A DNA stretch of 57,696 nt. Origin: an uncultured Roseburia sp. Lineage in GTDB: Bacteria; Bacillota; Clostridia; Lachnospirales; Lachnospiraceae. Within the stretch, counting starts at the first letter, position 1. Every line of letters begins with the position of its first letter. Made by a program: the position numbers and the translations under genes. The stretch spans positions 1 through 57,696 of the forward strand of contig CAMUHN010000012.1 of the NCBI GenBank assembly GCA_947088675.1, in the 5' to 3' direction. Below, piece by piece: positions 1 to 57,696 of this stretch. Under the pieces are notes generated by a model that was not told the DNA's origin, ran no database searches, and saw nothing but the letters and a program-made list of their open reading frames with translations.

Positions 1-548
1 ATATTCTCACAGGTATCATTGCAGCGGAAAGCAAAATGACAACGGTAGATTTTGCGAATAAGTACCTGTTTGAGCCGTTGGCGATTGCACCACGAAAGAT
101 ATATGCTGCTCCCGATGCTGAAGCGCACAAGGTTTTTACCGTAGGAAAGACACCCAAAGGAAATATCTGGTTTTCAGACGATAAGGGCGTTGGGGCTGCT
201 GGATATGGTCTGTGCTTATCTGCGGATGAAATGGCAAAGATAGGATTGCTCTGTCTGGAAAAGGGTGTCTTTAACAACAGGCGTATTGTTTCCGAAAAGT
301 GGATGGAAGAAAGTACCACAGTCAGGCTGCATTGCGGCAAAAAATTCCGTGATATGAAGTATGGCTATTTGTGGTGGATTATTGATGAAAATGAGGGGAG
401 TTATGCGGCTATCGGAAATAGTGGAAATGTTATTTATATCAATCCGCAAAAAGAATTGGTAGTAGCCGTTTCTGGCTATTTTAAACCGACGGTGTTTGAC
501 CGGATTGATTTTATCAAAGGACAAATAGAGAGAAAGATGGAAAATTAG
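1..548 (+). CDS. Beta-lactamase-family serine hydrolase, 3' part
   Basis: The reading frame is open from base 3, so the gene begins upstream of the window and only its C-terminal ~180 residues are seen. The visible part has the pattern of class C beta-lactamase/penicillin-binding-protein-like serine hydrolases: a helix with GIIAAESK, then FANKYLFEPL, a GYGLCLSADEMAKIG segment typical of the alpha domain, and a C-terminal GYLWWI...IGNSGNVIYINP strand resembling the K(S/T)G-like strand region. The catalytic SxxK and YxN motifs would lie upstream and cannot be checked. Family members are peptidases, esterases or penicillin-recognising enzymes; the substrate cannot be told. The gene ends normally at TAG. 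An internal ATG at 36 is not a likely start because homology-like sequence continues upstream. Confidence 0.75.
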   Translation, partial: ILTGIIAAESKMTTVDFANKYLFEPLAIAPRKIYAAPDAEAHKVFTVGKTPKGNIWFSDDKGVGAAGYGLCLSADEMAKIGLLCLEKGVFNNRRIVSEKWMEESTTVRLHCGKKFRDMKYGYLWWIIDENEGSYAAIGNSGNVIYINPQKELVVAVSGYFKPTVFDRIDFIKGQIERKMEN

Positions 549-631
549 ATACAATTCATTACGAACCGAACAAAAGCATTGAACTGATTTTTAAAGTTTC
601 TCTGATATATTTATAACTTTCCGTTTATTAG

Positions 632-748
632 GGAAAACGATATATTACCAAAGAGCCGGATGCCTTAAACGCAGAGCCGAATGAGCAAGATAGTTCCAAT
701 TTTGAACCGCACCCTGTCAAGCAGACAGGTAAAATATCTAAAATTTAG
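632..748 (+). pseudogene. Orphan C-terminal coding remnant
   Basis: Between the hydrolase and the lipoprotein gene lies an open stretch without a start codon, entered just after a TAG at 629 and ending at TAG 746-748. It reads as a hydrophilic tail (...EPNEQDSSNFEPHPVKQ...), with codon use more like a real protein than random AT-rich DNA. No ribosome site precedes it. I read it as the leftover 3' end of a deleted gene, possibly of a mobile element; the family is not recognised. The rest of 549-820 shows nothing definite. Confidence 0.25.
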
Positions 749-820
749 GGTAATTGATGCCTGTATTTCGCTTTGAAGTGCAGGAATTTTTCTACCAAAA
801 ATCTTTTTCAACATTAATTT

Positions 821-1330
821 CTAATCTATACAAATGGTAATACATTCTATTTTAGAATTGTATACATCATAGGATATGGAATATACTTTTGCCTCTTCTA
901 TTTCCTCATCTTTTAGTTCTTTTCCATTTTTATCAAAGAAAATGCTATAAGAACATTTTGTATCATCATATTCGAATCTGTTATTGTGTTCAAAAGTACT
1001 TTCAATTTTGCTACTGTCGTCACCTGGGGATATAGATTTATATGTTATAATACTTTCGTCATATATGGTTATTATTGAGATTTCGTTTTCATCAATAAGA
1101 ATGCGATTGTCGTTGTAGTTTACAAATCCGACAAAATCATTATCATCAGATAAACTGACTCCACTATAAAATGTTTTGAAACCAATTTCTTCAAACTTTG
1201 TTTTATCATCATAGATTGATAAAATTTCAGAATCGACTTTGATTTCATAAGGATTTGAAACGGTGTTTTGGTTTCCGCAACCTGAGAATATAAGAATACC
1301 TGTTATTAAAAGAATTAGGAATTTTTTCAT
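821..1330 (-). CDS. Putative lipoprotein, unknown function
   Basis: A 169-residue protein with a short lysine start, a hydrophobic stretch and a lipobox ending FSGC (Cys18), so it is probably exported and lipid-anchored on the outer face of the membrane. The mature part is acidic and hydrophilic, alternating predicted strands (VDSEILSIYDDKTKFEEIGF..., VYSISYDVYNSKIECITI), with no domain I recognise. It stands alone and is transcribed against its neighbours. The gene is much more AT-rich than the BMC and pyr regions, with AT-ending codons, which suggests recent transfer together with the surrounding degraded DNA. The protein looks complete; the function is unknown. Confidence 0.7.
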   Translation of the reverse strand: MKKFLILLITGILIFSGCGNQNTVSNPYEIKVDSEILSIYDDKTKFEEIGFKTFYSGVSLSDDNDFVGFVNYNDNRILIDENEISIITIYDESIITYKSISPGDDSSKIESTFEHNNRFEYDDTKCSYSIFFDKNGKELKDEEIEEAKVYSISYDVYNSKIECITICID

Positions 1331-2060
1331 AATAAACGCTCACTCAAAATTGTAAAATAAATCATATTACCAGTATAAATGAAAAATATAGTAATGTCAA
1401 TAAATTTGAGTTTCCCCATTTTTTAAGCCATCATGTCGCGCAATCAGCCATCCGCCACCGGAGCAGATATACTTTGGTGATGATGCGGCACAGTTTTTTC
1501 TTCTCCTGCATTTTCAGGTCGGAAAGCAGGAGAATGGGTAAGGGCGCGGGCAATCTTGCTCAGATGCAGCTTAGTTCCGGTAAGGATGCCATAAATCATC
1601 TGATGAATGAATTTAAAAAATGGGGAAACGCAAAAATACTTATGAACAGCACGACAAACGCATGAATATATCTATTCGTCAAATTTCTGCAATTGCTGTT
1701 TTTTAAAATTCAAATACTTTTTCTAAGTATTTGATTGGTGACAGGCTTATTAGTGGAATGTCCACATTGTGGAGAAGAATGGAGATGAGGTCGTTTTTCA
1801 AACCTCCGCTTGAAGTGGGGGTGGTGATTATGTTGAAACTGAAAATTATTAAAAAAAGATTGAAATTATGAAAACAGACATTCCGGAAAAAATAATGGTG
1901 GCGTACTTGCGCAGAAGATGTTAAAATGGGTATGGTTCATCTGTGCAGGGATGCGGCTTTTTCAGTAAAGCTTTCGCATGACACTTTTTTCTATAGCGTG
2001 GGCTTAGCGGTGTTATCATGTCGAAGCAGATGAACCTTTTGTAAAATGGGGTGGTAAGTT
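1331..2060. other. Gene-poor 730 bp with remnants
   Basis: No convincing gene. A 43-codon frame at 1534-1665 has a possible ribosome site (GCAGGAG) but no recognisable product. At about 1755-1790 a short frame encodes VECPHCGEEWR then stop, a lone CPxC zinc-ribbon-like knuckle that looks like a gene fragment. At about 1800-1820 a GU-rich hairpin (CCTCCGC-TTGAA-GTGGGGG) resembles hairpins near IS200/IS605 ends, but no transposase is present. The stretch is best read as decayed accessory DNA. Confidence 0.4.
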
Positions 2061-2867
2061 TTGGTAATAGAATTAAAGTATTCCGGCACAAACACATATC
2101 TTGTTCGGGGAAAGACTGGCAGCATCCTTTTTGATACGGGATGGGCGGGTTCTTTTTCGCAGTTTTGCAGGGCGCTTGGCGAAGCGGGGGCGACAGTGCA
2201 GGAAATCCGATATCTGATTATTTCCCATTTCCATCCGGATCATATGGGAATCGCGCAGGAAATTGCCGGCTGCGGTGTGAAAATTGTGGTTGCCGATGTG
2301 CAGCGGGCGCATATCCATGATGCGGACAGGGTATTTGCAAAGGAGGGGAACTGCCTTTATCAGCCGATTGTGGATGAGGATGTCCGCGTCATTTCCTGCG
2401 GGGAGAGCCGTATGCTTTTGAAAGAATGCGGGATTGCAGGGGAAATAGTACATACGCCCGGACATAGTGAGGACAGCATTTCCTTATGTCTGGACGAAGG
2501 GGTGTTTTTCGCAGGTGATCTCAATCCTCTGTATGAATTGGATCTTCACAGAGGGACGCAGATTGGGGACAGTTGGGATAAATTACTGGCTAAAAATCCC
2601 GTCAGGGTGTACTATGGCCATGCGAAAGCGGCAAAGTTAAGCGGAGAGCGGGGGATGCCGAAAAAAGAATCCGGATATGACAAAGATATTTTCCGGCTTG
2701 TAAAAAAGATTATGAAATACATAGACAGGGGTTATATGCTGGACGACATTGAGCGGGCAACGGGCGCAGACAAAGCATTCCTGGAGGATGTGGCAAGAAT
2801 GTATCTGACACACCGGAATATAAGTGTACAGGGAATTTTGGACAGAATTGAGATTAAGGGAAAATAA
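2061..2867 (+). CDS. Metallo-beta-lactamase-fold hydrolase
   Basis: A 268-residue metallo-beta-lactamase-superfamily protein. The metal motif HFHPDH is at residues 56-61 (His56, His58, Asp60, His61), followed by a second-shell HTPGHSEDS segment (metal His near 138), GVFFAGDL (bridging Asp) and a late YYGHA histidine, so the full dinuclear zinc site appears intact. A C-terminal helical part (about residues 215-268) resembles the helical tail of bacterial MBL hydrolases. No signal peptide is present, so it is cytosolic. The start is TTG at 2061, since no ATG or GTG fits upstream of the first conserved strand; the ribosome site (GGGGTGG) is weak. Substrate unknown: thioesters, lactones or phosphodiesters are all possible in this family. 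Confidence 0.8.
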   Translation: MVIELKYSGTNTYLVRGKTGSILFDTGWAGSFSQFCRALGEAGATVQEIRYLIISHFHPDHMGIAQEIAGCGVKIVVADVQRAHIHDADRVFAKEGNCLYQPIVDEDVRVISCGESRMLLKECGIAGEIVHTPGHSEDSISLCLDEGVFFAGDLNPLYELDLHRGTQIGDSWDKLLAKNPVRVYYGHAKAAKLSGERGMPKKESGYDKDIFRLVKKIMKYIDRGYMLDDIERATGADKAFLEDVARMYLTHRNISVQGILDRIEIKGK

Positions 2868-2870
2868 ATT

Positions 2871-3074
2871 GTGCGCAGAAATGGAAATACGGACACTTGG
2901 AACGTGAAATCTGTTTCATTTCTGGAAGATAATCAGGTATATTATCGAAATCAAATAGAAATCCCACACAGCAGCAGACGCTATGGCATTGTTGAAGATG
3001 ATGGGAATTTTCCTGTATGTGAATACGCAGGTAATGGGACGGAGCCGCAGATAGTCAGGTACAGGAGAAGATAA
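2871..3074 (+). CDS. Small hypothetical protein or remnant
   Basis: A 67-codon frame with a GTG start three bases after the MBL gene stop. The product is polar and basic at both ends (MRRNGNTD..., ...VRYRRR). The middle, VSFLEDNQVYYRNQIEIP, looks protein-like but matches no family I know. There is no good ribosome site beyond possible coupling to the upstream gene. It may be a genuine small protein or the end of a deleted gene. Confidence 0.25.
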   Translation: MRRNGNTDTWNVKSVSFLEDNQVYYRNQIEIPHSSRRYGIVEDDGNFPVCEYAGNGTEPQIVRYRRR

Positions 3075-3226
3075 CTTCCCGATTGCAGGAGAAATGAGAA
3101 TGTCAGATATTATTTTATTTGATGGTAAAGTTGCTCCTGATGACGATTCGCTTGCAATGACGGCATAAGGTCGGTTATCTTTAAAATCGAGTGAACAGAT
3201 AAAGACGAAAGTAATGGGAAAGAGGA
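3075..3226 (+). other. Intergenic stretch with tiny open frame
   Basis: Holds a 24-codon frame at 3094-3168 with a good ribosome site (GCAGGAGAA) and a product beginning MRMSDIILFDG. It resembles the first residues of a larger enzyme and is probably the 5' stub of a deleted gene. Nothing else is seen. Confidence 0.25.
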
Positions 3227-3767
3227 ATGTGTATGGAGCTGAAATGGGCGGTGGCTGCCGTGACAGGGATTCTGCTGGCCGTTCTGTGCATTTGTCTGGC
3301 CGTTGTGTTTATAAAATGGCTGTATTCTCTGGACCGGACCTCTGAATCTGCAAGCAGGAGCGCGGGCAGGCACGGAGAGGTAATTGCGGCGGAAATCATT
3401 CGCCGGGTATTCCGGGAAGGAGATCATCTGCTCACGAATATAGAAATAACGTATGATGGCAGACAGGCAGAGATGGACTGCGTCGTTGTCAACAAATTTG
3501 GCGTATTTTTTTTCGAAGTATCCAATCAGGCAGTTAAAAAGACAGGTTTATCTGCTGGCGCATTATTTTCAGCTCCATCAGATCAGAGTATGGGTGGAAG
3601 GGTATGTTATTTTACTCCATCAAAACAGCCCTGTGGACAGTAGATATATTATTTCCAGTCTTTCGGATATTGACAGGGCGATTCATACGAAAGGAAAAAA
3701 TCACCTTCAACCCAAAGAGACAGAGCAGATTATTGCGCTGCTGCAACAGGATGCGAGTCAATCATAA
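3227..3767 (+). pseudogene. NERD-domain protein, broken by deletion and frameshift
   Basis: The first frame (from 3227) encodes an N-terminal membrane helix (about residues 6-33) followed by the start of a NERD (nuclease-related) domain: GRHGEVIAAEII, then ITYDGRQAEMDCVVVNKFGVFFFEV, the usual eiDhvvv...GvfviEvK block. Right after FFEV the normal core (EVKN..G.) is missing. In another frame the later NERD blocks follow at once: YPIRQLKRQVYLLAHY, VWVEGYVILLHQNSPV and a C-terminal SDIDRAIHTK. The simplest reading is a deletion of roughly 30-40 codons at about 3515-3525, leaving the 3' half out of frame. A run of eight T at the junction could also slip. Intact members are membrane-tethered proteins of unclear, perhaps DNA-related, role. 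This copy should not make a working product. Confidence 0.75.
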
Positions 3768-3819
3768 TGCAATATTGCGTCAGGATTGCTTTGCGATCGT
3801 TTTTCTTTGGAATCCTGTT

Positions 3820-4233
3820 TCAGATAACCATGAGCAGTGTGCCTGCGCCAATCAGGAAGCAGCCTGCTATGGATTTTGGCGTCATTGTCTCATGCAGGAA
3901 GATAAATGCAAATACAAGCGTAATGACAACACTTAATTTATCAACAGGTACAACTTTTGACGCTTCGCCCATTTGGAGCGCCTTATAATAGCATAGCCAG
4001 GAAGCGCCGGTAGAAAGGCCGGATAAAATCAGAAACAGCCAGCTTTTTTTCCCGATATTTGAAATCCCACCCTGAGCGTCTGTCAAAAACACCATTCCCC
4101 ATGCCATCAGGACAACAACAACTGTCCGGATTGCTGTCGCCAGATTGGAGTTTACGCCCTCGATTCCTGTTTTTGCCAGTATTGATGTGAGCGCAGCGAA
4201 AATAGCTGACAAAAGTGCAAATACAAACCACAT
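3820..4233 (-). CDS. Small EamA-family transporter
   Basis: A 137-residue very hydrophobic protein with about four or five membrane helices, the length of single-EamA-domain proteins of the drug/metabolite transporter superfamily. It starts MWFVFALLSAIFAALTSILAK and ends with the usual second helix pair, including a conserved HET segment before the last helix. Such short members are thought to work as dimers. The start is supported by an AAGGAGATG site eight bases upstream. It converges on the broken NERD gene. The substrate (metabolite or ion export) cannot be told from sequence. Confidence 0.85.
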   Translation of the reverse strand: MWFVFALLSAIFAALTSILAKTGIEGVNSNLATAIRTVVVVLMAWGMVFLTDAQGGISNIGKKSWLFLILSGLSTGASWLCYYKALQMGEASKVVPVDKLSVVITLVFAFIFLHETMTPKSIAGCFLIGAGTLLMVI

Positions 4234-4594
4234 GAAATCATCTCCTTTTCTGCTGTGATGCCTGGTTTTACAGGCAAAGGCACTGTTTTTTATCTGTTTT
4301 ATAAGCGATTTTTTCCGAGAATAAGTTTATCATAATCCAGACAATTTTTCCAATCATTTTGTTTTTCATCCCGCTTTCATCCATTTTACCATACTTCATA
4401 CATCCTGGGTATATATTTTTCGTTTTCTGCTGTTTCTCATGCAAAACAGCAGATTTGCAAAAGAGGACGTTTTATTTCACAAAAACTGTCCTTTTTTTTA
4501 TTTGTACAATCCGTTATGATAAACACAGACAGCAGAAAAGCAGTTTTGCCGCAGAAACAGTAAAACCGCAGTGCAAAAGGAGGTAATTGGGGAA
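4234..4594. other. Upstream region of the rhamnose-sugar genes
   Basis: This gap separates the divergent EamA gene and rhamnulokinase. It contains an inverted repeat TGCAAA-N8-TTTGCA at 4440-4459, about 140 bp before the kinase start, a possible regulator site. Two -10-like boxes (TACAAT 4505-4510, TATGAT 4515-4520) are present, but neither has a good -35, so the promoter is not assigned. The ribosome site AAAGGAGG lies just before the kinase start. Confidence 0.35.
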
Positions 4595-5998
4595 ATGCAG
4601 ACATACTATCTTGCAATTGATATTGGGGCTTCCAGCGGGCGTCACATTCTGGCGCATCTTGAAAACGGAAAGATGGTTCTGGAAGAGATGTACCGTTTTC
4701 CAAACGGTATGACAAAGAAAGACAATGAACTGTGCTGGGATGTTGACCAGCTTTTTTCAGAAATTAAAACAGGCATGAAAAAGTGCAAAGAGGCAGGAAA
4801 AGTCCCGGTATCTATGGGAATTGACACATGGGGCGTGGATTTTGTGCTGCTGGATAAAGACGATCAGAGGATTGGCAATGCGGTTGGCTACCGGGATGAC
4901 CGCACAAGCGGCGCCGATGAACTGGTGTATCAGCTGATACCGGAAAAAGAGCTTTATGGCAGGACGGGGATTCAAAAACAGATATTTAATACCGTATATC
5001 AGCTGATGGCGGTAAAGAGGGATCATCCGGAATATCTGGAAAAGGCAGAAACTCTTCTTATGATACCGGAATATTTTAATTTTCTTTTGACCGGTAAAAA
5101 AATATCCGAATATACCAATACAACGACAGGGCAGCTGGTGCATCCCGACACAAAAGACTGGGATTATGATCTGATTGACAAATTGGGATATCCGGAACGG
5201 ATTTTCTGTAAAATAGAAAAACCGGGCGCCGTGCTTGGAAATCTCACGGAGCAGATCAGCGACGAAGTTGGATTTAACTGCAAAGTCGTGCTTCCGGCGA
5301 CACATGACACCGGTTCGGCGGTGATGGCTGTTCCGACAAATCAGGAGGATACTATCTATATCAGTTCCGGCACATGGTCGCTGATGGGGACCGAGCGAAT
5401 GCATGCGGACTGCTCGTTAAAGAGCATGCAGCATAACTTTACAAATGAAGGCGGTTATGACTATCGGTTCCGCTATCTGAAAAATATTATGGGACTCTGG
5501 ATGATACAGTCTGTCCGCAAAGAACTGGCGCCGGATCAGGGGTTTGGGGAAATCTGTGAGAATGCTTCCAGAACAGATATTGCATCGTTAGTCGACTGCA
5601 ACGACGACCGTTTCTTAGCGCCCGATAGTATGACAAAAGAAGTGCAGGCGGCCTGTGAGGAATCCGGCCAGCAGGTGCCAAAGGGCATTGCGGAAGTGGC
5701 GGCTGTCATTTATAACAGCCTTGCAAAATGCTACGCGCAGACGATTGCAGAGATTGAAGATATGACCGGAAGTAAGTACGAGAGCATCCACGTGGTAGGC
5801 GGCGGCGCAAATGCATCCTATTTAAATGAGCTGACTGCAAAGGCGACCGGGTGTACCGTCTATGCGGGACCGACCGAAGCGACCGCAATCGGTAATATCG
5901 CCGCGCAGATGATCACCGGGGAAGAGTTCGCGGGCCTGTCCGCTGCAAGAAGCTGTATTTTCGAATCATTTGAAATCAAAACGTATGAGCCGGTTTAA
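4595..5998 (+). CDS. rhaB: Rhamnulokinase
   Basis: FGGY-family sugar kinase of about 467 residues, predicted to phosphorylate L-rhamnulose to L-rhamnulose-1-phosphate with ATP in the cytosol. Visible motifs: the N-terminal phosphate loop AIDIGASSGR, the substrate block GIDTWGVDFVLLD, VGYRDDRT, the second ATPase block THDTGSAVMAVP with ISSGTWSLMG, FTNEGG typical of rhamnulokinases, and the adenosine motif HVVGGGANASYLN. The ATG at 4595 is preferred because AAAGGAGG lies about 10 bases upstream; a GTG at 4571 would overlap that site. The isomerase-like gene follows after 63 bp and the BMC operon follows that, so the product should feed the encapsulated aldolase. A fuculokinase role is less likely on motif grounds. 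Confidence 0.92.
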   Translation: MQTYYLAIDIGASSGRHILAHLENGKMVLEEMYRFPNGMTKKDNELCWDVDQLFSEIKTGMKKCKEAGKVPVSMGIDTWGVDFVLLDKDDQRIGNAVGYRDDRTSGADELVYQLIPEKELYGRTGIQKQIFNTVYQLMAVKRDHPEYLEKAETLLMIPEYFNFLLTGKKISEYTNTTTGQLVHPDTKDWDYDLIDKLGYPERIFCKIEKPGAVLGNLTEQISDEVGFNCKVVLPATHDTGSAVMAVPTNQEDTIYISSGTWSLMGTERMHADCSLKSMQHNFTNEGGYDYRFRYLKNIMGLWMIQSVRKELAPDQGFGEICENASRTDIASLVDCNDDRFLAPDSMTKEVQAACEESGQQVPKGIAEVAAVIYNSLAKCYAQTIAEIEDMTGSKYESIHVVGGGANASYLNELTAKATGCTVYAGPTEATAIGNIAAQMITGEEFAGLSAARSCIFESFEIKTYEPV

Positions 5999-6061
5999 AG
6001 AAAAAACACGAATATGAAATCCGCGGTTATTTTGACGGATCAAAAATAAGGAGGGTATATT

Positions 6062-7480
6062 ATGTTAGTAAACACGAAAGCAAAGTTGGGAGTGTTTTCC
6101 ATTGCGTTAGGCGCGTATCTGCCGCAGTTTCCGTCGCTGGTGCCGGAGTTTGAGGCACAGTATGAGGCGTTTAAAAAGACGCTGCCGGACACGGTGGAGA
6201 TTATCGACGGCGGAATGGTGACAACAAAAGAGCAGTCGCAGGCAGCGGGAGATTTATTCCGCGCGGCTGATGTAGATCTTGTATTTTTACAGCTGTTGAC
6301 TTATGCGACATCTTACAACATGCTTCCGGCAGTGAGAGATCTGGATGTTCCGGTTGTTCTGGTAAATGTTCAGAAACTGAAAGCGCTCGATTACGATCAC
6401 ACGGATATTGCATCCTGGCTTGGCGAGGGCTACGCCTGCGGCGCTGTCGGCGAGATGGTGGCTGATCTGGAGCGTTACGGAAAGAGACATGCGGTCATCA
6501 CAGGCGTTGTCGAGGGAGGAGATCCCGGCGTTCAGGCGGAAATCGAAGACTGGTGCCGTGCCGCGCAGGTGAGAAGAAGGTTCAGAGATACCAATATTGC
6601 GCAGATCGGAAGACCTTATCCGGGTATGATGGATCTCTACATAGATGAATCCAATCTGTATCGGAGAATGCATTTATATACCAAACAGTTTGACTGGGAA
6701 AAAATGTGGGCGATTGCGGATGACATTAACGATGAAGAAGTAATTCGCGCGAAAGCGCAGGATATTCTGGACACGTTTGATATCGAAGGCGGCGGAAGCA
6801 TTGAGGAAGTATGGGAAATGGCAAAATATGTTGTCGCTTTTGAGCAGTGGGTAAAAGACGAACAGCTTGGTCTGATTGCATCCCACTACGACGGATTTGC
6901 GCAGGGCAAGGCCGGCGTTCTTGACAGTATGCTGATTCCGGCATTCTCCATGCTGATTAAACAGGGGACAGCCTGTGCGGTTGAGGGCGATATGAAAGTT
7001 GCCATGGCAATGAGTATTTTAAAGACAATTTCGGGAACAGGGCAGCTTGCAGAGATGTACTCCATTGATTTCAACGACGATATTGCAATTATCGGGCACA
7101 GCGGTTCCGGTGACGCCGATATTTCGGATAAAAAACCGACCATGAAGATTGTAAAGGTATTCCATGGAAAAACGGGCGGCGGTTATCTGACACAGTTCTA
7201 TCCGTATACAGGACCGGTGACGTATCTTGCGATTACGCAGGACGGCGACGGACACTTTAAGTTTATTGCGGCAGAGGGTGTCAATGAAGAAGGCAAGATT
7301 CTCTCCTTTGGGGATACCAATATGCGGACGCGTTTTACCTGCGGAGCAAGAGAATTTGTAAACCGCTGGAGCGAATGCGGTCCGACACATCATTTTGCGG
7401 CGGCGACAGGCAGGCATATTGATACGATTTTGAAAGTGGCAAAGATTTTCAACGTACCGGTTGATATCGTGACACGTTAG
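6062..7480 (+). CDS. L-fucose/L-arabinose isomerase-family protein, likely sugar isomerase for rhamnose
   Basis: A 472-residue protein of the arabinose/fucose isomerase fold, not the classical RhaA family. The metal/catalytic set expected from arabinose isomerase is visible: Glu308 (AVEGDMK), Glu331 (QLAEMYS), His346 (IIGHSG) and His443/444 (GPTHHFAAATG). The family interconverts aldose and ketose with Mn2+. The gene lies between rhamnulokinase and an encapsulated deoxyhexulose-phosphate pathway and no other isomerase is in the window, so I infer that it makes the ketose for the kinase (L-rhamnulose, possibly L-fuculose). It has a strong AAGGAGG site and is followed by a terminator at 7563-7598, giving a two-gene operon. 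The substrate assignment is inference; family membership is clear. Confidence 0.8.
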   Translation: MLVNTKAKLGVFSIALGAYLPQFPSLVPEFEAQYEAFKKTLPDTVEIIDGGMVTTKEQSQAAGDLFRAADVDLVFLQLLTYATSYNMLPAVRDLDVPVVLVNVQKLKALDYDHTDIASWLGEGYACGAVGEMVADLERYGKRHAVITGVVEGGDPGVQAEIEDWCRAAQVRRRFRDTNIAQIGRPYPGMMDLYIDESNLYRRMHLYTKQFDWEKMWAIADDINDEEVIRAKAQDILDTFDIEGGGSIEEVWEMAKYVVAFEQWVKDEQLGLIASHYDGFAQGKAGVLDSMLIPAFSMLIKQGTACAVEGDMKVAMAMSILKTISGTGQLAEMYSIDFNDDIAIIGHSGSGDADISDKKPTMKIVKVFHGKTGGGYLTQFYPYTGPVTYLAITQDGDGHFKFIAAEGVNEEGKILSFGDTNMRTRFTCGAREFVNRWSECGPTHHFAAATGRHIDTILKVAKIFNVPVDIVTR

Positions 7481-7550
7481 ACGGTGTTTTGTGACCGAAT
7501 TTGTAATAAATGCACAAAAAACCAAATTTTGACGCGAAATACACAACAAA

Positions 7551-7769
7551 TCACATAAAAAGAAAGACGGCGGGTTCTCTGTTCCTGCCGTCTTTTTTGA
7601 TTGGGAAAGAATAAATTGTGCAGTTTGTACAAAAAGAATTTGAAAACAGTTCATAAATCCAATAAAACCGCATAAATTATAGCGACAGCATGGTCAAATT
7701 GCACAAAAAAGCAAAAAAACAAAGAAACCACATAAAACCACATATTTTTGGGTTGACAAACCACATAAA
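7551..7769 (+). promoter_or_regulatory. Repeated CCACATAAA operator-like elements
   Basis: The element YCRCATAAA occurs at 7551-7559 (TCACATAAA), 7668-7676 (CCGCATAAA), 7728-7736 and 7761-7769 (both CCACATAAA), plus a partial copy CCACATAT at 7738-7745. All are direct repeats. The last three are spaced 10 and 23 bp apart, near whole helical turns, and flank or lie inside the consensus promoter. This is the layout expected of a repressor site. The likely binder is the DeoR-family protein encoded at the end of the same operon (20559-21329); that link is inference. Confidence 0.6.
7563..7598 (+). terminator. Rho-independent terminator of the kinase-isomerase operon
   Basis: Stem AAAGACGGC (7563-7571) pairs with GCCGTCTTT (7587-7595) around a 15-base loop, followed by a T-run. 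It separates the sugar kinase/isomerase unit from the BMC promoter. Confidence 0.88.
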
Positions 7770-7781
7770 CAAACATATAAT
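7753..7781 (+). promoter_or_regulatory. Perfect sigma-A promoter of the BMC operon
   Basis: TTGACA at 7753-7758, a 17-base spacer, and TATAAT at 7776-7781: both boxes match consensus exactly. Transcription would start near 7788, giving a leader of about 80 nt before the diol dehydratase. One CCACATAAA element lies within the spacer, so bound repressor would block polymerase directly. Such a strong core promoter implies tight repression when the sugar is absent. Confidence 0.88.
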
Positions 7782-7866
7782 ATCTAATATAGGTGTGGAA
7801 TTGTGTTGGGTTTTGGAATTGCTTTTCAGTATGGCACAGATGGACACACAATATTTGGAGGCGCAT

Positions 7867-10392
7867 ATGAAGAAGTATAACAGTGAAAGGATTCCCAAGA
7901 CAGAGCGGATAACAAAGCTGGTCGAGCATCTCTATGCGAAACTGCCGGAGATTGAATCCGCAAGGGCAATCCTGTTGACGGAATCATTTAAACAGACCGA
8001 GAATGAACCGATGATCATTCGCAAGGCGAAAGCGTTTGCCCATATTTTGGAGCAGATCCCGATCATTATACGCGAGGGGGAGCTGATTGTGGGCAGTTCC
8101 ACAATTGCCCCGAGAGGCTGCCAGACGTATCCGGAATTTTCCTATGACTGGATGGAAAAAGAGTTTGATACGGTTGCGACGCGGGAGGCCGATCCCTTTT
8201 ATATTGCGGACCAGACAAAAAGGGAGCTGTTAGAGGCGGATGCGTATTGGAGCGGAAAGACAACAAGCGAACTTGCTACGGCCTATATGGCGCCGGAGAC
8301 GATCAGGGCAATGGAGCACAATATGTTTACGCCGGGCAATTATTTTTATAACGGTGTCGGACATTTTACGGTGCAGTATGAAAAGGTCATTGCGATCGGA
8401 TTTGAAGGCATTATGCAGGAAGTGGAAGAAGCGCTTGCCCGCTGTCAGGTCGGAGACGCGGACTATGCGACAAGAAGCCGGTTTTATGAGGCAGTGTTAA
8501 TCAGCTGCCGTGCGGTGATCGGCTATGCAAACCGGTATGCGCAGCTTGCCGAAAAAGAGGCCGCTGCCTGCAGCGATCCGGTACGCAGGTCGGAACTTTT
8601 ACAGATTGCGAAAAACTGCAGCAGAGTGCCGGCAAAAGGGGCGCAGACGTTCCATGAAGCGTGTCAGAGCTTCTGGTTTGTACAGCAGCTGCTTCAGCTT
8701 GAATCATCCGGACATTCGATTTCGCCGGGACGTTTTGACCAGTATATGTATCCTTATTACAGGAAAGATCTTGATGAAGGCAGGCTGACAAGAGAACAGG
8801 CGCAGGAATACATAGACTGTATCTGGGTAAAATTAAACGATTTGAACAAGTGCCGTGATGCCGAGAGTGCAAAAGGATTTGCGGGCTACAGCCTGTTTCA
8901 GAATCTGATTGTGGGCGGCCAGGATGAGAACGGGCGCGATGTGACGAACGATCTGTCGTTTATGTGTATCGAAGCTTCGTTCCATGTATTTTTGCCGCAG
9001 CCTTCGCTTTCCATCCGTGTCTGGAACGGTTCCCCGCATGATCTTCTGGTGCGTGCGGCGGAGCTGACGAGGACAGGAATCGGGCTTCCGGCCTATTACA
9101 ATGACGAAGTGATTATTCCGTCGCTGATGAGCATGGGGCTGACGCTTGAGGATGCGAGGACATACAATATCATCGGCTGCGTGGAGCCGCAGAAAGCGGG
9201 TAAGACAAACGGATGGCATGACGCCGCATTCTACAATATGTGCAGGCCGTTAGAGCTCGTCTTCCAAAACGGAATCGACTGCGGAGAGCAGATCGGACCG
9301 GCTACCGGCGAAGTTGAGGACATGCAGACGTTTGAGGAATTTTATGACGCCTATAAGACGCAGATGGAATATTTTATTTCGCTGCTTGTCAATGCGGACA
9401 ACGCAATCGATCAGGCACATGCCGAGCGTGCGCCGCTTCCGTTTCTGGCGTGTATGGTGGACGACTGCATCAAACGCGGAAAGACATGCGAACAGGGAGG
9501 CGCCGTTTATAACTTTACGGGTCCGCAGGGATTTGGAATCGCGAATGTCGCCGACTCTCTTTACGCGATAAAAACACTTGTCTATGACGAGAAAAAAGTT
9601 TCCATGGCGGATTACAAAAAGGCATTGACATTCAATTACGGCAAAGAAGTCAACGAACTTGTCGTTGCACAGATTTCCGGAAAAGTAGCAAGGGAATTTG
9701 CAATGAACGGCGTAAAGGCAGATTCCGCAATGGTTGCTTCGGCGACACAGGAGATCTTAAGACAGTCGGTGACAGCCGAGGATCAGAGGAAATTCAAAGA
9801 ACTTCTTGAGCTGATTGAGAACGTGCCGAAATTCGGCAATGACAATGAGATTGTAGATAAGTTTGCAAGAGACGCCGCTTATACTTATACAAAACCGCTG
9901 CTGAAATATTATAACCCGAGAGGCGGGAGATTCCAGGCAGGCCTTTATCCGGTTTCCGCTAACGTACCGCTTGGCGCACAGACAGGCGCGACGCCGGACG
10001 GAAGACTTGCAGGCGTTCCGGTGGCAGACGGCGTTTCGCCGTCCGCAGGCAAGGATGTGCATGGGCCGACCGCAGCTGCAAACTCCGTATCGACGTTAGA
10101 TCACGGGATCGCATCAAACGGCACATTGTTTAACCAGAAATTCCATCCGTCGGCATTAAGCGGCGACGAGGGGCTTGACAATTTTGTGAGCTTAATCCGC
10201 ACATACTTCGATAAAAAGGGAAGCCATATGCAGTTTAACGTAGTATCCAGAGAGACGCTTCTTGATGCGCAGAAACATCCGGAAAATTATAAACATCTTG
10301 TTGTGCGTGTGGCCGGATACAGCGCACTGTTCACAACGCTCTCAAAGAGCCTTCAGGACGATATCATCCGGCGTACCGAGCAGGGCTTCTAA
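7867..10392 (+). CDS. Glycyl radical propane-1,2-diol dehydratase
   Basis: Large glycyl radical enzyme, 841 residues, predicted to convert (S)-1,2-propanediol to propanal without vitamin B12. The thiyl radical Cys438 is in GCVEPQ with Glu440 two residues on. The glycyl radical Gly817 is in the C-terminal RVAGYSALF loop. Diol-dehydratase contact residues are present: His166 (GVGHF), His283-Ser284 (SGHSIS) and Asp452 (GWHDAAF), matching the glycerol/propanediol dehydratase subgroup rather than choline lyase or pyruvate formate-lyase. The ATG at 7867 is chosen for its TTGGAGG site 5 bases upstream; the frame stays open back to 7690, but that part overlaps the promoter. It is the first gene of the BMC operon, followed 9 bp on by its activase. 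No obvious N-terminal encapsulation helix is seen. Oxygen-sensitive enzyme of the compartment lumen. Confidence 0.93.
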   Translation: MKKYNSERIPKTERITKLVEHLYAKLPEIESARAILLTESFKQTENEPMIIRKAKAFAHILEQIPIIIREGELIVGSSTIAPRGCQTYPEFSYDWMEKEFDTVATREADPFYIADQTKRELLEADAYWSGKTTSELATAYMAPETIRAMEHNMFTPGNYFYNGVGHFTVQYEKVIAIGFEGIMQEVEEALARCQVGDADYATRSRFYEAVLISCRAVIGYANRYAQLAEKEAAACSDPVRRSELLQIAKNCSRVPAKGAQTFHEACQSFWFVQQLLQLESSGHSISPGRFDQYMYPYYRKDLDEGRLTREQAQEYIDCIWVKLNDLNKCRDAESAKGFAGYSLFQNLIVGGQDENGRDVTNDLSFMCIEASFHVFLPQPSLSIRVWNGSPHDLLVRAAELTRTGIGLPAYYNDEVIIPSLMSMGLTLEDARTYNIIGCVEPQKAGKTNGWHDAAFYNMCRPLELVFQNGIDCGEQIGPATGEVEDMQTFEEFYDAYKTQMEYFISLLVNADNAIDQAHAERAPLPFLACMVDDCIKRGKTCEQGGAVYNFTGPQGFGIANVADSLYAIKTLVYDEKKVSMADYKKALTFNYGKEVNELVVAQISGKVAREFAMNGVKADSAMVASATQEILRQSVTAEDQRKFKELLELIENVPKFGNDNEIVDKFARDAAYTYTKPLLKYYNPRGGRFQAGLYPVSANVPLGAQTGATPDGRLAGVPVADGVSPSAGKDVHGPTAAANSVSTLDHGIASNGTLFNQKFHPSALSGDEGLDNFVSLIRTYFDKKGSHMQFNVVSRETLLDAQKHPENYKHLVVRVAGYSALFTTLSKSLQDDIIRRTEQGF

Positions 10393-10401
10393 GGAGGCGC
10401 A

Positions 10402-11196
10402 ATGGAGAATATATTGCAGACAAAAGGGCGTATTTTTGACATTCAAAGATATTCCATTCATGACGGCAAGGGAATCCGCACGATTGTGTTTTTAAAGGGA
10501 TGTGTCTTAAGATGCCGCTGGTGCTGCAACCCCGAGTCGCAGGAATTCGGAATACAGACTATGAAAGTGGCCGGGAAACCGAAAGTGATCGGTCGGGACG
10601 TCACTGTGGAAGAAGTGATGGAAGTTGTGGAAAAAGACCGCGGCTATTACCGCAGAAGCGGCGGCGGTCTGACCCTTTCCGGCGGGGAGAGCCTGTGCCA
10701 GCCGGATTTTGCGCAGGCGCTTCTTAAAACGGCAAAATCAATCGGGATCAACACTGCGATGGAAAGCATGGGATGTGCGCCGTATGAAGTGATTGAGCGG
10801 ATTCTGCCATATCTTGACACATATTTGATGGACATAAAACATACGAATATAGCAAAACATAAAGAATTTACGGGACGGGCGAATGATTTGATGCTGGAAA
10901 ACGCAAGAAAGATTGCGGAATCCGGACAAACGAACCTTGTGATACGCGTCCCGGTGATCCCGACCTTTAACGATACGCCGGAGGAGATTGCTGCGATTGC
11001 CAGATTTTCGGACCGGCTGCCCGGCGTCAGGAAGATACATCTTCTGCCATACCACAGGCTCGGGCAGGATAAATACGAGGGACTTTCGAGAGAATATCTG
11101 ATGGGGGACATTCTTCCGCCGGAAAACGAACATATGGCAATGTTAAAGAAAACAGTGGAGAGTGTGTCAGGACTGAAATGTCAGATCGGCGGTTAG
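10402..11196 (+). CDS. Glycyl radical enzyme activating protein (radical SAM)
   Basis: A 264-residue radical SAM enzyme that would generate the glycyl radical on the dehydratase just upstream by abstracting hydrogen with a 5'-deoxyadenosyl radical. The cluster motif CVLRCRWC (CxxxCxxC) lies at about residues 34-41, followed by GGGLTLSGGE for SAM binding and DIKHTN further on. Most activases of dehydratase-type GREs carry an inserted ferredoxin domain with two extra 4Fe-4S motifs after the first cluster. Here the gap is only about 50 residues and has no CxxCxxC set, so this is the short form, like pyruvate formate-lyase activase. An AAGGAGG site precedes the ATG. Confidence 0.92.
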   Translation: MENILQTKGRIFDIQRYSIHDGKGIRTIVFLKGCVLRCRWCCNPESQEFGIQTMKVAGKPKVIGRDVTVEEVMEVVEKDRGYYRRSGGGLTLSGGESLCQPDFAQALLKTAKSIGINTAMESMGCAPYEVIERILPYLDTYLMDIKHTNIAKHKEFTGRANDLMLENARKIAESGQTNLVIRVPVIPTFNDTPEEIAAIARFSDRLPGVRKIHLLPYHRLGQDKYEGLSREYLMGDILPPENEHMAMLKKTVESVSGLKCQIGG

Positions 11197-11239
11197 TGTG
11201 AGAAAGCCGCAGGGACGGCATTCTTTGGAGAGGGATTGT

Positions 11240-11611
11240 ATGCTGGATTCAAATACACTGGAAAACGGAATGAGAATTATACAGGAGTCGGTGCCGGGGC
11301 GTCAGGTGACGCTGGCGCATATTATTGCGAGTCCGGACAGAACTCTGTACGAAAAACTGGGACTTGACCCCAAAATCGACTACGAGAGAGCTGCAATCGG
11401 CGTGACAACGGTAACGCCGTCGGAGACGGCAATTATTATGGCCGATATTGCGATGAAAGCAAGCGGGATTCATCTTGGATTTGTAGACCGCTTCAGCGGT
11501 TCCCTGATTATCACGGGGACGGTAAGCGAAGTGCAGGCCGCAATAGAAGCCATGCAGGATTATGTGGAAGAAAAGTTAGGTTACACTGTCTGCCCGATTA
11601 CAAAGACATGA
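11240..11611 (+). CDS. pduU: BMC shell protein, EutS/PduU-like (permuted)
   Basis: A 123-residue hexameric shell protein of the circularly permuted EutS/PduU class. Typical features: the N-terminal beta-barrel strand and RQVTLAHIIASPD, then AIGVTTVTPSETAIIMADIA, GFVDRFSGSLIITG and the C-terminal LGYTVCPITKT. The PduU class forms a small barrel capping the hexamer face. The ATG at 11240 is preferred (GGAGAGGG upstream) over an in-frame GTG at 11198 that would add a non-conserved basic tail. Its stop overlaps the next ATG (ATGA). Confidence 0.9.
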   Translation: MLDSNTLENGMRIIQESVPGRQVTLAHIIASPDRTLYEKLGLDPKIDYERAAIGVTTVTPSETAIIMADIAMKASGIHLGFVDRFSGSLIITGTVSEVQAAIEAMQDYVEEKLGYTVCPITKT

Positions 11612-12063
11612 GAAAACTGATTTTAATGGGGCGCAGCGAGGCAGGAAAGACAACGCTGACACAGGCGCTGCGCGGCGAAGAAATTCATTATTACAAGACG
11701 CAGTATGTCAATCATTTTGAGAGCGTGATTGATACGCCGGGAGAGTACGCGCAGAGCCACAGACTTGGAAAAGCTCTTGCGCTCTATACCTACGAAGCTG
11801 ACGTCGTCGGCATCCTGGTTTCGGCGACGGAGCCGTACTCGATTTTTCCGCCGAACGTGACCTGCCAGGCCAATCGGGAATGCATTGGAATTGTAACAAA
11901 AATAGACCTGCCGAACGCCAATATCCCAATGGCAGACAGATGGCTTGAGATTGCAGGCTGTAAGAAGATATTCCATGTCAATTCCTTAGAGGGGGTCGGC
12001 GTCCCCGAAATTTTGGAGTATCTCAGAGAAGATACCGAAAAAACCAAAATAAGTGAGTTATAA
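11608..12063 (+). CDS. EutP/PduV-family GTPase-like protein
   Basis: A 151-residue P-loop protein of the EutP/PduV group found in BMC loci. The P-loop GRSEAGKTT is at residues 8-16, an IDTPGEY switch at about 41-47, and TKIDLP (the NKxD-like base motif) at about 96-101. Salmonella PduV has been tied to compartment movement and associates with the shell; EutP has been reported to act as an acetate kinase. Here it is translationally coupled (ATGA) to the PduU-like gene, which fits a shell-linked role. With no propionate kinase in the window, a small-acid kinase role is also worth keeping open. Confidence 0.85.
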   Translation: MRKLILMGRSEAGKTTLTQALRGEEIHYYKTQYVNHFESVIDTPGEYAQSHRLGKALALYTYEADVVGILVSATEPYSIFPPNVTCQANRECIGIVTKIDLPNANIPMADRWLEIAGCKKIFHVNSLEGVGVPEILEYLREDTEKTKISEL

Positions 12064-12065
12064 AT

Positions 12066-12087
12066 GTTTCCTTAATTTACGGGAAAC
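12066..12087 (+). other. Intra-operon hairpin
   Basis: GTTTCC (12066-12071) pairs with GGAAAC (12082-12087) over a 10-base loop, just after the EutP-like stop and 50 bp before the aldolase. No T-run follows, so it is not a clear terminator. It could protect or separate mRNA segments. Confidence 0.4.
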
Positions 12088-12137
12088 AACAATGCAACTA
12101 TATAGAAAGATTACTATTTTAAGGAGGAGTACAAGCA

Positions 12138-12986
12138 ATGATTAATGAAATGGAAATTAAGAAACAGATCTGTGAGGTCGGCAAAAGAATTTACAACCGC
12201 AACATGGTAGCGGCAAATGACGGAAATATTTCTGTAAAATTAAACGACCATGAGTTTTTATGCACACCGACAGGCGTGTCCAAAGGTTTCATGACGCCGG
12301 AGTTTATCTGTAAAGTGGACGAGAACGGAAACGTAATCCAGGCAAACAAAGGATTCAAACCGTCTTCTGAGATTAAAATGCATATGCGCGTTTATCAGAA
12401 ACGCCCGGACGTAGGCTCGGTGGTACATGCACATCCGACCTTTGCAACTTCTTTTGCAATTGCCGGTATTCCGCTGACACAGCCGATTATGCCGGAAGCG
12501 GTGATCGCACTTGGATGCGTTCCGATTGCAGAGTACGGCACACCGTCTACAATGGAGATTCCGGACAACCTTGAGAAATACCTGCCGTATTTTGACGCAG
12601 TACTTCTTGAGAGCCACGGCGCGCTGACATGGAGCACAGATCTTCTGGCGGCATATCACAAGATGGAGAGCGTTGAGTTCTATGCAGAGCTTCTTTACAA
12701 ATCCAAAATGCTTGGCGGACCAAAGGAATTTGACACCGCAAACATTAAAAAATTATATGAGATTCGCCGTAAATTCGGTATGCCGGGCAAACATCCTGCA
12801 AATATCTGCTTAAACAAGGGCAAGGAAAACTGCCATAACTGCGGCGGCGGATGCGGAAGCGCAGATTATGCAAATATGCCGGGTTATCAGTACAATTTCG
12901 GCTGCGACTGTGAGAATAGCGGCGGAAGCGTCGACGAGAATGCAATTGCAGAGATTGTGAAAAAAGTGATTTCCGAAATGAGATAA
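12138..12986 (+). CDS. Class II aldolase (rhamnulose/fuculose-1-phosphate type) with encapsulation tail
   Basis: A 282-residue class II (zinc) aldolase of the fuculose-1-phosphate family, predicted to split L-rhamnulose-1-phosphate (or L-fuculose-1-phosphate) into DHAP and L-lactaldehyde. Zinc ligands are visible: His97 and His99 (VHAHPT) and His160 (ESHGAL), with the phosphate loops NDGNIS and TPTGVSKG and Glu78 as likely acid/base. Beyond the ~210-residue catalytic core comes a glycine/cysteine-rich linker (Cys232, 235, 239, 256, 258; NCHNCGGGCG and GCDCEN), then an amphipathic helix DENAIAEIVKKVISEM at 266-281. The helix is a typical encapsulation peptide that directs cargo into a BMC shell. 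The cysteine-rich linker could bind metal or form disulfides and is unusual for aldolases. AAGGAGG precedes the ATG. Confidence 0.93.
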   Translation: MINEMEIKKQICEVGKRIYNRNMVAANDGNISVKLNDHEFLCTPTGVSKGFMTPEFICKVDENGNVIQANKGFKPSSEIKMHMRVYQKRPDVGSVVHAHPTFATSFAIAGIPLTQPIMPEAVIALGCVPIAEYGTPSTMEIPDNLEKYLPYFDAVLLESHGALTWSTDLLAAYHKMESVEFYAELLYKSKMLGGPKEFDTANIKKLYEIRRKFGMPGKHPANICLNKGKENCHNCGGGCGSADYANMPGYQYNFGCDCENSGGSVDENAIAEIVKKVISEMR

Positions 12987-13014
12987 TCCTTTCGGAGAGG
13001 AGGTATTGAGCCCG

Positions 13015-13494
13015 ATGAATCATACGGAAATGGAAAATACGGTGCGCGAGGTTGTGCGCCAGGTAAAAGGACTTTCCACAATGAATTTAAAGCTGGCCAC
13101 GCTTTTAATCGAAAAAGTGGAGGAAGAGGCAGCGAGGATGGGTGTCAATGCCGTAGTTGCGGTTTCAAATGCAGCGGGCCGTCCGATTGCAGTGCATTGT
13201 ATGGACGGTTCTTACATCGGAAGCTATGACGTGGCGTTAAACAAAACATTTACGTCCGTTGCCTTTCAGATGTCAACGGCCGAACTTGCAAAGCTTGCTG
13301 CGCCGGGCGGTTCCCTTTACGGTATCCAGAATACAAACGAGGGGAAAATCGTGATCTTCGGGGGCGGCGAGCCCCTGACGGTAAACGGCGTTATGATAGG
13401 GGCGATCGGTGTCAGCGGCGGGACCGCAGAGCAGGATACGAAGCTTGGCGCCTACGGAAAAAATATATTAAAGGATGTGATATCTTGGAAATGA
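13015..13494 (+). CDS. PduO C-terminal-like / GlcG-HbpS heme-binding family protein
   Basis: A 159-residue protein of the GlcG/HbpS/PduO-C family (DUF336): MNLKLATLLIEKVEEEAARMGVNAVVAVSNAAGRPIAVHCMDG, then TFTSVAFQMST and a glycine-rich IVIFGGGEPL...IGAIGVSGG end. In Salmonella PduO this domain follows the adenosyltransferase domain and binds heme. Here it stands alone in a B12-free pathway, so cobalamin adenosylation is unlikely and a redox, cofactor or structural role is more plausible. The ATG at 13015 is chosen, 11 bases after AGGAGG; a TTG at 13006 is too close to that site. The stop overlaps the start region of the next gene. Confidence 0.8.
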   Translation: MNHTEMENTVREVVRQVKGLSTMNLKLATLLIEKVEEEAARMGVNAVVAVSNAAGRPIAVHCMDGSYIGSYDVALNKTFTSVAFQMSTAELAKLAAPGGSLYGIQNTNEGKIVIFGGGEPLTVNGVMIGAIGVSGGTAEQDTKLGAYGKNILKDVISWK

Positions 13495-14876
13495 CAGAGA
13501 GCCAGATTAAGAGTATTGTCGGGGAAGTCATGGCTAAAATGCAGTTGAGCAGCGGCGTTGCCGGAATGCATGGCGTATTTTCCGATATGAATACGGCGAT
13601 AGAGAAAGCAAAAGCGGCACAGAAAATAGTTCGCGTCATGTCAATGGACCAGCGTGAAAAAATTATTTCCTGTATCCGTACAAAAATCAAAGAGAACGCC
13701 GAGACGTTTGCGCGCATGGGCGTCGATGAGACAGGCATGGGCAATGTCGGCGATAAAATTTTAAAACATCTTCTGGTGGCGGAAAAAACACCGGGGACGG
13801 AAGATATCAGGACAGAGGCATGGTCGGGAGACAGAGGACTTACCCTGATTGAGATGGGACCGTTTGGTGTAATCGGTGCGATTACCCCATGTACCAACCC
13901 GAGCGAAACTGTTCTCTGCAATACAATCGGGATGCTTGCCGGCGGAAATACCGTAGTATTTAACCCGCATCCGCAGGCAATCCGCACAACGATATTTGCG
14001 ATCAATCTGATCAACGAAGCTTCCATGGAAGCAGGCGGGCCGGACAATATCGCATGTACCGTAGAAAAGCCGACGCTTGATTCAAGCGCGGTTATGATGA
14101 AGCACAAAGACATTCCGCTTCTTGTTGCAACAGGAGGTCCTGGCGTCGTGACGGCCGTACTCTCAAGCGGCAAGAGAGGGATCGGCGCAGGAGCCGGCAA
14201 TCCGCCGGCGCTGGTCGATGAGACAGCCGATATCCGAAAAGCAGCGGAAGATATCGTAAACGGATGTACCTTTGACAACAACCTGCCATGTATCGCAGAA
14301 AAGGAAATTGTAGCGGTAGATTCCATTTGTGACGAGCTGATGAAATATATGGTGGAGGAGCAGGGATGTTACCTTGCTTCCAAAGATATACAGGATCGCC
14401 TTATAGCAACTGTATTTACAGAAAAAGGCGCCCTAAACCGCAAATGTGTCGGAAGAAGCGCAAAAGCGCTGTTAAAGATGGTAGGCGTAGATGTGCCGGA
14501 CAATATCCGCTGCATCACATTTGAAGGGCCAAAGGAGCATCCGCTGATTGCGGAGGAGCTGATGATGCCGATTTTGGGCGTTGTGCGTGCGAAAAACTTC
14601 AAAGACGCGGTCGAGCAGGCCGTTTGGTTAGAGCATGGCAACCGCCATTCCGCGCATATCCATTCCAAAAATGTGGATCGTATTACCGAGTATGCAAGAG
14701 CGCTTGATACGGCGATCCTTGTTAAGAACGGGCCGTCCTATGCGGCGCTTGGGTTCGGCGGGGAGGGATTCCCGACCTTTACGATTGCAAGCCGTACCGG
14801 CGAGGGATTAACAAGCGCAGCGACTTTTACAAAGCGCAGACGCTGCACAATGTCAGACAGTCTTTGTATCCGATAG
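13485..14876 (+). CDS. pduP: CoA-acylating propionaldehyde dehydrogenase (PduP-like)
   Basis: A 463-residue aldehyde dehydrogenase predicted to oxidise propanal to propanoyl-CoA with NAD+ inside the compartment. The catalytic Cys269 sits in FDNNLPCIAEKE, diagnostic of the PduP/EutE acylating group, with the preceding GAGAGNPPALVDE nucleotide loop. The N-terminal helix TESQIKSIVGEVMAKMQ followed by a glycine/serine linker is a classic encapsulation peptide. TTG at 13485 has an AAGGA site 9 bases upstream; ATG at 13491 overlaps the previous stop (ATGA) and would remove only two residues, so either start is possible. It recycles NAD+/NADH with the alcohol dehydrogenase downstream and hands CoA ester to PduL. 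Confidence 0.92.
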   Translation: MEMTESQIKSIVGEVMAKMQLSSGVAGMHGVFSDMNTAIEKAKAAQKIVRVMSMDQREKIISCIRTKIKENAETFARMGVDETGMGNVGDKILKHLLVAEKTPGTEDIRTEAWSGDRGLTLIEMGPFGVIGAITPCTNPSETVLCNTIGMLAGGNTVVFNPHPQAIRTTIFAINLINEASMEAGGPDNIACTVEKPTLDSSAVMMKHKDIPLLVATGGPGVVTAVLSSGKRGIGAGAGNPPALVDETADIRKAAEDIVNGCTFDNNLPCIAEKEIVAVDSICDELMKYMVEEQGCYLASKDIQDRLIATVFTEKGALNRKCVGRSAKALLKMVGVDVPDNIRCITFEGPKEHPLIAEELMMPILGVVRAKNFKDAVEQAVWLEHGNRHSAHIHSKNVDRITEYARALDTAILVKNGPSYAALGFGGEGFPTFTIASRTGEGLTSAATFTKRRRCTMSDSLCIR

Positions 14877-14883
14877 GATACAA
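14864..14883 (+). other. Perfect hairpin at the pduP stop codon
   Basis: TTGTATCC (14864-14871) pairs with GGATACAA (14876-14883) around a GATA loop. The TAG stop (14874-14876) lies in the loop and first stem base. No T-run follows, so an mRNA-stability or processing role is more likely than termination. Confidence 0.5.
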
Positions 14884-14952
14884 TGAATCTGATATAAAAA
14901 TCTGAGAAATGTTTTCGGGGGTTTTACAATATATTTTAGGAGGTAACAGAAA

Positions 14953-16158
14953 ATGGATATGAACGCATCAGCGGTGGAAGCCATTGTAAAACAGGTATTA
15001 AACAGCATTTCAGGTTCTCCTGTTTCATCCGGCGCATCTTCTGCGGGCAGAGCTATTCCGCGTACGGCGCATGTTGCAATGCTTACATCCTTGGAGAATT
15101 TTGAAATAAAAGAATTTCCGATTCCGGAAGTCGGAGACGACGATATTCTTGTAAGAGTTGAGGGCTGCGGGATCTGCGGTACCGACGCGCATGAATTTAA
15201 ACGCGATCCGTTTGGCCTGATTCCGGTGGCGCTGGGCCATGAGGGAACAGGCGAGATCGTTAAAATGGGTAAGAATGTAAAAGTTGACAGCGCCGGAAAA
15301 CCGGTAAAAGTAGGCGATAAAGTTGTCACCTGTATGATATTCAAAGATAATCCGGATATCACAATGTTTGACTTAAATAAGCAGAATGTCGGCGGGGCCG
15401 ATGTATACGGTCTGCTTCCGGATGACGAGGTACATTTAAACGGGTGGTTTTCCGATTATATCTTTATCCGCGGCGGTTCCACATTCTTTAACGTAAGCGA
15501 TCTGGATCTGGATTCCCGCATTTTAATTGAACCGTGCGCCGTACTTGTTCATGCGGTAGAGCGTGCGAAATCGACAAACATATTAAGATTTAACAGCCGC
15601 GTTGTCGTTCAGGGCTGCGGGCCGATCGGACTGATCTGTATCGCTGTTTTAAAGACGATGGGAATCAACAATATCGTTGCGGTCGACGGCAACGAGGGAC
15701 GCCTTTCTTTTGCAAAGAGACTTGGCGCGTCCGGTTCCGCAAACTTCAAAGATTTTAATGGAATCGAGGGCCTGACGGAAGGCGTTAAGGCGCAGTTTGA
15801 CGGCCATCTGGCGGACTTTGCGTTCCAGTGTACCGGTTCCCCGGCAGGACATGCAAACATTTACAAATTTATCCGCAACGGCGGCGGTTTATGCGAACTT
15901 GGATTCTTCATCAACGGCGGCGATGCGACGATCAATCCGCATTTTGATATCTGCTCCAAAGAAATCACGACAGTCGGAAGCTGGGTATACACCCTGAGAG
16001 ATTACGCGACCACATTCGATTTCTTAAAGAGCGCAAAAGCAATCGGCCTTCCAATCAATGAGCTGATCACAGATAAATATCCGTTAAGCCAGATCAACGA
16101 GGCATATCGGAAGAATCTTGCGATGACCGGACTTAAGATTGCAGTTATGATGGATTAA
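14953..16158 (+). CDS. Zinc-type alcohol dehydrogenase with N-terminal encapsulation peptide
   Basis: A 401-residue medium-chain dehydrogenase/reductase. An N-terminal helix (NASAVEAIVKQVLNSIS, residues 4-20) and a Ser/Gly/Ala linker precede the catalytic domain, so it is targeted to the shell. Catalytic zinc residues: Cys72 in GCGICGTDAHEF and His96-Glu97 in GHEGTG. The NAD loop is VQGCGPIGL. The four-cysteine structural-zinc lobe is absent. It probably reduces propanal to propanol to regenerate NAD+. Reduction of lactaldehyde to 1,2-propanediol is also needed in this pathway and no other oxidoreductase for it is in the locus, so this enzyme may do both. This class differs from the iron-type PduQ/FucO enzymes used elsewhere for these steps. 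AGGAGG precedes the start. Confidence 0.88.
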   Translation: MDMNASAVEAIVKQVLNSISGSPVSSGASSAGRAIPRTAHVAMLTSLENFEIKEFPIPEVGDDDILVRVEGCGICGTDAHEFKRDPFGLIPVALGHEGTGEIVKMGKNVKVDSAGKPVKVGDKVVTCMIFKDNPDITMFDLNKQNVGGADVYGLLPDDEVHLNGWFSDYIFIRGGSTFFNVSDLDLDSRILIEPCAVLVHAVERAKSTNILRFNSRVVVQGCGPIGLICIAVLKTMGINNIVAVDGNEGRLSFAKRLGASGSANFKDFNGIEGLTEGVKAQFDGHLADFAFQCTGSPAGHANIYKFIRNGGGLCELGFFINGGDATINPHFDICSKEITTVGSWVYTLRDYATTFDFLKSAKAIGLPINELITDKYPLSQINEAYRKNLAMTGLKIAVMMD

Positions 16159-16191
16159 TCCGGATCAGACAGATAGAAAGGAGCCGGCTGG

Positions 16192-16509
16192 ATGGACGAG
16201 AGAGCAGTAGGAATGTTAGAGGTCTATGGTCTTGTCTGTGCGTTTATTGCGGCGGATGCAGGATGCAAGGCGGCAAATGTCACATTGGAGCCGTTTGACA
16301 AAAATAAGCCTGCCAATGCGGATTCACTTCCGGTGCCGCTTCTGGTGACAGTCAAGTTTCGCGGAAGCGTGGAGGATGTAACCGCGGCAGTAGAGGCGGG
16401 CAGACAGACAGCGGAGGAACTGACTGGCGTCGTTGTAAGCCATGTCATTCCAAGACCGACTCAGGACACATTAAAAATGTTAGGTATTTGTGCATTTGAC
16501 ACAAATTAG
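16192..16509 (+). CDS. BMC-H shell protein with inserted loop
   Basis: A 105-residue single BMC-domain protein: [30 protein letters not shown], a longer [14 protein letters not shown] loop between strands, then [19 protein letters not shown] and [13 protein letters not shown]. The loop lies where hexamer faces or pores are decorated, so this paralogue probably makes a facet tile with a different pore or surface. It is the first of four BMC-H genes in a row; GAAAGGAG precedes the ATG. Confidence 0.88.
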
Positions 16510-16525
16510 AAAGCGAGGAATAAAA

Positions 16526-16810
16526 ATGTCACAGGAAGCATTGGGAATGGTAGAAACAAGAGGACTTACGGCAGCGATTGAGGCTGCGGATGCAATGACA
16601 AAATCTGCGGAAGTTACATTGATCGGAACAGAAAAGATCGGTTCCGGACTTGTTACGGTAATGGTGCGCGGCGACGTAGGCGCAGTAAAGGCAGCAGTAG
16701 AGGCTGGCGCTGCAAGCGCAACACGTCTTGGCGAGCTGGTAGCGCAGCATGTCATTCCGAGGCCGCATACGGATGTTGAGAAAATTCTTCCGGGATTTCC
16801 AAAGGCTTAA
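16526..16810 (+). CDS. pduA: BMC-H shell protein, PduA/PduJ-like
   Basis: A 94-residue canonical hexamer-forming BMC-domain protein: [68 protein letters not shown]. The KIGSGLV segment forms the hexamer pore. The ATG at 16526 follows GCGAGGA; an upstream in-frame ATG at 16490 lies inside the preceding gene. It is close to the BMC-H protein at 17328 in both protein and DNA sequence, a recent duplication or converted pair. Likely a major facet protein. Confidence 0.93.
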
Positions 16811-16816
16811 ACGCGT

Positions 16817-17173
16817 ATGGGTACATCATATGGACTGATTGAAGTTTCCGGCGTAGTTGCCGCGGTCGATTCTCTGGATGCGATGTGTAAAGCGGCGGGA
16901 GTAACGCTTGTCACATGGGAGCGCAAACTGGGCGGAAGACTGGTAACTGTGATTGTAGAAGGCGATGTTGCAGATGTAAAAGCATCGGTAGAAGCGGCAA
17001 AAGACCTCTGCAGGCAGAACAACCATATTCTGGCAGCATCCGGCGTCATAGCAGCTCCGAGCGACGAGATACGCAAAATGGTAGCATTAAGCGCCAAACG
17101 TATCCAAAAGCAGCTGGAAGAGAAGAAAGCACAAGCCCCTGAGAGTCAGGAAACGGACAGTCAAGAAAAATAG
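16817..17173 (+). CDS. BMC-H shell protein with charged C-terminal tail
   Basis: A 118-residue BMC-domain protein starting GTSYGLIEVSGVVAAVDSLDAMCKAAGVTL, with TWERKLGGRLVTVIVEGDVADVKASVEAAK and a pore segment KLGGRL differing from the PduA-like GSG pore. After the domain comes a helical, charged tail of about 35 residues (SAKRIQKQLEEKKAQAPESQE...), which could contact cargo or a cytosolic partner depending on face orientation. Its start lies 6 bp after the preceding stop, with no separate strong ribosome site, so it is probably translationally coupled. Confidence 0.88.
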   Translation: MGTSYGLIEVSGVVAAVDSLDAMCKAAGVTLVTWERKLGGRLVTVIVEGDVADVKASVEAAKDLCRQNNHILAASGVIAAPSDEIRKMVALSAKRIQKQLEEKKAQAPESQETDSQEK

Positions 17174-17327
17174 CAACTTCCGCGGAGTAAGCGGGATCAG
17201 AACAGAAAAAACAGGAATAAAAGCAGGCGGTGCGGCCGCTGATTGCAGCGCAGCAGACAGCTGAGCTGACCGGTACATAAGCGGATTGGCAGCCCTGCCG
17301 CAAACAGAGTGAAGGAGGAACTTTAAA

Positions 17328-17606
17328 ATGGCACAGGAAGCATTGGGAATGGTAGAGACAAGAGGACTTACGGCTGCAATTGAAGCAGCAGATACCATGT
17401 GCAAAGCAGCAAACGTAAATCTGGTAGGAACAGAGAAGATCGGTTCCGGACTTGTTACCGTAATGGTACGCGGCGACGTAGGCGCCGTAAAATCAGCAGT
17501 GGAAGCAGGCGCTGCAAATGCGGAGAGACTCGGCGAACTGGTAGCACAGCATGTAATCCCAAGACCGCACACAGACGTAGAGGGAATACTTCCGAAAATA
17601 AAATAA
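17328..17606 (+). CDS. pduJ: BMC-H shell protein, PduA/PduJ-like (second copy)
   Basis: A 92-residue canonical BMC-H protein nearly identical to the one at 16526 (shared [40 protein letters not shown] and [14 protein letters not shown]). It differs mainly in the second helix ([11 protein letters not shown] against [11 protein letters not shown]) and the C-terminal end. It has its own strong GAAGGAGG site after a 154 bp gap (17174-17327) in which I see no gene. Two such paralogues (PduA/PduJ) are usual in propanediol compartments. Confidence 0.93.
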
Positions 17607-17620
17607 ATCATTCCAGATGG

Positions 17621-17645
17621 CAGAACCCGCCTTGCCGCGGGTTCT
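17621..17645 (+). other. Perfect 10-bp hairpin between shell genes and pduL
   Basis: CAGAACCCGC (17621-17630) pairs exactly with GCGGGTTCTG (17636-17645) over a six-base loop. The stem is GC-rich but no T-run follows. It may stabilise the 3' end of a processed shell-protein mRNA and lower expression of downstream genes. Confidence 0.6.
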
Positions 17646-17665
17646 GGATATAACGAAAGTGGCAG

Positions 17666-18322
17666 GTGAACAGGTTGGAAAAGCATGAAATAGAAGCATT
17701 GACCAGGATCATCTTATCCAGCATTCAAAGCGGAAAAGAAAAGGGGAACGGTTTTCTGGTGCCGGTTGGCGTAAGTAACCGTCATATCCATCTGACGCAG
17801 GAGGATGTGGAGACGTTATTCGGGCCGGGCTATCAGCTGACAAAGAAGAAAGAGCTGATGGGCGGTCAGTTTGCATCCAACGAATGCTGTACGATTGTTG
17901 GTCTGAAATTAAGGGCGATCGAGAATGTCAGAGTCTTAGGGCCTGTCCGTAAAGCGACCCAGGTGGAGATCAGCCAGACAGATGCGAGAAAATTAGGAAT
18001 CAGCGTGCCGGTACGTGAATCCGGCGACACAAAAGAATCCGCGCCGATTGCGATCGTAGGCCCAAAAGGCGCTATATACTGTAAAGAGGGCTGCATTATA
18101 GCGGCAAGACATATCCATATGTCTCCTGCGGACGCGGCAGCCTGCGGTGTAGGCGACGGCGACTATGTCAGCGTAAAAATGGACAACGAGCGCGGGACAA
18201 CATTCGACAAGGTAAAAATCCGCGTAGACGAAAGTTTTACATTGGAAATGCATATCGACACAGATGAGGCAAACGCAAGCGAAATTAAATGCGGCGACCA
18301 TGTGACGATTCTGAAACAATAA
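17666..18322 (+). CDS. pduL: Phosphate propanoyltransferase (PduL)
   Basis: A 218-residue PduL-type phosphotransacylase, converting propanoyl-CoA plus phosphate to propanoyl-phosphate and recycling CoA inside the compartment. It has two PduL domains, each with zinc-binding histidines: SNRHIHL (His40, His42) and ARHIHMSP (His149, His151). The N-terminal helix LEKHEIEALTRIILSSIQ fits an encapsulation peptide. The start is GTG 17666 or TTG 17675; neither has a textbook ribosome site and the three-residue difference does not touch the helix. A matching propionate kinase is not encoded here. Confidence 0.93.
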   Translation: MNRLEKHEIEALTRIILSSIQSGKEKGNGFLVPVGVSNRHIHLTQEDVETLFGPGYQLTKKKELMGGQFASNECCTIVGLKLRAIENVRVLGPVRKATQVEISQTDARKLGISVPVRESGDTKESAPIAIVGPKGAIYCKEGCIIAARHIHMSPADAAACGVGDGDYVSVKMDNERGTTFDKVKIRVDESFTLEMHIDTDEANASEIKCGDHVTILKQ

Positions 18323-18329
18323 GAAAAGG

Positions 18330-18358
18330 GTGTGTCTGAAAATATTTTTCAGACACAC
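18330..18358 (+). other. Strong 13-bp hairpin between pduL and the pentamer gene
   Basis: GTGTGTCTGAAAA (18330-18342) pairs perfectly with TTTTCAGACACAC (18346-18358) over a 3-base loop, with only TTT after it. It could act as a partial terminator or mRNA-stabilising element just before the low-copy vertex protein gene. Confidence 0.65.
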
Positions 18359-18390
18359 TTTGAAATGAAAACGAGAATCGAGGGACAGAA

Positions 18391-18657
18391 ATGATTATAG
18401 GAAAAGTAACCGGAAGTATCGTTTCAACCCGCAAACAGGATAACCTGATCGGCAACAAGTTTATGGTGATTGAGCCGATCCACACCATGAATAGTGAGAG
18501 CAGCCAGTTGGTGGCAATTGACAATATCGGGGCAGGCATAGGAGAATATGTTCTGGTGGCACAGGGAAGTGCGGCGCGCATCGGATGCGGGATGCCGGAT
18601 TCACCGATTGATGCTGCTATTGTAGGAATTATTGATGACATTGGAAAGTTGGTGTAA
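18391..18657 (+). CDS. eutN: BMC vertex pentamer protein (EutN/CcmL family)
   Basis: An 88-residue EutN/CcmL/PduN-family protein that forms pentamers capping the twelve shell vertices. Typical blocks: the opening MIIGKVTGSIVSTRKQ, LVAIDNIGAGIGEYVLVAQGSAAR, and the DAAIVGIIDDI end. Only about 60 copies are needed per shell, which may explain the strong hairpin placed before it. GGACAGAA precedes the ATG, a weak ribosome site that also fits low expression. Confidence 0.93.
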   Translation: MIIGKVTGSIVSTRKQDNLIGNKFMVIEPIHTMNSESSQLVAIDNIGAGIGEYVLVAQGSAARIGCGMPDSPIDAAIVGIIDDIGKLV

Positions 18658-18663
18658 GCGGTT

Positions 18664-19992
18664 ATGGAAATTGAAAAATTAAGTCAGATCCTTAAGGAGA
18701 ACGGTATCGTCGGGGCCGGCGGAGCAGGATTTCCGACTTACGGCAAGCTCTCGGACAAAGCCGATACCATCCTGATGAACTGCGCAGAATGTGAACCGCT
18801 CTTAAAACTGCACAGACAGCTGCTGAAAGAACATGCGCAGGAAATTTTGAAAGCATTTGCTTTGATTGCGGAGACACTTCACGTAAAAGAAGCAATTATT
18901 GGTATAAAAGAGGAATATAAGAGTACTGTTACCGCACTGGAAGAATACATAGGGGCGTATCCCGTTATGAAAATCCACAAGCTGCCGGGCGCATACCCGA
19001 TGGGGGACGAAGTTGTCTTAATCTACGAGGCAACCGGGAAAGTTGTGCGTCCGGGCGGGCTGCCGATCGAATGCGGCGTTGCGGTATTTAACGTAGAGAC
19101 ATTGTTTAACGTCTATCGGGCGGTTTTCGAACAGCATCCGGTGACGGATAAATGCGTATCGGTCGTCGGGGAAGTCGAGCGTCCGGTGACGGTGCGCGTG
19201 CCGATTGGCACAAGGATACGTGATGTGGTTGCAATGGCGGGAGCAATTACGACAAAACATCCGGTTTATCTGCTGGGCGGACCGATGATGGGAAATTTCG
19301 GTACGGAATACCAGCCTGTGACGAAGACGACAAACGCGGTGATCGTACTGCCGGAAGACCATACGCTGGTTTATCGCAAAAAACCGAATATTGCAAATGC
19401 GATTGCAAGAGCCGCGTCTTCGTGCTGTCAGTGCGAGACATGTACCGACCTGTGTCCGAGACATGCGCTCGGACATCCGATTGAGCCGCATCTGTTTATG
19501 CGTGCAGCGGCAAATCGTGATTTCCAGACATTGGAGCCGTTTATCAACACCATGTTCTGCAGTTCCTGCGGACTTTGCGAGCTTTACAGCTGCCCGCAGG
19601 GCCTCTCGCCAAGAAGCATTATGGCGCAGTACAAAAACGGGCTTCGCAAAGAAGGGTTAAAGCCGCCTTATGTTACGGCAGCTTCGGTCAATCCGGCAAG
19701 AGAGTACAGAAGAGCGCCGGAGGCACGGTTATCGGCAAGACTCGGGCTTGACGTATACGACAAAGACGCGCCGTTAGACGACAGGATACGCGGTGCAAAG
19801 GAAGTAAAAATTTTGTTGTCCCAGCATATCGGCGCGCCTGCAAAACCGGCTGTGAAAACAGGTGATCAGGTATCCTGCGGTACAATTGTCGGCATGTCGG
19901 GAGACGGTCTTTCTGTCAATATTCATGCCTCTATAGCCGGAACAGTGACGGAAGTAACGGATCATTATGTAAGGATTGGAGGGGAATCATAA
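18664..19992 (+). CDS. pduS: PduS-like iron-sulfur flavoprotein (RnfC-like)
   Basis: A 442-residue PduS/RnfC-type protein: GAGGAGFPTYGKL for NADH/FMN binding, a SLBB-like middle part (GVAVFNVETLFNVY...), and two 4Fe-4S motifs at Cys254-257-260-264 and Cys299-302-305-310. The C-terminal barrel-sandwich (VKTGDQVSCGTIVGMSGDG) is like RnfC. In B12-dependent Pdu compartments PduS was proposed as cobalamin reductase. With no cobalamin enzyme here, a role in moving electrons from NADH across the shell through the PduT-like trimer is more sensible. The next gene starts 3 bp on, supporting partnership. Confidence 0.9.
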   Translation: MEIEKLSQILKENGIVGAGGAGFPTYGKLSDKADTILMNCAECEPLLKLHRQLLKEHAQEILKAFALIAETLHVKEAIIGIKEEYKSTVTALEEYIGAYPVMKIHKLPGAYPMGDEVVLIYEATGKVVRPGGLPIECGVAVFNVETLFNVYRAVFEQHPVTDKCVSVVGEVERPVTVRVPIGTRIRDVVAMAGAITTKHPVYLLGGPMMGNFGTEYQPVTKTTNAVIVLPEDHTLVYRKKPNIANAIARAASSCCQCETCTDLCPRHALGHPIEPHLFMRAAANRDFQTLEPFINTMFCSSCGLCELYSCPQGLSPRSIMAQYKNGLRKEGLKPPYVTAASVNPAREYRRAPEARLSARLGLDVYDKDAPLDDRIRGAKEVKILLSQHIGAPAKPAVKTGDQVSCGTIVGMSGDGLSVNIHASIAGTVTEVTDHYVRIGGES

Positions 19993-19994
19993 CC

Positions 19995-20543
19995 ATGCAT
20001 ACAGCAATCGGAATGATAGAATTTAAAACAGTGTCGGCAGGTATCACAGCGACAGACCAGATGGTAAAAACCTCCGATGTAGAGATTATCGAAGCGCAGA
20101 CCGTCTGCCCTGGAAAATACATCGCACTGATCAAAGGCGATCTGAGCGCCGTAAATGCAGCCGTAGAGCGCGGAAAGACAACAAGGCCCGATCAGCTGAT
20201 CGACAGTTTTGTACTGGGAAATCCGGATGATTCCATTTTTCCGGCCATCTACGGAACCAGTCAGATAGAAGGCGTTAATGCGCTTGGCATATTAGAAACT
20301 TATGATGCGGCAGCGATTATCGAAGCGGCCGATATCGCCGCAAAGACAGCAATTGTACAGCTGATTGAACTTCGAATTGCAAAAGGCATGTGCGGAAAAT
20401 CCTATATGCTGATTACCGGCGAGGTTGCTGCCTGCGAATCCGCGATCGAAAAAGCAAAAAATTCTGTGGGAGAAAAAGGGATGTTTTTGGATTCTTCCGT
20501 TATTGCGCATCCGGATCCGCAGATTTGCAAAACCATAGTGTAA
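19995..20543 (+). CDS. pduT: Tandem-BMC (BMC-T) shell protein, PduT-like
   Basis: A 182-residue protein with two BMC domains (residues 3-85 and 95-182) that forms pseudo-hexameric trimers. Cys38 in AQTVCPGKY matches the position and context of the cysteine that holds a 4Fe-4S cluster in the central pore of Salmonella PduT. The second domain starts ALGILETYDAAAIIEAAD. Next to the PduS-like gene, it probably forms the electron conduit through the shell. The start is 3 bp after pduS, within GGAGGGGAATC. Confidence 0.92.
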   Translation: MHTAIGMIEFKTVSAGITATDQMVKTSDVEIIEAQTVCPGKYIALIKGDLSAVNAAVERGKTTRPDQLIDSFVLGNPDDSIFPAIYGTSQIEGVNALGILETYDAAAIIEAADIAAKTAIVQLIELRIAKGMCGKSYMLITGEVAACESAIEKAKNSVGEKGMFLDSSVIAHPDPQICKTIV

Positions 20544-20558
20544 AGGGATGGATTTTAT

Positions 20559-21329
20559 ATGCTGGCAGCGGAGAGAAGGACGCTTATTTTAGAAAAACTG
20601 ATTGATGAAAAAAAGGTTGTTGTCAGTGAACTGGGGGAGCTGTTTGGAGTATCGGAAGAAACGATAAGGCGCGATCTCGACAAACTGGGCAAAGAGGGAA
20701 TGGCAATCAAAAGTTATGGCGGCGCCGTTTTAAACGAGAATAATAACATTGACATTCCGTTCAGTGTCCGAAAGAAAAAGAATATGCCCGGAAAACAGAA
20801 GATTGCCTCGCTGATTGCAGGGCTGATTGAGGACGGAGACCATATTATTTTAGATCCGAGCACAACGGCCGTGTCGATTGTGAAATCGCTGCAGGACAAG
20901 GAGCGGCTGACGATTCTCACAAACTCAATCGAAGTACTTGTGGAACTTGCAGACACAAACGGATGGGATATTATTTCTACCGGCGGCACATTAAAGGAAA
21001 ACTATCTTGCGCTGGTAGGTTCCAGGGCAATGGAAGAGATCGCTTCGTATCATGCGGATAAAGTGATATTGTCCTGCAAGGGCATTGACATGCAAAAGGG
21101 CATTACAGATGCAAACGATTTGTTTTCTCAGGTCAAACAGACGATGCTGCACTCGGCAAGAGAAAAAATACTTGCTGTTGACTGTACAAAATTCGGACGC
21201 ATTGCATTTTCCAGGATCTGCCATTTTGATGAGATTGATCTGGTTGTGACTGATGTAAAGCCGTCGGAAGAATGGCTGAAATTTTTTGAGGAAAAGGGAA
21301 TCAGGTGCCTGTATGGAGAAGAAGGTTAA
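20559..21329 (+). CDS. DeoR/GlpR-family transcriptional regulator
   Basis: A 256-residue DeoR-family repressor. The N-terminal winged helix-turn-helix (residues 3-57) contains VVVSELGELFGVSEETIRRDLDKL and the wing IKSYGGAVL. The C-terminal part is a sugar-phosphate-sensing DeoRC domain (DPSTTAVSIVKSL, LTNSIEVLVEL, STGGTLKENYLALVG). Effectors in this family are phosphorylated sugars or intermediates, here plausibly rhamnulose-1-phosphate or DHAP. As the only regulator in the operon it is the best candidate to bind the CCACATAAA repeats before the diol dehydratase. Its last codons overlap the ParA gene start by 17 bp. Confidence 0.92.
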   Translation: MLAAERRTLILEKLIDEKKVVVSELGELFGVSEETIRRDLDKLGKEGMAIKSYGGAVLNENNNIDIPFSVRKKKNMPGKQKIASLIAGLIEDGDHIILDPSTTAVSIVKSLQDKERLTILTNSIEVLVELADTNGWDIISTGGTLKENYLALVGSRAMEEIASYHADKVILSCKGIDMQKGITDANDLFSQVKQTMLHSAREKILAVDCTKFGRIAFSRICHFDEIDLVVTDVKPSEEWLKFFEEKGIRCLYGEEG

Positions 21330-22113
21330 GACAATTGCGTTTGCCAATAACAAGGGCGGAAGCGGGAAGACGACGACCTGTGCAAATATCGGATACTCCC
21401 TCTCGGTTATGGGAAAAAAAGTTCTGCTGATTGACGGCGATATGCAGTTAAATCTTTCCCTGTCGTTTTTTTCGGAGGATGACGTTCTTTCCTTTGCAGC
21501 CGGCGAGAAAAATTTATATGATGCGGTAAAAAATCAGAAAGATCTGAGCGACTATATTTTACATACCGCCTACCCGAATCTTGATCTGGTTCCGTCGTCG
21601 ACACTGATGAGCGGAATCGAATATGAACTTTTTACCAAATGGCAGCGGGAATTTATTCTGAAGAATATTTTAAAGCCTGTGAAAGAATCCGGAATTTATG
21701 ATTATATATTGATAGACGCGCCGCCTACGCTTGGCGGATGGGTAATGAATATACTGTGTGCAGGCGACTTTGTCGTTATGCCGGTGGAGGCAAGCCCATG
21801 GGGGCTGTTTGGCCTTGCAAATATGTTTGAATTTCTGGAGGATGTCAGAAAGATCAACGAATCGCTGCAGCTATTGGGCATTGCGGTTACAAAAGTTGAT
21901 GTCAGGAAGAATTATTATAAACAGACATTGGAGATACTAAAACAGGAAGAAAATGTACATGTATTCGAGCATATGATACGTGTAGACAGCGAGGTGGAAT
22001 GGGCGCAGGACAACAGCAGGCCCATTATGGCGCATAAGAAGAGTGCACGCAGCGCGGGAGAATATATGGAACTTGCAAAGGAGATGGAAGAAAATGTCCG
22101 TAGGATCGGGTAG
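21313..22113 (+). CDS. ParA/MinD-family ATPase, candidate BMC positioning protein (McdA-like)
   Basis: A 266-residue ParA-type ATPase. The deviant Walker A NKGGSGKTT at residues 13-21 carries both the signature Lys14 and Lys19, followed by LLIDGDMQLNLS (Walker A', Asp38/Asp40) and YILIDAPPTLG (Walker B). It lacks the N-terminal helix-turn-helix of plasmid ParA, so it is the small ParA/Soj class that binds nucleoid DNA non-specifically as an ATP dimer. There is no parB, no parS-like sequence and no replication or flagellar gene nearby. It starts inside the DeoR gene and overlaps the next gene by 20 bp, so it belongs to the BMC transcription unit. By analogy with McdA of carboxysomes, I infer that it distributes this compartment over the nucleoid. 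ATPase assignment sure; role inferred. The start at 21313 is chosen because conservation begins there. Confidence 0.85.
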   Translation: MEKKVKTIAFANNKGGSGKTTTCANIGYSLSVMGKKVLLIDGDMQLNLSLSFFSEDDVLSFAAGEKNLYDAVKNQKDLSDYILHTAYPNLDLVPSSTLMSGIEYELFTKWQREFILKNILKPVKESGIYDYILIDAPPTLGGWVMNILCAGDFVVMPVEASPWGLFGLANMFEFLEDVRKINESLQLLGIAVTKVDVRKNYYKQTLEILKQEENVHVFEHMIRVDSEVEWAQDNSRPIMAHKKSARSAGEYMELAKEMEENVRRIG

Positions 22114-22519
22114 TATTAAAAGAGCGGCAAAAAAGGCAGCGGATTCCGCCGCAGAGACAGGGCAGGTTTTAGAGGAAGCGGCAGTGGAAGAGACAGTCAA
22201 AGAGGCAGAGACAGCAGAGAGCGGCAGTATAAAGTCGACCAGATCTGCTTCCGCGAAGACGTCAAAAACCACAGGAAAGAAAAAAACGTCGGCCAAATCG
22301 TCGACAAAAGAAGATAAAAAATCTTCCGATGTTCCGTTAGACGAAGAACCCAAAGAAGCATCTGCGAAAAACGGGAAAACTGTGACCGGTATATCGTCAA
22401 AGGAGACAGAGAGAGCCATCCCGACAGAGGAGGGAAAGCGGTTTATGGCTGACGAAGTGGCGAGGAGTACAAACGAGTCGTGCCAGCTGACACAGGAGAT
22501 GCCTGTTTATCTGTTATAG
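22094..22519 (+). CDS. Low-complexity charged protein, candidate adaptor (McdB-like)
   Basis: A 141-residue protein of extreme composition: Ala, Lys, Glu, Ser and Thr dominate, few hydrophobics, almost no aromatics until the C-terminus. Residues 1-50 (IKRAAKKAADSAAE, LEEAAVEETVKEAE) may form a charged helix. Residues 50-110 (KTSKTTGKKKTSAKSS...) look disordered. The last 12 residues, CQLTQEMPVYLL, are suddenly hydrophobic and resemble a short binding motif. McdB partners of McdA are likewise small, largely disordered proteins that link the ATPase to the shell, though they vary so much that sequence homology is not expected. The 20-bp overlap with the ATPase gene implies a pair. GGAGATGG precedes the ATG at 22094. 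Function inferred from context only. Confidence 0.7.
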   Translation: MSVGSGSIKRAAKKAADSAAETGQVLEEAAVEETVKEAETAESGSIKSTRSASAKTSKTTGKKKTSAKSSTKEDKKSSDVPLDEEPKEASAKNGKTVTGISSKETERAIPTEEGKRFMADEVARSTNESCQLTQEMPVYLL

Positions 22520-22564
22520 AGGATGCGATAAAAACAATAACAGAGCAGGGAAGCGATACAAGAT

Positions 22565-22593
22565 AAAAAAATCCGGCAATGCCGGATTTTTTT
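22565..22593 (+). terminator. Terminator of the BMC operon
   Basis: AAAAAATCCGGC (22565-22576) pairs with GCCGGATTTTTT (22580-22591) around AAT, followed by further T. It ends the unit that began at 7753, placing the ParA-like and charged-protein genes inside it. Confidence 0.92.
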
Positions 22594-22607
22594 ATAATTC
22601 TTTCCTG

Positions 22608-22636
22608 TTGCGAATCGGTCCAAAATGATTTACAAT
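22608..22636 (+). promoter_or_regulatory. Sigma-A promoter for the histidine phosphatase operon
   Basis: TTGCGA (22608-22613), a 17-base spacer, TACAAT (22631-22636). It lies right after the BMC terminator and about 50 bp before the phosphatase start. Confidence 0.65.
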
Positions 22637-22688
22637 ACGGATAACACATCCGGCAGGTAATCGTTGAACCCGAAAGGAGAGCAGGAAA

Positions 22689-23264
22689 ATGGGATTTTTG
22701 TATTTTGTACGTCATGGCCAGACGATCTGGAATGTAGAAAATAAAATATGCGGTTCCACTGATATTGCGCTGACGCCGCTGGGATATCAGCAGGCGGCGG
22801 AAACAGGAAAGAAACTGGCAGAACTTGGAATTAAGGCGGACGAGATCCTGTATTCCCCGCTTGTGCGGGCGGCCTGCACAGCGCGTGAAATTGCCGCAAT
22901 TACCGGGATACCTGCGCGTATGGAAGCGCGTTTAACCGAGCAGAATTTTGGAAAATTTGAGTCGACCGCGCGGGACGGGCTTGAATTTCAACAGGCAAAG
23001 CGGGAATTTGCATTGCGCTATGACGGCGGGGAATCTATGTTAAGGCTGGCGCAGCGCATCTATAATCTGCTGGATGAACTGAAAGAAACTGCGGACAGAA
23101 AGAATTATATCCTGGTGGCGCACAATGGGATTGCGCGTGTTGTTCACTCTTATTTTTATGAAATGACAAATCAGGAATATGCGGAATTTGGAATTGATAA
23201 TTGTGCCATACTAACGTATGAGTTTGACAGGCAGACACAGGAAAGAAAAGGAGAATTATGGTAA
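22689..23264 (+). CDS. Histidine phosphatase family protein
   Basis: A 191-residue phosphoglycerate-mutase-like histidine phosphatase. The phospho-acceptor motif RHGQT is at residues 8-12, the second arginine/glutamate region LYSPLVRAACTAREIA in the middle, and the late catalytic histidine in VAHNGIARV. The family covers phosphoglycerate mutases, cobalamin-pathway phosphatases and broad phosphomonoesterases; the substrate cannot be named. GGAGAG precedes the ATG. It overlaps the DegV gene by 7 bp, and the two probably share the promoter at 22608. Confidence 0.85.
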   Translation: MGFLYFVRHGQTIWNVENKICGSTDIALTPLGYQQAAETGKKLAELGIKADEILYSPLVRAACTAREIAAITGIPARMEARLTEQNFGKFESTARDGLEFQQAKREFALRYDGGESMLRLAQRIYNLLDELKETADRKNYILVAHNGIARVVHSYFYEMTNQEYAEFGIDNCAILTYEFDRQTQERKGELW

Positions 23265-24121
23265 AAATAATTGCCGACAGTACATGCGATCTGACAAAAG
23301 AACTGGTGGAAGCATATGAGATTACAATTGTACCCCTTCATATTCTTTTGGGGGAGAAAGAATATCGGGACGGAACTGAGATCAGCCCGAAAGAAATCTA
23401 TGCGTGGTCGGATGCAAACAGGACGACCCCAAAAACTTCAGCGGCATCTTTGGATGATGTCATGGAGGCTATGAAGAAATTATTGGAGGATCAGAATGAA
23501 ATCATAGCATTTTGTATTTCGGAGCAGATGTCCACAAACGGCAATGTACTGCGTATGGCGGCGGAGGAACTGAACGCTGCGGAACGGGTAACGGTGATCG
23601 ATTCCAGAAATCTATCGACAGGGATTGGGCATCTTGTCATAGAGGCCGCTCTGCTGGCGCAGCAGAAGAAACCGAGGCAGGAGATCGTTTCCTATATCGA
23701 AAAAATAAGGCCTCTTGTGCGCGCAAGTTTTGTTGTGGACACGCTTACCTATCTTCACCGGGGCGGCAGATGCAGCGGACTCGCCGCAATGGCGGGCGGT
23801 ATGTTAAAACTGCATCCGCGGATTGCGGTTACGGACGGTGTGATGAACGCCGGAAAAAAATACCGGGGGAAACTTTCCGCTGTGATTTTAAACTATGTGA
23901 AAGATATGGAGGGCGCGCTGCGCAATGCGAAAGAAGACCGTGTATTTATCACGCATTCCGGCTGCGACGACGCGATTGTATCGGAGGTATCCGATTACCT
24001 GAAAAGCTTAAAGCATTTTAAGGAGATTCTTGTCACGAGGGCGGGAGGCGTTATTTCGTCTCACTGCGGTCCGGGAACACTCGGCGTATTATTTATCGAA
24101 AAAGAAACGGGTGGGAATTAA
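23258..24121 (+). CDS. DegV family fatty-acid-binding protein
   Basis: A 287-residue DegV/FakB-type protein: the opening KIIADSTCDLTKEL, then GTEISPKEIYAW, PKTSAAS, FCISEQMSTNG and VVDTLTYLHRGGRCSG, a complete set of family blocks. FakB proteins hold a fatty acid while FakA phosphorylates it for phospholipid synthesis; the matching kinase is not here. The protein is cytosolic and full length. The gene overlaps the phosphatase gene upstream and abuts the small-protein gene downstream (TAA followed at once by ATG). Confidence 0.88.
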   Translation: MVKIIADSTCDLTKELVEAYEITIVPLHILLGEKEYRDGTEISPKEIYAWSDANRTTPKTSAASLDDVMEAMKKLLEDQNEIIAFCISEQMSTNGNVLRMAAEELNAAERVTVIDSRNLSTGIGHLVIEAALLAQQKKPRQEIVSYIEKIRPLVRASFVVDTLTYLHRGGRCSGLAAMAGGMLKLHPRIAVTDGVMNAGKKYRGKLSAVILNYVKDMEGALRNAKEDRVFITHSGCDDAIVSEVSDYLKSLKHFKEILVTRAGGVISSHCGPGTLGVLFIEKETGGN

Positions 24122-24337
24122 ATGTTTGGAAAAAAGAAAAAACAGATGCAGTGCGATTACGACAGGGAGCGCTTCAAACCGGTGTTGAAATGCAGTATCT
24201 GCAACGGGGAACAGGTCGCAGGGTTTAAAGATCTCAAAACCGGTGAATTTAAAGAAGAAGCGTTTATCAGCAGTGACAGTGAACTGCAGGAATTTAAACA
24301 AAAATATGGGATAAGCGAAATCGCAAAGGAATATTGA
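24122..24337 (+). CDS. Small conserved protein with CxxC motif
   Basis: A 71-residue basic-then-acidic protein: MFGKKKKQ start, CSICNGEQVAGFKDLKTGEFKEEAFI in the middle, and a charged end (KYGISEIAKEY). The CxxC pair alone cannot hold a zinc ion unless the protein dimerises. I know similar small proteins from related Clostridia, but no function is established. The ATG directly follows the DegV stop, and GGGTGG serves as ribosome site, so it belongs to that operon. Confidence 0.65.
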   Translation: MFGKKKKQMQCDYDRERFKPVLKCSICNGEQVAGFKDLKTGEFKEEAFISSDSELQEFKQKYGISEIAKEY

Positions 24338-24406
24338 GTAATGAACAGGGCTTCTCATTGCGTCTCATAAATGCAAGTGAGAGTTCAGGAAAAGCGGAGG
24401 GTTCCT

Positions 24407-25894
24407 ATGATAACAGGACAGTCGGTAGAACGCAACCTTTCCATGGTAATGGACTTGTATGAACTGACGATGGCAAACGGCTATTTTAACGACGGGGACA
24501 AAGATGCGCGCGTCGCATTTGACGTTTTTTACCGGAGAAATCCGGATGGCGGTGGGTACGCCATATTTGCCGGATTGGAACAGGTTGCGGAATATATTGA
24601 GAATCTGCATTTTACCGGAGATGATATTGACTATCTTACATCGCTCCGTATATTTACGGCAGATTTTCTGGAATATCTGAAAGAATTTCAGTTTAAAGGG
24701 GATATCTATGCATTCCCCGAAGGCACGGTTATGTATCCGAACGAGCCCGTCATCACCGTGATTGCGCCGTTGATTGACGCTCAGCTGGTGGAGACGGCGA
24801 TTTTAACACAGATCAATCATCAGTCGCTTGTTGCAACCAAGACAAGACGCATAGTTAAGGCGGCGGGCGGCAGGGCGGTTTCGGATTTTGGCGCGCGGCG
24901 GGCGCACAATATGGATGCGGCGGTTTACGGTGCAAGAGCTTCCTATATTGGCGGGGCCGCCGGTACGGCAACGGTTCTTGCGGGGCAGATGTTTCAGATT
25001 CCGGTCAGCGGAACAATGGCGCACAGCTGGGTGATGTATTACAGGGACGAATATGACGCGTTCCGCCATTACGCCGAGAATTATCCGGATCATACGGTAC
25101 TGTTAGTCGATACGTATGATACGCTGGAATCCGGTATTCCGAACGCCATCCGCACTGCAAAAGAAGTGCTGGAACCGATGGGAAAACGGTTACAGGGCGT
25201 GCGTATTGACAGCGGCGATCTGGCCTATCTTTCGGTGCGCGCGCGGGAGATGTTAGACAATGCCGGTCTGGACGACTGTAAAATTATTGTGTCGAACAGC
25301 CTGGATGAGTATACGATCAGTTCATTAAATAGCCAGGGCGCAAAGATTGATGCATATGGCGTGGGAGAGCGTCTGATAACAGGCGCGTCAAGCGCTTATT
25401 CCAAGGAATCGATTTCTCTGCTGGGCGCTGTCTATAAAATTGCGGCAGTGGAGGAGAACGGCGTTTACTGCCCGCGAATTAAAATTTCGGAAAATATCGA
25501 GAAGATTACAAATCCCGGCTTGAAGAAAGTTTACCGTATCTACGATAAAAATAAAAAAGCGCGTGCAGACCTGATTGCGGAATGGACGGAAGAAGTGGAT
25601 CTGTCGAGGCCGTTTACATATATCGACCCGGCAAAACCATGGAAGCATCTTGCTTATACTGACTGCAGTGCAAAGCAGCTTCTTGTGCCGGTTTTCCGGG
25701 ACGGAAAGCTGGTCGCAAAACTCCCTTCGCTGGAAGAAATACGCGAATACACGAAACGCCAGCTGACGGAGGAAATCTGGGAGGAGGAACAGAGGTTTGT
25801 AAATCCGCATGTACACTATATGGATATGACGCCAGGGTATTACCGGATGAAAATGCAGCTTCTGGACGGTTCCAAATGTGTAAAAAACGCATGA
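24407..25894 (+). CDS. pncB: Nicotinate phosphoribosyltransferase
   Basis: A 495-residue nicotinate phosphoribosyltransferase, the first step of NAD salvage from nicotinic acid (with PRPP and ATP, giving nicotinate mononucleotide). Family blocks: DLYELTMANGYF near the N-terminus, VAFDVFYRRNPDGGGYAIFAGLEQV, FGARRAHNMDAA, GTMAHSWVMYY with the catalytic histidine, VDTYDTLESGI, and GVRIDSGDLAYLS for phosphoribosyl binding. The long form, typical of Firmicutes. The ATG at 24407 with GCGGAGG 6 bases before is preferred over an in-frame ATG at 24371. Confidence 0.93.
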   Translation: MITGQSVERNLSMVMDLYELTMANGYFNDGDKDARVAFDVFYRRNPDGGGYAIFAGLEQVAEYIENLHFTGDDIDYLTSLRIFTADFLEYLKEFQFKGDIYAFPEGTVMYPNEPVITVIAPLIDAQLVETAILTQINHQSLVATKTRRIVKAAGGRAVSDFGARRAHNMDAAVYGARASYIGGAAGTATVLAGQMFQIPVSGTMAHSWVMYYRDEYDAFRHYAENYPDHTVLLVDTYDTLESGIPNAIRTAKEVLEPMGKRLQGVRIDSGDLAYLSVRAREMLDNAGLDDCKIIVSNSLDEYTISSLNSQGAKIDAYGVGERLITGASSAYSKESISLLGAVYKIAAVEENGVYCPRIKISENIEKITNPGLKKVYRIYDKNKKARADLIAEWTEEVDLSRPFTYIDPAKPWKHLAYTDCSAKQLLVPVFRDGKLVAKLPSLEEIREYTKRQLTEEIWEEEQRFVNPHVHYMDMTPGYYRMKMQLLDGSKCVKNA

Positions 25895-25913
25895 GGCGGG
25901 AACGGGGGTATCT

Positions 25914-26411
25914 GTGACAAAAGAAACATACAGGAAAATTACAGGGCTGGTGCGAAAGCATCCGAAACGGATACGGCTGCTTGAACTGGGGAACCGTATC
26001 CTGACAGGAGCCGTTTTTTTCTCCTACCCCCTGTTTCTCATCCGTCTGGCTTTGGGTGGACACAAATTTTTCTGGCGAGCCGTTTTTGTGCCGGCCGTCT
26101 CGTTTGCTGCAGTGACATTGTTTCGCAGGTGTGTCAATGCGCCGCGTCCCTATGAAAAATTTGGAATGCCGCCTGTCTTAAAAAAAGAAACAAAAGGCAA
26201 TTCCTTTCCGAGCCGCCATGTGTTTTCCGTATTTCTCATTGCAATGACAGTAGGATACTGCTATCCGGTTTTGGGATATTTTCTCTGTATGGCAGGCGCC
26301 GCAATGGCCGTTTTGCGTGTGATTGGCGGCGTCCATGAAGTGCGGGATGTCGTTGCTGGCGCGCTGCTTGGCATTCTGTGCGGAGCAGCCGGATTTTATT
26401 TATTTGTGTAG
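25914..26411 (+). CDS. PAP2-family membrane phosphatase
   Basis: A 165-residue integral membrane protein with four or five helices and the three PAP2 motifs: C1 with NAPRPYEKF (the KxxxxxxRP region somewhat degenerate), C2 SFPSRH, and C3 GGVHEVRDVVAG, where the usual YPSDV is changed to EVRDV while the His and Asp remain. Family members dephosphorylate phosphatidic acid, undecaprenyl diphosphate or similar lipids at the membrane face. It starts with GTG after GGGGGT and lies 19 bp behind pncB, so it is probably co-transcribed and ends at the terminator at 26424. Confidence 0.85.
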   Translation: MTKETYRKITGLVRKHPKRIRLLELGNRILTGAVFFSYPLFLIRLALGGHKFFWRAVFVPAVSFAAVTLFRRCVNAPRPYEKFGMPPVLKKETKGNSFPSRHVFSVFLIAMTVGYCYPVLGYFLCMAGAAMAVLRVIGGVHEVRDVVAGALLGILCGAAGFYLFV

Positions 26412-26423
26412 GACAAACAAAAG

Positions 26424-26464
26424 TGCAAATCTGCTTTCAGGGAGAAGCAGGTTTGCTTTTTTTT
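26424..26464 (+). terminator. Terminator after the PAP2 gene
   Basis: GCAAATCTGCTT (26424-26435) pairs with AAGCAGGTTTGC (26445-26456) with one mismatch, followed by eight T. It overlaps the last codons of the convergent AraC-type gene. Confidence 0.88.
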
Positions 26465-27327
26465 CTGTATTCACTGGGAGTCTGGCCAAAGCGTTTCTTA
26501 AAAATCCGGTTAAAGTAGGAGAGGTTTTCAAAGCCTGTTTCCGCAGCGATATCCAGGATAGAATCGTCGGAAGAGAGTAAAAGCCGTTGCGTCATTGTCA
26601 GGCGGTAGTCGTTTAAATAGGCAATAAACGAAGTGCCCATTGTCTTTTTAAAATACTTCATAAAGTGTGATTCGCTTAAGTTGATCTCTTTGGCGATATC
26701 GGAAATTGTAATTTTATTCATATAATGGTTTTCTATGTATTTTAAGATCAGCTTCATTTTTTCCAGAGAATTCTGATCGCTTCGACGGGGAGTGTCGCGG
26801 CAGAATAATTCATCCAGAACAGAAAAAAAGAAAAAAAGCTGGCTTTTGATTAACAACTGGTATCCGCGTCTGCGATTTTCGCTCGCCTTATCGTTTTTGT
26901 CCAGACAGGATGCGAGCAGCGGATAAACGGGAAGTTCCGGCGTATACAGCACGGGGACCGAGATTGTCCCGGCTAAAAGGGGCAGAAAAAAATCGCTGCT
27001 GCAGGCGTCGGTCTGTTTGGTCAACAGGATATTTGGGTGGAAAATGATATTTTCGTACTCCATCGAAATGTCCTGGTACTGTTCGATCGAATGGAGCTGC
27101 CCCGGAATGATCAGCGCAATCGCCCCGGTGTCTGCAACATATTGTTTAAAATCGACATGAATGATTCCGGTTCCTTTTTTTACATAAATAATCTCCATTT
27201 CTTCGTGCCAGTGCAGCGGAACGGACGGGAAATCAAGCGGGATGGAACAGGGATAGGTAATATAGGGAAACCATGCGTCGCCGTGTTTTGTTTTTTCTTT
27301 ATAATTTTCATATTCTAATATATTCAT
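26437..27327 (-). CDS. AraC-family transcriptional regulator
   Basis: A regulator of about 296 residues with an N-terminal cupin-like sensing domain (VPLHWHEEMEIIYVKKGTG; IALIIPGQLHSIEQ) and a C-terminal double helix-turn-helix: ITISDIAKEINLSESHFMKYFKKTMG and SILDIAAETGFENLSYFNRIFKKRFGQTPSEYRK. It is transcribed away from glycogen phosphorylase, a usual arrangement for a regulator and its target, so it may respond to a sugar and control glgP. The ATG at 27327 is chosen; an upstream TTG at 27363 lies within the -35 box of its apparent promoter. No ribosome site precedes this ATG. Confidence 0.88.
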   Translation of the reverse strand: MNILEYENYKEKTKHGDAWFPYITYPCSIPLDFPSVPLHWHEEMEIIYVKKGTGIIHVDFKQYVADTGAIALIIPGQLHSIEQYQDISMEYENIIFHPNILLTKQTDACSSDFFLPLLAGTISVPVLYTPELPVYPLLASCLDKNDKASENRRRGYQLLIKSQLFFFFSVLDELFCRDTPRRSDQNSLEKMKLILKYIENHYMNKITISDIAKEINLSESHFMKYFKKTMGTSFIAYLNDYRLTMTQRLLLSSDDSILDIAAETGFENLSYFNRIFKKRFGQTPSEYRKKSKPASP

Positions 27328-27333
27328 GATAGG

Positions 27334-27363
27334 ATTGTACCACTTTTGAGCCAGATATGACAA
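27334..27363 (-). promoter_or_regulatory. Promoter of the AraC-type regulator
   Basis: On the minus strand: TTGTCA (27363-27358), an 18-base spacer, TACAAT (27339-27334). The -10 box ends only 6 bases before the ATG, so the message would be leaderless or nearly so, which agrees with the missing ribosome site. Confidence 0.6.
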
Positions 27364-27497
27364 GAAAAAAATGGAAACGGCTTATATAATAAATCTTGTC
27401 AATGGGAAGAGAACGACTTGAAATTGCGACAGGAACTGAATAATTTCCCGCGGTTTGTATCAAAATAAAATAATTAACAGGATATGGAGGGTCAGTC

Positions 27498-29753
27498 ATG
27501 AATTTACAGGAAATTGCAAAGAAACGTTTTGGCAGAGAGATTGCGCAGTGCACAAACGAGGAGATCTATTTTTCGCTGCTTGAGATGACAAAGGAGATGG
27601 CAAAAGAAAAGGAGAGCAACAAAGGAAAGAGAAAATTATATTATATTTCGGCCGAATTTTTAATCGGCAAGCTGCTCTCGAATAATCTGATCAACCTTGG
27701 AGTGTATGACGAGGTAAAGGAGCTGCTGAAGAAAAACGGAAAAGATTTAAGCGAGATTGAGGAAATCGAGCCGGAACCGTCTCTTGGAAACGGCGGACTC
27801 GGACGTCTTGCCGCATGTTTTCTGGATTCGATTGCAAGCCTTGGCTTAAACGGCGACGGCGTCGGGCTCAATTACCACTATGGCCTGTTCAAACAGGTAT
27901 TTGAGAAAAACTTACAGCGTGAGACGCCGAACCCATGGATGGAGAAAGAGAGCTGGCTTCATAAAACAGATATTTCCTACGAGATTCCGTTTGGCGGATT
28001 TACGCTGAGATCAAGGCTTTATGATATTGATGTGATCGGTTATGAAAACCGAACGACAAAACTGCATCTTTTCGATGTGGAGACAGTCGATGAAAGTCTG
28101 GTGGGGAACGGCATTGATTTCGACAAAACTGATATTGCAAAAAATCTGACCTTATTCCTGTACCCGGATGACTCAGATGACAACGGACGTATTTTACGCG
28201 TGTACCAGCAGTATTTTATGGTCAGCAACGCGGCAAGACTGATTCTTGACGAGGCCATTGAACGCGGCAGTAATCTGCATGATTTACACGAATATGCAGC
28301 AATCCAGATTAACGATACGCATCCGAGCATGGTGATTCCGGAGCTGATCCGTCTGCTGCAGCAGCACGGGATACTGATGGACGAGGCGATCGCTATTGTG
28401 TCAAAAACATGCGCTTACACAAACCACACCATACTGGCCGAAGCGCTGGAAAAATGGCCGATGCACTTTTTGGAGCAGGCAGTGCCGCAGCTTCTTCCGA
28501 TTATCTTCGAATTGAACAACCGTGTGGTACAAAAATACAGCGACAAGTCGGTAGCGATTATAGATGATGAGAACCGCGTTCATATGGCGCATATGGATAT
28601 CCACTACGGATACAGCGTAAACGGTGTTGCTTATCTGCATACGGAAATTTTAAAGAATTCGGAGCTGAATAATTTCTATAAAATATATCCGGAGAAATTT
28701 AACAACAAGACAAACGGCATTACATTCCGCCGCTGGCTTCTGCACAGCAACCATGAGCTTGCCGCGCTGATTGAAGAGCTGATCGGTCCGGGTTTCAAAA
28801 AAGATGCGGCCGAACTTGAAAAATTAGAAAAATTCGCAGACGATGAGACGGTGTTAAAGCGCCTTTTGGAGATCAAGAGCACGAAGAAGAAAGAACTGAA
28901 AGAGTTTCTTTCCAGGACACAGAATATTACGCTCGACGACAATTCCATCTTTGATATTCAGATCAAGCGTCTGCATGAGTATAAGAGACAGCAGATGAAT
29001 GCGCTGTATGTAATTCACAAATATTTTGAGATCAGGGCGGGCAAAAAGCCGTCGCATCCGATTACCGTAATTTTCGGCGCCAAAGCGGCTCCTGCCTATG
29101 TGATTGCCAAAGATATCATCCACTTAATCCTCTGCCTGCAGGAAGTGATCGGCAAAGATCCAAAAGTTGCGCCGTATCTGAAAGTGGTAATGGTGGAGAA
29201 TTACAATGTCACGCTTGCGGAAAAACTGATTCCGGCAGCCGATATTCATGAGCAGATTTCACTCGCATCCAAAGAAGCGTCCGGCACATCCAACATGAAG
29301 TTTATGTTAAACGGCGCAGTTGCAATCGGAACGATGGACGGAGCCAATGTGGAGATGCATCAGTTTGTGGGGGATGACAATATCTATATTTTCGGCGAGT
29401 CTTCGGAGGATGTCATTGCTCACTATGAAAAAGCGGATTATGTATCGCGCGATTACTACGAGAAAGACGAAAATATTAAGCGTGCGATTGATTTTATCGT
29501 AAGCGATGAGATGACGGCAGTCGGATGTAAGGAAAACTTAAAGCGTCTGCATGACGAGCTGTTAAACAAAGACTGGTTTATGACACTGCCGGATTTCAAA
29601 GATTATACGGCGGCGAAGGAGCGTATTTATGCAGATTATGAGGATCGTATGGCATGGGCGAAGAAGATGCTTGTCAATATCAGCAAGGCAGGATTTTTCT
29701 CATCCGACCGCACGATCGAGCAGTACAATAATGAAATCTGGAAACTTTCCTGA
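27498..29753 (+). CDS. glgP: Glycogen/starch/alpha-glucan phosphorylase
   Basis: A 751-residue GT35 phosphorylase, releasing glucose-1-phosphate from alpha-1,4-glucans. Blocks: [96 protein letters not shown], and the PLP site [15 protein letters not shown], where the lysine holds pyridoxal phosphate. It is slightly shorter than the ~800-residue E. coli enzyme, as in many Clostridia. ATGGAGGG precedes the ATG. Single-gene unit with a terminator at 29857. Confidence 0.95.
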
Positions 29754-29856
29754 TTGAATCCGGTTGACCAATTCTGGCCTGAAAGGAAAGAAAATGATTT
29801 TATAAATTAAAAACGGATGAGAGCATAGGTCAGATCAGTAACTTTTTATGCAGTAA

Positions 29857-29900
29857 GAAACGGCAAATACCCGGAAGTAACACGGGGATTTGCCGTTTTT
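29857..29900 (+). terminator. Terminator after glgP
   Basis: GAAACGGCAAATACCCG pairs with CGGGGATTTGCCGTTT over GAAGTAACA (small mismatch in the middle), followed by T. It lies in the 29754-29920 gap, which holds nothing else definite. Confidence 0.85.
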
Positions 29901-29920
29901 GAGAAAAGGGGGGGAGAAAG

Positions 29921-30844
29921 ATGGTATATACAGTCACTTTTAATCCGTCGCTTGATTATATCTTTACCGTGGAAGACTTTAAACTGGGAATCACAAACAG
30001 GACAGATTCCGAGATGCTGCTTGCGGGCGGGAAAGGGTTAAATGTCTCGACTGTGTTAAAAAATCTCGGCATAAAAAATACAGCGCTGGGATTTACAGCG
30101 GGCTTTACCGGGGAAGAGATCAGCCGCCGCATTGCCCAAAACGGTGTCAGGACGGATTTTATCCGGCTGTCAGAGGGAAATTCAAGAATCAATCTGAAAC
30201 TAAAGTCGGTTGAGGGTACGGAGATCAACGGATGCGGACCTGATATCAGTGAAGATGATGTGCTGGAATTAATGAAAAAACTGGATGTTTTGCAGGACGG
30301 CGACGTTTTGGTGCTGGCGGGAAGCATACCGTCTTCCATGCCGGATGACAGCTACAGCCGGATTATGGAAAAACTTTCAGGGCGTAACGTGCAGATCGCG
30401 GTAGATGCGACCAGAGAGCTTTTGCTCAATGCGCTGGCATATCATCCGTTTCTGGTAAAACCAAACAATCATGAATTGGGTGAAATTTTCGGCGCAAAGC
30501 TGAAAAAAAGAAATGAAGTGATTCCCTGTGCGCAGAAATTAAAAGAAATGGGCGCGTCGAATGTACTCGTTTCCATGGCTGGAGAGGGAGCGGTTCTTGC
30601 CGCAGAAGACGGGAAGATTTACAGCGCGCCGGCGCCAAAAGGGACCCTGGTCAACGGCGTAGGCGCCGGCGATTCCATGGTTGCAGGATTTATAGCGGGA
30701 TGGATGCAGCGGCAGGATTATAAACATGCATTCTGTATGGGAGTGGCAGCGGGAAGCGCAAGCGCATTTTCAGAAACGCTGGCGACGGAGCAGCAGATTA
30801 TGGAGGTTTACAGACAGATCCAAATACAAGAAAGGGCAGTGTGA
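29921..30844 (+). CDS. 1-phosphofructokinase family hexose kinase
   Basis: A 307-residue PfkB-family kinase of the 1-phosphofructokinase/tagatose-6-phosphate kinase branch: the opening TVTFNPSLDYIFTVEDFKLG, GGKGLNVSTVLKNLG, LAGSIPSSMPDDSY, VKPNNHELGEIFG and the C-terminal NGVGAGDSMVAGFIAG with the catalytic Asp. It would make fructose-1,6-bisphosphate from fructose-1-phosphate delivered by a PTS. PTS enzyme I follows 131 bp later, supporting that role, although no fructose-specific IIBC gene is in the window. GGGGGGAGAAAG precedes the ATG. Confidence 0.88.
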   Translation: MVYTVTFNPSLDYIFTVEDFKLGITNRTDSEMLLAGGKGLNVSTVLKNLGIKNTALGFTAGFTGEEISRRIAQNGVRTDFIRLSEGNSRINLKLKSVEGTEINGCGPDISEDDVLELMKKLDVLQDGDVLVLAGSIPSSMPDDSYSRIMEKLSGRNVQIAVDATRELLLNALAYHPFLVKPNNHELGEIFGAKLKKRNEVIPCAQKLKEMGASNVLVSMAGEGAVLAAEDGKIYSAPAPKGTLVNGVGAGDSMVAGFIAGWMQRQDYKHAFCMGVAAGSASAFSETLATEQQIMEVYRQIQIQERAV

Positions 30845-30918
30845 GAAATGAGCCGCAGCGAAGCAGTGGCATGGGGGAGCGTGAAAAGTACATTTAACAC
30901 TGATTTAAATCGTTTCAG

Positions 30919-30949
30919 ACTGACGCTGCACTATTCGCACAGCGTCAGT
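30919..30949 (+). other. Hairpin between the kinase and PTS enzyme I genes
   Basis: ACTGACGCTG (30919-30928) pairs with CAGCGTCAGT (30940-30949) over 11 bases, followed by only TT. Could be a weak terminator or an element of the enzyme I leader. Confidence 0.45.
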
Positions 30950-30975
30950 TTCCGATCACAGAACAGGAGGACGAA

Positions 30976-32631
30976 ATGAAAGTATTTCACGGGAAAAGCG
31001 TATTTTCCGGAACGGCAATCGGAATCATACAGGTTTATAAAAAAGGGGGGCAGCAGGTCAGGCGCATCCAGGTCGAGGATACCGGGTGCGAGGTGAATCG
31101 TTACAGGCAGGCCACGCAGACAGCAAAGGAGCAGCTGAAAAAACTGTATGAGAAATCCGTAAAAGAAGTGGGTGAGGCAAATGCCGCTATTTTTGAAATA
31201 CATCAGGTCATGCTGGAGGACGTCGATTTCCAGGATTCGATCGAAAATATGATTTGTACGCAAAGCGTAAACGCGGAGTATGCTGTGGCACAGACAGCGG
31301 ACAATTTTGCGCAGATGTTTTCGGCGATGGAAGACGATTACATGAGGGAACGCGCCGCCGATGTAAAGGATATCTCCGAACGTCTGCTGTCTGTTTTGCA
31401 TGGAACTGGTAAAGCAAATATGGATACTGCCGGGCCGGCGATTATTATTGCGGACGATCTTGCACCGTCCGAAACGGTACAGCTTGACAAGGATATGGTT
31501 CTGTCGTTTGTGACGGTTCACGGCTCGTTAAATTCCCATACGGCAATACTTGCGCGGACAATGGGTATTCCGGCGCTTGTCTGTGCGCCTCTGCCGCTGG
31601 ATGATTCGATAGACGGCAAATACGCTGCTGTCGACGGGACAAACGGCGTGATCTATATAGAACCCGACAAAGAGACACTGGAGCGGATGCGGAAAAAACA
31701 GGAAGAAGAACAGAAGCGGGCAGAACTTTTGCTGACATTAAAGGGGAAAGAAAATATCACGCTTGACGGACACAAAATCATGCTGTATGCTAATATAGGA
31801 AGTATGAAAGACATGGCGGCCGTACTTGAAAATGATGCGGAGGGGATCGGGCTGTTTCGCAGCGAGTTTATTTATCTGCAAAATGACCGTTTTCCAACCG
31901 AGGAAGAACAGTTTGCAATTTACCGGTCGGTTGCGCAGACTATGGCCGGAAAACGTGTGATTATTCGGACACTTGATATTGGCGCTGATAAGAGCTGTGA
32001 CTATTTTCAGCTGGATAAAGAAGAGAATCCGGCGATGGGGCTGCGTGCGATTCGGATTTGTCTGACGCGGCCCCGGATATTGAAAACTCAGCTGCGCGCG
32101 CTCTACCGGGCAAGCGCATTCGGGAAAATTGCGATTATGTATCCGATGATCACAAGTCTTACAGAAATCAGAAAGATCAAAGAGATCGCCGCGCAGGTGA
32201 AAGAAGAACTGGACACTCAGGGAATCCGGTACAATGAGCCGGAGCAGGGGATTATGATTGAGACGCCTGCTGCTGTTATGATCAGTGATCTGCTGGCGGA
32301 AGAAGTGGATTTTTTCAGTATCGGGACAAATGATCTGACACAATATGCGCTGGCAGTCGACCGTCAGAATATGGCGCTGGACGAATTTTACGACCCGCAT
32401 CATCCGGCAGTGCTCCGTATGATTTCCATGGTTGTGGAAAATGCGCATAAAGCCGGTATCCGGACCGGAATATGCGGGGAGCTTGGCGCGGATACATCCC
32501 TGACGAAAGAATTTCTGGCGATGGGCGTCGACGAACTGTCTGTATCGCCGGGCAGCATACTGCCAATCAGGCAAATTGTACGGAATACGGATATCGGCGC
32601 ATACCGGGCAAAGTTGGAGGCAGGATGTTAG
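30976..32631 (+). CDS. ptsI: Phosphoenolpyruvate-protein phosphotransferase (PTS enzyme I)
   Basis: A 551-residue PTS enzyme I, moving phosphate from PEP to HPr in the cytosol. The phospho-accepting His188 lies in HGSLNSHTAILAR (usual form GG.tSHtAI.AR). C-terminal PEP-binding blocks: EGIGLFRSEFIYL, NPAMGLRAIRICL, MYPMIT, GIMIETPAAVMISD, FFSIGTNDLTQYA, and the catalytic cysteine in GICGELGAD. Domains appear in normal order (HPr-binding helices inserted at about 30-140, phosphohistidine domain, TIM barrel from ~250). ptsH is not adjacent. AACAGGAGG precedes the ATG. The stop overlaps the start of a broken HD-GYP gene. Confidence 0.94.
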   Translation: MKVFHGKSVFSGTAIGIIQVYKKGGQQVRRIQVEDTGCEVNRYRQATQTAKEQLKKLYEKSVKEVGEANAAIFEIHQVMLEDVDFQDSIENMICTQSVNAEYAVAQTADNFAQMFSAMEDDYMRERAADVKDISERLLSVLHGTGKANMDTAGPAIIIADDLAPSETVQLDKDMVLSFVTVHGSLNSHTAILARTMGIPALVCAPLPLDDSIDGKYAAVDGTNGVIYIEPDKETLERMRKKQEEEQKRAELLLTLKGKENITLDGHKIMLYANIGSMKDMAAVLENDAEGIGLFRSEFIYLQNDRFPTEEEQFAIYRSVAQTMAGKRVIIRTLDIGADKSCDYFQLDKEENPAMGLRAIRICLTRPRILKTQLRALYRASAFGKIAIMYPMITSLTEIRKIKEIAAQVKEELDTQGIRYNEPEQGIMIETPAAVMISDLLAEEVDFFSIGTNDLTQYALAVDRQNMALDEFYDPHHPAVLRMISMVVENAHKAGIRTGICGELGADTSLTKEFLAMGVDELSVSPGSILPIRQIVRNTDIGAYRAKLEAGC

Positions 32632-33261
32632 AGAAAGTAGCCGAAGAGGATTTTTCTATGGAGCAGAAGATCTGCGATACCTGTTTACAGAGAGAAAAAG
32701 AGCGGGATGCGGTTATATTCAGCTGGTATGCAATTGTAGGGGGAAATGACGGATTTGCGATCCTGTGGATCCTGCTTGTGACGAGTGTCGCCATATTGGC
32801 ATTCGGTTTTGGGGAGGGGATCGCGCTATCCGTCTATTTTGCCGTTTTTTTGTTTGCGTTCTTCTATATGAGATTCCGTCTGGTATCCAAATACCAGTCG
32901 GAAAACAGACAGTATAAATTAAAATTAATGTCCTACAACGATGAACTGAAGAGAGAAGTAAAAAAGCAGACGGCCAAAATTGAAGATTTTTCTTTCCAGT
33001 TGATAGATGCCCTTGCGAAGACCATTGATGCAAAAGACAAATATACGAACGGACATTTATCAATAAGACGACGAAACTGACGGACGAGGAGTATGCTATG
33101 ACGCGATGGCGAGCAACCGAAGCTACCGCAGGGCGCTGCCGCAGAATGTTGTGCGCGCTGAAATTGAAAAGGACAGGGGGACACAGTTTGATCCAGAGAT
33201 TGCGGAGCTTATGACTGCAATGATTGACGCAGACAAAGAATATCAGATGAGAGAGGCATGA
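32625..33261 (+). pseudogene. HD-GYP-type membrane protein, broken by two deletions
   Basis: The first frame (32625-33080) gives two membrane helices (about residues 38-78), a coiled-coil linker (YQSENRQYKLKLMSYNDELKRE region) and the opening of an HD-GYP-like domain, FSFQLIDALAKTIDAKDKYTNGH, then runs into a stop. Later domain pieces follow in other frames: FINKTTKLTDEEYA (normally ilnKpGkLtdeE) from about 33059, then YDAMASNRSYRRALPQ and AEIEKDRGTQFDPEIAELM ending at TGA 33261. The catalytic HD and GYP cores between these pieces are gone. This means at least two internal deletions with frame change. The intact protein would probably have been a c-di-GMP phosphodiesterase or related sensor. 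The start overlaps ptsI by 7 bp with GGAGGCAGG before it. Confidence 0.8.
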
Positions 33262-33265
33262 AGAA

Positions 33266-34360
33266 ATGAAAAGGAAATATACGGCAGCAGTCCTTGCGGC
33301 AATAATACTGGCATTGCCGGCGACTGCCTGCGGCAGCAGCGAGCGATTGGAAAATGAGCTCGCCTACCGGCAGATCGGTATTAAAAATATGGACGACGGC
33401 AATTACGAGGATGCGCTGATTGCATTTTCTACCGCGCTTGAGCAGCATATCGGACAGATCACTGACACAGAACTGGATATCTGTTATTACAAAGCGGCAG
33501 TGCAGTATGAATTAAATGATGTGGACGGCGCGCTTGCGACCTACAACGCGCTGCTTGATTACAATAAAAAAGAAGGAAAGGCCTATTTTTTGCGGGGAAG
33601 CCTGTATCTGGAAAAAGGTGACACAGAATCGGCGCTGTCAGACTATGAATCGGCTGTCAGATACTGCAAAAAAGAATATGAGCTTTACATACAGATTTAT
33701 GAGAAATTATCTGCTTATAATATGGCGGCCGAAGGGGAAGAATATTTAAACCAGGCATTTACATTAAAAGGAAACGACGCCGTAAATCTGGAAAACCGCG
33801 GCAGGATTTATTATCTGCTCGGCCAGTATGACAATGCGAAGACAGAGCTTCTTGCCGCAATCGAAAAGGAGAGCGTAAAGGCAAACCTTTATCTTGCGGA
33901 AGTTTACGATGCGGTCGGGGACGATGCGAGCGCCGAGAACTATTATCAGGCGTATCTTGGCTCCGGGGAAGCGGATTCCCTCGTAATGAACGCGCTCGCA
34001 GCAATCCAGCTGGAAAAGGGAAATTACGATCTGGCGCTGGAATATATCAATCAGGGACTTTCCATGGAAAAAGTTCCAAACAAACGGATGCTGCTTTACA
34101 ATCAGATTATTGCCTGCGAGTATACAGGGGATTTTGCGGGGGCGTGGACTGCCATACAGGAATACTGCGAAAACTATCCGACAGATCAGGCGATTGAGCG
34201 GGAATACCTGTTTTTAAAAAACAGGCAGGGCATCAGAGAATTGAGCGAACCGACAGAAGATACGCAGACAGGCGATACGCAGGCAGGGGATTCACAGACG
34301 GGTGATACGCAGGCAGGGGATTCACAGACGGAGGATTCGGAGGATGGCACAGGTAATTGA
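33266..34360 (+). CDS. TPR-repeat lipoprotein
   Basis: A 364-residue exported protein with a signal peptide and lipobox LPATAC (Cys22), so probably lipid-anchored outside the membrane. The mature part is a series of tetratricopeptide-like helix pairs (for example KNMDDGNYEDALIAFSTALEQ, GKAYFLRGSLYLEKGDTESALSDYESAV, ENRGRIYYLLGQYDNAKTELLAAIE, QLEKGNYDLALEYINQGL). These give a protein-binding scaffold. The C-terminus is a low-complexity Thr/Gln/Gly/Asp tail (TQTGDTQAGDSQ type) produced by a 30-bp tandem repeat. The gene overlaps hflX by 17 bp. Partner unknown. Confidence 0.85.
   Translation: MKRKYTAAVLAAIILALPATACGSSERLENELAYRQIGIKNMDDGNYEDALIAFSTALEQHIGQITDTELDICYYKAAVQYELNDVDGALATYNALLDYNKKEGKAYFLRGSLYLEKGDTESALSDYESAVRYCKKEYELYIQIYEKLSAYNMAAEGEEYLNQAFTLKGNDAVNLENRGRIYYLLGQYDNAKTELLAAIEKESVKANLYLAEVYDAVGDDASAENYYQAYLGSGEADSLVMNALAAIQLEKGNYDLALEYINQGLSMEKVPNKRMLLYNQIIACEYTGDFAGAWTAIQEYCENYPTDQAIEREYLFLKNRQGIRELSEPTEDTQTGDTQAGDSQTGDTQAGDSQTEDSEDGTGN
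34271..34330 (+). repeat. 30-bp tandem repeat, two copies
   Basis: 34271-34300 and 34301-34330 are identical except for one base (GGC/GGT). A third, partial similarity lies just upstream (GATACGCAGACA). The unit length is a multiple of three, so copy changes would only lengthen the TPR lipoprotein tail (ten residues each). Confidence 0.9.
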
Positions 34361-35630
34361 GATCAAAGAGGCAGAAGAAAGAGTCATATTAGTCGGCGTC
34401 AGTGAGCAGGACGGGGATGATACGGACGATTCCATTGCGGAATTGAAAGATCTTGTCCATACTGCCGGAGCCGCCGTGGCAGGAACGCTGATTCAGCGGC
34501 GGCAGACAGTGCATCCTGGTCTTTATGTCGGAACCGGAAAAGTGGAAGAGATCAAAGAACTGCTGCAGGAGACAAATGCAACCGGGATTGTCTGTGACGA
34601 TGAGTTATCGCCGGCACAGCTGAAGAATCTAAGGGATGCGCTGGATACGAAAGTGATGGACCGCACGCTTGTCATACTCGATATTTTTGCGGCGCGCGCC
34701 GTTACGCAGGAGGGAAAAATCCAGGTGGAGCTTGCGCAGCTGAAATATCGGATGAGCCGGCTTACCGGATTCGGAAAATCCATGTCGCGTCTTGGCGGAG
34801 GGATTGGCACGAGAGGACCGGGAGAAAAAAAGCTGGAAATGGACAGACGTCTGATCAAAAGCCGTATTGCACAGCTGAACCGCGAATTAAAAGACGTGCG
34901 GATGCACCGCGACGTGAACAGGGCAAAGAGGGAAAAAAACAGTCTGCCGGTTGCGGCCATCGTCGGTTATACCAATGCCGGAAAATCTACATTGCTCAAT
35001 CATCTGACCGGAGCGGACGTGCTCGAAGAGGACAAACTGTTTGCAACTCTGGATCCGACGACGCGTATGCTTACGCTTACAGGAAAACAGGAGATCCTTC
35101 TGACGGATACGGTCGGATTTATCCGCAAGCTGCCGCACCATCTGATTGAGGCGTTTCGGAGTACGCTTGAGGAGGCGCGCTATGCAGATCTGATTCTGCA
35201 TGTGGTCGATGCGTCCAATCCGCAGTGCCGCAAACAGATGCAGATTGTCTATGATACGCTGCATCAGCTGGATATTCGGGGAAAGACGATAATTACACTG
35301 TGGAACAAACAGGATAAGATCACAGAGCGGGAACCGCTGCGAGATTTTCGCGCAGACTATGAACAGAATATATGCGCAAAAAATAATACCGGACTTGAGG
35401 AATTAAAAGAACTGCTGGGGAATATACTGCGCGAGGGAAAAAGCCTGGTAGAAAAGGTGATTCCGTATGAGGATGCGGGCATTCTTGCGAAGATCCGGGG
35501 AAACGGAGAGATTCTTTGCGAGGAATACCGGGAGGAAGGAATCTATATCAAAGCTTATGTGCCCGCACAGTCCCTGTATTATCTGTACCGGGCCGGCGGG
35601 CAGAATGAAACATCAGGAGGAGTAGTGTGA
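34344..35630 (+). CDS. hflX: Ribosome-associated GTPase HflX
   Basis: A 428-residue HflX GTPase, which in other bacteria rescues or splits stalled ribosomes under stress. The N-terminal nucleotide-binding-like domain ends with the coiled coil, RLGGGIGTRGPGEKKLEMDRR. G motifs: G1 GYTNAGKST, G3 DTVGF, G4 NKQD. A C-terminal domain of about 60 residues follows. The ATG at 34344 lies inside the end of the TPR gene, with GGAGGA about 9 bases upstream. The two genes are therefore translationally linked. A terminator hairpin follows directly after the stop. Confidence 0.93.
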   Translation: MAQVIEIKEAEERVILVGVSEQDGDDTDDSIAELKDLVHTAGAAVAGTLIQRRQTVHPGLYVGTGKVEEIKELLQETNATGIVCDDELSPAQLKNLRDALDTKVMDRTLVILDIFAARAVTQEGKIQVELAQLKYRMSRLTGFGKSMSRLGGGIGTRGPGEKKLEMDRRLIKSRIAQLNRELKDVRMHRDVNRAKREKNSLPVAAIVGYTNAGKSTLLNHLTGADVLEEDKLFATLDPTTRMLTLTGKQEILLTDTVGFIRKLPHHLIEAFRSTLEEARYADLILHVVDASNPQCRKQMQIVYDTLHQLDIRGKTIITLWNKQDKITEREPLRDFRADYEQNICAKNNTGLEELKELLGNILREGKSLVEKVIPYEDAGILAKIRGNGEILCEEYREEGIYIKAYVPAQSLYYLYRAGGQNETSGGVV

Positions 35631-35656
35631 AAAATCAGCTCGATAGCTGATTTTAT
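35631..35656 (+). terminator. Terminator hairpin after hflX
   Basis: AAAATCAGCT (35631-35640) pairs perfectly with AGCTGATTTT (35645-35654) around CGAT; it begins right at the hflX stop. The T-run is short, so termination may be partial and the pyr genes might be read from upstream. Confidence 0.65.
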
Positions 35657-35666
35657 CACACGGCTA

Positions 35667-35755
35667 TTTGTGCCGGGAACGTCACAAATAAGCCCTGATC
35701 CGACAGGAGAAACTGCATTCGCAGATTTCTCCTGCGGTTCCTCGAACGTAAACGT
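35667..35755 (+). promoter_or_regulatory. Hairpin-rich leader of the pyrC operon
   Basis: Three further stems lie before pyrC: TATTTGTG with CACAAATA (about 35667-35692), CAGGAGAAACTGC with GCAGATTTCTCCTG around ATTC (35704-35733, one bulged A), and GAACG-TAAA-CGTTC (about 35744-35757). I see no clear PyrR-binding loop and no promoter boxes between hflX and pyrC. A processed or attenuated leader controlling pyrimidine genes is possible; this is inference from structure and position. Confidence 0.4.
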
Positions 35756-35775
35756 TCTCGGAATAGGAGAGTTTT

Positions 35776-37125
35776 ATGAAAATACTGATCAAAGGCGGAC
35801 ATGTCGTCAATCCGGCGACAGGATTTGATGAAACGGCAGATCTTGTGGTAGAAGACGGACTGGTCCAAAAAATCGAAAAGGAAATCAAAGACGGATCATA
35901 TGATCGGACCATTCATGCAGAAAACTGTTATGTCATGCCCGGTTTTATTGATCTGCATGTACATTTGCGTGATCCCGGTTTTGAGGAAAAGGAGACGATT
36001 GAGACCGGATCAAGAGCAGCCGCGCGGGGCGGATTTACAACGATTGTCGCAATGCCTAATACAAAACCGGTTGTGGACAATGCCGATGTCGTGGACTATG
36101 TGCACAATAAAGCAAAAGCGGTCGGCGTTGTTCATGTTCTGCAGGCCGGGGCAGTGACAAAGGGGCAGCAGGGCAGGGAGCTTGCCGATATCAGAGGGAT
36201 GGTGGAAGCGGGAAGCCCGGCGATCAGCGAAGACGGAAAATCTGTCATGGATTCGGGACTTTACCGGCAGGCGATGGAGCTTGCCGCGGAACTTGACATA
36301 CCGGTTCTGGCTCACTGCGAAGACATTAATCTGGTTCGGGGCGGCGTTGTCAATGCAGACAGCCGTATGAGAGAAAACGGGTTTGACGGCATCAGCAATG
36401 CCGTAGAGGATGTTATCATAGCCAGAGATATTCTGCTGAGCAAAGATACGGGTGCAAGACTGCACCTGTGCCATTGTTCAACGAAAGATTCGGTAAAAAT
36501 GGTGGAGCAGGCAAAAAGAGAGGGGTTGTTTGTCAGTGCAGAAGTCTGTCCGCATCATTTTACGCTGACTTCAGACGATATTGTGATAAAGGAACCGTTT
36601 GTGGACGAACAGACCAAGTTTTATGTTAAGACGGATGCTGACGCCAACTATAAAATGAATCCGCCGCTGCGCACAAAAGAGGATGTGAAAGCTTTAAAGG
36701 AGGGACTGCGCGACAATATCATGGATGTGATTTCCACCGACCATGCGCCGCACACGCGTGAGGAGAAAGGACGCTCCATGAAAAAGGCGCCGTTTGGCAT
36801 TGTAGGGCTTGAGACGGCCGCATGCCTGACCTATACCGAGCTGGTATTGGGCGGTTATCTGACTCCGATGCAGATGGCGGAAAAGATGAGCCGTAATCCT
36901 GCCAGGATTTTAAAGCTGGACCGGGGAGATATTCAGGTCGGAAAGGCCGCAGATCTCGTGGTGTTTGATCCAAATGAATCATACCGGATCGATATAGAAG
37001 AATTTGCGGGAAAAGCAAAAAATACGCCGTTTAACGGCAGGCAGGTGACAGGCAGGGTTAAAGTTACAATTGTGGACGGGCAGATAGCGTATGAAGATGG
37101 CAGAAAGGAGGATCGGGCAGATTGA
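35776..37125 (+). CDS. pyrC: Dihydroorotase
   Basis: A 449-residue class I dihydroorotase, closing carbamoyl-aspartate to dihydroorotate in pyrimidine synthesis. Metal-binding blocks: PGFIDLHVHLRDPG (HxH), PVLAHCED, the LHLCHCSTKDS histidine, and DVISTDHAPHT with the catalytic Asp. Slightly longer at the C-terminus than the usual ~430 residues. It is followed by pyrK with a 4-base overlap and pyrD with another, an operon of three consecutive late pyrimidine steps. pyrB, pyrE and pyrF are elsewhere. ATAGGAGAG precedes the ATG. Confidence 0.95.
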   Translation: MKILIKGGHVVNPATGFDETADLVVEDGLVQKIEKEIKDGSYDRTIHAENCYVMPGFIDLHVHLRDPGFEEKETIETGSRAAARGGFTTIVAMPNTKPVVDNADVVDYVHNKAKAVGVVHVLQAGAVTKGQQGRELADIRGMVEAGSPAISEDGKSVMDSGLYRQAMELAAELDIPVLAHCEDINLVRGGVVNADSRMRENGFDGISNAVEDVIIARDILLSKDTGARLHLCHCSTKDSVKMVEQAKREGLFVSAEVCPHHFTLTSDDIVIKEPFVDEQTKFYVKTDADANYKMNPPLRTKEDVKALKEGLRDNIMDVISTDHAPHTREEKGRSMKKAPFGIVGLETAACLTYTELVLGGYLTPMQMAEKMSRNPARILKLDRGDIQVGKAADLVVFDPNESYRIDIEEFAGKAKNTPFNGRQVTGRVKVTIVDGQIAYEDGRKEDRAD

Positions 37126-37898
37126 ACAGACGTGAGAAATTTCAGGAAACGGCGATTATTATACGGCAGGAGGAGATCGCGGAGGATATCTACAGTATGT
37201 GGCTTGCAACCGAGCGTATTGCGGCGCATGCAAAAGCGGGTCAGTTTTTATCCATTTACTGCAATGAGGGCAGCAGGCTTTTGCCGCGTCCGATCAGTAT
37301 CTGTGAGATTGACAGGCCGGATGACGCGGTGCGTATTGTCTACCGTGTTGCAGGAAAAGGTACGGACGAATTTTGCCGGATGCGCACAGGAATGCATCTG
37401 ACAGTGACAGGTCCTCTTGGCAACGGCTTTCCGAGAGAAAAGAAACCGGCGCTTATCATTGGCGGCGGGATCGGTATTCCGCCGATGCTGGAGCTTGCAA
37501 AAAGCCTGGACTGTGAGAAAAAGATCGTGCTCGGTTTTCGCAGCGAGCTTTTTCTGCTGGAGGAATTCAGCGGGCAGGGTGAGATTTATCTTGCCACAGA
37601 GGACGGCAGTGCGGGTATCAAAGGAAATGTGCTGGATGCCATACAAAACTACCGGCTTACAGCGGATGTCATCTATGCATGCGGACCGGCGCCGATGCTT
37701 CGGGCAGTAAAAGAATATGCTGCCGCGCAGAAAATCGAATGCTATATTTCGATGGAAGAGCGTATGGCGTGCGGAATCGGCGCGTGCCTTGCCTGTGTCT
37801 GCCATTCCGCCGAAAAGGATCTGCATACGAATGTACATAATAAAAGGATCTGCAAAGAAGGACCTGTATTTCGCGCAGAGGAGGTGGAGATTCCATGA
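37122..37898 (+). CDS. pyrK: Dihydroorotate dehydrogenase B electron-transfer subunit
   Basis: A 258-residue FAD/2Fe-2S subunit that passes electrons from the PyrD subunit to NAD+. FAD-binding RPISICEID (residues ~56-64), NAD-site block IIGGGIGIPPML, and the 2Fe-2S ligands Cys217, Cys222, Cys225 and Cys244 (CGIGACLAC...C). The start is TTG at 37122, supported by AAAGGAGG 10 bases upstream and by an overlap with the pyrC stop (TTGA). No ATG or GTG fits better. The stop overlaps the pyrD ATG. Confidence 0.94.
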   Translation: MNRREKFQETAIIIRQEEIAEDIYSMWLATERIAAHAKAGQFLSIYCNEGSRLLPRPISICEIDRPDDAVRIVYRVAGKGTDEFCRMRTGMHLTVTGPLGNGFPREKKPALIIGGGIGIPPMLELAKSLDCEKKIVLGFRSELFLLEEFSGQGEIYLATEDGSAGIKGNVLDAIQNYRLTADVIYACGPAPMLRAVKEYAAAQKIECYISMEERMACGIGACLACVCHSAEKDLHTNVHNKRICKEGPVFRAEEVEIP

Positions 37899-38803
37899 AT
37901 ACGGCAGTTAATTTATGTGGCGTAACACTGAAAAATCCGGTGATGACGGCTTCCGGAACATTTGGTTCAGGCGCAGAGTTTGCAGAATTTGTCGATTTAA
38001 ACAGACTGGGCGCCGTAGTCACCAAAGGCGTTGCAAATGTGCCGTGGGAGGGAAACCCGACGCCGCGTGTCGCAGAGGTATACGGCGGCATGTTAAATGC
38101 GATCGGTCTGCAAAATCCGGGCGTCGAATTGTTTGCAGAACGGGATATTCCGTTTCTGAGACAATATGACACAAAGATTATTGTCAATGTCTGCGGACAT
38201 ACGGTAGACGAATATACAGCCGTGACAGAGCGCCTTTCCGGCGAGCCGGTGGATCTGCTTGAGATCAATATTTCCTGTCCGAATGTAAAGGAGGGCGGCA
38301 TCGCTTTCGGTCAGAATGCAAAGACTGTCTGCGAGGTCACGAAAGAGATCAAAAAGCATGCAAAGCAGCCGGTGATCATGAAGCTCTCGCCAAACGTTGC
38401 GGATATTGCAGAGATGGCCAGGGCTGCGGAGGCGGGAGGAGCCGACGCTGTGTCTTTGATCAATACGCTGACCGGAATGAAAATAGATATCCACCGCAGG
38501 TGTTTTGCACTGGCAAACCGTACCGGCGGCTTATCCGGTCCGGCCGTTCATCCGGTTGCGGTGCGCATGGTCTATGAGGCGGCGCATGCCGTAAAAATTC
38601 CGGTGATCGGAATGGGCGGCATCAGGACGGCAGAGGATGCCATCGAGATGATACTTGCAGGGGCGACTGCGGTGTCGGTGGGCACTGCAAATTTCACGGA
38701 TCTGCATGCAACGGAAGAAGTTATAACAGGAATTGAGCGATATATGAGACAATACCATGTGGCCGATATCAGTGAACTGATTGGAGCGGTACATGACAGA
38801 TAA
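37895..38803 (+). CDS. pyrD: Dihydroorotate dehydrogenase B catalytic subunit
   Basis: A 302-residue FMN-containing class 1B dihydroorotate dehydrogenase, partner of PyrK. The opening is VNLCGVTLKNPVMTASGTFGSG; the catalytic cysteine Cys128 lies in NISCPNVKEGG, diagnostic of the NAD-linked class; C-terminal phosphate-binding blocks are GMGGIRTAEDAIEMILAGA and VSVGTA. ATGA overlap with pyrK and a GAGGAGG site. The following gap (38804-38951) has an 8-bp inverted repeat CAATGGTA/TACCATTG at 38813-38820 and 38869-38876 but no clear terminator. Confidence 0.95.
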   Translation: MNTAVNLCGVTLKNPVMTASGTFGSGAEFAEFVDLNRLGAVVTKGVANVPWEGNPTPRVAEVYGGMLNAIGLQNPGVELFAERDIPFLRQYDTKIIVNVCGHTVDEYTAVTERLSGEPVDLLEINISCPNVKEGGIAFGQNAKTVCEVTKEIKKHAKQPVIMKLSPNVADIAEMARAAEAGGADAVSLINTLTGMKIDIHRRCFALANRTGGLSGPAVHPVAVRMVYEAAHAVKIPVIGMGGIRTAEDAIEMILAGATAVSVGTANFTDLHATEEVITGIERYMRQYHVADISELIGAVHDR

Positions 38804-38951
38804 ATAAAAAGTCAATGGTAATATTTACTAAAAAAATGACGTATTATCATTCCTTTATTATTGAATAATACCATTGCAAATTTTGCTCTGTGTGATAAAG
38901 TAAAAAAGGTTCTGTTTTTTTCTCAGAATACATACATACAGGGAGGGTATT

Positions 38952-40199
38952 ATGAAAAACCAATTCAAGAAATTGTCACTTGTTGTCGTTTTTGTTTTTG
39001 CAATGATGGCAACGGCACTGCAGGGGTGCGGCAGTCCAAAGACGCAGGAAGAGCTTTTGGCTGATATGAAAGAATTTGCCGTACCGAACGGAAGCGCTTC
39101 CATTTATCTTGGAAATGACTGGGAAGTACAGGATATGGGCCTGGAAGGCACAGGCATTGATTTCTGGCTTGGCGCAGCAAACAAGTCGGGCGACCAGATC
39201 GCAATGCTGATGCAGTTTCCGAAAAGCGGCGCAATGCAGCTTGCAGCCGATATGGAGGAAGTAAAGGCAAGGATCAACGAAAACTACAGCTTTTCTGCTG
39301 ACAGCGAGACGTATGAAGCGCCTGCGGTACCGGGCATGACAAACGTAGAAGTTGCGGTTGGCGACGTAAAAGTGGATACGACAACTGCAAAGGCGTATAT
39401 CGTATACGGTGAGACAGACTATGCAAATTATGCAATTATGTTTGCAGCAAACAAACTCGGGGACAACGAGATTGCATTTGCAAAAGCAGCGCTTTCAAAG
39501 TTTACAGAGACTCCGGTTGAGGAAGAAGATTCCACAACCGCGGAGCTCACCGATACAATTCGTTGGTTTAACGCTTCTTATGCCGTGCTGACAGAGTTAA
39601 ATGGATGGGATTATAATCGTTTTGCGGGTATCGCCGCAAACGATTCCTCCAAACAGCTGGAGCAGGAATCGTTAAAAGAGTGGTGGGATGTGTCCGACCG
39701 TGCGTCTGCAGACGAGACGTTGGACTGGATTCTGACAGAGGGGCATCGTACCGGTTTTGCGGACAATATGAAGACGCTGCAGGAGAGAGGGATGGATGAT
39801 ACGGCGGAAGCGGACCGTCTCGCTTTTGTAAAAGATAATTTTATTGTAAACGATGAGGAAGCGCAGGAGATGGTGGATGCATATCCGCTTTTTGCCGAAT
39901 TTGGAGAGACTGCAATCGACGGCTGGGATTATTGCCGCGCGTTAAACCTTTTAAGTTTTTATTATCTGGCAGGTTACTACACCGAGCAGGAGGCGCTTGA
40001 CAAATCGCTTGAAATTGCAAAGACGGTACAGGAAAAATATGCTTCCTGGGACGAACTGGTAGACAGTTATCTGCGCGGTTATCAGTATTGGGCAAATGAG
40101 AGTTCGGATGAGCGCCGCGGTATTTATGAAGATTTGAAGTCAAGGGAAGACAATCCATATGCCGTTGATTTTAAGACGCCGTTAGAGAAGACATGGTAA
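38952..40199 (+). CDS. DUF1266-domain lipoprotein
   Basis: A 415-residue exported protein with a signal peptide and lipobox ALQGC (Cys26). Residues ~40-190 form a strand-rich domain that I do not recognise (PNGSASIYLGNDWEVQDMG...). The C-terminal half (about 210-400) has the DUF1266 pattern: LNGWDYNRFAGIA, AIDGWDYCRALNLLSFYYLAGYYTEQEALDKSLEIAKTVQ, SWDELVDSYLRGYQYW. DUF1266 has no proven function. AGGGAGGG precedes the start. It is a single gene followed by two terminator-like hairpins and a convergent BlaI gene. Confidence 0.82.
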   Translation: MKNQFKKLSLVVVFVFAMMATALQGCGSPKTQEELLADMKEFAVPNGSASIYLGNDWEVQDMGLEGTGIDFWLGAANKSGDQIAMLMQFPKSGAMQLAADMEEVKARINENYSFSADSETYEAPAVPGMTNVEVAVGDVKVDTTTAKAYIVYGETDYANYAIMFAANKLGDNEIAFAKAALSKFTETPVEEEDSTTAELTDTIRWFNASYAVLTELNGWDYNRFAGIAANDSSKQLEQESLKEWWDVSDRASADETLDWILTEGHRTGFADNMKTLQERGMDDTAEADRLAFVKDNFIVNDEEAQEMVDAYPLFAEFGETAIDGWDYCRALNLLSFYYLAGYYTEQEALDKSLEIAKTVQEKYASWDELVDSYLRGYQYWANESSDERRGIYEDLKSREDNPYAVDFKTPLEKTW

Positions 40200-40225
40200 T
40201 TATATAGCGGGCAAAGTGGGGAGAC

Positions 40226-40266
40226 AAAGGCTTTTGAACAGAGAGAAAGATTCAGAGGCCTTTTTT
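40226..40266. terminator. Bidirectional terminator-like hairpin
   Basis: AAAGGC (40226-40231) pairs with GCCTTT (40258-40263), followed by T on the plus strand and by a run of A upstream on the other strand. It lies between the convergent DUF1266 lipoprotein and BlaI genes. Confidence 0.55.
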
Positions 40267-40285
40267 ATATGTCCGGATTTTTTGA

Positions 40286-40315
40286 GGGAGAAAAATATCA
40301 ATTTCTCCCTTTTTT
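40286..40315 (+). terminator. Terminator overlapping the blaI-type stop
   Basis: GGGAGAAA (40286-40293) pairs with TTTCTCCC (40302-40309), followed by six T on the plus strand. It overlaps the last codons of the minus-strand BlaI-family gene. Confidence 0.75.
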
Positions 40316-40684
40316 CATGCCCTTTTGGAGGAGTTCGCGCAGGGTAGCGATTTCCGACTCGGACAGACTGTCATCCTCCATATAAGAAGAAAACAGGGCC
40401 GAAAGATCTCCGTTATAGTAACGGTTGAGAAAAGAACGGCTTTTTTGCTCAATATATTCGTTCTCTTCGATCAGAGGAGTATAGACAAAAACCCGGCTTT
40501 TTTTCTCGTAGGAAAGCGCTCCTTTTGTGACAAGGCGTTTGATCATTGTCTGTATCGTTTTCGGCTTCCAGGAGGTCGTTTTCGTCAGTTCCTCCGTGAT
40601 TTCATTTGTACTGATCGGCGCATTTTTCCATATGACTTTCATCACTTCAAACTCTGCTTCTGAGATTTTTGGCAGTGTTTTCAC
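40298..40684 (-). CDS. BlaI/MecI/CopY-family repressor (orphan)
   Basis: A 128-residue winged-helix repressor: ISEAEFEVMKVIWKNAPISTNEITEELTKTTSWKPKTIQTMIKRLVTKGALSYEKKSRVFVYTPL is the DNA-binding domain, followed by a dimerising helical tail (residues ~75-128). Unlike the second copy at 48523 it has no M56 sensor protease beside it; the nearest gene is a divergent chemotaxis transducer. Such orphan members often autoregulate and can respond to metals or other proteases. It has a perfect consensus promoter and an inverted repeat in front. Confidence 0.88.
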   Translation of the reverse strand: MKTLPKISEAEFEVMKVIWKNAPISTNEITEELTKTTSWKPKTIQTMIKRLVTKGALSYEKKSRVFVYTPLIEENEYIEQKSRSFLNRYYNGDLSALFSSYMEDDSLSESEIATLRELLQKGMKKGRN

Positions 40685-40703
40685 AGAATAGTCCCCCCCT
40701 GTG

Positions 40704-40724
40704 TTCTTATGTTTGTAATAAGAA
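40704..40724. promoter_or_regulatory. Inverted repeat, likely operator of the orphan BlaI gene
   Basis: TTCTTAT (40704-40710) and ATAAGAA (40718-40724) are perfect inverted arms separated by 7 bases. It lies directly downstream of the -10 box of the blaI-type promoter, in the normal place for an autorepressor. Confidence 0.6.
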
Positions 40725-40725
40725 T

Positions 40726-40754
40726 ATTATAAACGAAACTGTGGATTTTGTCAA
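40726..40754 (-). promoter_or_regulatory. Perfect sigma-A promoter of the orphan BlaI gene
   Basis: Minus strand: TTGACA (40754-40749), a 17-base spacer, TATAAT (40731-40726). Both boxes match consensus exactly, implying a repressed strong promoter. Confidence 0.85.
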
Positions 40755-40906
40755 TCCGAAACAGATTCAGGAAAAACGTGAAGAGATTAACGAAAAGGAA
40801 TGACTGAACAGGGAAGAAACGGAAGGAAAATCTGATAGAAATAAGAGCGTGCTTGTGGTATGATAAAAAACAGGAACAGAGAAACAGCGAGGGGGAGGAG
40901 AACATT

Positions 40907-42382
40907 ATGTATGATCAGTCGATGAAAAATGAGGAAAAGAGAATTAACAATATTTTATTTCTTTACATAGCAGGGGTGGCAGTTTCCGGGTGGATTTTTG
41001 TGATGATATTTTTAAACGGCGGATTGCGCGAATGTATTTTCTTATTGTCAGGACTTTCTGCGGTTGTAACAAAATTGTTGGGGAACAGACTGGGCAGCCG
41101 TGCAAAATATGTCTATGCCTGTATTCCGCCGATAGTGGGGGCGATTACGGCAGCGGTGTCCTGTACCAATGACAGCGGCGGTTATGTATGCCTGACACAT
41201 TATTATTTTGTGGCGACACTTCTGCTGGTGCCGTATTATGAGCAGAAATTACTCATAACCAGCTATATCGTTACACTGGTGGCAAATGCCTCCATGATGA
41301 TTGCGTTTCCGGCCGGATTTTTGAAACTTCACACGCTGATCGGATGGATTTTTACAGCGATTGTATATACGGTCCTGATTGCAGCCTGTCTGTTTATCAG
41401 TTATCGTGCGACGACGCTGTTTGGAATGATTGAGAAGAAAGAAGAAGATCTAAAACACGTACTGGACGAGGTGAAGACGTTATCCGGCGACCTTTGCACT
41501 GCCGGGGCGGCGCTCTCTTCCGTTTCCGAAAACGAAAGTGCGTCGGCACAGGAACTGGCCGCCACCAGCGAGCAGTTGGCGGAGAAAAATAATATACTCA
41601 GTTTAAAGACAGACGAGAGTATGGCCAACCTTTCAGAATTGAGCGAATGGGAAAGTGTAGTTGCGGAAAATGTAGGGAGAGTGGAAAGTTCTTCCAGAGA
41701 TTTGCTCGAAAAATCAGCGGAAAACGAGAAGTTTCTGAATGATTTAAAGGCCATCAATGCGGAAGTTTCCGAGTCGATGAAAGCGACAAACGATATCACG
41801 CAAAGATTGTCTGAGGCAGTACAGGAAATCGGCGTTACATTAAGTCTGATCAGCGACATTTCGGACTCCACCAATTTACTGGCGTTAAACGCATCGATTG
41901 AAGCCGCAAGAGCGGGCGATGCGGGACGGGGATTTGCAGTTGTCGCAACGGAGGTGGGCAATCTGGCAACCAGTACGCAGGAATCGCTGACTGTGGTACA
42001 GTCGGTGATAGAGCGTGTTCAGCAGAATGTAAAAGATATTACTGTGCAGGTGGAGGAAAATTCCGTTAAAATGGAGGAGCAGACAGAGCAGTTTTCCAAT
42101 GTAATCAGCAGTATGAAAGATATGACAAAACTTTTAAATATTTCTGTCAGTGCGATCGGGACAATGGGGGAAGCGCACAGTAAGCAGGCAGAAGTAATCA
42201 AAAAAACAGTGTCGATCAATCAGGATATCGCCGAGAGCATCCGCAGTGAAAACGGGCAGTTTCAGTCGATCAGCACAATGGCTGAGAGCAACGCGGGCGA
42301 TATTACAAATGTTACGGCGCAGGCCGGTGTGATCAACGAAATGGTGGAAAAAATGACCAGATTATTTACCAAAGAGTCATAA
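40907..42382 (+). CDS. Methyl-accepting chemotaxis protein
   Basis: A 491-residue transducer. The N-terminal ~180 residues form about six membrane helices without a large external ligand domain, so it may sense a membrane-related or internal signal. A cytoplasmic signalling domain follows, with the conserved hairpin tip [35 protein letters not shown] (about residues 325-360) flanked by long coiled coils. The HAMP domain is weak or absent. GGGGGAGGAG lies before the ATG at 40907; an upstream in-frame start at 40853 has no such site. No other chemotaxis gene is nearby. Confidence 0.92.
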
Positions 42383-42429
42383 AAGAAGATAGTATCGCGA
42401 AAAATACTGGACAGAAAGGATCGAGAGGT

Positions 42430-45400
42430 ATGAAACCGGCAGAAATATATGATTACGCGAGGGAAGATAGCATTTGTATTTACTGGGACAGGCCAGAGGA
42501 AACATGCGGTGAAATCATTTATCATATTACAGTAAACGGGGAGAGGGCCGGAACTGCGCGGCAGACGCATTTTTTATTATCGGGGCTAAAGGAGGAGCGC
42601 GAATACAGCACAGCGGTATGGATTCAGAGTGAAAGCGGCGCATTGCGTAAACTGGCGGAGCGAACCGTAAAAACAGAAAAGAAAAAGCGAAAAATTGATG
42701 TAACGAAAGCGCCTTATTTTGCGGTTGGAGACGGTATCATAAAAAATACGGCCGCGCTTCAGCAGGCGATTGACGATTGCGGGCCGGATGATATGGTTTA
42801 TCTGCCGCAGGGGGTGTTCTTAACGGGAGCGCTGAAACTTCACGCGGATATGGAACTGTATCTTGCGAAAAATGCCGTTTTACAGGGTTCTCTGGAACCG
42901 AAAGATTATCTTCCCAAATATCCGAGCCGTTTTGAGGGATTGGAAATGGAGTGTTACCGTGCTCTGATCAGTCTTGGAGAACTGGATCATAAAAAAGGGC
43001 ATACGACGGGAAATGTTGTGATTCAGGGAGAGGGTACAATCGCCGGGGGCGGCAGGGAACTGGCCGATCGTGTGATCGCGGCGGAAAGAGAGCGCATTCG
43101 TTCCGTCGGGGGTGAGCAATTATGCGACGCAGGAGAGTATGAGACGGCGGATACCGTTTTCGGCCGGGTGAGGCCGCGCCTGATTGAGATACGCAATGCT
43201 TCTGATGTCAGGATCAGCGGGCTGACAATTAAAAATGGCGCGAGCTGGAATATACATATGATTTATTCGGATCATATTCTCACAGACCACTGTACCTTTT
43301 CTTCGGAAAATGTCTGGAACGGGGACGGATGGGATCCGGATTCTTCGACAAACTGTACAATTTTTGGATGCAGGTTTTACACCGGTGATGATTCCATCGC
43401 CATTAAATCGGGAAAAAATCCGCAGGGAAATCAGATCGGCCGTCCGAGTGCGCATATAAAAATATTCGACTGCATCAGCTGTTACGGGCATGGAATTACG
43501 ATCGGAAGCGAGATGTCCGGCGGGATAGAGGATGTGCAGATCTGGGACTGTGATTTTGGCCGGTCCATGTTTGGGATGGAAATCAAGGCGACAAAGAAGA
43601 GAGGCGGCTGCGTGCGTGGGGTTCGGATGCGTCATTGCACGGTGTCAAGAATCCTTCTTCATTCCGTTGCTTACAATGATGACGGTATTGCAGCAGAATC
43701 GACACCTGTTTTTGAAGACTGCCGGTTTGAGCATGTCACAGTTTTCGGCGCGTATCAGGATGAATTTGCAATGTTTCATCCCTGCGCTGCCATTGAGGTC
43801 TGCGGTTTTACAAAGGACGGGCTCGGGATCTCGCGGATTGAATTTAAAGATATCAGCATACTGCACGCATCGGGGGAACAGACCGTAAAATTACAGTTCT
43901 GTGAAGACATCCGATTTCATGGGATCTGTCAGAAAGGCAGCCTGCCCGCCTATGCGCAGTTAGCGCAAAGCGATTTTATCATGAACAGAAATACAGGGAT
44001 AGATCCGCATATGCCGGACGAGATAGAGCACTGTGCTCCGATTTGCCATGCGATCAGATGGTTTATGCGCGATATGGAGCATGTGTTTGGCAGGCCGTCA
44101 GCGAAACCGGATCGCTCTGTTCTGCTGCAGTATCAGCGTATGGAGCCGGAGTCATACCGGATTTGTGTAACGCCGCAGTGTATCCGGATTCTGGCCGGAG
44201 ACGATCTTGGTTTTGTCTATGCGCTCCTTTTCCTGAGCAGAAAATATCTGGGTGTAAAACCGTTCTGGTTCTGGAACGACCAGAAATTCATGACCAGAGA
44301 GGAAGTGCGCATTCCGGTCAAAGAAGAATGCAGCGAGCCGTACCCCGTGCGTTACCGCGGCTGGTTTTTCAATGACGAAGTGCTGATCAGCCACTGGGAT
44401 GCGGGAGAGGACGAAACCTGTCCGTGGGAGATGGCAATGGAAGCGCTGCTGCGGCTGGGCGGAAATATGGTAATACCCGGAACCGATAAAAATGCAAAAA
44501 AATATGAAGATCTGGCGTCTGAACTCGGGCTCTGGGTGACGCATCATCATGCGGAGCCGCTGGGAGCAGAGATGTTTTCCAGAGCTTATCCGGATTTAAA
44601 GCCCTCTTTTTCGGAACATCCCGAACTGTTCCGCAGCTTATGGAGAGACGCCATAAGGCGTCAGTCGGGAAGAAAAATCGTCTGGAATATCGGATTTCGG
44701 GGACAGGGCGATCTGCCGTTCTGGGAAAATGATCCGTCTTTTGATACGCCAGAAAAGCGCGGAGAACTGATTGCCGGACTGATCAGAGAACAGTATGAGA
44801 TGGTAAAGCAGCAGGATGCGAACGCTGTCTGCTGCACCAATTTATATGGGGAGGTCATGGAACTTTATCAGGCCGGCGTTCTTCCAATTCCACAGGATTT
44901 GATTGTGATCTGGGCGGACAACGGATACGGAAAAATGGTAAGCAGGAGGCAGGGAAACCACAATCCGCGCGTTCCGGCGCTGCCAAAACCGGATAAAACG
45001 GGAGCGCACGGTATTTACTATCATGTTTCGTTTTATGATCTGCAGGCTGCAAATCATATCACAATGAGCTGTAATTCAACGGAGTTTATAAAGGATGAAC
45101 TGGAGCAGGTATTTTTGGCAGGGGCGGATCAGTACTGGATGATAAACTGCTCCAATGTAAAGCCGCATGTCTATCTGCTGGATCTGATTGCCGGACTGTG
45201 GAAGAATAAAGCATTGGATGTCGAACAGCACAGAAAACAATACTGCAGAGAATACTATGGAGAGGACGCATATGGCAGAGTAGCGCATTGTCTGAGCCGT
45301 TATGCAGAATGTGCGGCAAAGTACGGGAAAAATGAGGATGAACATGCGGGGGAACAGTTTTTTAATCATCCGGCCCGTATTTTGATTTCGCAGTATATGA

Positions 45401-45999
45401 AAGACGCATCCCGGCCGGCAGAAGAAATGCTCTGGGCTGCCGAACGGGATACCCTTTCTGAACAGGTGGAATGGTACAAAAACATTTGTCAAAACAGTAT
45501 GGAACGATACCAGGCTTTTGCAAAAGAGTGCGAGCAGACAATGGCCGTTTTGGCCGGGCATGGAAAGAGCCTGTTTGCGGATTCGATACTGCTGCAGGCG
45601 AGACTGTATCTGCATTGCAGCCGCGGCGCCTGCCTGGTTTGTTTTGCGATTCTGGAAGCGCTTGGCGGGTCATATCAGAGAGCGTTTTATTACGGAGGAA
45701 AAGCAAAGAAAGAATATCTTTGTGCAAACGAGGCAATGCGCAGCGGCGAACATGGAAAATGGAAAGGCTTTTATGCAAACGAATGTCTGACTGATATAAA
45801 ACAGACTGCGTGGGTGTTGGACGGGTTTATGGCATATGTGAGAAACCTTGGCGACGGTCCGCATTTTTATCAGTGGCAGCGTGATTTTTCCGATGCAAAG
45901 GAAGACAGACAGATTATGCTTTTATTAAATACAGAAAATCATCTGAAAGATCAGGAGCTGTTTTTGTTGATGGAGGGCTTATGGGATCAGAATCTGTGA
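42430..45999 (+). CDS. GH28 - GH115 fusion enzyme (pectinase-like plus alpha-glucuronidase-like)
   Basis: A 1189-residue two-enzyme protein with no signal peptide, so probably cytosolic. Residues 1-82 look like the fibronectin-III-like cap found before bacterial GH28 enzymes. Residues ~90-520 are a GH28 right-handed helix with catalytic Asp299 and Asp302 (NGDGWDPD), Asp320-Asp321 (TGDDSIAIKSG) and His354 (YGHGITIG); the usual RIK motif reads MEIKA (Lys386) with the Arg replaced. Residues ~540-1189 resemble GH115: RGWFFNDE, LLRLGGNMVIPGTD, THHHAEPLG (~704-712), WNIGFRGQGDLPFW (~752-765), WADNGYG, GIYYHVSFYD and WMINCSNVKP. GH28 cuts galacturonides or rhamnogalacturonides; GH115 removes glucuronic acid. 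Together they suggest trimming of imported acidic pectin or plant-gum fragments. ACAGAAAGG site before the ATG. Confidence 0.85.
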   Translation: MKPAEIYDYAREDSICIYWDRPEETCGEIIYHITVNGERAGTARQTHFLLSGLKEEREYSTAVWIQSESGALRKLAERTVKTEKKKRKIDVTKAPYFAVGDGIIKNTAALQQAIDDCGPDDMVYLPQGVFLTGALKLHADMELYLAKNAVLQGSLEPKDYLPKYPSRFEGLEMECYRALISLGELDHKKGHTTGNVVIQGEGTIAGGGRELADRVIAAERERIRSVGGEQLCDAGEYETADTVFGRVRPRLIEIRNASDVRISGLTIKNGASWNIHMIYSDHILTDHCTFSSENVWNGDGWDPDSSTNCTIFGCRFYTGDDSIAIKSGKNPQGNQIGRPSAHIKIFDCISCYGHGITIGSEMSGGIEDVQIWDCDFGRSMFGMEIKATKKRGGCVRGVRMRHCTVSRILLHSVAYNDDGIAAESTPVFEDCRFEHVTVFGAYQDEFAMFHPCAAIEVCGFTKDGLGISRIEFKDISILHASGEQTVKLQFCEDIRFHGICQKGSLPAYAQLAQSDFIMNRNTGIDPHMPDEIEHCAPICHAIRWFMRDMEHVFGRPSAKPDRSVLLQYQRMEPESYRICVTPQCIRILAGDDLGFVYALLFLSRKYLGVKPFWFWNDQKFMTREEVRIPVKEECSEPYPVRYRGWFFNDEVLISHWDAGEDETCPWEMAMEALLRLGGNMVIPGTDKNAKKYEDLASELGLWVTHHHAEPLGAEMFSRAYPDLKPSFSEHPELFRSLWRDAIRRQSGRKIVWNIGFRGQGDLPFWENDPSFDTPEKRGELIAGLIREQYEMVKQQDANAVCCTNLYGEVMELYQAGVLPIPQDLIVIWADNGYGKMVSRRQGNHNPRVPALPKPDKTGAHGIYYHVSFYDLQAANHITMSCNSTEFIKDELEQVFLAGADQYWMINCSNVKPHVYLLDLIAGLWKNKALDVEQHRKQYCREYYGEDAYGRVAHCLSRYAECAAKYGKNEDEHAGEQFFNHPARILISQYMKDASRPAEEMLWAAERDTLSEQVEWYKNICQNSMERYQAFAKECEQTMAVLAGHGKSLFADSILLQARLYLHCSRGACLVCFAILEALGGSYQRAFYYGGKAKKEYLCANEAMRSGEHGKWKGFYANECLTDIKQTAWVLDGFMAYVRNLGDGPHFYQWQRDFSDAKEDRQIMLLLNTENHLKDQELFLLMEGLWDQNL

Positions 46000-46591
46000 A
46001 TGGACGAGTTTGCCGGAAATGTGTTGATTTGTATTCCGCAATGCAGAATTTAAACAGGGCGGCCATAAAATATATTGCAGGCGAAATAAAAGCCGGGATG
46101 AACCTGCAAAAGATCAAAGCGATGTGTGAAGATTATTTGTTGAAAAACGGCGCAGATTCATTTTGGTACGGAAGGATAACATTTGGGGGGATTATGCAAG
46201 AACGTTTGTCATTGAAAATGGCAAAGTATGCGACGAGATTGACAGAATAAAAAAAGGCGAATGGAGAAATGGACTTCAAATGGAAATTTATCTGCATAAA
46301 GCTTTAGCTGAGGTGGCAACTCCGGATATGAAATTTGAAGAATTGTATGATTTCATGAATGAGCTGATTGTGAAAAGGGGATTTCTGAATCTTGATTTTC
46401 TTGGAAACCTTGGACATTCCATTGTAAAAAATAAAAATGACAGAGTCTATATCGAAAAGGGGAATTGTAAAAGACTGTCGGATGTCGAAATGTTTACCTT
46501 TGAACCGCATATTAGTATTCCTGATTCCAAATATGGATACAAGAGAGAAGATATCTATTATTTTGAGAATGGCAGGTTAATAAAATTGTAG
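45981..46591 (+). pseudogene. M24-family metallopeptidase-like gene, broken
   Basis: The first frame (45981-46250) encodes the N-terminal part of an M24 (aminopeptidase P-like, pita-bread) protein: CVDLYSAMQNLNRAAIKYIAGEIKAGMNLQKIKAMCEDYLLKNGADSFWY. The sequence then jumps to a later block in another frame: RKDNIWGDYARTFVIENGKVCDEI, ...GNLGHSIVKNKNDRVYIEKGN and FTFEPHIS, ending at TAG 46591. About 40-50 codons containing the first metal aspartate are missing at about 46173, with a frame change. The remaining Asp, His and Glu ligands are still readable. The start overlaps the GH28-GH115 gene by 19 bp. Not expected to give an active enzyme. Confidence 0.85.
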
Positions 46592-46684
46592 ACTGCATTG
46601 ATTGGAAAGAAAGCTATTATTTTTCCCTGATTATTGTCACACTGTCGGGCGCGAGTTGTCTAATAAGACAGGAGGTAAAAATCA

Positions 46685-47536
46685 ATGAATAAAAAAACGA
46701 ATGAAGAGTTACAGATTTTAGTCGGGAAAGCCACTGCAGGGGATAAAGCGGCCCTTGAAACGCTTGTTGCAGGTGTGCAGGACATAGTGTTTAATCTGTC
46801 GCTTCGTATGCTCGGCACATTCCAGGATGCAGAGGATGCCACGCAGGACATTTTGCTGAAAATGATTACACATCTGTCTTCTTTCAGAGGTGACAGCTCA
46901 TTTACAACATGGGTATTCCGTATTGCTGTGAATCATCTGAAGAATTACAAAAAGCATATGTTTGCCCGCTATCCGTTGAGCTTTGCGTATTACGGAGACG
47001 ACATAGAAAACGCAAAAATACAGGACGTGCCGGATTTTACGCAGAATGTGGAGAAAGATATACTGGCGGAAGAACTGAAAATGTCGTGTACCAATGTAAT
47101 GCTGCAGTGTCTGGATGTGGAGAGCAGATGTATTTTCATATTGGGGACAATGTTTAAGATTGACAGTCGAATTGCGGGGGATCTCCTGGGAATCACACCG
47201 GAGGCATATCGGAAACGGCTTTCCCGCATACGCAAAAAGATGGCGGATTTTCTTTCACAGTATTGCGGAGAATATGGCGGCGGCAGATGCAAATGCAAAG
47301 ACAGGGTAAATTATGCGATACAAAGCCATAGAATAAACCCGCAGCAGCTTGACTATAAGACGGCTGTGGAAATCCCTGTTTCAACTATGATGGATGTGAA
47401 AAATGCGATGGAAGATATTGACGATTTATCACAGGATTTTTCGTTCTGCAAGCCTTACCAGTCTCCCGAACACACAAAATATCTGATACAGGAATTTTTA
47501 GATTCCACGCAGTTTTCTATTATCCAGAAAGCATAA
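46685..47536 (+). CDS. ECF-type RNA polymerase sigma factor with Cys-containing tail
   Basis: A 283-residue sigma-70-family protein of ECF type. Region 2: IVFNLSLRMLGTFQDAEDATQDILLKMITHLSSFRGDSSFTTWVFRIAVNHLKNYKK. Region 4: VESRCIFILGTMFKIDSRIAGDLLGITPEAYRKRLSRIRKKM. After region 4 comes an unusual ~85-residue tail with CGEYGGGRCKCKDRVNYAI, which could bind zinc or sense redox state and may replace an anti-sigma partner, since none is encoded beside it. A palindrome TGTCT-AATA-AGACA lies just before the AGGAGG site. The DUF2461 gene follows 15 bp later. Confidence 0.88.
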   Translation: MNKKTNEELQILVGKATAGDKAALETLVAGVQDIVFNLSLRMLGTFQDAEDATQDILLKMITHLSSFRGDSSFTTWVFRIAVNHLKNYKKHMFARYPLSFAYYGDDIENAKIQDVPDFTQNVEKDILAEELKMSCTNVMLQCLDVESRCIFILGTMFKIDSRIAGDLLGITPEAYRKRLSRIRKKMADFLSQYCGEYGGGRCKCKDRVNYAIQSHRINPQQLDYKTAVEIPVSTMMDVKNAMEDIDDLSQDFSFCKPYQSPEHTKYLIQEFLDSTQFSIIQKA

Positions 47537-47551
47537 AGGAGAAGACAGATT

Positions 47552-48235
47552 ATGAATACACAGTCAATTTTGGATTACTTAACAGCATTGAGCATGAATA
47601 ATAACCGCGAATGGTATCATGCAAATAAGGACGACTATAAAAACGCAAATGCTGAGTTTGAGAGTTTAGTACAGTCTTTGATCCTGGAAATCGGAAAGTT
47701 TGACGGGAGCGTTCTCCATAACAATCCGAAGGACCTTACATTTAAGATTGTAAGAGATACCCGATTCAGCCACGACAAGTCTCCTTATAATCCTGCGTTC
47801 CGCGCCCATATTTCTTCTAAGGGAAAGCTGCCTGTTCCTGTCGGTTATTATATTATGATAAAGCCGGGGAACCAGTCTTTTCTGGGCGGCGGCCTGTTTG
47901 CGGATATGTTTAAGGATGCAACGAAGATGATACGGGATTATATCGTTGAAAATGGGAAAAAATGGGAAACAATCATTCATGAACCGGAGTTTGAACAATA
48001 TTTTACTGTGAAAGGAACAGCGTTAAAAAATGTTCCCGCAGGCTATGAAAAGGAACACCCGCAGGCGGAGTATCTGAAATTTAAGAGCTGGTATCTGGAA
48101 TATCCGATCAGAGATGAAGAGATGAAAGATGCCGGCGAATTTTGTGCAAAGGCAGCAGAGCTTTTCCGAATGATGAAGCCTTTTAACGATTACTTAAACA
48201 AAGCGCTTGAGGGATTTGTGATGCCGACGAGGTAA
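47552..48235 (+). CDS. DUF2461 family protein
   Basis: A 227-residue member of the DUF2461 (TIGR02453) family: LDYLTALSMNNNREWYHANKDDYKNA, LTFKIVRDTRFSHDKSPYNPAFRAHIS, YYIMIKPGNQSFLGGGLF and the LKFKSWYLEYPI end. The family is widespread and uncharacterised, soluble and cytosolic. The gene sits 15 bp behind the ECF sigma gene with AAAGGAGAAG before it, so the two are probably co-transcribed. The unit ends at the terminator near 48356. Confidence 0.88.
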   Translation: MNTQSILDYLTALSMNNNREWYHANKDDYKNANAEFESLVQSLILEIGKFDGSVLHNNPKDLTFKIVRDTRFSHDKSPYNPAFRAHISSKGKLPVPVGYYIMIKPGNQSFLGGGLFADMFKDATKMIRDYIVENGKKWETIIHEPEFEQYFTVKGTALKNVPAGYEKEHPQAEYLKFKSWYLEYPIRDEEMKDAGEFCAKAAELFRMMKPFNDYLNKALEGFVMPTR

Positions 48236-48278
48236 TGAATCATAAGGACTAATGAGTTTTCCATACAGGTGAAAGATA

Positions 48279-48302
48279 TGTCAGCAAATGTTTTTGCTGA
48301 CA
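48279..48302 (+). other. Perfect 10-bp hairpin
   Basis: TGTCAGCAAA (48279-48288) pairs with TTTGCTGACA (48293-48302) over TGTT, 43 bp after the DUF2461 stop. No T-run follows; the function is open. Confidence 0.5.
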
Positions 48303-48355
48303 GTGCAGGGGCGTGCCCATCGAATATCAGCCGTTCTACGAAGCGGCGCATTAAG

Positions 48356-48389
48356 ACAGGAAATCAGAAAAAAGGTTTCCTGTTTTTTT
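48356..48389 (+). terminator. Terminator of the sigma-DUF2461 operon
   Basis: ACAGGAAA (48356-48363) pairs with TTTCCTGT (48375-48382) followed by seven T. Confidence 0.85.
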
Positions 48390-48461
48390 GTTTGCGCGCA
48401 TTTGAAAAAATAGCGTAAACCATGCACAAAGTTTGGATATGTCAGGTCTTACAGATTTTTC

Positions 48462-48490
48462 TTGACAATGGGGTTATACGACTGTATAAT
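48462..48490 (+). promoter_or_regulatory. Perfect sigma-A promoter of the blaI-M56 operon
   Basis: TTGACA (48462-48467), a 17-base spacer, TATAAT (48485-48490): exact consensus. Overlapped by the first operator palindrome. Confidence 0.9.
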
Positions 48491-48509
48491 AAATTATACA
48501 AAGGTATAA
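48474..48509. promoter_or_regulatory. Twin BlaI-type operators
   Basis: Two perfect palindromes TTATAC-N4-GTATAA, at 48474-48489 (N4 GACT) and 48494-48509 (N4 AAAG), lie 20 bp apart, two helical turns. The first covers the -10 box, the second the transcription start. This is the classic layout for a dimeric BlaI/MecI autorepressor. Confidence 0.85.
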
Positions 48510-48522
48510 CGAACGGAGGTTT

Positions 48523-48909
48523 ATGGGAAATATGATAAAAAAGCTGGGAGAAGCAGAAGTGGAAATTATGCAGGTGATTTGGGACAGTGAAAATCCCGTA
48601 ACATCAAACTATATTTTAAAAGAGCTGCAGGGAAGGAGAAAATGGCAGCTTTCTACTTTAATGACATCTTTAAAAAGACTGACGGATAAAGGATTTGTCG
48701 TTTGCGACCGCTCAACGGGATGTAATCTGTATACGTCTGCGATAGCGGAAAATGAATATAAGGCTGGAGCGAGCAGACATTTTCTCGAAAAGCTTTACAA
48801 CAATTCCATTCAGAATATGATAGCAACATTATACAGCGACAGAGCAATTAAAGATTCTGATATTGAGGAACTTAAAAATTTTCTGGATCAATTGGAGGAG
48901 GAAGAATGA
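48523..48909 (+). CDS. blaI: BlaI/MecI-family repressor
   Basis: A 128-residue winged-helix repressor: LGEAEVEIMQVIWDSENPVTSNYILKEL, STLMTSLKRLTDKGFVVCDRS, then a helical dimer tail. It should bind the twin TTATAC-N4-GTATAA sites before its own promoter and be inactivated when the co-encoded M56 sensor protease is triggered. ACGGAGG precedes the ATG; the stop overlaps the next start (ATGA). Confidence 0.92.
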   Translation: MGNMIKKLGEAEVEIMQVIWDSENPVTSNYILKELQGRRKWQLSTLMTSLKRLTDKGFVVCDRSTGCNLYTSAIAENEYKAGASRHFLEKLYNNSIQNMIATLYSDRAIKDSDIEELKNFLDQLEEEE

Positions 48910-50840
48910 CGAATCTGTTTTTAACGTTTTTCGGAATTTCAATATCTGTTAGTCTGATGGTTATTGTACTGATGATCTTTACGCCGGTTTTCAATAAGCG
49001 ATATGCTGCAAAATGGAAATACATGATCTGGTTATTTCTTGCATTGCGGCTGCTGCTCCCATTTAGCAGCGAGAATATGTCTATTGTTTTCGATATGATT
49101 GCACAAACAGAAACGCAGACTGCGCCAAAAGAAAAAGAACGGGATGCAAATGCACAGATCTCAGAGAGACCGTCCGGACGGATTATTGTTGAGATACCGG
49201 CGCAGATGACCGCTCCAAAACGCAGTACGGATTTCACGATACTGGACCTTGTGACGTTCCTTTGGATGATTGGCGGCCTGATTTTTCTATCGGTACATGG
49301 CATCAGTTATTTTCACTGTAAGCGGGAGGTGATGAAAAAGGGAAAAGCAGCAGCCGATGCAAATATTTTGCGTCAGATCTGCGAGCTGAAACGTGAGTTA
49401 AAGATTAAGCGTACCATACGCGCCATAAAATATTCAGAATCCGTCAGCCCTATGATAATAGGTTTTTTTAAGCCTGTACTGGTACTGCCGAAACAGCAGT
49501 ACAGTATGGAGGAATTGTCTTTTATTTTGAAACATGAGCTGGTTCATTTAAAACGGGGAGATATTTATGCCAAATTGCTTTTTGTAATTGTGAATGCGCT
49601 TCACTGGTTTAATCCCTTTATCTGGATTATGCAAAAAGAGTCCGTTATTGATATGGAACTGTCCTGTGATGAACGAGTGACAAAGGGAGCGTGTTATGCT
49701 GTGCGCAAAGCATACACAGAAACGTTACTGTCAATGCTTCATAAGCAATGCACCGGGAGAACCGCTTTATCGACGCAATTTTATGAAGGGAAGAAGATTA
49801 TGAAGAGACGTTTTCAAAATATTTTAGTGAAAAGGAAAAAGAAAAACGGTATCATCCTCTTATTGTGTTCCGTTATTTTAATACTGAATTTTGGGACGCT
49901 GGCAGGCTGTTCCGTTGCAAAAGAGGATACCGAAAAAAGTGATGCGGGAAAAGAGAGTACAGGAATGAAAGATACGGGTCATCTGTCTGAACGTTCAGAG
50001 GGAAAGGAACTTTCAATAAAGTATACGCCGGATGAGCGGCTTGATGACGACAATCATTCCCTGGAAAATACAACGACGCTTACGTTTCTGAAAGAAGGGC
50101 TGCAGGAGCAAAAACAGGCGGTACTTGCGGCTGGGGACGGCTATTTTCTTTTTCTGCCAATGGATGAGTGGCAGTCATCCGGTCCTGATTTCTGGAGGGC
50201 GGCAGTAAATGAACAGGTCGGGCTTTGGATTCGGCATTTTGCGGACGAATCGATCGAATCGGTTAATCAGAAACTGGAGGAAGAAGGATATGCGACAGTG
50301 CAGGACTACAGTAAGCGGAGACAGGAAGAGAATCTGATCTGTGATGTGCAACTGAAAGTTTATGAAAATAATATCTGGGGAATCTTTTATTGTTATCCAA
50401 TCGATGCTAAAGAAGGCTGGGGAAGAGAATTGCCCGTGATTGCGGATACATTTGCAGTAACAGTAAATGGGGATGAGCAAAGAAAGAATGATACCGGTGA
50501 CGCAGCAGGAGTTTTGCAAGCCATGGATTGCCAGGAAATAAGAACGATTGTAGAGGAGTTTTCTGCGGCGTACTTTGATGGGAATACAGATGATATAAAG
50601 CAGTTTCTTGCAGATACCTATGAAGGAGAAATTGAAACTTATGAGAGTACAGGCGCCGTCAGCGATTTTACAGTGAAAGGATTGTCTGATTCGGACGACA
50701 AAAAAGCGGAAAACGGAGAGTGCGCTGTCTCATTGGAGTTCAGAGACAGCGCCTGTGACGATATGCTTTTGTATTTAACTTTTTTGTTTGTCAGACAGGA
50801 TACCGGTTGGAAAATACAATTTTATGGTTTGGAGGGTTAG
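48906..50840 (+). CDS. BlaR1-like M56 sensor metalloprotease with extra C-terminal domains
   Basis: A 644-residue membrane protein. It has N-terminal helices, an M56 zinc protease core with HELVH (His210, Glu211, His214) and the third ligand region IDMELSCDERV (~248-258), and a last membrane helix at ~312-332 ending in LAGCSV, which even resembles a lipobox. In BlaR1 the outside domain is a penicillin-binding sensor. Here the ~310-residue external part has no SxxK/penicillin-binding signature; instead it has an unidentified domain (YFLFLPMDEWQSSGPDFWRAAV...) and an end resembling an NTF2/DUF4878-like fold (VEEFSAAYFDGNTDDIKQFL). So the signal is probably not a beta-lactam. Forms an operon with the BlaI-type repressor. 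Confidence 0.85.
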   Translation: MTNLFLTFFGISISVSLMVIVLMIFTPVFNKRYAAKWKYMIWLFLALRLLLPFSSENMSIVFDMIAQTETQTAPKEKERDANAQISERPSGRIIVEIPAQMTAPKRSTDFTILDLVTFLWMIGGLIFLSVHGISYFHCKREVMKKGKAAADANILRQICELKRELKIKRTIRAIKYSESVSPMIIGFFKPVLVLPKQQYSMEELSFILKHELVHLKRGDIYAKLLFVIVNALHWFNPFIWIMQKESVIDMELSCDERVTKGACYAVRKAYTETLLSMLHKQCTGRTALSTQFYEGKKIMKRRFQNILVKRKKKNGIILLLCSVILILNFGTLAGCSVAKEDTEKSDAGKESTGMKDTGHLSERSEGKELSIKYTPDERLDDDNHSLENTTTLTFLKEGLQEQKQAVLAAGDGYFLFLPMDEWQSSGPDFWRAAVNEQVGLWIRHFADESIESVNQKLEEEGYATVQDYSKRRQEENLICDVQLKVYENNIWGIFYCYPIDAKEGWGRELPVIADTFAVTVNGDEQRKNDTGDAAGVLQAMDCQEIRTIVEEFSAAYFDGNTDDIKQFLADTYEGEIETYESTGAVSDFTVKGLSDSDDKKAENGECAVSLEFRDSACDDMLLYLTFLFVRQDTGWKIQFYGLEG

Positions 50841-50953
50841 AGGAACAACGAAAATTTTGCCGTATAAGATACCATATTTTTACACATACTGGTGTATGAA
50901 ATCTTCTGAAGTTTGCAGCAGGGCTGCTTCACTGAGAAGTTCTGTGTCTCACA

Positions 50954-51007
50954 CCGGAGAATCTCCAAAAACACGCCATTTATGGCGTTAGATTCTCCGG
51001 TCGGTTT
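50954..51007 (+). terminator. Terminator after the M56 gene
   Basis: CCGGAGAATCT (50954-50964) pairs perfectly with AGATTCTCCGG (50990-51000), with a smaller inner stem CGCCAT/ATGGCG, then TCGGTTTT. It lies in the 50841-51041 gap before the hydrogenase-like gene; no promoter was identified there. Confidence 0.8.
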
Positions 51008-51041
51008 TAAGTCGCGGCATAACCGCGGCATGGGGGTTAAA

Positions 51042-52295
51042 ATGAAAACATTTCATGAATTATATCTGGAAATTTTAAAACAGGAAGCAAAAGAGGGCAG
51101 GCATCTGATCGATGACTATAATCCGTATCATATGGACTGCCTGCTCCACCCGGAGAAACATGCGCCGGTAGTGCATACGCAGCAATGCGAGGAGTGCGCC
51201 TATGACAGGGCATGTATGACCAGCTGTGTGTTTGATGCGATTGAGGAGAAAGAAGACGGAATCCATATCAATGCGGACAAATGTGTGGGCTGCGGCGTCT
51301 GTGTGGATGCCTGCCGTTTAGAGCGTCTTGCGGCCAATAAAGACGTATTTCCGGTATTAAAAGCAGTGCGGGAGCAAAAACGTGATGTCTATGCGCTGGT
51401 AGCGCCGGCTTTTAGGGGACAATTTGGAGAGAGGGCGACGCCAGGCCGGCTGCGCAGTGCGCTGAAAGCAATCGGCTTTAAAGGGATGGTAGAGGTTGCG
51501 GTGTTTGCCGATATTTTAACATTAAAAGAAGCGCTGGAATTTGACCGGCATGTGGTGAAAGATTCGGATTTTCAGCTGACAAGCTGCTGCTGTCCGGTAT
51601 GGATTGCGTTGATCCGCAATATCTATGCAGAACTTGTGCCGCATGTGCCGGGAGCCGTTTCGCCGATGATAGCTGCCGGTAGGGTAGTAAAAAAACTGCA
51701 TCCCGATTCAGTCACCGTATTTATTGGCCCTTGTATGGCAAAGAAAAAGGAGGCGCACGAGCCTGATATTGCCGGGGCAGTAGATTATGTGCTGACCTTT
51801 CAGGAAGTTCAGGAAATCTTTGATGCCGCCGAAATAAAACCGGAGGAACTGACAGAGGACGGAAAAGAGCACTCATCAAGAGCAGGGAGGATTTATGCCA
51901 GGACAGGCGGCGTAAGTGAAGCGGTAAAACGTACCGTAGAACAATTGCATCCGGACAGGGAAGTGACAGTGCGTCCGGCACAGGCGGACGGTGTTCCCGC
52001 ATGCCGCAGGCTGATTGAGCAGATTCAAAAAGGTGAGACAAATGCCAACTTTTTTGAGGGGATGGCCTGTGCGGGCGGCTGTGTCGGCGGGCCGAAAGCA
52101 ATTGTTTCTAAGGAAACGGGGAAAGAGGCGGTAGAACAGTATGCAAATGAGGCGCTTTACCGTACGCCTTTAGAAAACCCGTATGTCATGGAACTGTTGG
52201 CCCGGCTTGATTTTGGGTCGGTGGAGGAATTTCTGGAAAAGAGCGATATCCTTACAAGGGATTTCGGAAACGGAAAAAAAGCGGGTCAGGCTTAA
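51042..52295 (+). CDS. [FeFe]-hydrogenase-like protein with two 4Fe-4S clusters
   Basis: A 417-residue protein with an N-terminal ferredoxin-like part (Cys49-52-58-62 and Cys81-84-87-91) followed by a hydrogenase large-subunit C-terminal domain. H-cluster motifs: L1 TSCCCPVW (180-187), L2 GPCMAKKKEA (229-238) and L3 FFEGMACAGGCVGGP (337-351). All cluster cysteines are present, but L1 has an extra Cys and L3 ends in GGP rather than GGGQ. Such variants occur in small hydrogenases proposed to be sensory or otherwise atypical. No maturation genes (hydEFG) or electron-partner subunits are adjacent. The ATG at 51042 with GGGGGTT before it is preferred over upstream in-frame codons that overlap the terminator. 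Confidence 0.85.
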   Translation: MKTFHELYLEILKQEAKEGRHLIDDYNPYHMDCLLHPEKHAPVVHTQQCEECAYDRACMTSCVFDAIEEKEDGIHINADKCVGCGVCVDACRLERLAANKDVFPVLKAVREQKRDVYALVAPAFRGQFGERATPGRLRSALKAIGFKGMVEVAVFADILTLKEALEFDRHVVKDSDFQLTSCCCPVWIALIRNIYAELVPHVPGAVSPMIAAGRVVKKLHPDSVTVFIGPCMAKKKEAHEPDIAGAVDYVLTFQEVQEIFDAAEIKPEELTEDGKEHSSRAGRIYARTGGVSEAVKRTVEQLHPDREVTVRPAQADGVPACRRLIEQIQKGETNANFFEGMACAGGCVGGPKAIVSKETGKEAVEQYANEALYRTPLENPYVMELLARLDFGSVEEFLEKSDILTRDFGNGKKAGQA

Positions 52296-52307
52296 GAAAA
52301 GGAATGG

Positions 52308-52342
52308 GGCAGGAAAATGCGGTTCGCGTTGACCTGCCTTTT
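52308..52342 (+). terminator. Terminator after the hydrogenase-like gene
   Basis: GGCAGG (52308-52313) pairs with CCTGCC (52333-52338), with an inner ATGCG/CGCGT stem, followed by TTTT. Confidence 0.75.
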
Positions 52343-52377
52343 GCAGTGGATAACGAGGGAACTGAAAAATAAAGTAT

Positions 52378-52406
52378 TTGCATTTTAGTTACCGCTATGT
52401 TATACT
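52378..52406 (+). promoter_or_regulatory. Promoter of the structured RNA
   Basis: TTGCAT (52378-52383), a 17-base spacer, TATACT (52401-52406). Transcription would start near 52413, with no ribosome site or open frame of note behind it. Confidence 0.65.
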
Positions 52407-52412
52407 TACTTT

Positions 52413-52751
52413 TACATGAATGCAGATTGTTTTCATGCAAATATTTGCCCACCAAGAAATTGGTCAAGCCCATACGGACAGGCGGGGCAGCTGCCGATTG
52501 CGGTGAAAACCGCGTTATTGATTGAGTTAAAAGCTCAAATTTTATAAGTTGACTGCGGATGCAGTGTCTGTAGTCGTATCTGAATAGATATCACTTGTGA
52601 AACGGTCAATAAAGAGTGGGAACAGCAAATATTTGCCGGCACAGATAGCCATGTTAAACTCTGAAAATAGTTTTTGCAGCATGTATGTAAAGTACATAAC
52701 ATAAAAGCAGAACAGTTGACAAAGACAGGTGAGGAATTCACCTGTCTTTTT
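52413..52751 (+). ncRNA. Structured RNA of about 340 nt, family not recognised
   Basis: This non-coding stretch has its own promoter and terminator. A 5' hairpin CATGAA/TTCATG (52415-52437) is followed by a long-range closing stem: GCAAATATTTGC at 52437-52448 can pair with an identical, self-complementary copy at 52625-52636, extended by CCAC (52449-52452) with GTGG (52616-52619). Inside lie compact hairpins: CCAA-GAAA-TTGG (52452-52463), GCGGT-GAAA-ACCGC (52500-52513), TTGAG/CTCAA (52522-52538), ACTGC-GGAT-GCAGT (52552-52565) and TATCT-GAAT-AGATA (52577-52590). Two GNRA tetraloops and a multi-stem junction are typical of large structured RNAs. It is not RNase P RNA, tmRNA, SRP RNA or a riboswitch class whose signature I can see. 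It could be a stand-alone RNA (for example raiA-motif-like) or a leader of the polyamine operon. Confidence 0.6.
52721..52751 (+). terminator. Terminator at the end of the structured RNA
   Basis: AAAGACAGGTGA (52721-52732) pairs perfectly with TCACCTGTCTTT (52738-52749) over GGAAT, followed by TT. If conditional, it would act as an attenuator for the polyamine operon 76 bp downstream, before which I see no second promoter. Confidence 0.85.
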
Positions 52752-52826
52752 ATGCGTCCCTGTTCGATTGCGCAGGCCCGCATATTGTGATGGGACAGAT
52801 AAGGCAGCAGAAAGAATGAGGTAACA

Positions 52827-54296
52827 ATGGAAAAAGAGCGACAGATGCGCGCGCCGGTATACGAAGCGCTGGAGAAATTAAAAAGAAAGCGGGTAGTGCC
52901 GTTTGATGTGCCAGGCCATAAGAGAGGGCGCGGCAATCCGGAGTTAGTCGAGCTGCTGGGGGAAAAGTGTGTCAGTCTGGATGTCAATTCCATGAAGCCG
53001 CTTGATAATCTCTGTCATCCGGTATCGGTGATTAAAGAAGCAGAGGAGCTGACAGCAGAGGCTTTCGGGGCCGATCATGCTTTTTTTATGGTCGGCGGGA
53101 CGACGTCTTCGGTACAGGGGATGGTACTTTCTGCGTGCCGCGCAGGTGATAAAATTATTTTACCGCGCAATGTACATAAGAGCGTGATCAACGCGCTGGT
53201 GCTTTGCGGCGCCATTCCGGTCTATGTGAATCCGCAGGTAGACGTGCGTCTTGGAATTTCGCTGGGGATGCGCGTATCGGAGGTGGAGCGGGCAATTATT
53301 GACAATCCGGGCGCAGTTGCGGTGCTGGTCAATAATCCGACTTATTATGGCATCTGTTCGGATCTTTGTTCCATTGTAAAACTTGCGCATGAGCACGATA
53401 TGCTTGCGCTTGTGGATGAGGCGCATGGGACACACCTGTATTTTGGGGATAATCTGCCGGTGAGCGCGATGCAGGCCGGGGCTGATATGGCTTCCGTATC
53501 CATGCACAAATCCGGAGGCAGCTTAACGCAGAGTTCGCTCCTTTTAACCGGAAAAAACGTAAACTGGGAATATGTAAGCCAGATTATCAATCTGACGCAG
53601 ACCACAAGCGCATCTTATCTGTTGATGGCGAGTCTTGATATCTCAAGGCGAAACCTGATGCTGCGGGGAAAGGAGTCGTTTGAAAGAGTCAGTGAGATGG
53701 CGGAGTATGCGAGACGTGAGATCAATGATATCGGAGGTCTTTATGCATACGGGAGAGAACTGATCAACGGTTCGAGCGTATATGATTTTGATGTGACAAA
53801 ATTGGCCGTCTATACGCGTGATATCGGGCTTGCCGGTATAGAAGTGTATGATCTGCTTCGCGATGAATATGATATCCAGATTGAGCTGGGCGACATTGCG
53901 AATATTCTTGCGTATATTTCCATCGGAGACAGGATGCAGGATATTGAGCGTCTGGTCGGAGCGCTTGCGGACATCAAACGTCTGTATGCAAAAGATACGG
54001 AAAAAATGTTAAATACGGAATATATTACGCCGAAAGTACTTGTCTCTCCGCAGGCAGCGTTTTATTCAGAAAAAATATGTCTGCCGATTCGCCAGACAGC
54101 CGGCAGGATCTGCGCAGAATTTGTGATGGCCTATCCGCCGGGAATTCCGATTCTGGCGCCCGGGGAGATGATTACGGAAGAGATCATTGAATATATTATC
54201 TATGCAAAAGAAAAAGGCTGTTCCATGCAGGGGGCGGAAGATTTAAACGTCGAGTATCTGAATGTTCTAATGGATGACCGTCAGGTATGGAAATGA
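52827..54296 (+). CDS. speA: Arginine decarboxylase, Orn/Lys/Arg decarboxylase family
   Basis: A 489-residue fold-type I PLP decarboxylase of the short Bacillus SpeA class, making agmatine from arginine (lysine or ornithine as alternatives). Blocks: PFDVPGHKRGRG near the N-terminus, FMVGGTTSSVQGMVLS, VHKSVINALVLCGA, the cofactor region VDEAHGTHLYF (DEAH ~197-200) and Lys228 in SMHKSGGSLTQSS, the Schiff-base lysine. The C-terminal domain ends normally. First gene of a polyamine operon with speE and carboxy(nor)spermidine genes, which favours arginine decarboxylation. It lies behind the structured RNA and terminator. The ATG at 52827 has a GAGGTAAC site. Confidence 0.9.
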   Translation: MEKERQMRAPVYEALEKLKRKRVVPFDVPGHKRGRGNPELVELLGEKCVSLDVNSMKPLDNLCHPVSVIKEAEELTAEAFGADHAFFMVGGTTSSVQGMVLSACRAGDKIILPRNVHKSVINALVLCGAIPVYVNPQVDVRLGISLGMRVSEVERAIIDNPGAVAVLVNNPTYYGICSDLCSIVKLAHEHDMLALVDEAHGTHLYFGDNLPVSAMQAGADMASVSMHKSGGSLTQSSLLLTGKNVNWEYVSQIINLTQTTSASYLLMASLDISRRNLMLRGKESFERVSEMAEYARREINDIGGLYAYGRELINGSSVYDFDVTKLAVYTRDIGLAGIEVYDLLRDEYDIQIELGDIANILAYISIGDRMQDIERLVGALADIKRLYAKDTEKMLNTEYITPKVLVSPQAAFYSEKICLPIRQTAGRICAEFVMAYPPGIPILAPGEMITEEIIEYIIYAKEKGCSMQGAEDLNVEYLNVLMDDRQVWK

Positions 54297-54321
54297 AAAG
54301 TTGCGGAAAGGATGGAGTAAG

Positions 54322-55182
54322 TTGGAATTGTGGTTTTCGGATTATCAGACAGATGCAGTGAAAGTATCTATCAAAGTCGAAAAGCAGCTGTTTGGAGAAC
54401 AGACAGATTTTCAGAGAATTGATGTGTTTGATTCTAAGGAGTTCGGGCGTTTTTTAAGCTCGGACGGAAGTATCGTGTTTTCGGAAAAGGATGAATTTGT
54501 CTATGACGAGATGATTGTGCATGTTCCGATGGCAGTTCACCCGAATGTAAAAAAAGTTCTGGTGATCGGCGGAGGAGACGGAGGAGTTGCGCGTGAATTG
54601 TCCTGGTATGAGGAGATAGAGGAGATTGACGTGGTAGAACCGGATCCGGTGTTTGTAGATGTGTGCCGGCGGTTTTTCCCGGACAATGCCTGCGGTTTAA
54701 ATGACGGGCGCGTCCGTATTTATAATGAAGACGGGCTGCGGTTTTTGCGCACAAAACATGACGCCTATGATCTGATTATTAATGATGCGATTGATCCGCT
54801 TGGCCATACGGCAGGACTGTTTACAAAAGAGTTTTACGGGAACTGCTACCGTGCGCTGCGGGAGGACGGCATTATGGTCTATCAGCATGGGAGTCCGTTT
54901 TATGATGAAGATGAGGAGTCCTGCCGTATTATGCACAGAAAAGCAAGCCACAGCTTTCCGATCAGCCGTGTCTATCAGGCGCATATTCCGACCTGCTCTT
55001 CCGGTTACTGGCTGTTTGGATTTGCATCCAAAAAATACCACCCGCTTCTCGATCTGGATGTTTTAAGATGGAAAGACCGCAAAATAAAGACCTGGTATTA
55101 CACGACAAATCTGCACAAGGGCGCATTTATGCTGCCACGATATGTGGAGGATATGCTGGAGGAAGAAGAAGGACGCAGATAG
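54322..55182 (+). CDS. speE: Spermidine synthase-like aminopropyltransferase
   Basis: A 286-residue SpeE-family protein. It opens MELWFSDYQTDAVKVSIKVEKQL, then FQRIDVFDSKEFGRFLSSDG, the dcSAM motif VIGGGDGGVARE (81-92), DVVEPDPVFVDV and a catalytic-site loop DLIINDAIDPLGHTAGLF, where the usual DSTDP reads DAIDP. TTG at 54322 is preferred because the family begins MELW and AAAGGA lies about 9 bases upstream; a farther ATG at 54274 overlaps speA. The enzyme would need decarboxylated SAM, yet speD is not in the window and carboxyspermidine-pathway genes follow. Its real acceptor (putrescine, agmatine or another amine) is therefore open. Confidence 0.88.
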   Translation: MELWFSDYQTDAVKVSIKVEKQLFGEQTDFQRIDVFDSKEFGRFLSSDGSIVFSEKDEFVYDEMIVHVPMAVHPNVKKVLVIGGGDGGVARELSWYEEIEEIDVVEPDPVFVDVCRRFFPDNACGLNDGRVRIYNEDGLRFLRTKHDAYDLIINDAIDPLGHTAGLFTKEFYGNCYRALREDGIMVYQHGSPFYDEDEESCRIMHRKASHSFPISRVYQAHIPTCSSGYWLFGFASKKYHPLLDLDVLRWKDRKIKTWYYTTNLHKGAFMLPRYVEDMLEEEEGRR

Positions 55183-55209
55183 TTTTACAACGATAAGGGA
55201 GGAAAAACG

Positions 55210-56469
55210 ATGGGGAGACTGTTGATTATTGGCTGCGGCGGCGTTGCGCAGGTTGCAGTTCACAAATGCTGCCAGAACAGCGGTACATTTGAAGAAATCT
55301 GTATTGCCAGCCGTACAAAAGAAAAATGCGACACACTGAAAGAAAAACTGCAGAATCTGACCGCAACAAAAATAAAAACGGCGAAAGTCGACGCCGATAG
55401 CGTGGAGGAGCTGACCGCGCTGATGAATGAATACAGGCCGGACGCCGTTTTAAATGTAGCGCTGCCATATCAGGATCTGACAGTGATGGAAGCCTGTCTT
55501 GCCTGCCATGTAGATTATATTGATACGGCAAATTTTGAGCCGGAAGATACGACAGACCCGGCATGGCGCGCAATTTATGAAAAGCGCTGCAGAGAGGCGG
55601 GTTTTACGGCATATTTTGATTATTCGTGGCAGTGGGCATACCGGGAGAGATTCCGGGAGGCCGGCCTTACGGCGCTGCTTGGCAGCGGATTTGATCCGGG
55701 CGTGACAAGTGTGTTTACTGCTTATGCATGCAAACACTATTTTGACGAAATTCATTACATTGATATTTTGGACTGCAACGGCGGCGACCATGGATATCCG
55801 TTTGCGACAAATTTTAATCCGGAGATTAACCTGAGGGAAGTATCGGCAAACGGCTCCTATTGGGAGAATGGCCGTTGGGTGGAAACAGAGCCGATGGAAA
55901 TAAAACGGGAATTTGATTTCCCGCAGGTTGGCAGAAAGGACATGTATCTTTTGCACCACGAGGAGATAGAGTCTCTGGCAAAAAATATTCCGAATGTGAA
56001 ACGCATCCGGTTTTTTATGACATTTGGGCATAGTTATCTGACCCATATGAAATGTCTGGAAAATGTAGGCATGCTGCGCACCGAGCCGGTTTCTTATGAG
56101 GGACGGGAGATCGTGCCGATTCAGTTTTTAAAAGCCCTGCTGCCTGATCCGGCCTCACTTGGACCGCGGACAGTCGGAAAGACGAATATCGGATGTATTT
56201 TTACAGGCGTAAAAGACGGCAAAGAAAAGACGATTTATATTTATAATGTCTGTGATCATCAGGAATGCTACAGAGAAGTCGGTTCGCAGGCAGTTTCTTA
56301 TACAACGGGCGTTCCGGCGATGATAGGCGCTGCTCTGATTGTAGATAAAGTCTGGGACGGGGACGGCGTCTTTAATATCGAGGAGTTTGATCCGGATCCA
56401 TTTATGGAAATGCTGAATCAATACGGACTGCCGTGGGTCGTCGAGGAACAGGTACAGGTTGTGGAGTAA
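55210..56469 (+). CDS. Carboxy(nor)spermidine dehydrogenase, saccharopine dehydrogenase family
   Basis: A 419-residue enzyme of the saccharopine dehydrogenase family: the NADPH loop LLIIGCGGVAQVAVHKC, ISRT-like ASRTKEKCD, VLNVALPYQDLTVMEACL, LGSGFDPGVTSVFTAYACKHYF and the C-terminal GVPAMIGAALI. In carboxyspermidine pathways it condenses putrescine (or diaminopropane) with aspartate semialdehyde and reduces the Schiff base to carboxyspermidine. Its position directly before the decarboxylase of the same pathway makes this assignment firm over lysine-type saccharopine enzymes. AAGGGAGG precedes the ATG. Confidence 0.92.
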   Translation: MGRLLIIGCGGVAQVAVHKCCQNSGTFEEICIASRTKEKCDTLKEKLQNLTATKIKTAKVDADSVEELTALMNEYRPDAVLNVALPYQDLTVMEACLACHVDYIDTANFEPEDTTDPAWRAIYEKRCREAGFTAYFDYSWQWAYRERFREAGLTALLGSGFDPGVTSVFTAYACKHYFDEIHYIDILDCNGGDHGYPFATNFNPEINLREVSANGSYWENGRWVETEPMEIKREFDFPQVGRKDMYLLHHEEIESLAKNIPNVKRIRFFMTFGHSYLTHMKCLENVGMLRTEPVSYEGREIVPIQFLKALLPDPASLGPRTVGKTNIGCIFTGVKDGKEKTIYIYNVCDHQECYREVGSQAVSYTTGVPAMIGAALIVDKVWDGDGVFNIEEFDPDPFMEMLNQYGLPWVVEEQVQVVE

Positions 56470-56481
56470 CGGGAGGTAATT

Positions 56482-57645
56482 TTGGGAAAGACAGTATCAT
56501 GGGAAGAGCTTCCCACACCCTGTTATGTCGTAGATATAAAAAAATTAAAACAGAATTTACAATGTCTTCGTGCAATAGAAAAAGAGGCAGACTGTCATAT
56601 TCTACTTGCACAGAAAGCATTTTCGATGTACAGCCTGTATCCTTTGATCGGACAGTATATCAGCGGCACGACGGCAAGCGGACTTTATGAGGCAAGACTT
56701 GGCCGCGAGGAGATGGGAAAAGAGAACCATGTCTATGCCCCTGCCTATAAACAGAAAGATATGGAGGAACTGGCAGCGATCTGCGACCATATTGTATTTA
56801 ACTCTTATGCCCAGTATGAAAAATACAGGGGAATTGTTGCGGCAAAGAAGAGCAGTGGGACAGCAGTCAGTATCGGGATACGGGTCAACCCCGAGTTTTC
56901 GACGCAGAAAGATCATGCCATTTATGACCCGTGTGCAAAAGGGTCCCGTCTGGGAATGACACAAAAAAGTTTTGAGGAAGCTTTTGGCGGTTGTCTTCCC
57001 GACGACATTGAGGGACTTCATTTTCATACGCTGTGTGAGCAGAATGCAGATGATCTGATTGTAACATTCGAATCGTTTGAAAAAAAGTTTGGCGCTTATT
57101 TTTCAAAAATTAAATGGATCAACCTGGGCGGCGGCCATCATATTACGCGAGAAGACTATCAGACAACGGAGCTGATACGTCTTCTCCGTTACATCAGAGA
57201 TACCTGCCGTCTTAGAGTTTATCTGGAGCCGGGGGAGGCAATTGCGCTCAATGCAGGATATCTTGTGACGACAGTCGAGGATATTGTGAAAAATGAAATC
57301 GACATTTTAATATTGGACGCTTCGGCTGCCTGCCATATGCCGGATGTGCTGGAAATGCCATACCGCCCGCCTTTGCGCGGCGCTTATCCGGCCGGGGAAA
57401 AGCCGTATACGTATCGATTATCATCACTCACCTGCCTTGCCGGCGATGTGATCGGGGATTACAGCTTTGCGCAGCCAATCATGTGCGGCGATCGGCTGGT
57501 ATTTGAAGATATGGCGATCTATTCGATGGTAAAAAACAATACGTTTAACGGAATTCCGCTTCCGGCAATCGCGGTGTTACACGAAGATTCTTCCTGCGAG
57601 CTGGTCAGGGAGTTTTCGTATTCTGATTTTAAGAGCAGGCTATAG
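56482..57645 (+). CDS. nspC: Carboxy(nor)spermidine decarboxylase
   Basis: A 387-residue fold-type III PLP decarboxylase (alanine-racemase fold) removing CO2 from carboxyspermidine to give spermidine. PLP lysine Lys45 in LLAQKAFS; GLHFHTLCEQNADD; INLGGGHHITRED for phosphate binding; LEPGEAIALNAGYL; and the C-terminal CLAGDVIGDYSF with the cysteine and aspartate contributed across the dimer. The start is TTG at 56482 with GGGAGG a few bases upstream; the next ATG would cut conserved residues. A TGTGAG/CTCACA inverted repeat (57646-57672) follows the stop at the window edge. Confidence 0.92.
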   Translation: MGKTVSWEELPTPCYVVDIKKLKQNLQCLRAIEKEADCHILLAQKAFSMYSLYPLIGQYISGTTASGLYEARLGREEMGKENHVYAPAYKQKDMEELAAICDHIVFNSYAQYEKYRGIVAAKKSSGTAVSIGIRVNPEFSTQKDHAIYDPCAKGSRLGMTQKSFEEAFGGCLPDDIEGLHFHTLCEQNADDLIVTFESFEKKFGAYFSKIKWINLGGGHHITREDYQTTELIRLLRYIRDTCRLRVYLEPGEAIALNAGYLVTTVEDIVKNEIDILILDASAACHMPDVLEMPYRPPLRGAYPAGEKPYTYRLSSLTCLAGDVIGDYSFAQPIMCGDRLVFEDMAIYSMVKNNTFNGIPLPAIAVLHEDSSCELVREFSYSDFKSRL

Positions 57646-57672
57646 TGTGAGAAGAACTTCTAATCGCTCACA
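57646..57672 (+). other. Inverted repeat after nspC
   Basis: TGTGAG (57646-57651) and CTCACA (57667-57672) can form a hairpin right after the stop codon. The sequence after it is cut by the window end, so terminator status cannot be judged. Confidence 0.4.
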
Positions 57673-57696
57673 GCAAAGGCTGTTTCGCGAAGAAGT

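Follow-up and report, generated by a model that had tools for sequence, protein, structure and literature searches.

Among the closest described counterparts of the system considered here are the McdA/McdB pairs of carboxysomes, in particular alpha-McdAB from Halothiobacillus neapolitanus (Hn). In Hn McdB, residue W94, third from the end, is required for carboxysome association (PMC11321042; this paper, as well as PMC12204374, PMC10241942, PMC4207490, PMC6325248 and PMC12108088, is cited from excerpts). The first 20 residues of alpha-McdB are enough for McdA binding in the two-hybrid assay (PMC12204374, a preprint), and N-terminal charged partner peptides have been generalised in PMC10241942. 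McdA/McdB-like pairs in operons of microcompartments (BMCs) have already been proposed (PMC8262871), McdB-like proteins that carry Tyr or Phe among their five C-terminal residues have been described at PDU and GRM loci (PMC11321042), and ParA is listed among the ancillary genes of BMC loci in PMC4207490; the main text of the BMC catalogue PMC8217296 does not mention ParA. The distribution of catabolic BMCs in cells was called unclear in a 2021 review (PMC8262871). A partial literature search, covering titles and the openings of abstracts, revealed no positioning system that had been tested for a GRM BMC, no McdB-like proteins bearing ParB_N and no shell protein with an adaptor motif in its tail.

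The window operon and its ATPase-adaptor pair

The window, i.e. the whole analysed stretch of 57,696 nucleotides from an uncultured Roseburia sp., contains an operon with all genes in a single orientation, encoding a glycyl-radical enzyme (GRE) with its activase, a PduV/EutP GTPase, a class II aldolase, aldehyde and alcohol dehydrogenases, a PduS-like protein, a PduL-type enzyme, BMC shell proteins, a pentamer protein and a DeoR regulator, as well as the pair that is the subject of this analysis:

7753..7781, + strand: sigma-70-type promoter match (12/12, TTGACA-17-TATAAT) ahead of the BMC operon
7831..10392, + strand: glycyl-radical enzyme, 1,2-propanediol dehydratase type by operon context (PF02901 and PF01228, scanned from 7822; start codon assumed, ATG at 7831 or 7840)
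10402..11196, + strand: radical-SAM activating enzyme
11240..11611, + strand: BMC-domain shell protein, first of five single-domain genes (start codon assumed)
11608..12063, + strand: PduV/EutP-like GTPase (PF10662)
12138..12986, + strand: class II aldolase, marker of GRM5 loci (PF00596; PMC6325248)
16192..17173, + strand: three BMC-domain shell genes
17328..17606, + strand: BMC-H shell gene, whose homologue is tailed in the adaptor-less clade described below; no tail here (upstream in-frame stops)
17666..18322, + strand: PduL-type phosphate propanoyltransferase (PF06130)
18391..18657, + strand: EutN/CcmL-type pentamer (BMC vertex) protein
19995..20543, + strand: tandem BMC-domain shell protein (two PF00936 matches)
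20559..21329, + strand: DeoR-family regulator, overlapping the ATPase gene
21313..22113, + strand: ParA-type (McdA-like) ATPase, 266 aa, ATG to stop, with the signature-lysine Walker A motif NNKGGSGKTT (Pfam AAA_31, 2.9e-53)
22094..22519, + strand: McdB-like adaptor, 141 aa, ATG to stop, with a low-complexity middle, ending in CQLTQEMPVYLL
22094..22129, + strand: N-terminal motif of the adaptor, MSVGSGSIKRAA, a proposed ParA-activating peptide by analogy with PMC12204374 and PMC10241942
22493..22516, + strand: C-terminal motif of the adaptor, QEMPVYLL, a proposed BMC-binding peptide
22563..22595, + strand: intrinsic terminator-like hairpin (15 pairs and a T-run) 3' of the adaptor gene

The operon is a GRM5-type (fucose/rhamnose, glycyl-radical) BMC locus and shows every feature by which this type has been defined (PMC4207490, PMC6325248). 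All 7 PF00936 matches of the window genome fall on the window contig. The PduV/EutP-like GTPase has itself been suggested as a BMC positioning factor (PMC8262871), so two candidate positioning factors are encoded within one operon.

The pair had been singled out in a sequence-only reading as a McdA/McdB-like system at the end of the operon, with overlaps that agree with the coordinates found here: the ATPase gene shares 17 bp with the DeoR gene and 20 bp (22094-22113) with the 141-residue adaptor frame. Its claim that the pair lies between the promoter at 7753 and a terminator is likewise borne out by the 12/12 match and by the hairpin with its T-run, and an internal promoter is not indicated by the 5 promoter-like sites in 20400-22800, compared with 3.4 in shuffled sequences. 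The absence of ParB near the pair agrees with the single ParB_N match of the genome, which is on another contig (C25:32034), beside a ParA paralogue (C25:31151) that is 31% identical to the window ATPase; thus, the pair in the window is distinct from that partition locus. The suggestion that such a pair would extend positioning to a glycyl-radical BMC holds as far as the presence of the pair is concerned, but the idea had already appeared in print (PMC8262871, PMC11321042).

The AlphaFold2 model of the window ATPase is of good quality (mean pLDDT 85.6), and both the ParA fold and the deviant Walker A motif are present. The Foldseek analysis identified Soj and ParA as the closest solved folds, with McdA (6non) at rank 12 (TM 0.77), and the sequence search of the PDB gave a ParA as the best match (7.6e-30), together with Soj (9.8e-28) and McdA (5.1e-17). 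The window ATPase is therefore nearer to Soj/ParA than to McdA in both sequence and fold; we regard it as McdA-like in action, by its genomic context, and do not claim orthology with McdA. A plasmid origin was considered and rejected, as the best relatives among 5000 records of the plasmid collection are just 45% and 39% identical to it.

The adaptor exhibits no Pfam domain above the cut-off, hence neither ParB_N nor a DNA-binding HTH. Alignment of 32 adaptors revealed four invariant residues, G4, S7, R10 and P137. The only tyrosine of the window protein, Y139, is third from its C-terminus, and tryptophan is absent. The C-terminus is a putative shell-binding peptide, and the adaptor would bind both its BMC and its ATPase.

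We read the pair as a distribution system for the metabolosome, working like McdAB, and estimate the probability of this reading at roughly 80%. As in other members of the family, ATP-bound ParA dimers would coat the nucleoid, and the C-terminal PxYLL peptide would hold the adaptor on the surface of the BMC shell. The N-terminal VGxxSIxRA peptide would dock onto the ParA dimer, by analogy with alpha-McdB, leading to ATP hydrolysis and release, with the low-complexity middle probably serving as a tether. The BMC would chase its own ParA depletion zone, so that BMCs would be spread and split between the daughter cells. Of this scheme, the analysis establishes the gene pair and the conserved ends of the adaptor; positioning in cells is inferred.

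Recurrence of the pair and its dependence on BMC genes

A scan of one genome per species identified 190 relatives of the window ATPase, of which the best 80, 67-95% identical to it, were kept. In 64 of these 80 loci an ORF of the adaptor design is located directly 3' of the ParA gene, which is more than chance. The design comprises a M[SAP]VGxxSIxRA-like start and a (L/M)PxYLL-like end, joined by a K/A/E/T-rich middle that varies in length; the C-terminal pattern, composed after the downstream ORFs of the loci had been read, matched just one further ORF across the 80 loci. The remaining 16 loci consist of L019, at a contig edge, and 15 with an AraC-type gene after ParA. Among 77 adaptor entries with the same end design (the window and 76 others, taken from the loci and from later-fetched ones, with a few genomes represented twice, e.g. 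L034 and L094), the length ranges from 61 to 232 residues, and the third-last position is occupied by Tyr in 55, His in 13, Trp in 5 and Phe in 4, where the pattern permitted only Y, H, W, F or L.

BMC shell genes were found within the fetched flanks, some of them short, in 30 of the 80 loci; 28 of these show the window order (shell genes, DeoR, ParA) and two (L062 and L082) have a EutP-like gene before ParA. On the ParA tree the presence of shell genes in the flanks changes 7 times, 2 of these changes being forced by well-supported branches of a bootstrap that had not settled. The C-terminal motif is common to pairs near to and far from BMCs, and is thus not tied to one neighbouring shell gene.

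Could the ATPase and adaptor instead act with the neighbouring DeoR or AraC regulator in controlling operon transcription? The gene overlap with DeoR in the window and the AraC-type gene in 15 of the 80 loci would fit; against this, no regulator neighbour is common to all contexts, and the conserved ends of the adaptor suit a bridging protein, which makes a role in transcription extremely unlikely.

The dependence of the pair on BMCs was analysed in a family sample of 250 genomes, about one per genus and at least 90% complete save for the window's own (87.6%), with an E-value cut-off of <= 1e-50 for the ATPase subfamily and PF00936 as the BMC marker. The ATPase was found in 29 and PF00936 in 75 of the 250 genomes; PF00936 is present in all 29 ParA-positive genomes, compared with 46 of the 221 ParA-negative ones (Fisher p = 7e-18, uncorrected for ancestry). 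One of the 29, G083, has a single weaker PF00936 match and no shell place listed. A class-wide draw of 293 genomes revealed two further ParA-positive genomes, both with BMC genes.

With GRM5-type loci recognised by the marker aldolase at E <= 1e-120, a cut picked after the scores had been seen, 49 genomes were retrieved, of which 46 are BMC-positive; G166, G236 and G293 have an aldolase at this level yet no PF00936 match. Addition of G146, with a weaker aldolase match inside its BMC locus, gave 47 GRM5-type genomes. ParA occurs in 27 of these 47, in 2 of the 28 other BMC-positive genomes and in none of the 175 BMC-negative ones (relatedness uncorrected). Among the matches listed, and on draft contigs, the distance from ParA to a shell gene is within ~20 kb in 11 of the 29 genomes and ~29-86 kb in 3; in the other 15 the ParA gene is farther off, on another contig, or without a listed shell place. 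The link is thus not solely one of operon position. Of 50 genomes without a shell gene in the fetched flanks of ParA, 49 have PF00936 elsewhere. The exception to co-occurrence is G007 (locus L042), in which ParA and the adaptor look intact and neither PF00936 nor PF03319 was matched, due either to an incomplete assembly or to another cargo. The analysis shows a one-way genomic dependence of this ParA on BMCs, unlinked cases included.

The reverse does not hold: the ATPase is absent from 20 of the 47 GRM5-type genomes, including G295, the only genome of the same genus in the sample, in which DeoR is the last gene of the GRM5 locus and a carbamoyltransferase gene comes next. The pair is therefore dispensable, useful rather than essential for the BMC. 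In L096 (G115:C13) the nearby BMC cluster, ~6-7 kb away from the pair, is of another type, with a 68% shell match and weak matches to aldehyde dehydrogenase and EutP, hence the family may serve other BMCs too.

These results bear on several claims of the sequence-only reading. An McdA/McdB-like BMC pair is supported by recurrence beside GRM5-type loci in many genera, and the proposed co-occurrence was found, the ATPase being confined to BMC-bearing genomes in the even family sample (29/29). As to homologues placed mainly beside partition genes, which would have spoken against the idea, no second partition gene was recognised beside the pairs, the neighbours of unlinked pairs having been clustered and partly annotated. 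The description of the pair as 'dedicated' and located at the operon end fits the window arrangement; elsewhere the pair is often at another place in the genome, and many GRM5-type genomes lack it.

Or perhaps the pair positions another cargo, such as a chromosome site or a plasmid, with the co-occurrence brought about by gut ecology or common descent? The 15 ParA genes near which no shell gene was found among the matches listed, genome G007, and the ParB_N domain of seven adaptors (see below) are points in its favour. We nevertheless regard it as very improbable in view of the 29/29 BMC-positive genomes against a 30% background, the repeated placement of the pair inside or beside BMC operons, the separate ParA-ParB pair in the window genome and the window adaptor being without any Pfam domain. 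BMC distribution remains our preferred reading, although G007, the 20 GRM5-type genomes lacking the ATPase, the 15 loci without a recognisable adaptor gene (see below), an ATPase nearer to Soj/ParA than to McdA and an end motif common to pairs near to and far from BMCs all count against it.

ParB-domain adaptors and shell-protein tails

In 7 of the 80 loci the adaptor has the same ends but contains a ParB_N domain in the middle of the protein, the Pfam model being matched in all seven; the other three adaptors in the first Pfam scan, including that of the window, gave no ParB_N match. The seven account for three changes on the ATPase tree. The Foldseek analysis of the model of one of them (L066) identified ParB-like folds as the best matches, with PadC first (6ryk, E 2.3e-8), for a model with mean pLDDT 65 that is well predicted only at about residues 50-140. 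In the 45% and 39% identical relatives from the plasmid collection, the best among the matches listed, the gene after ParA encodes a protein with ParB_N and HTH_ParB (Pfam) in one case and is annotated as ParB in the other. Because some members retain the ParB N-terminal domain, the adaptor family most likely arose by loss of the DNA-binding part of a ParB; in the simple reading, evolution would have run from ParA-ParB to ParA-adaptor. The ParB_N-type pairs L033, L039 and L044, from several Clostridia MAGs, adjoin RnfC/RnfD-like genes (weak PduS match, shared cluster; names by reading).

The 15 loci with an AraC-type gene among the 80 have ParA without a recognisable adaptor gene and form one clade (support 99/91) of Mediterraneibacter, Faecalicatena and Tyzzerella members; two of the AraC-type genes of this clade were scanned with Pfam. 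In a quick tree three more genomes join the clade (20/20 rows monophyletic), among them L101, which has no AraC gene beside ParA. No adaptor was identified in the clade by the motif search of the locus ORFs or by the profile search of 11 clade genomes. In a control, the profile recovered 11 of 12 genomes whose adaptors lie outside it (G131 was missed), so a diverged adaptor may be present in the clade; another control, in which three genomes were found, was biased, as their adaptors are rows of the profile.

In the clade homologue of the BMC-H gene at 17328, the protein is preceded by an N-terminal tail, 46-91 residues long; AGGAGG is located ahead of the tail start and a second site, AAGGAGG, just ahead of the usual start. 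The tail was found in 12 of the 13 clade loci examined; L129 did not match the search pattern. TAKxPxKxxxRV is present in every one of the 12 tails, and all 12 contain [STA][ILVM]xR[AV], compared with 0 of 22 tails elsewhere (0/8 at loci with unlinked pairs, 0/14 at GRM5 loci without ParA), the latter pattern having been written after the clade tails were seen. As the clade is monophyletic, the shared motif counts as one event and not twelve. The block resembles the adaptor motif KxSIxRA/V; the shell protein of the clade may have taken over the role of the adaptor, as judged from a short, post hoc motif in this one event.

Tails were also found where the pair is unlinked, in 8 of 12 loci (two of these 8 short tails, L135 and L141, may be chance upstream frames), and in 14 of 20 GRM5 loci without ParA; none longer than 15 residues was found in the 16 linked loci examined. 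The idea that the tails are everywhere an adaptor fused to the shell was rejected, given the 14 loci without ParA and the restriction of the motif to the clade. Because many tails occur without ParA, they very likely also have a ParA-independent function; in PduB, an N-terminal extension joins shell and core (PMC12108088). Many GRM5 loci (L102:5582-6118, L104:19344-19865, L128, L150, L163 and others) encode a BMC-H with a low-complexity N-terminal tail of 27-113 residues, and an AAGGAGG-like site inside the frame precedes the usual start codon, so that the shell protein is apparently a dual-start one.

The low-complexity tails of GRM5 shell proteins, found even without this ParA, bring to mind another possibility: the adaptor might be mainly a scaffold for BMC assembly or condensates, and the ATPase might govern assembly, number or size instead of position on the nucleoid. 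The K/A/E-rich, low-complexity middle of the adaptor and the formation of condensates by McdB proteins (PMC11321042) are in keeping with this, but the resemblance of the N-terminal motif to ParA-partner peptides and the ParB_N domain in seven adaptors argue for ParA partnering, and we consider a mainly scaffolding role unlikely. For the distribution system that we favour, it is tempting, though somewhat less than an even bet, to propose a positioning family of traceable origin with three designs: an adaptor that keeps ParB_N; a stripped adaptor with two short end motifs joined by a low-complexity tether, as in the window; and a third design without an adaptor gene, in the Mediterraneibacter/Faecalicatena/Tyzzerella clade, where the ParA-binding motif would have moved to the N-terminal tail of the dual-start BMC-H, so that the shell itself would drive the ATPase.

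Significance and comparison with known systems

The pair is a variant of a kind already proposed; what the analysis adds is the genome-wide dependence, the relatives with a ParB domain and the possible shell-borne adaptor. In gut Lachnospiraceae, the occurrence of the pair in genomes depends tightly on BMCs, for the most part of a single type, and its short conserved end motifs lend themselves to mutation residue by residue. If the reading of the shell tail is true, cargo and adaptor are merged in the clade. This would directly reveal the part of the shell that contacts the ATPase, and would offer a simple means of steering engineered compartments.

The pair resembles alpha-McdAB of the H. neapolitanus carboxysome in the combination of a ParA-type ATPase and a small disordered adaptor beside BMC genes, in the N-terminal adaptor segment with basic residues, and in the aromatic residue third from the C-terminus (W94 in Hn McdB, Y139 here; PMC11321042). 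It differs in the cargo, a GRM metabolosome and not a carboxysome, and in the end motif, LPxYLL here versus R(V/I)WPD there. Carboxysomal McdB proteins possess an invariant tryptophan in the C-terminal region, which the window adaptor lacks, and the window ATPase scores closer to Soj/ParA than to the solved cyanobacterial McdA. With the McdB-like proteins described at PDU/GRM loci (MacCready and Vecchiarelli 2021; Basalla 2024), it shares the GRM locus and a Tyr/Phe within the last five residues (Y139 of 141 here), but the excerpts of these reports name no Lachnospiraceae pair, unlinked pairs, ParB_N domain or shell-protein tail. The relationship to ParABS is apparent from the ATPase fold, with Soj and ParA as top Foldseek matches, and from ParB_N in the adaptors of 7 of 80 loci, whereas the window adaptor has no DNA-binding domain and the ParB_N protein of the genome is encoded on another contig. 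Among ParB-domain adaptors, PadC is the best Foldseek match of the ParB_N-type adaptor L066, whose model is weak outside about residues 50-140; the adaptor of the window differs from PadC by the absence of ParB_N.
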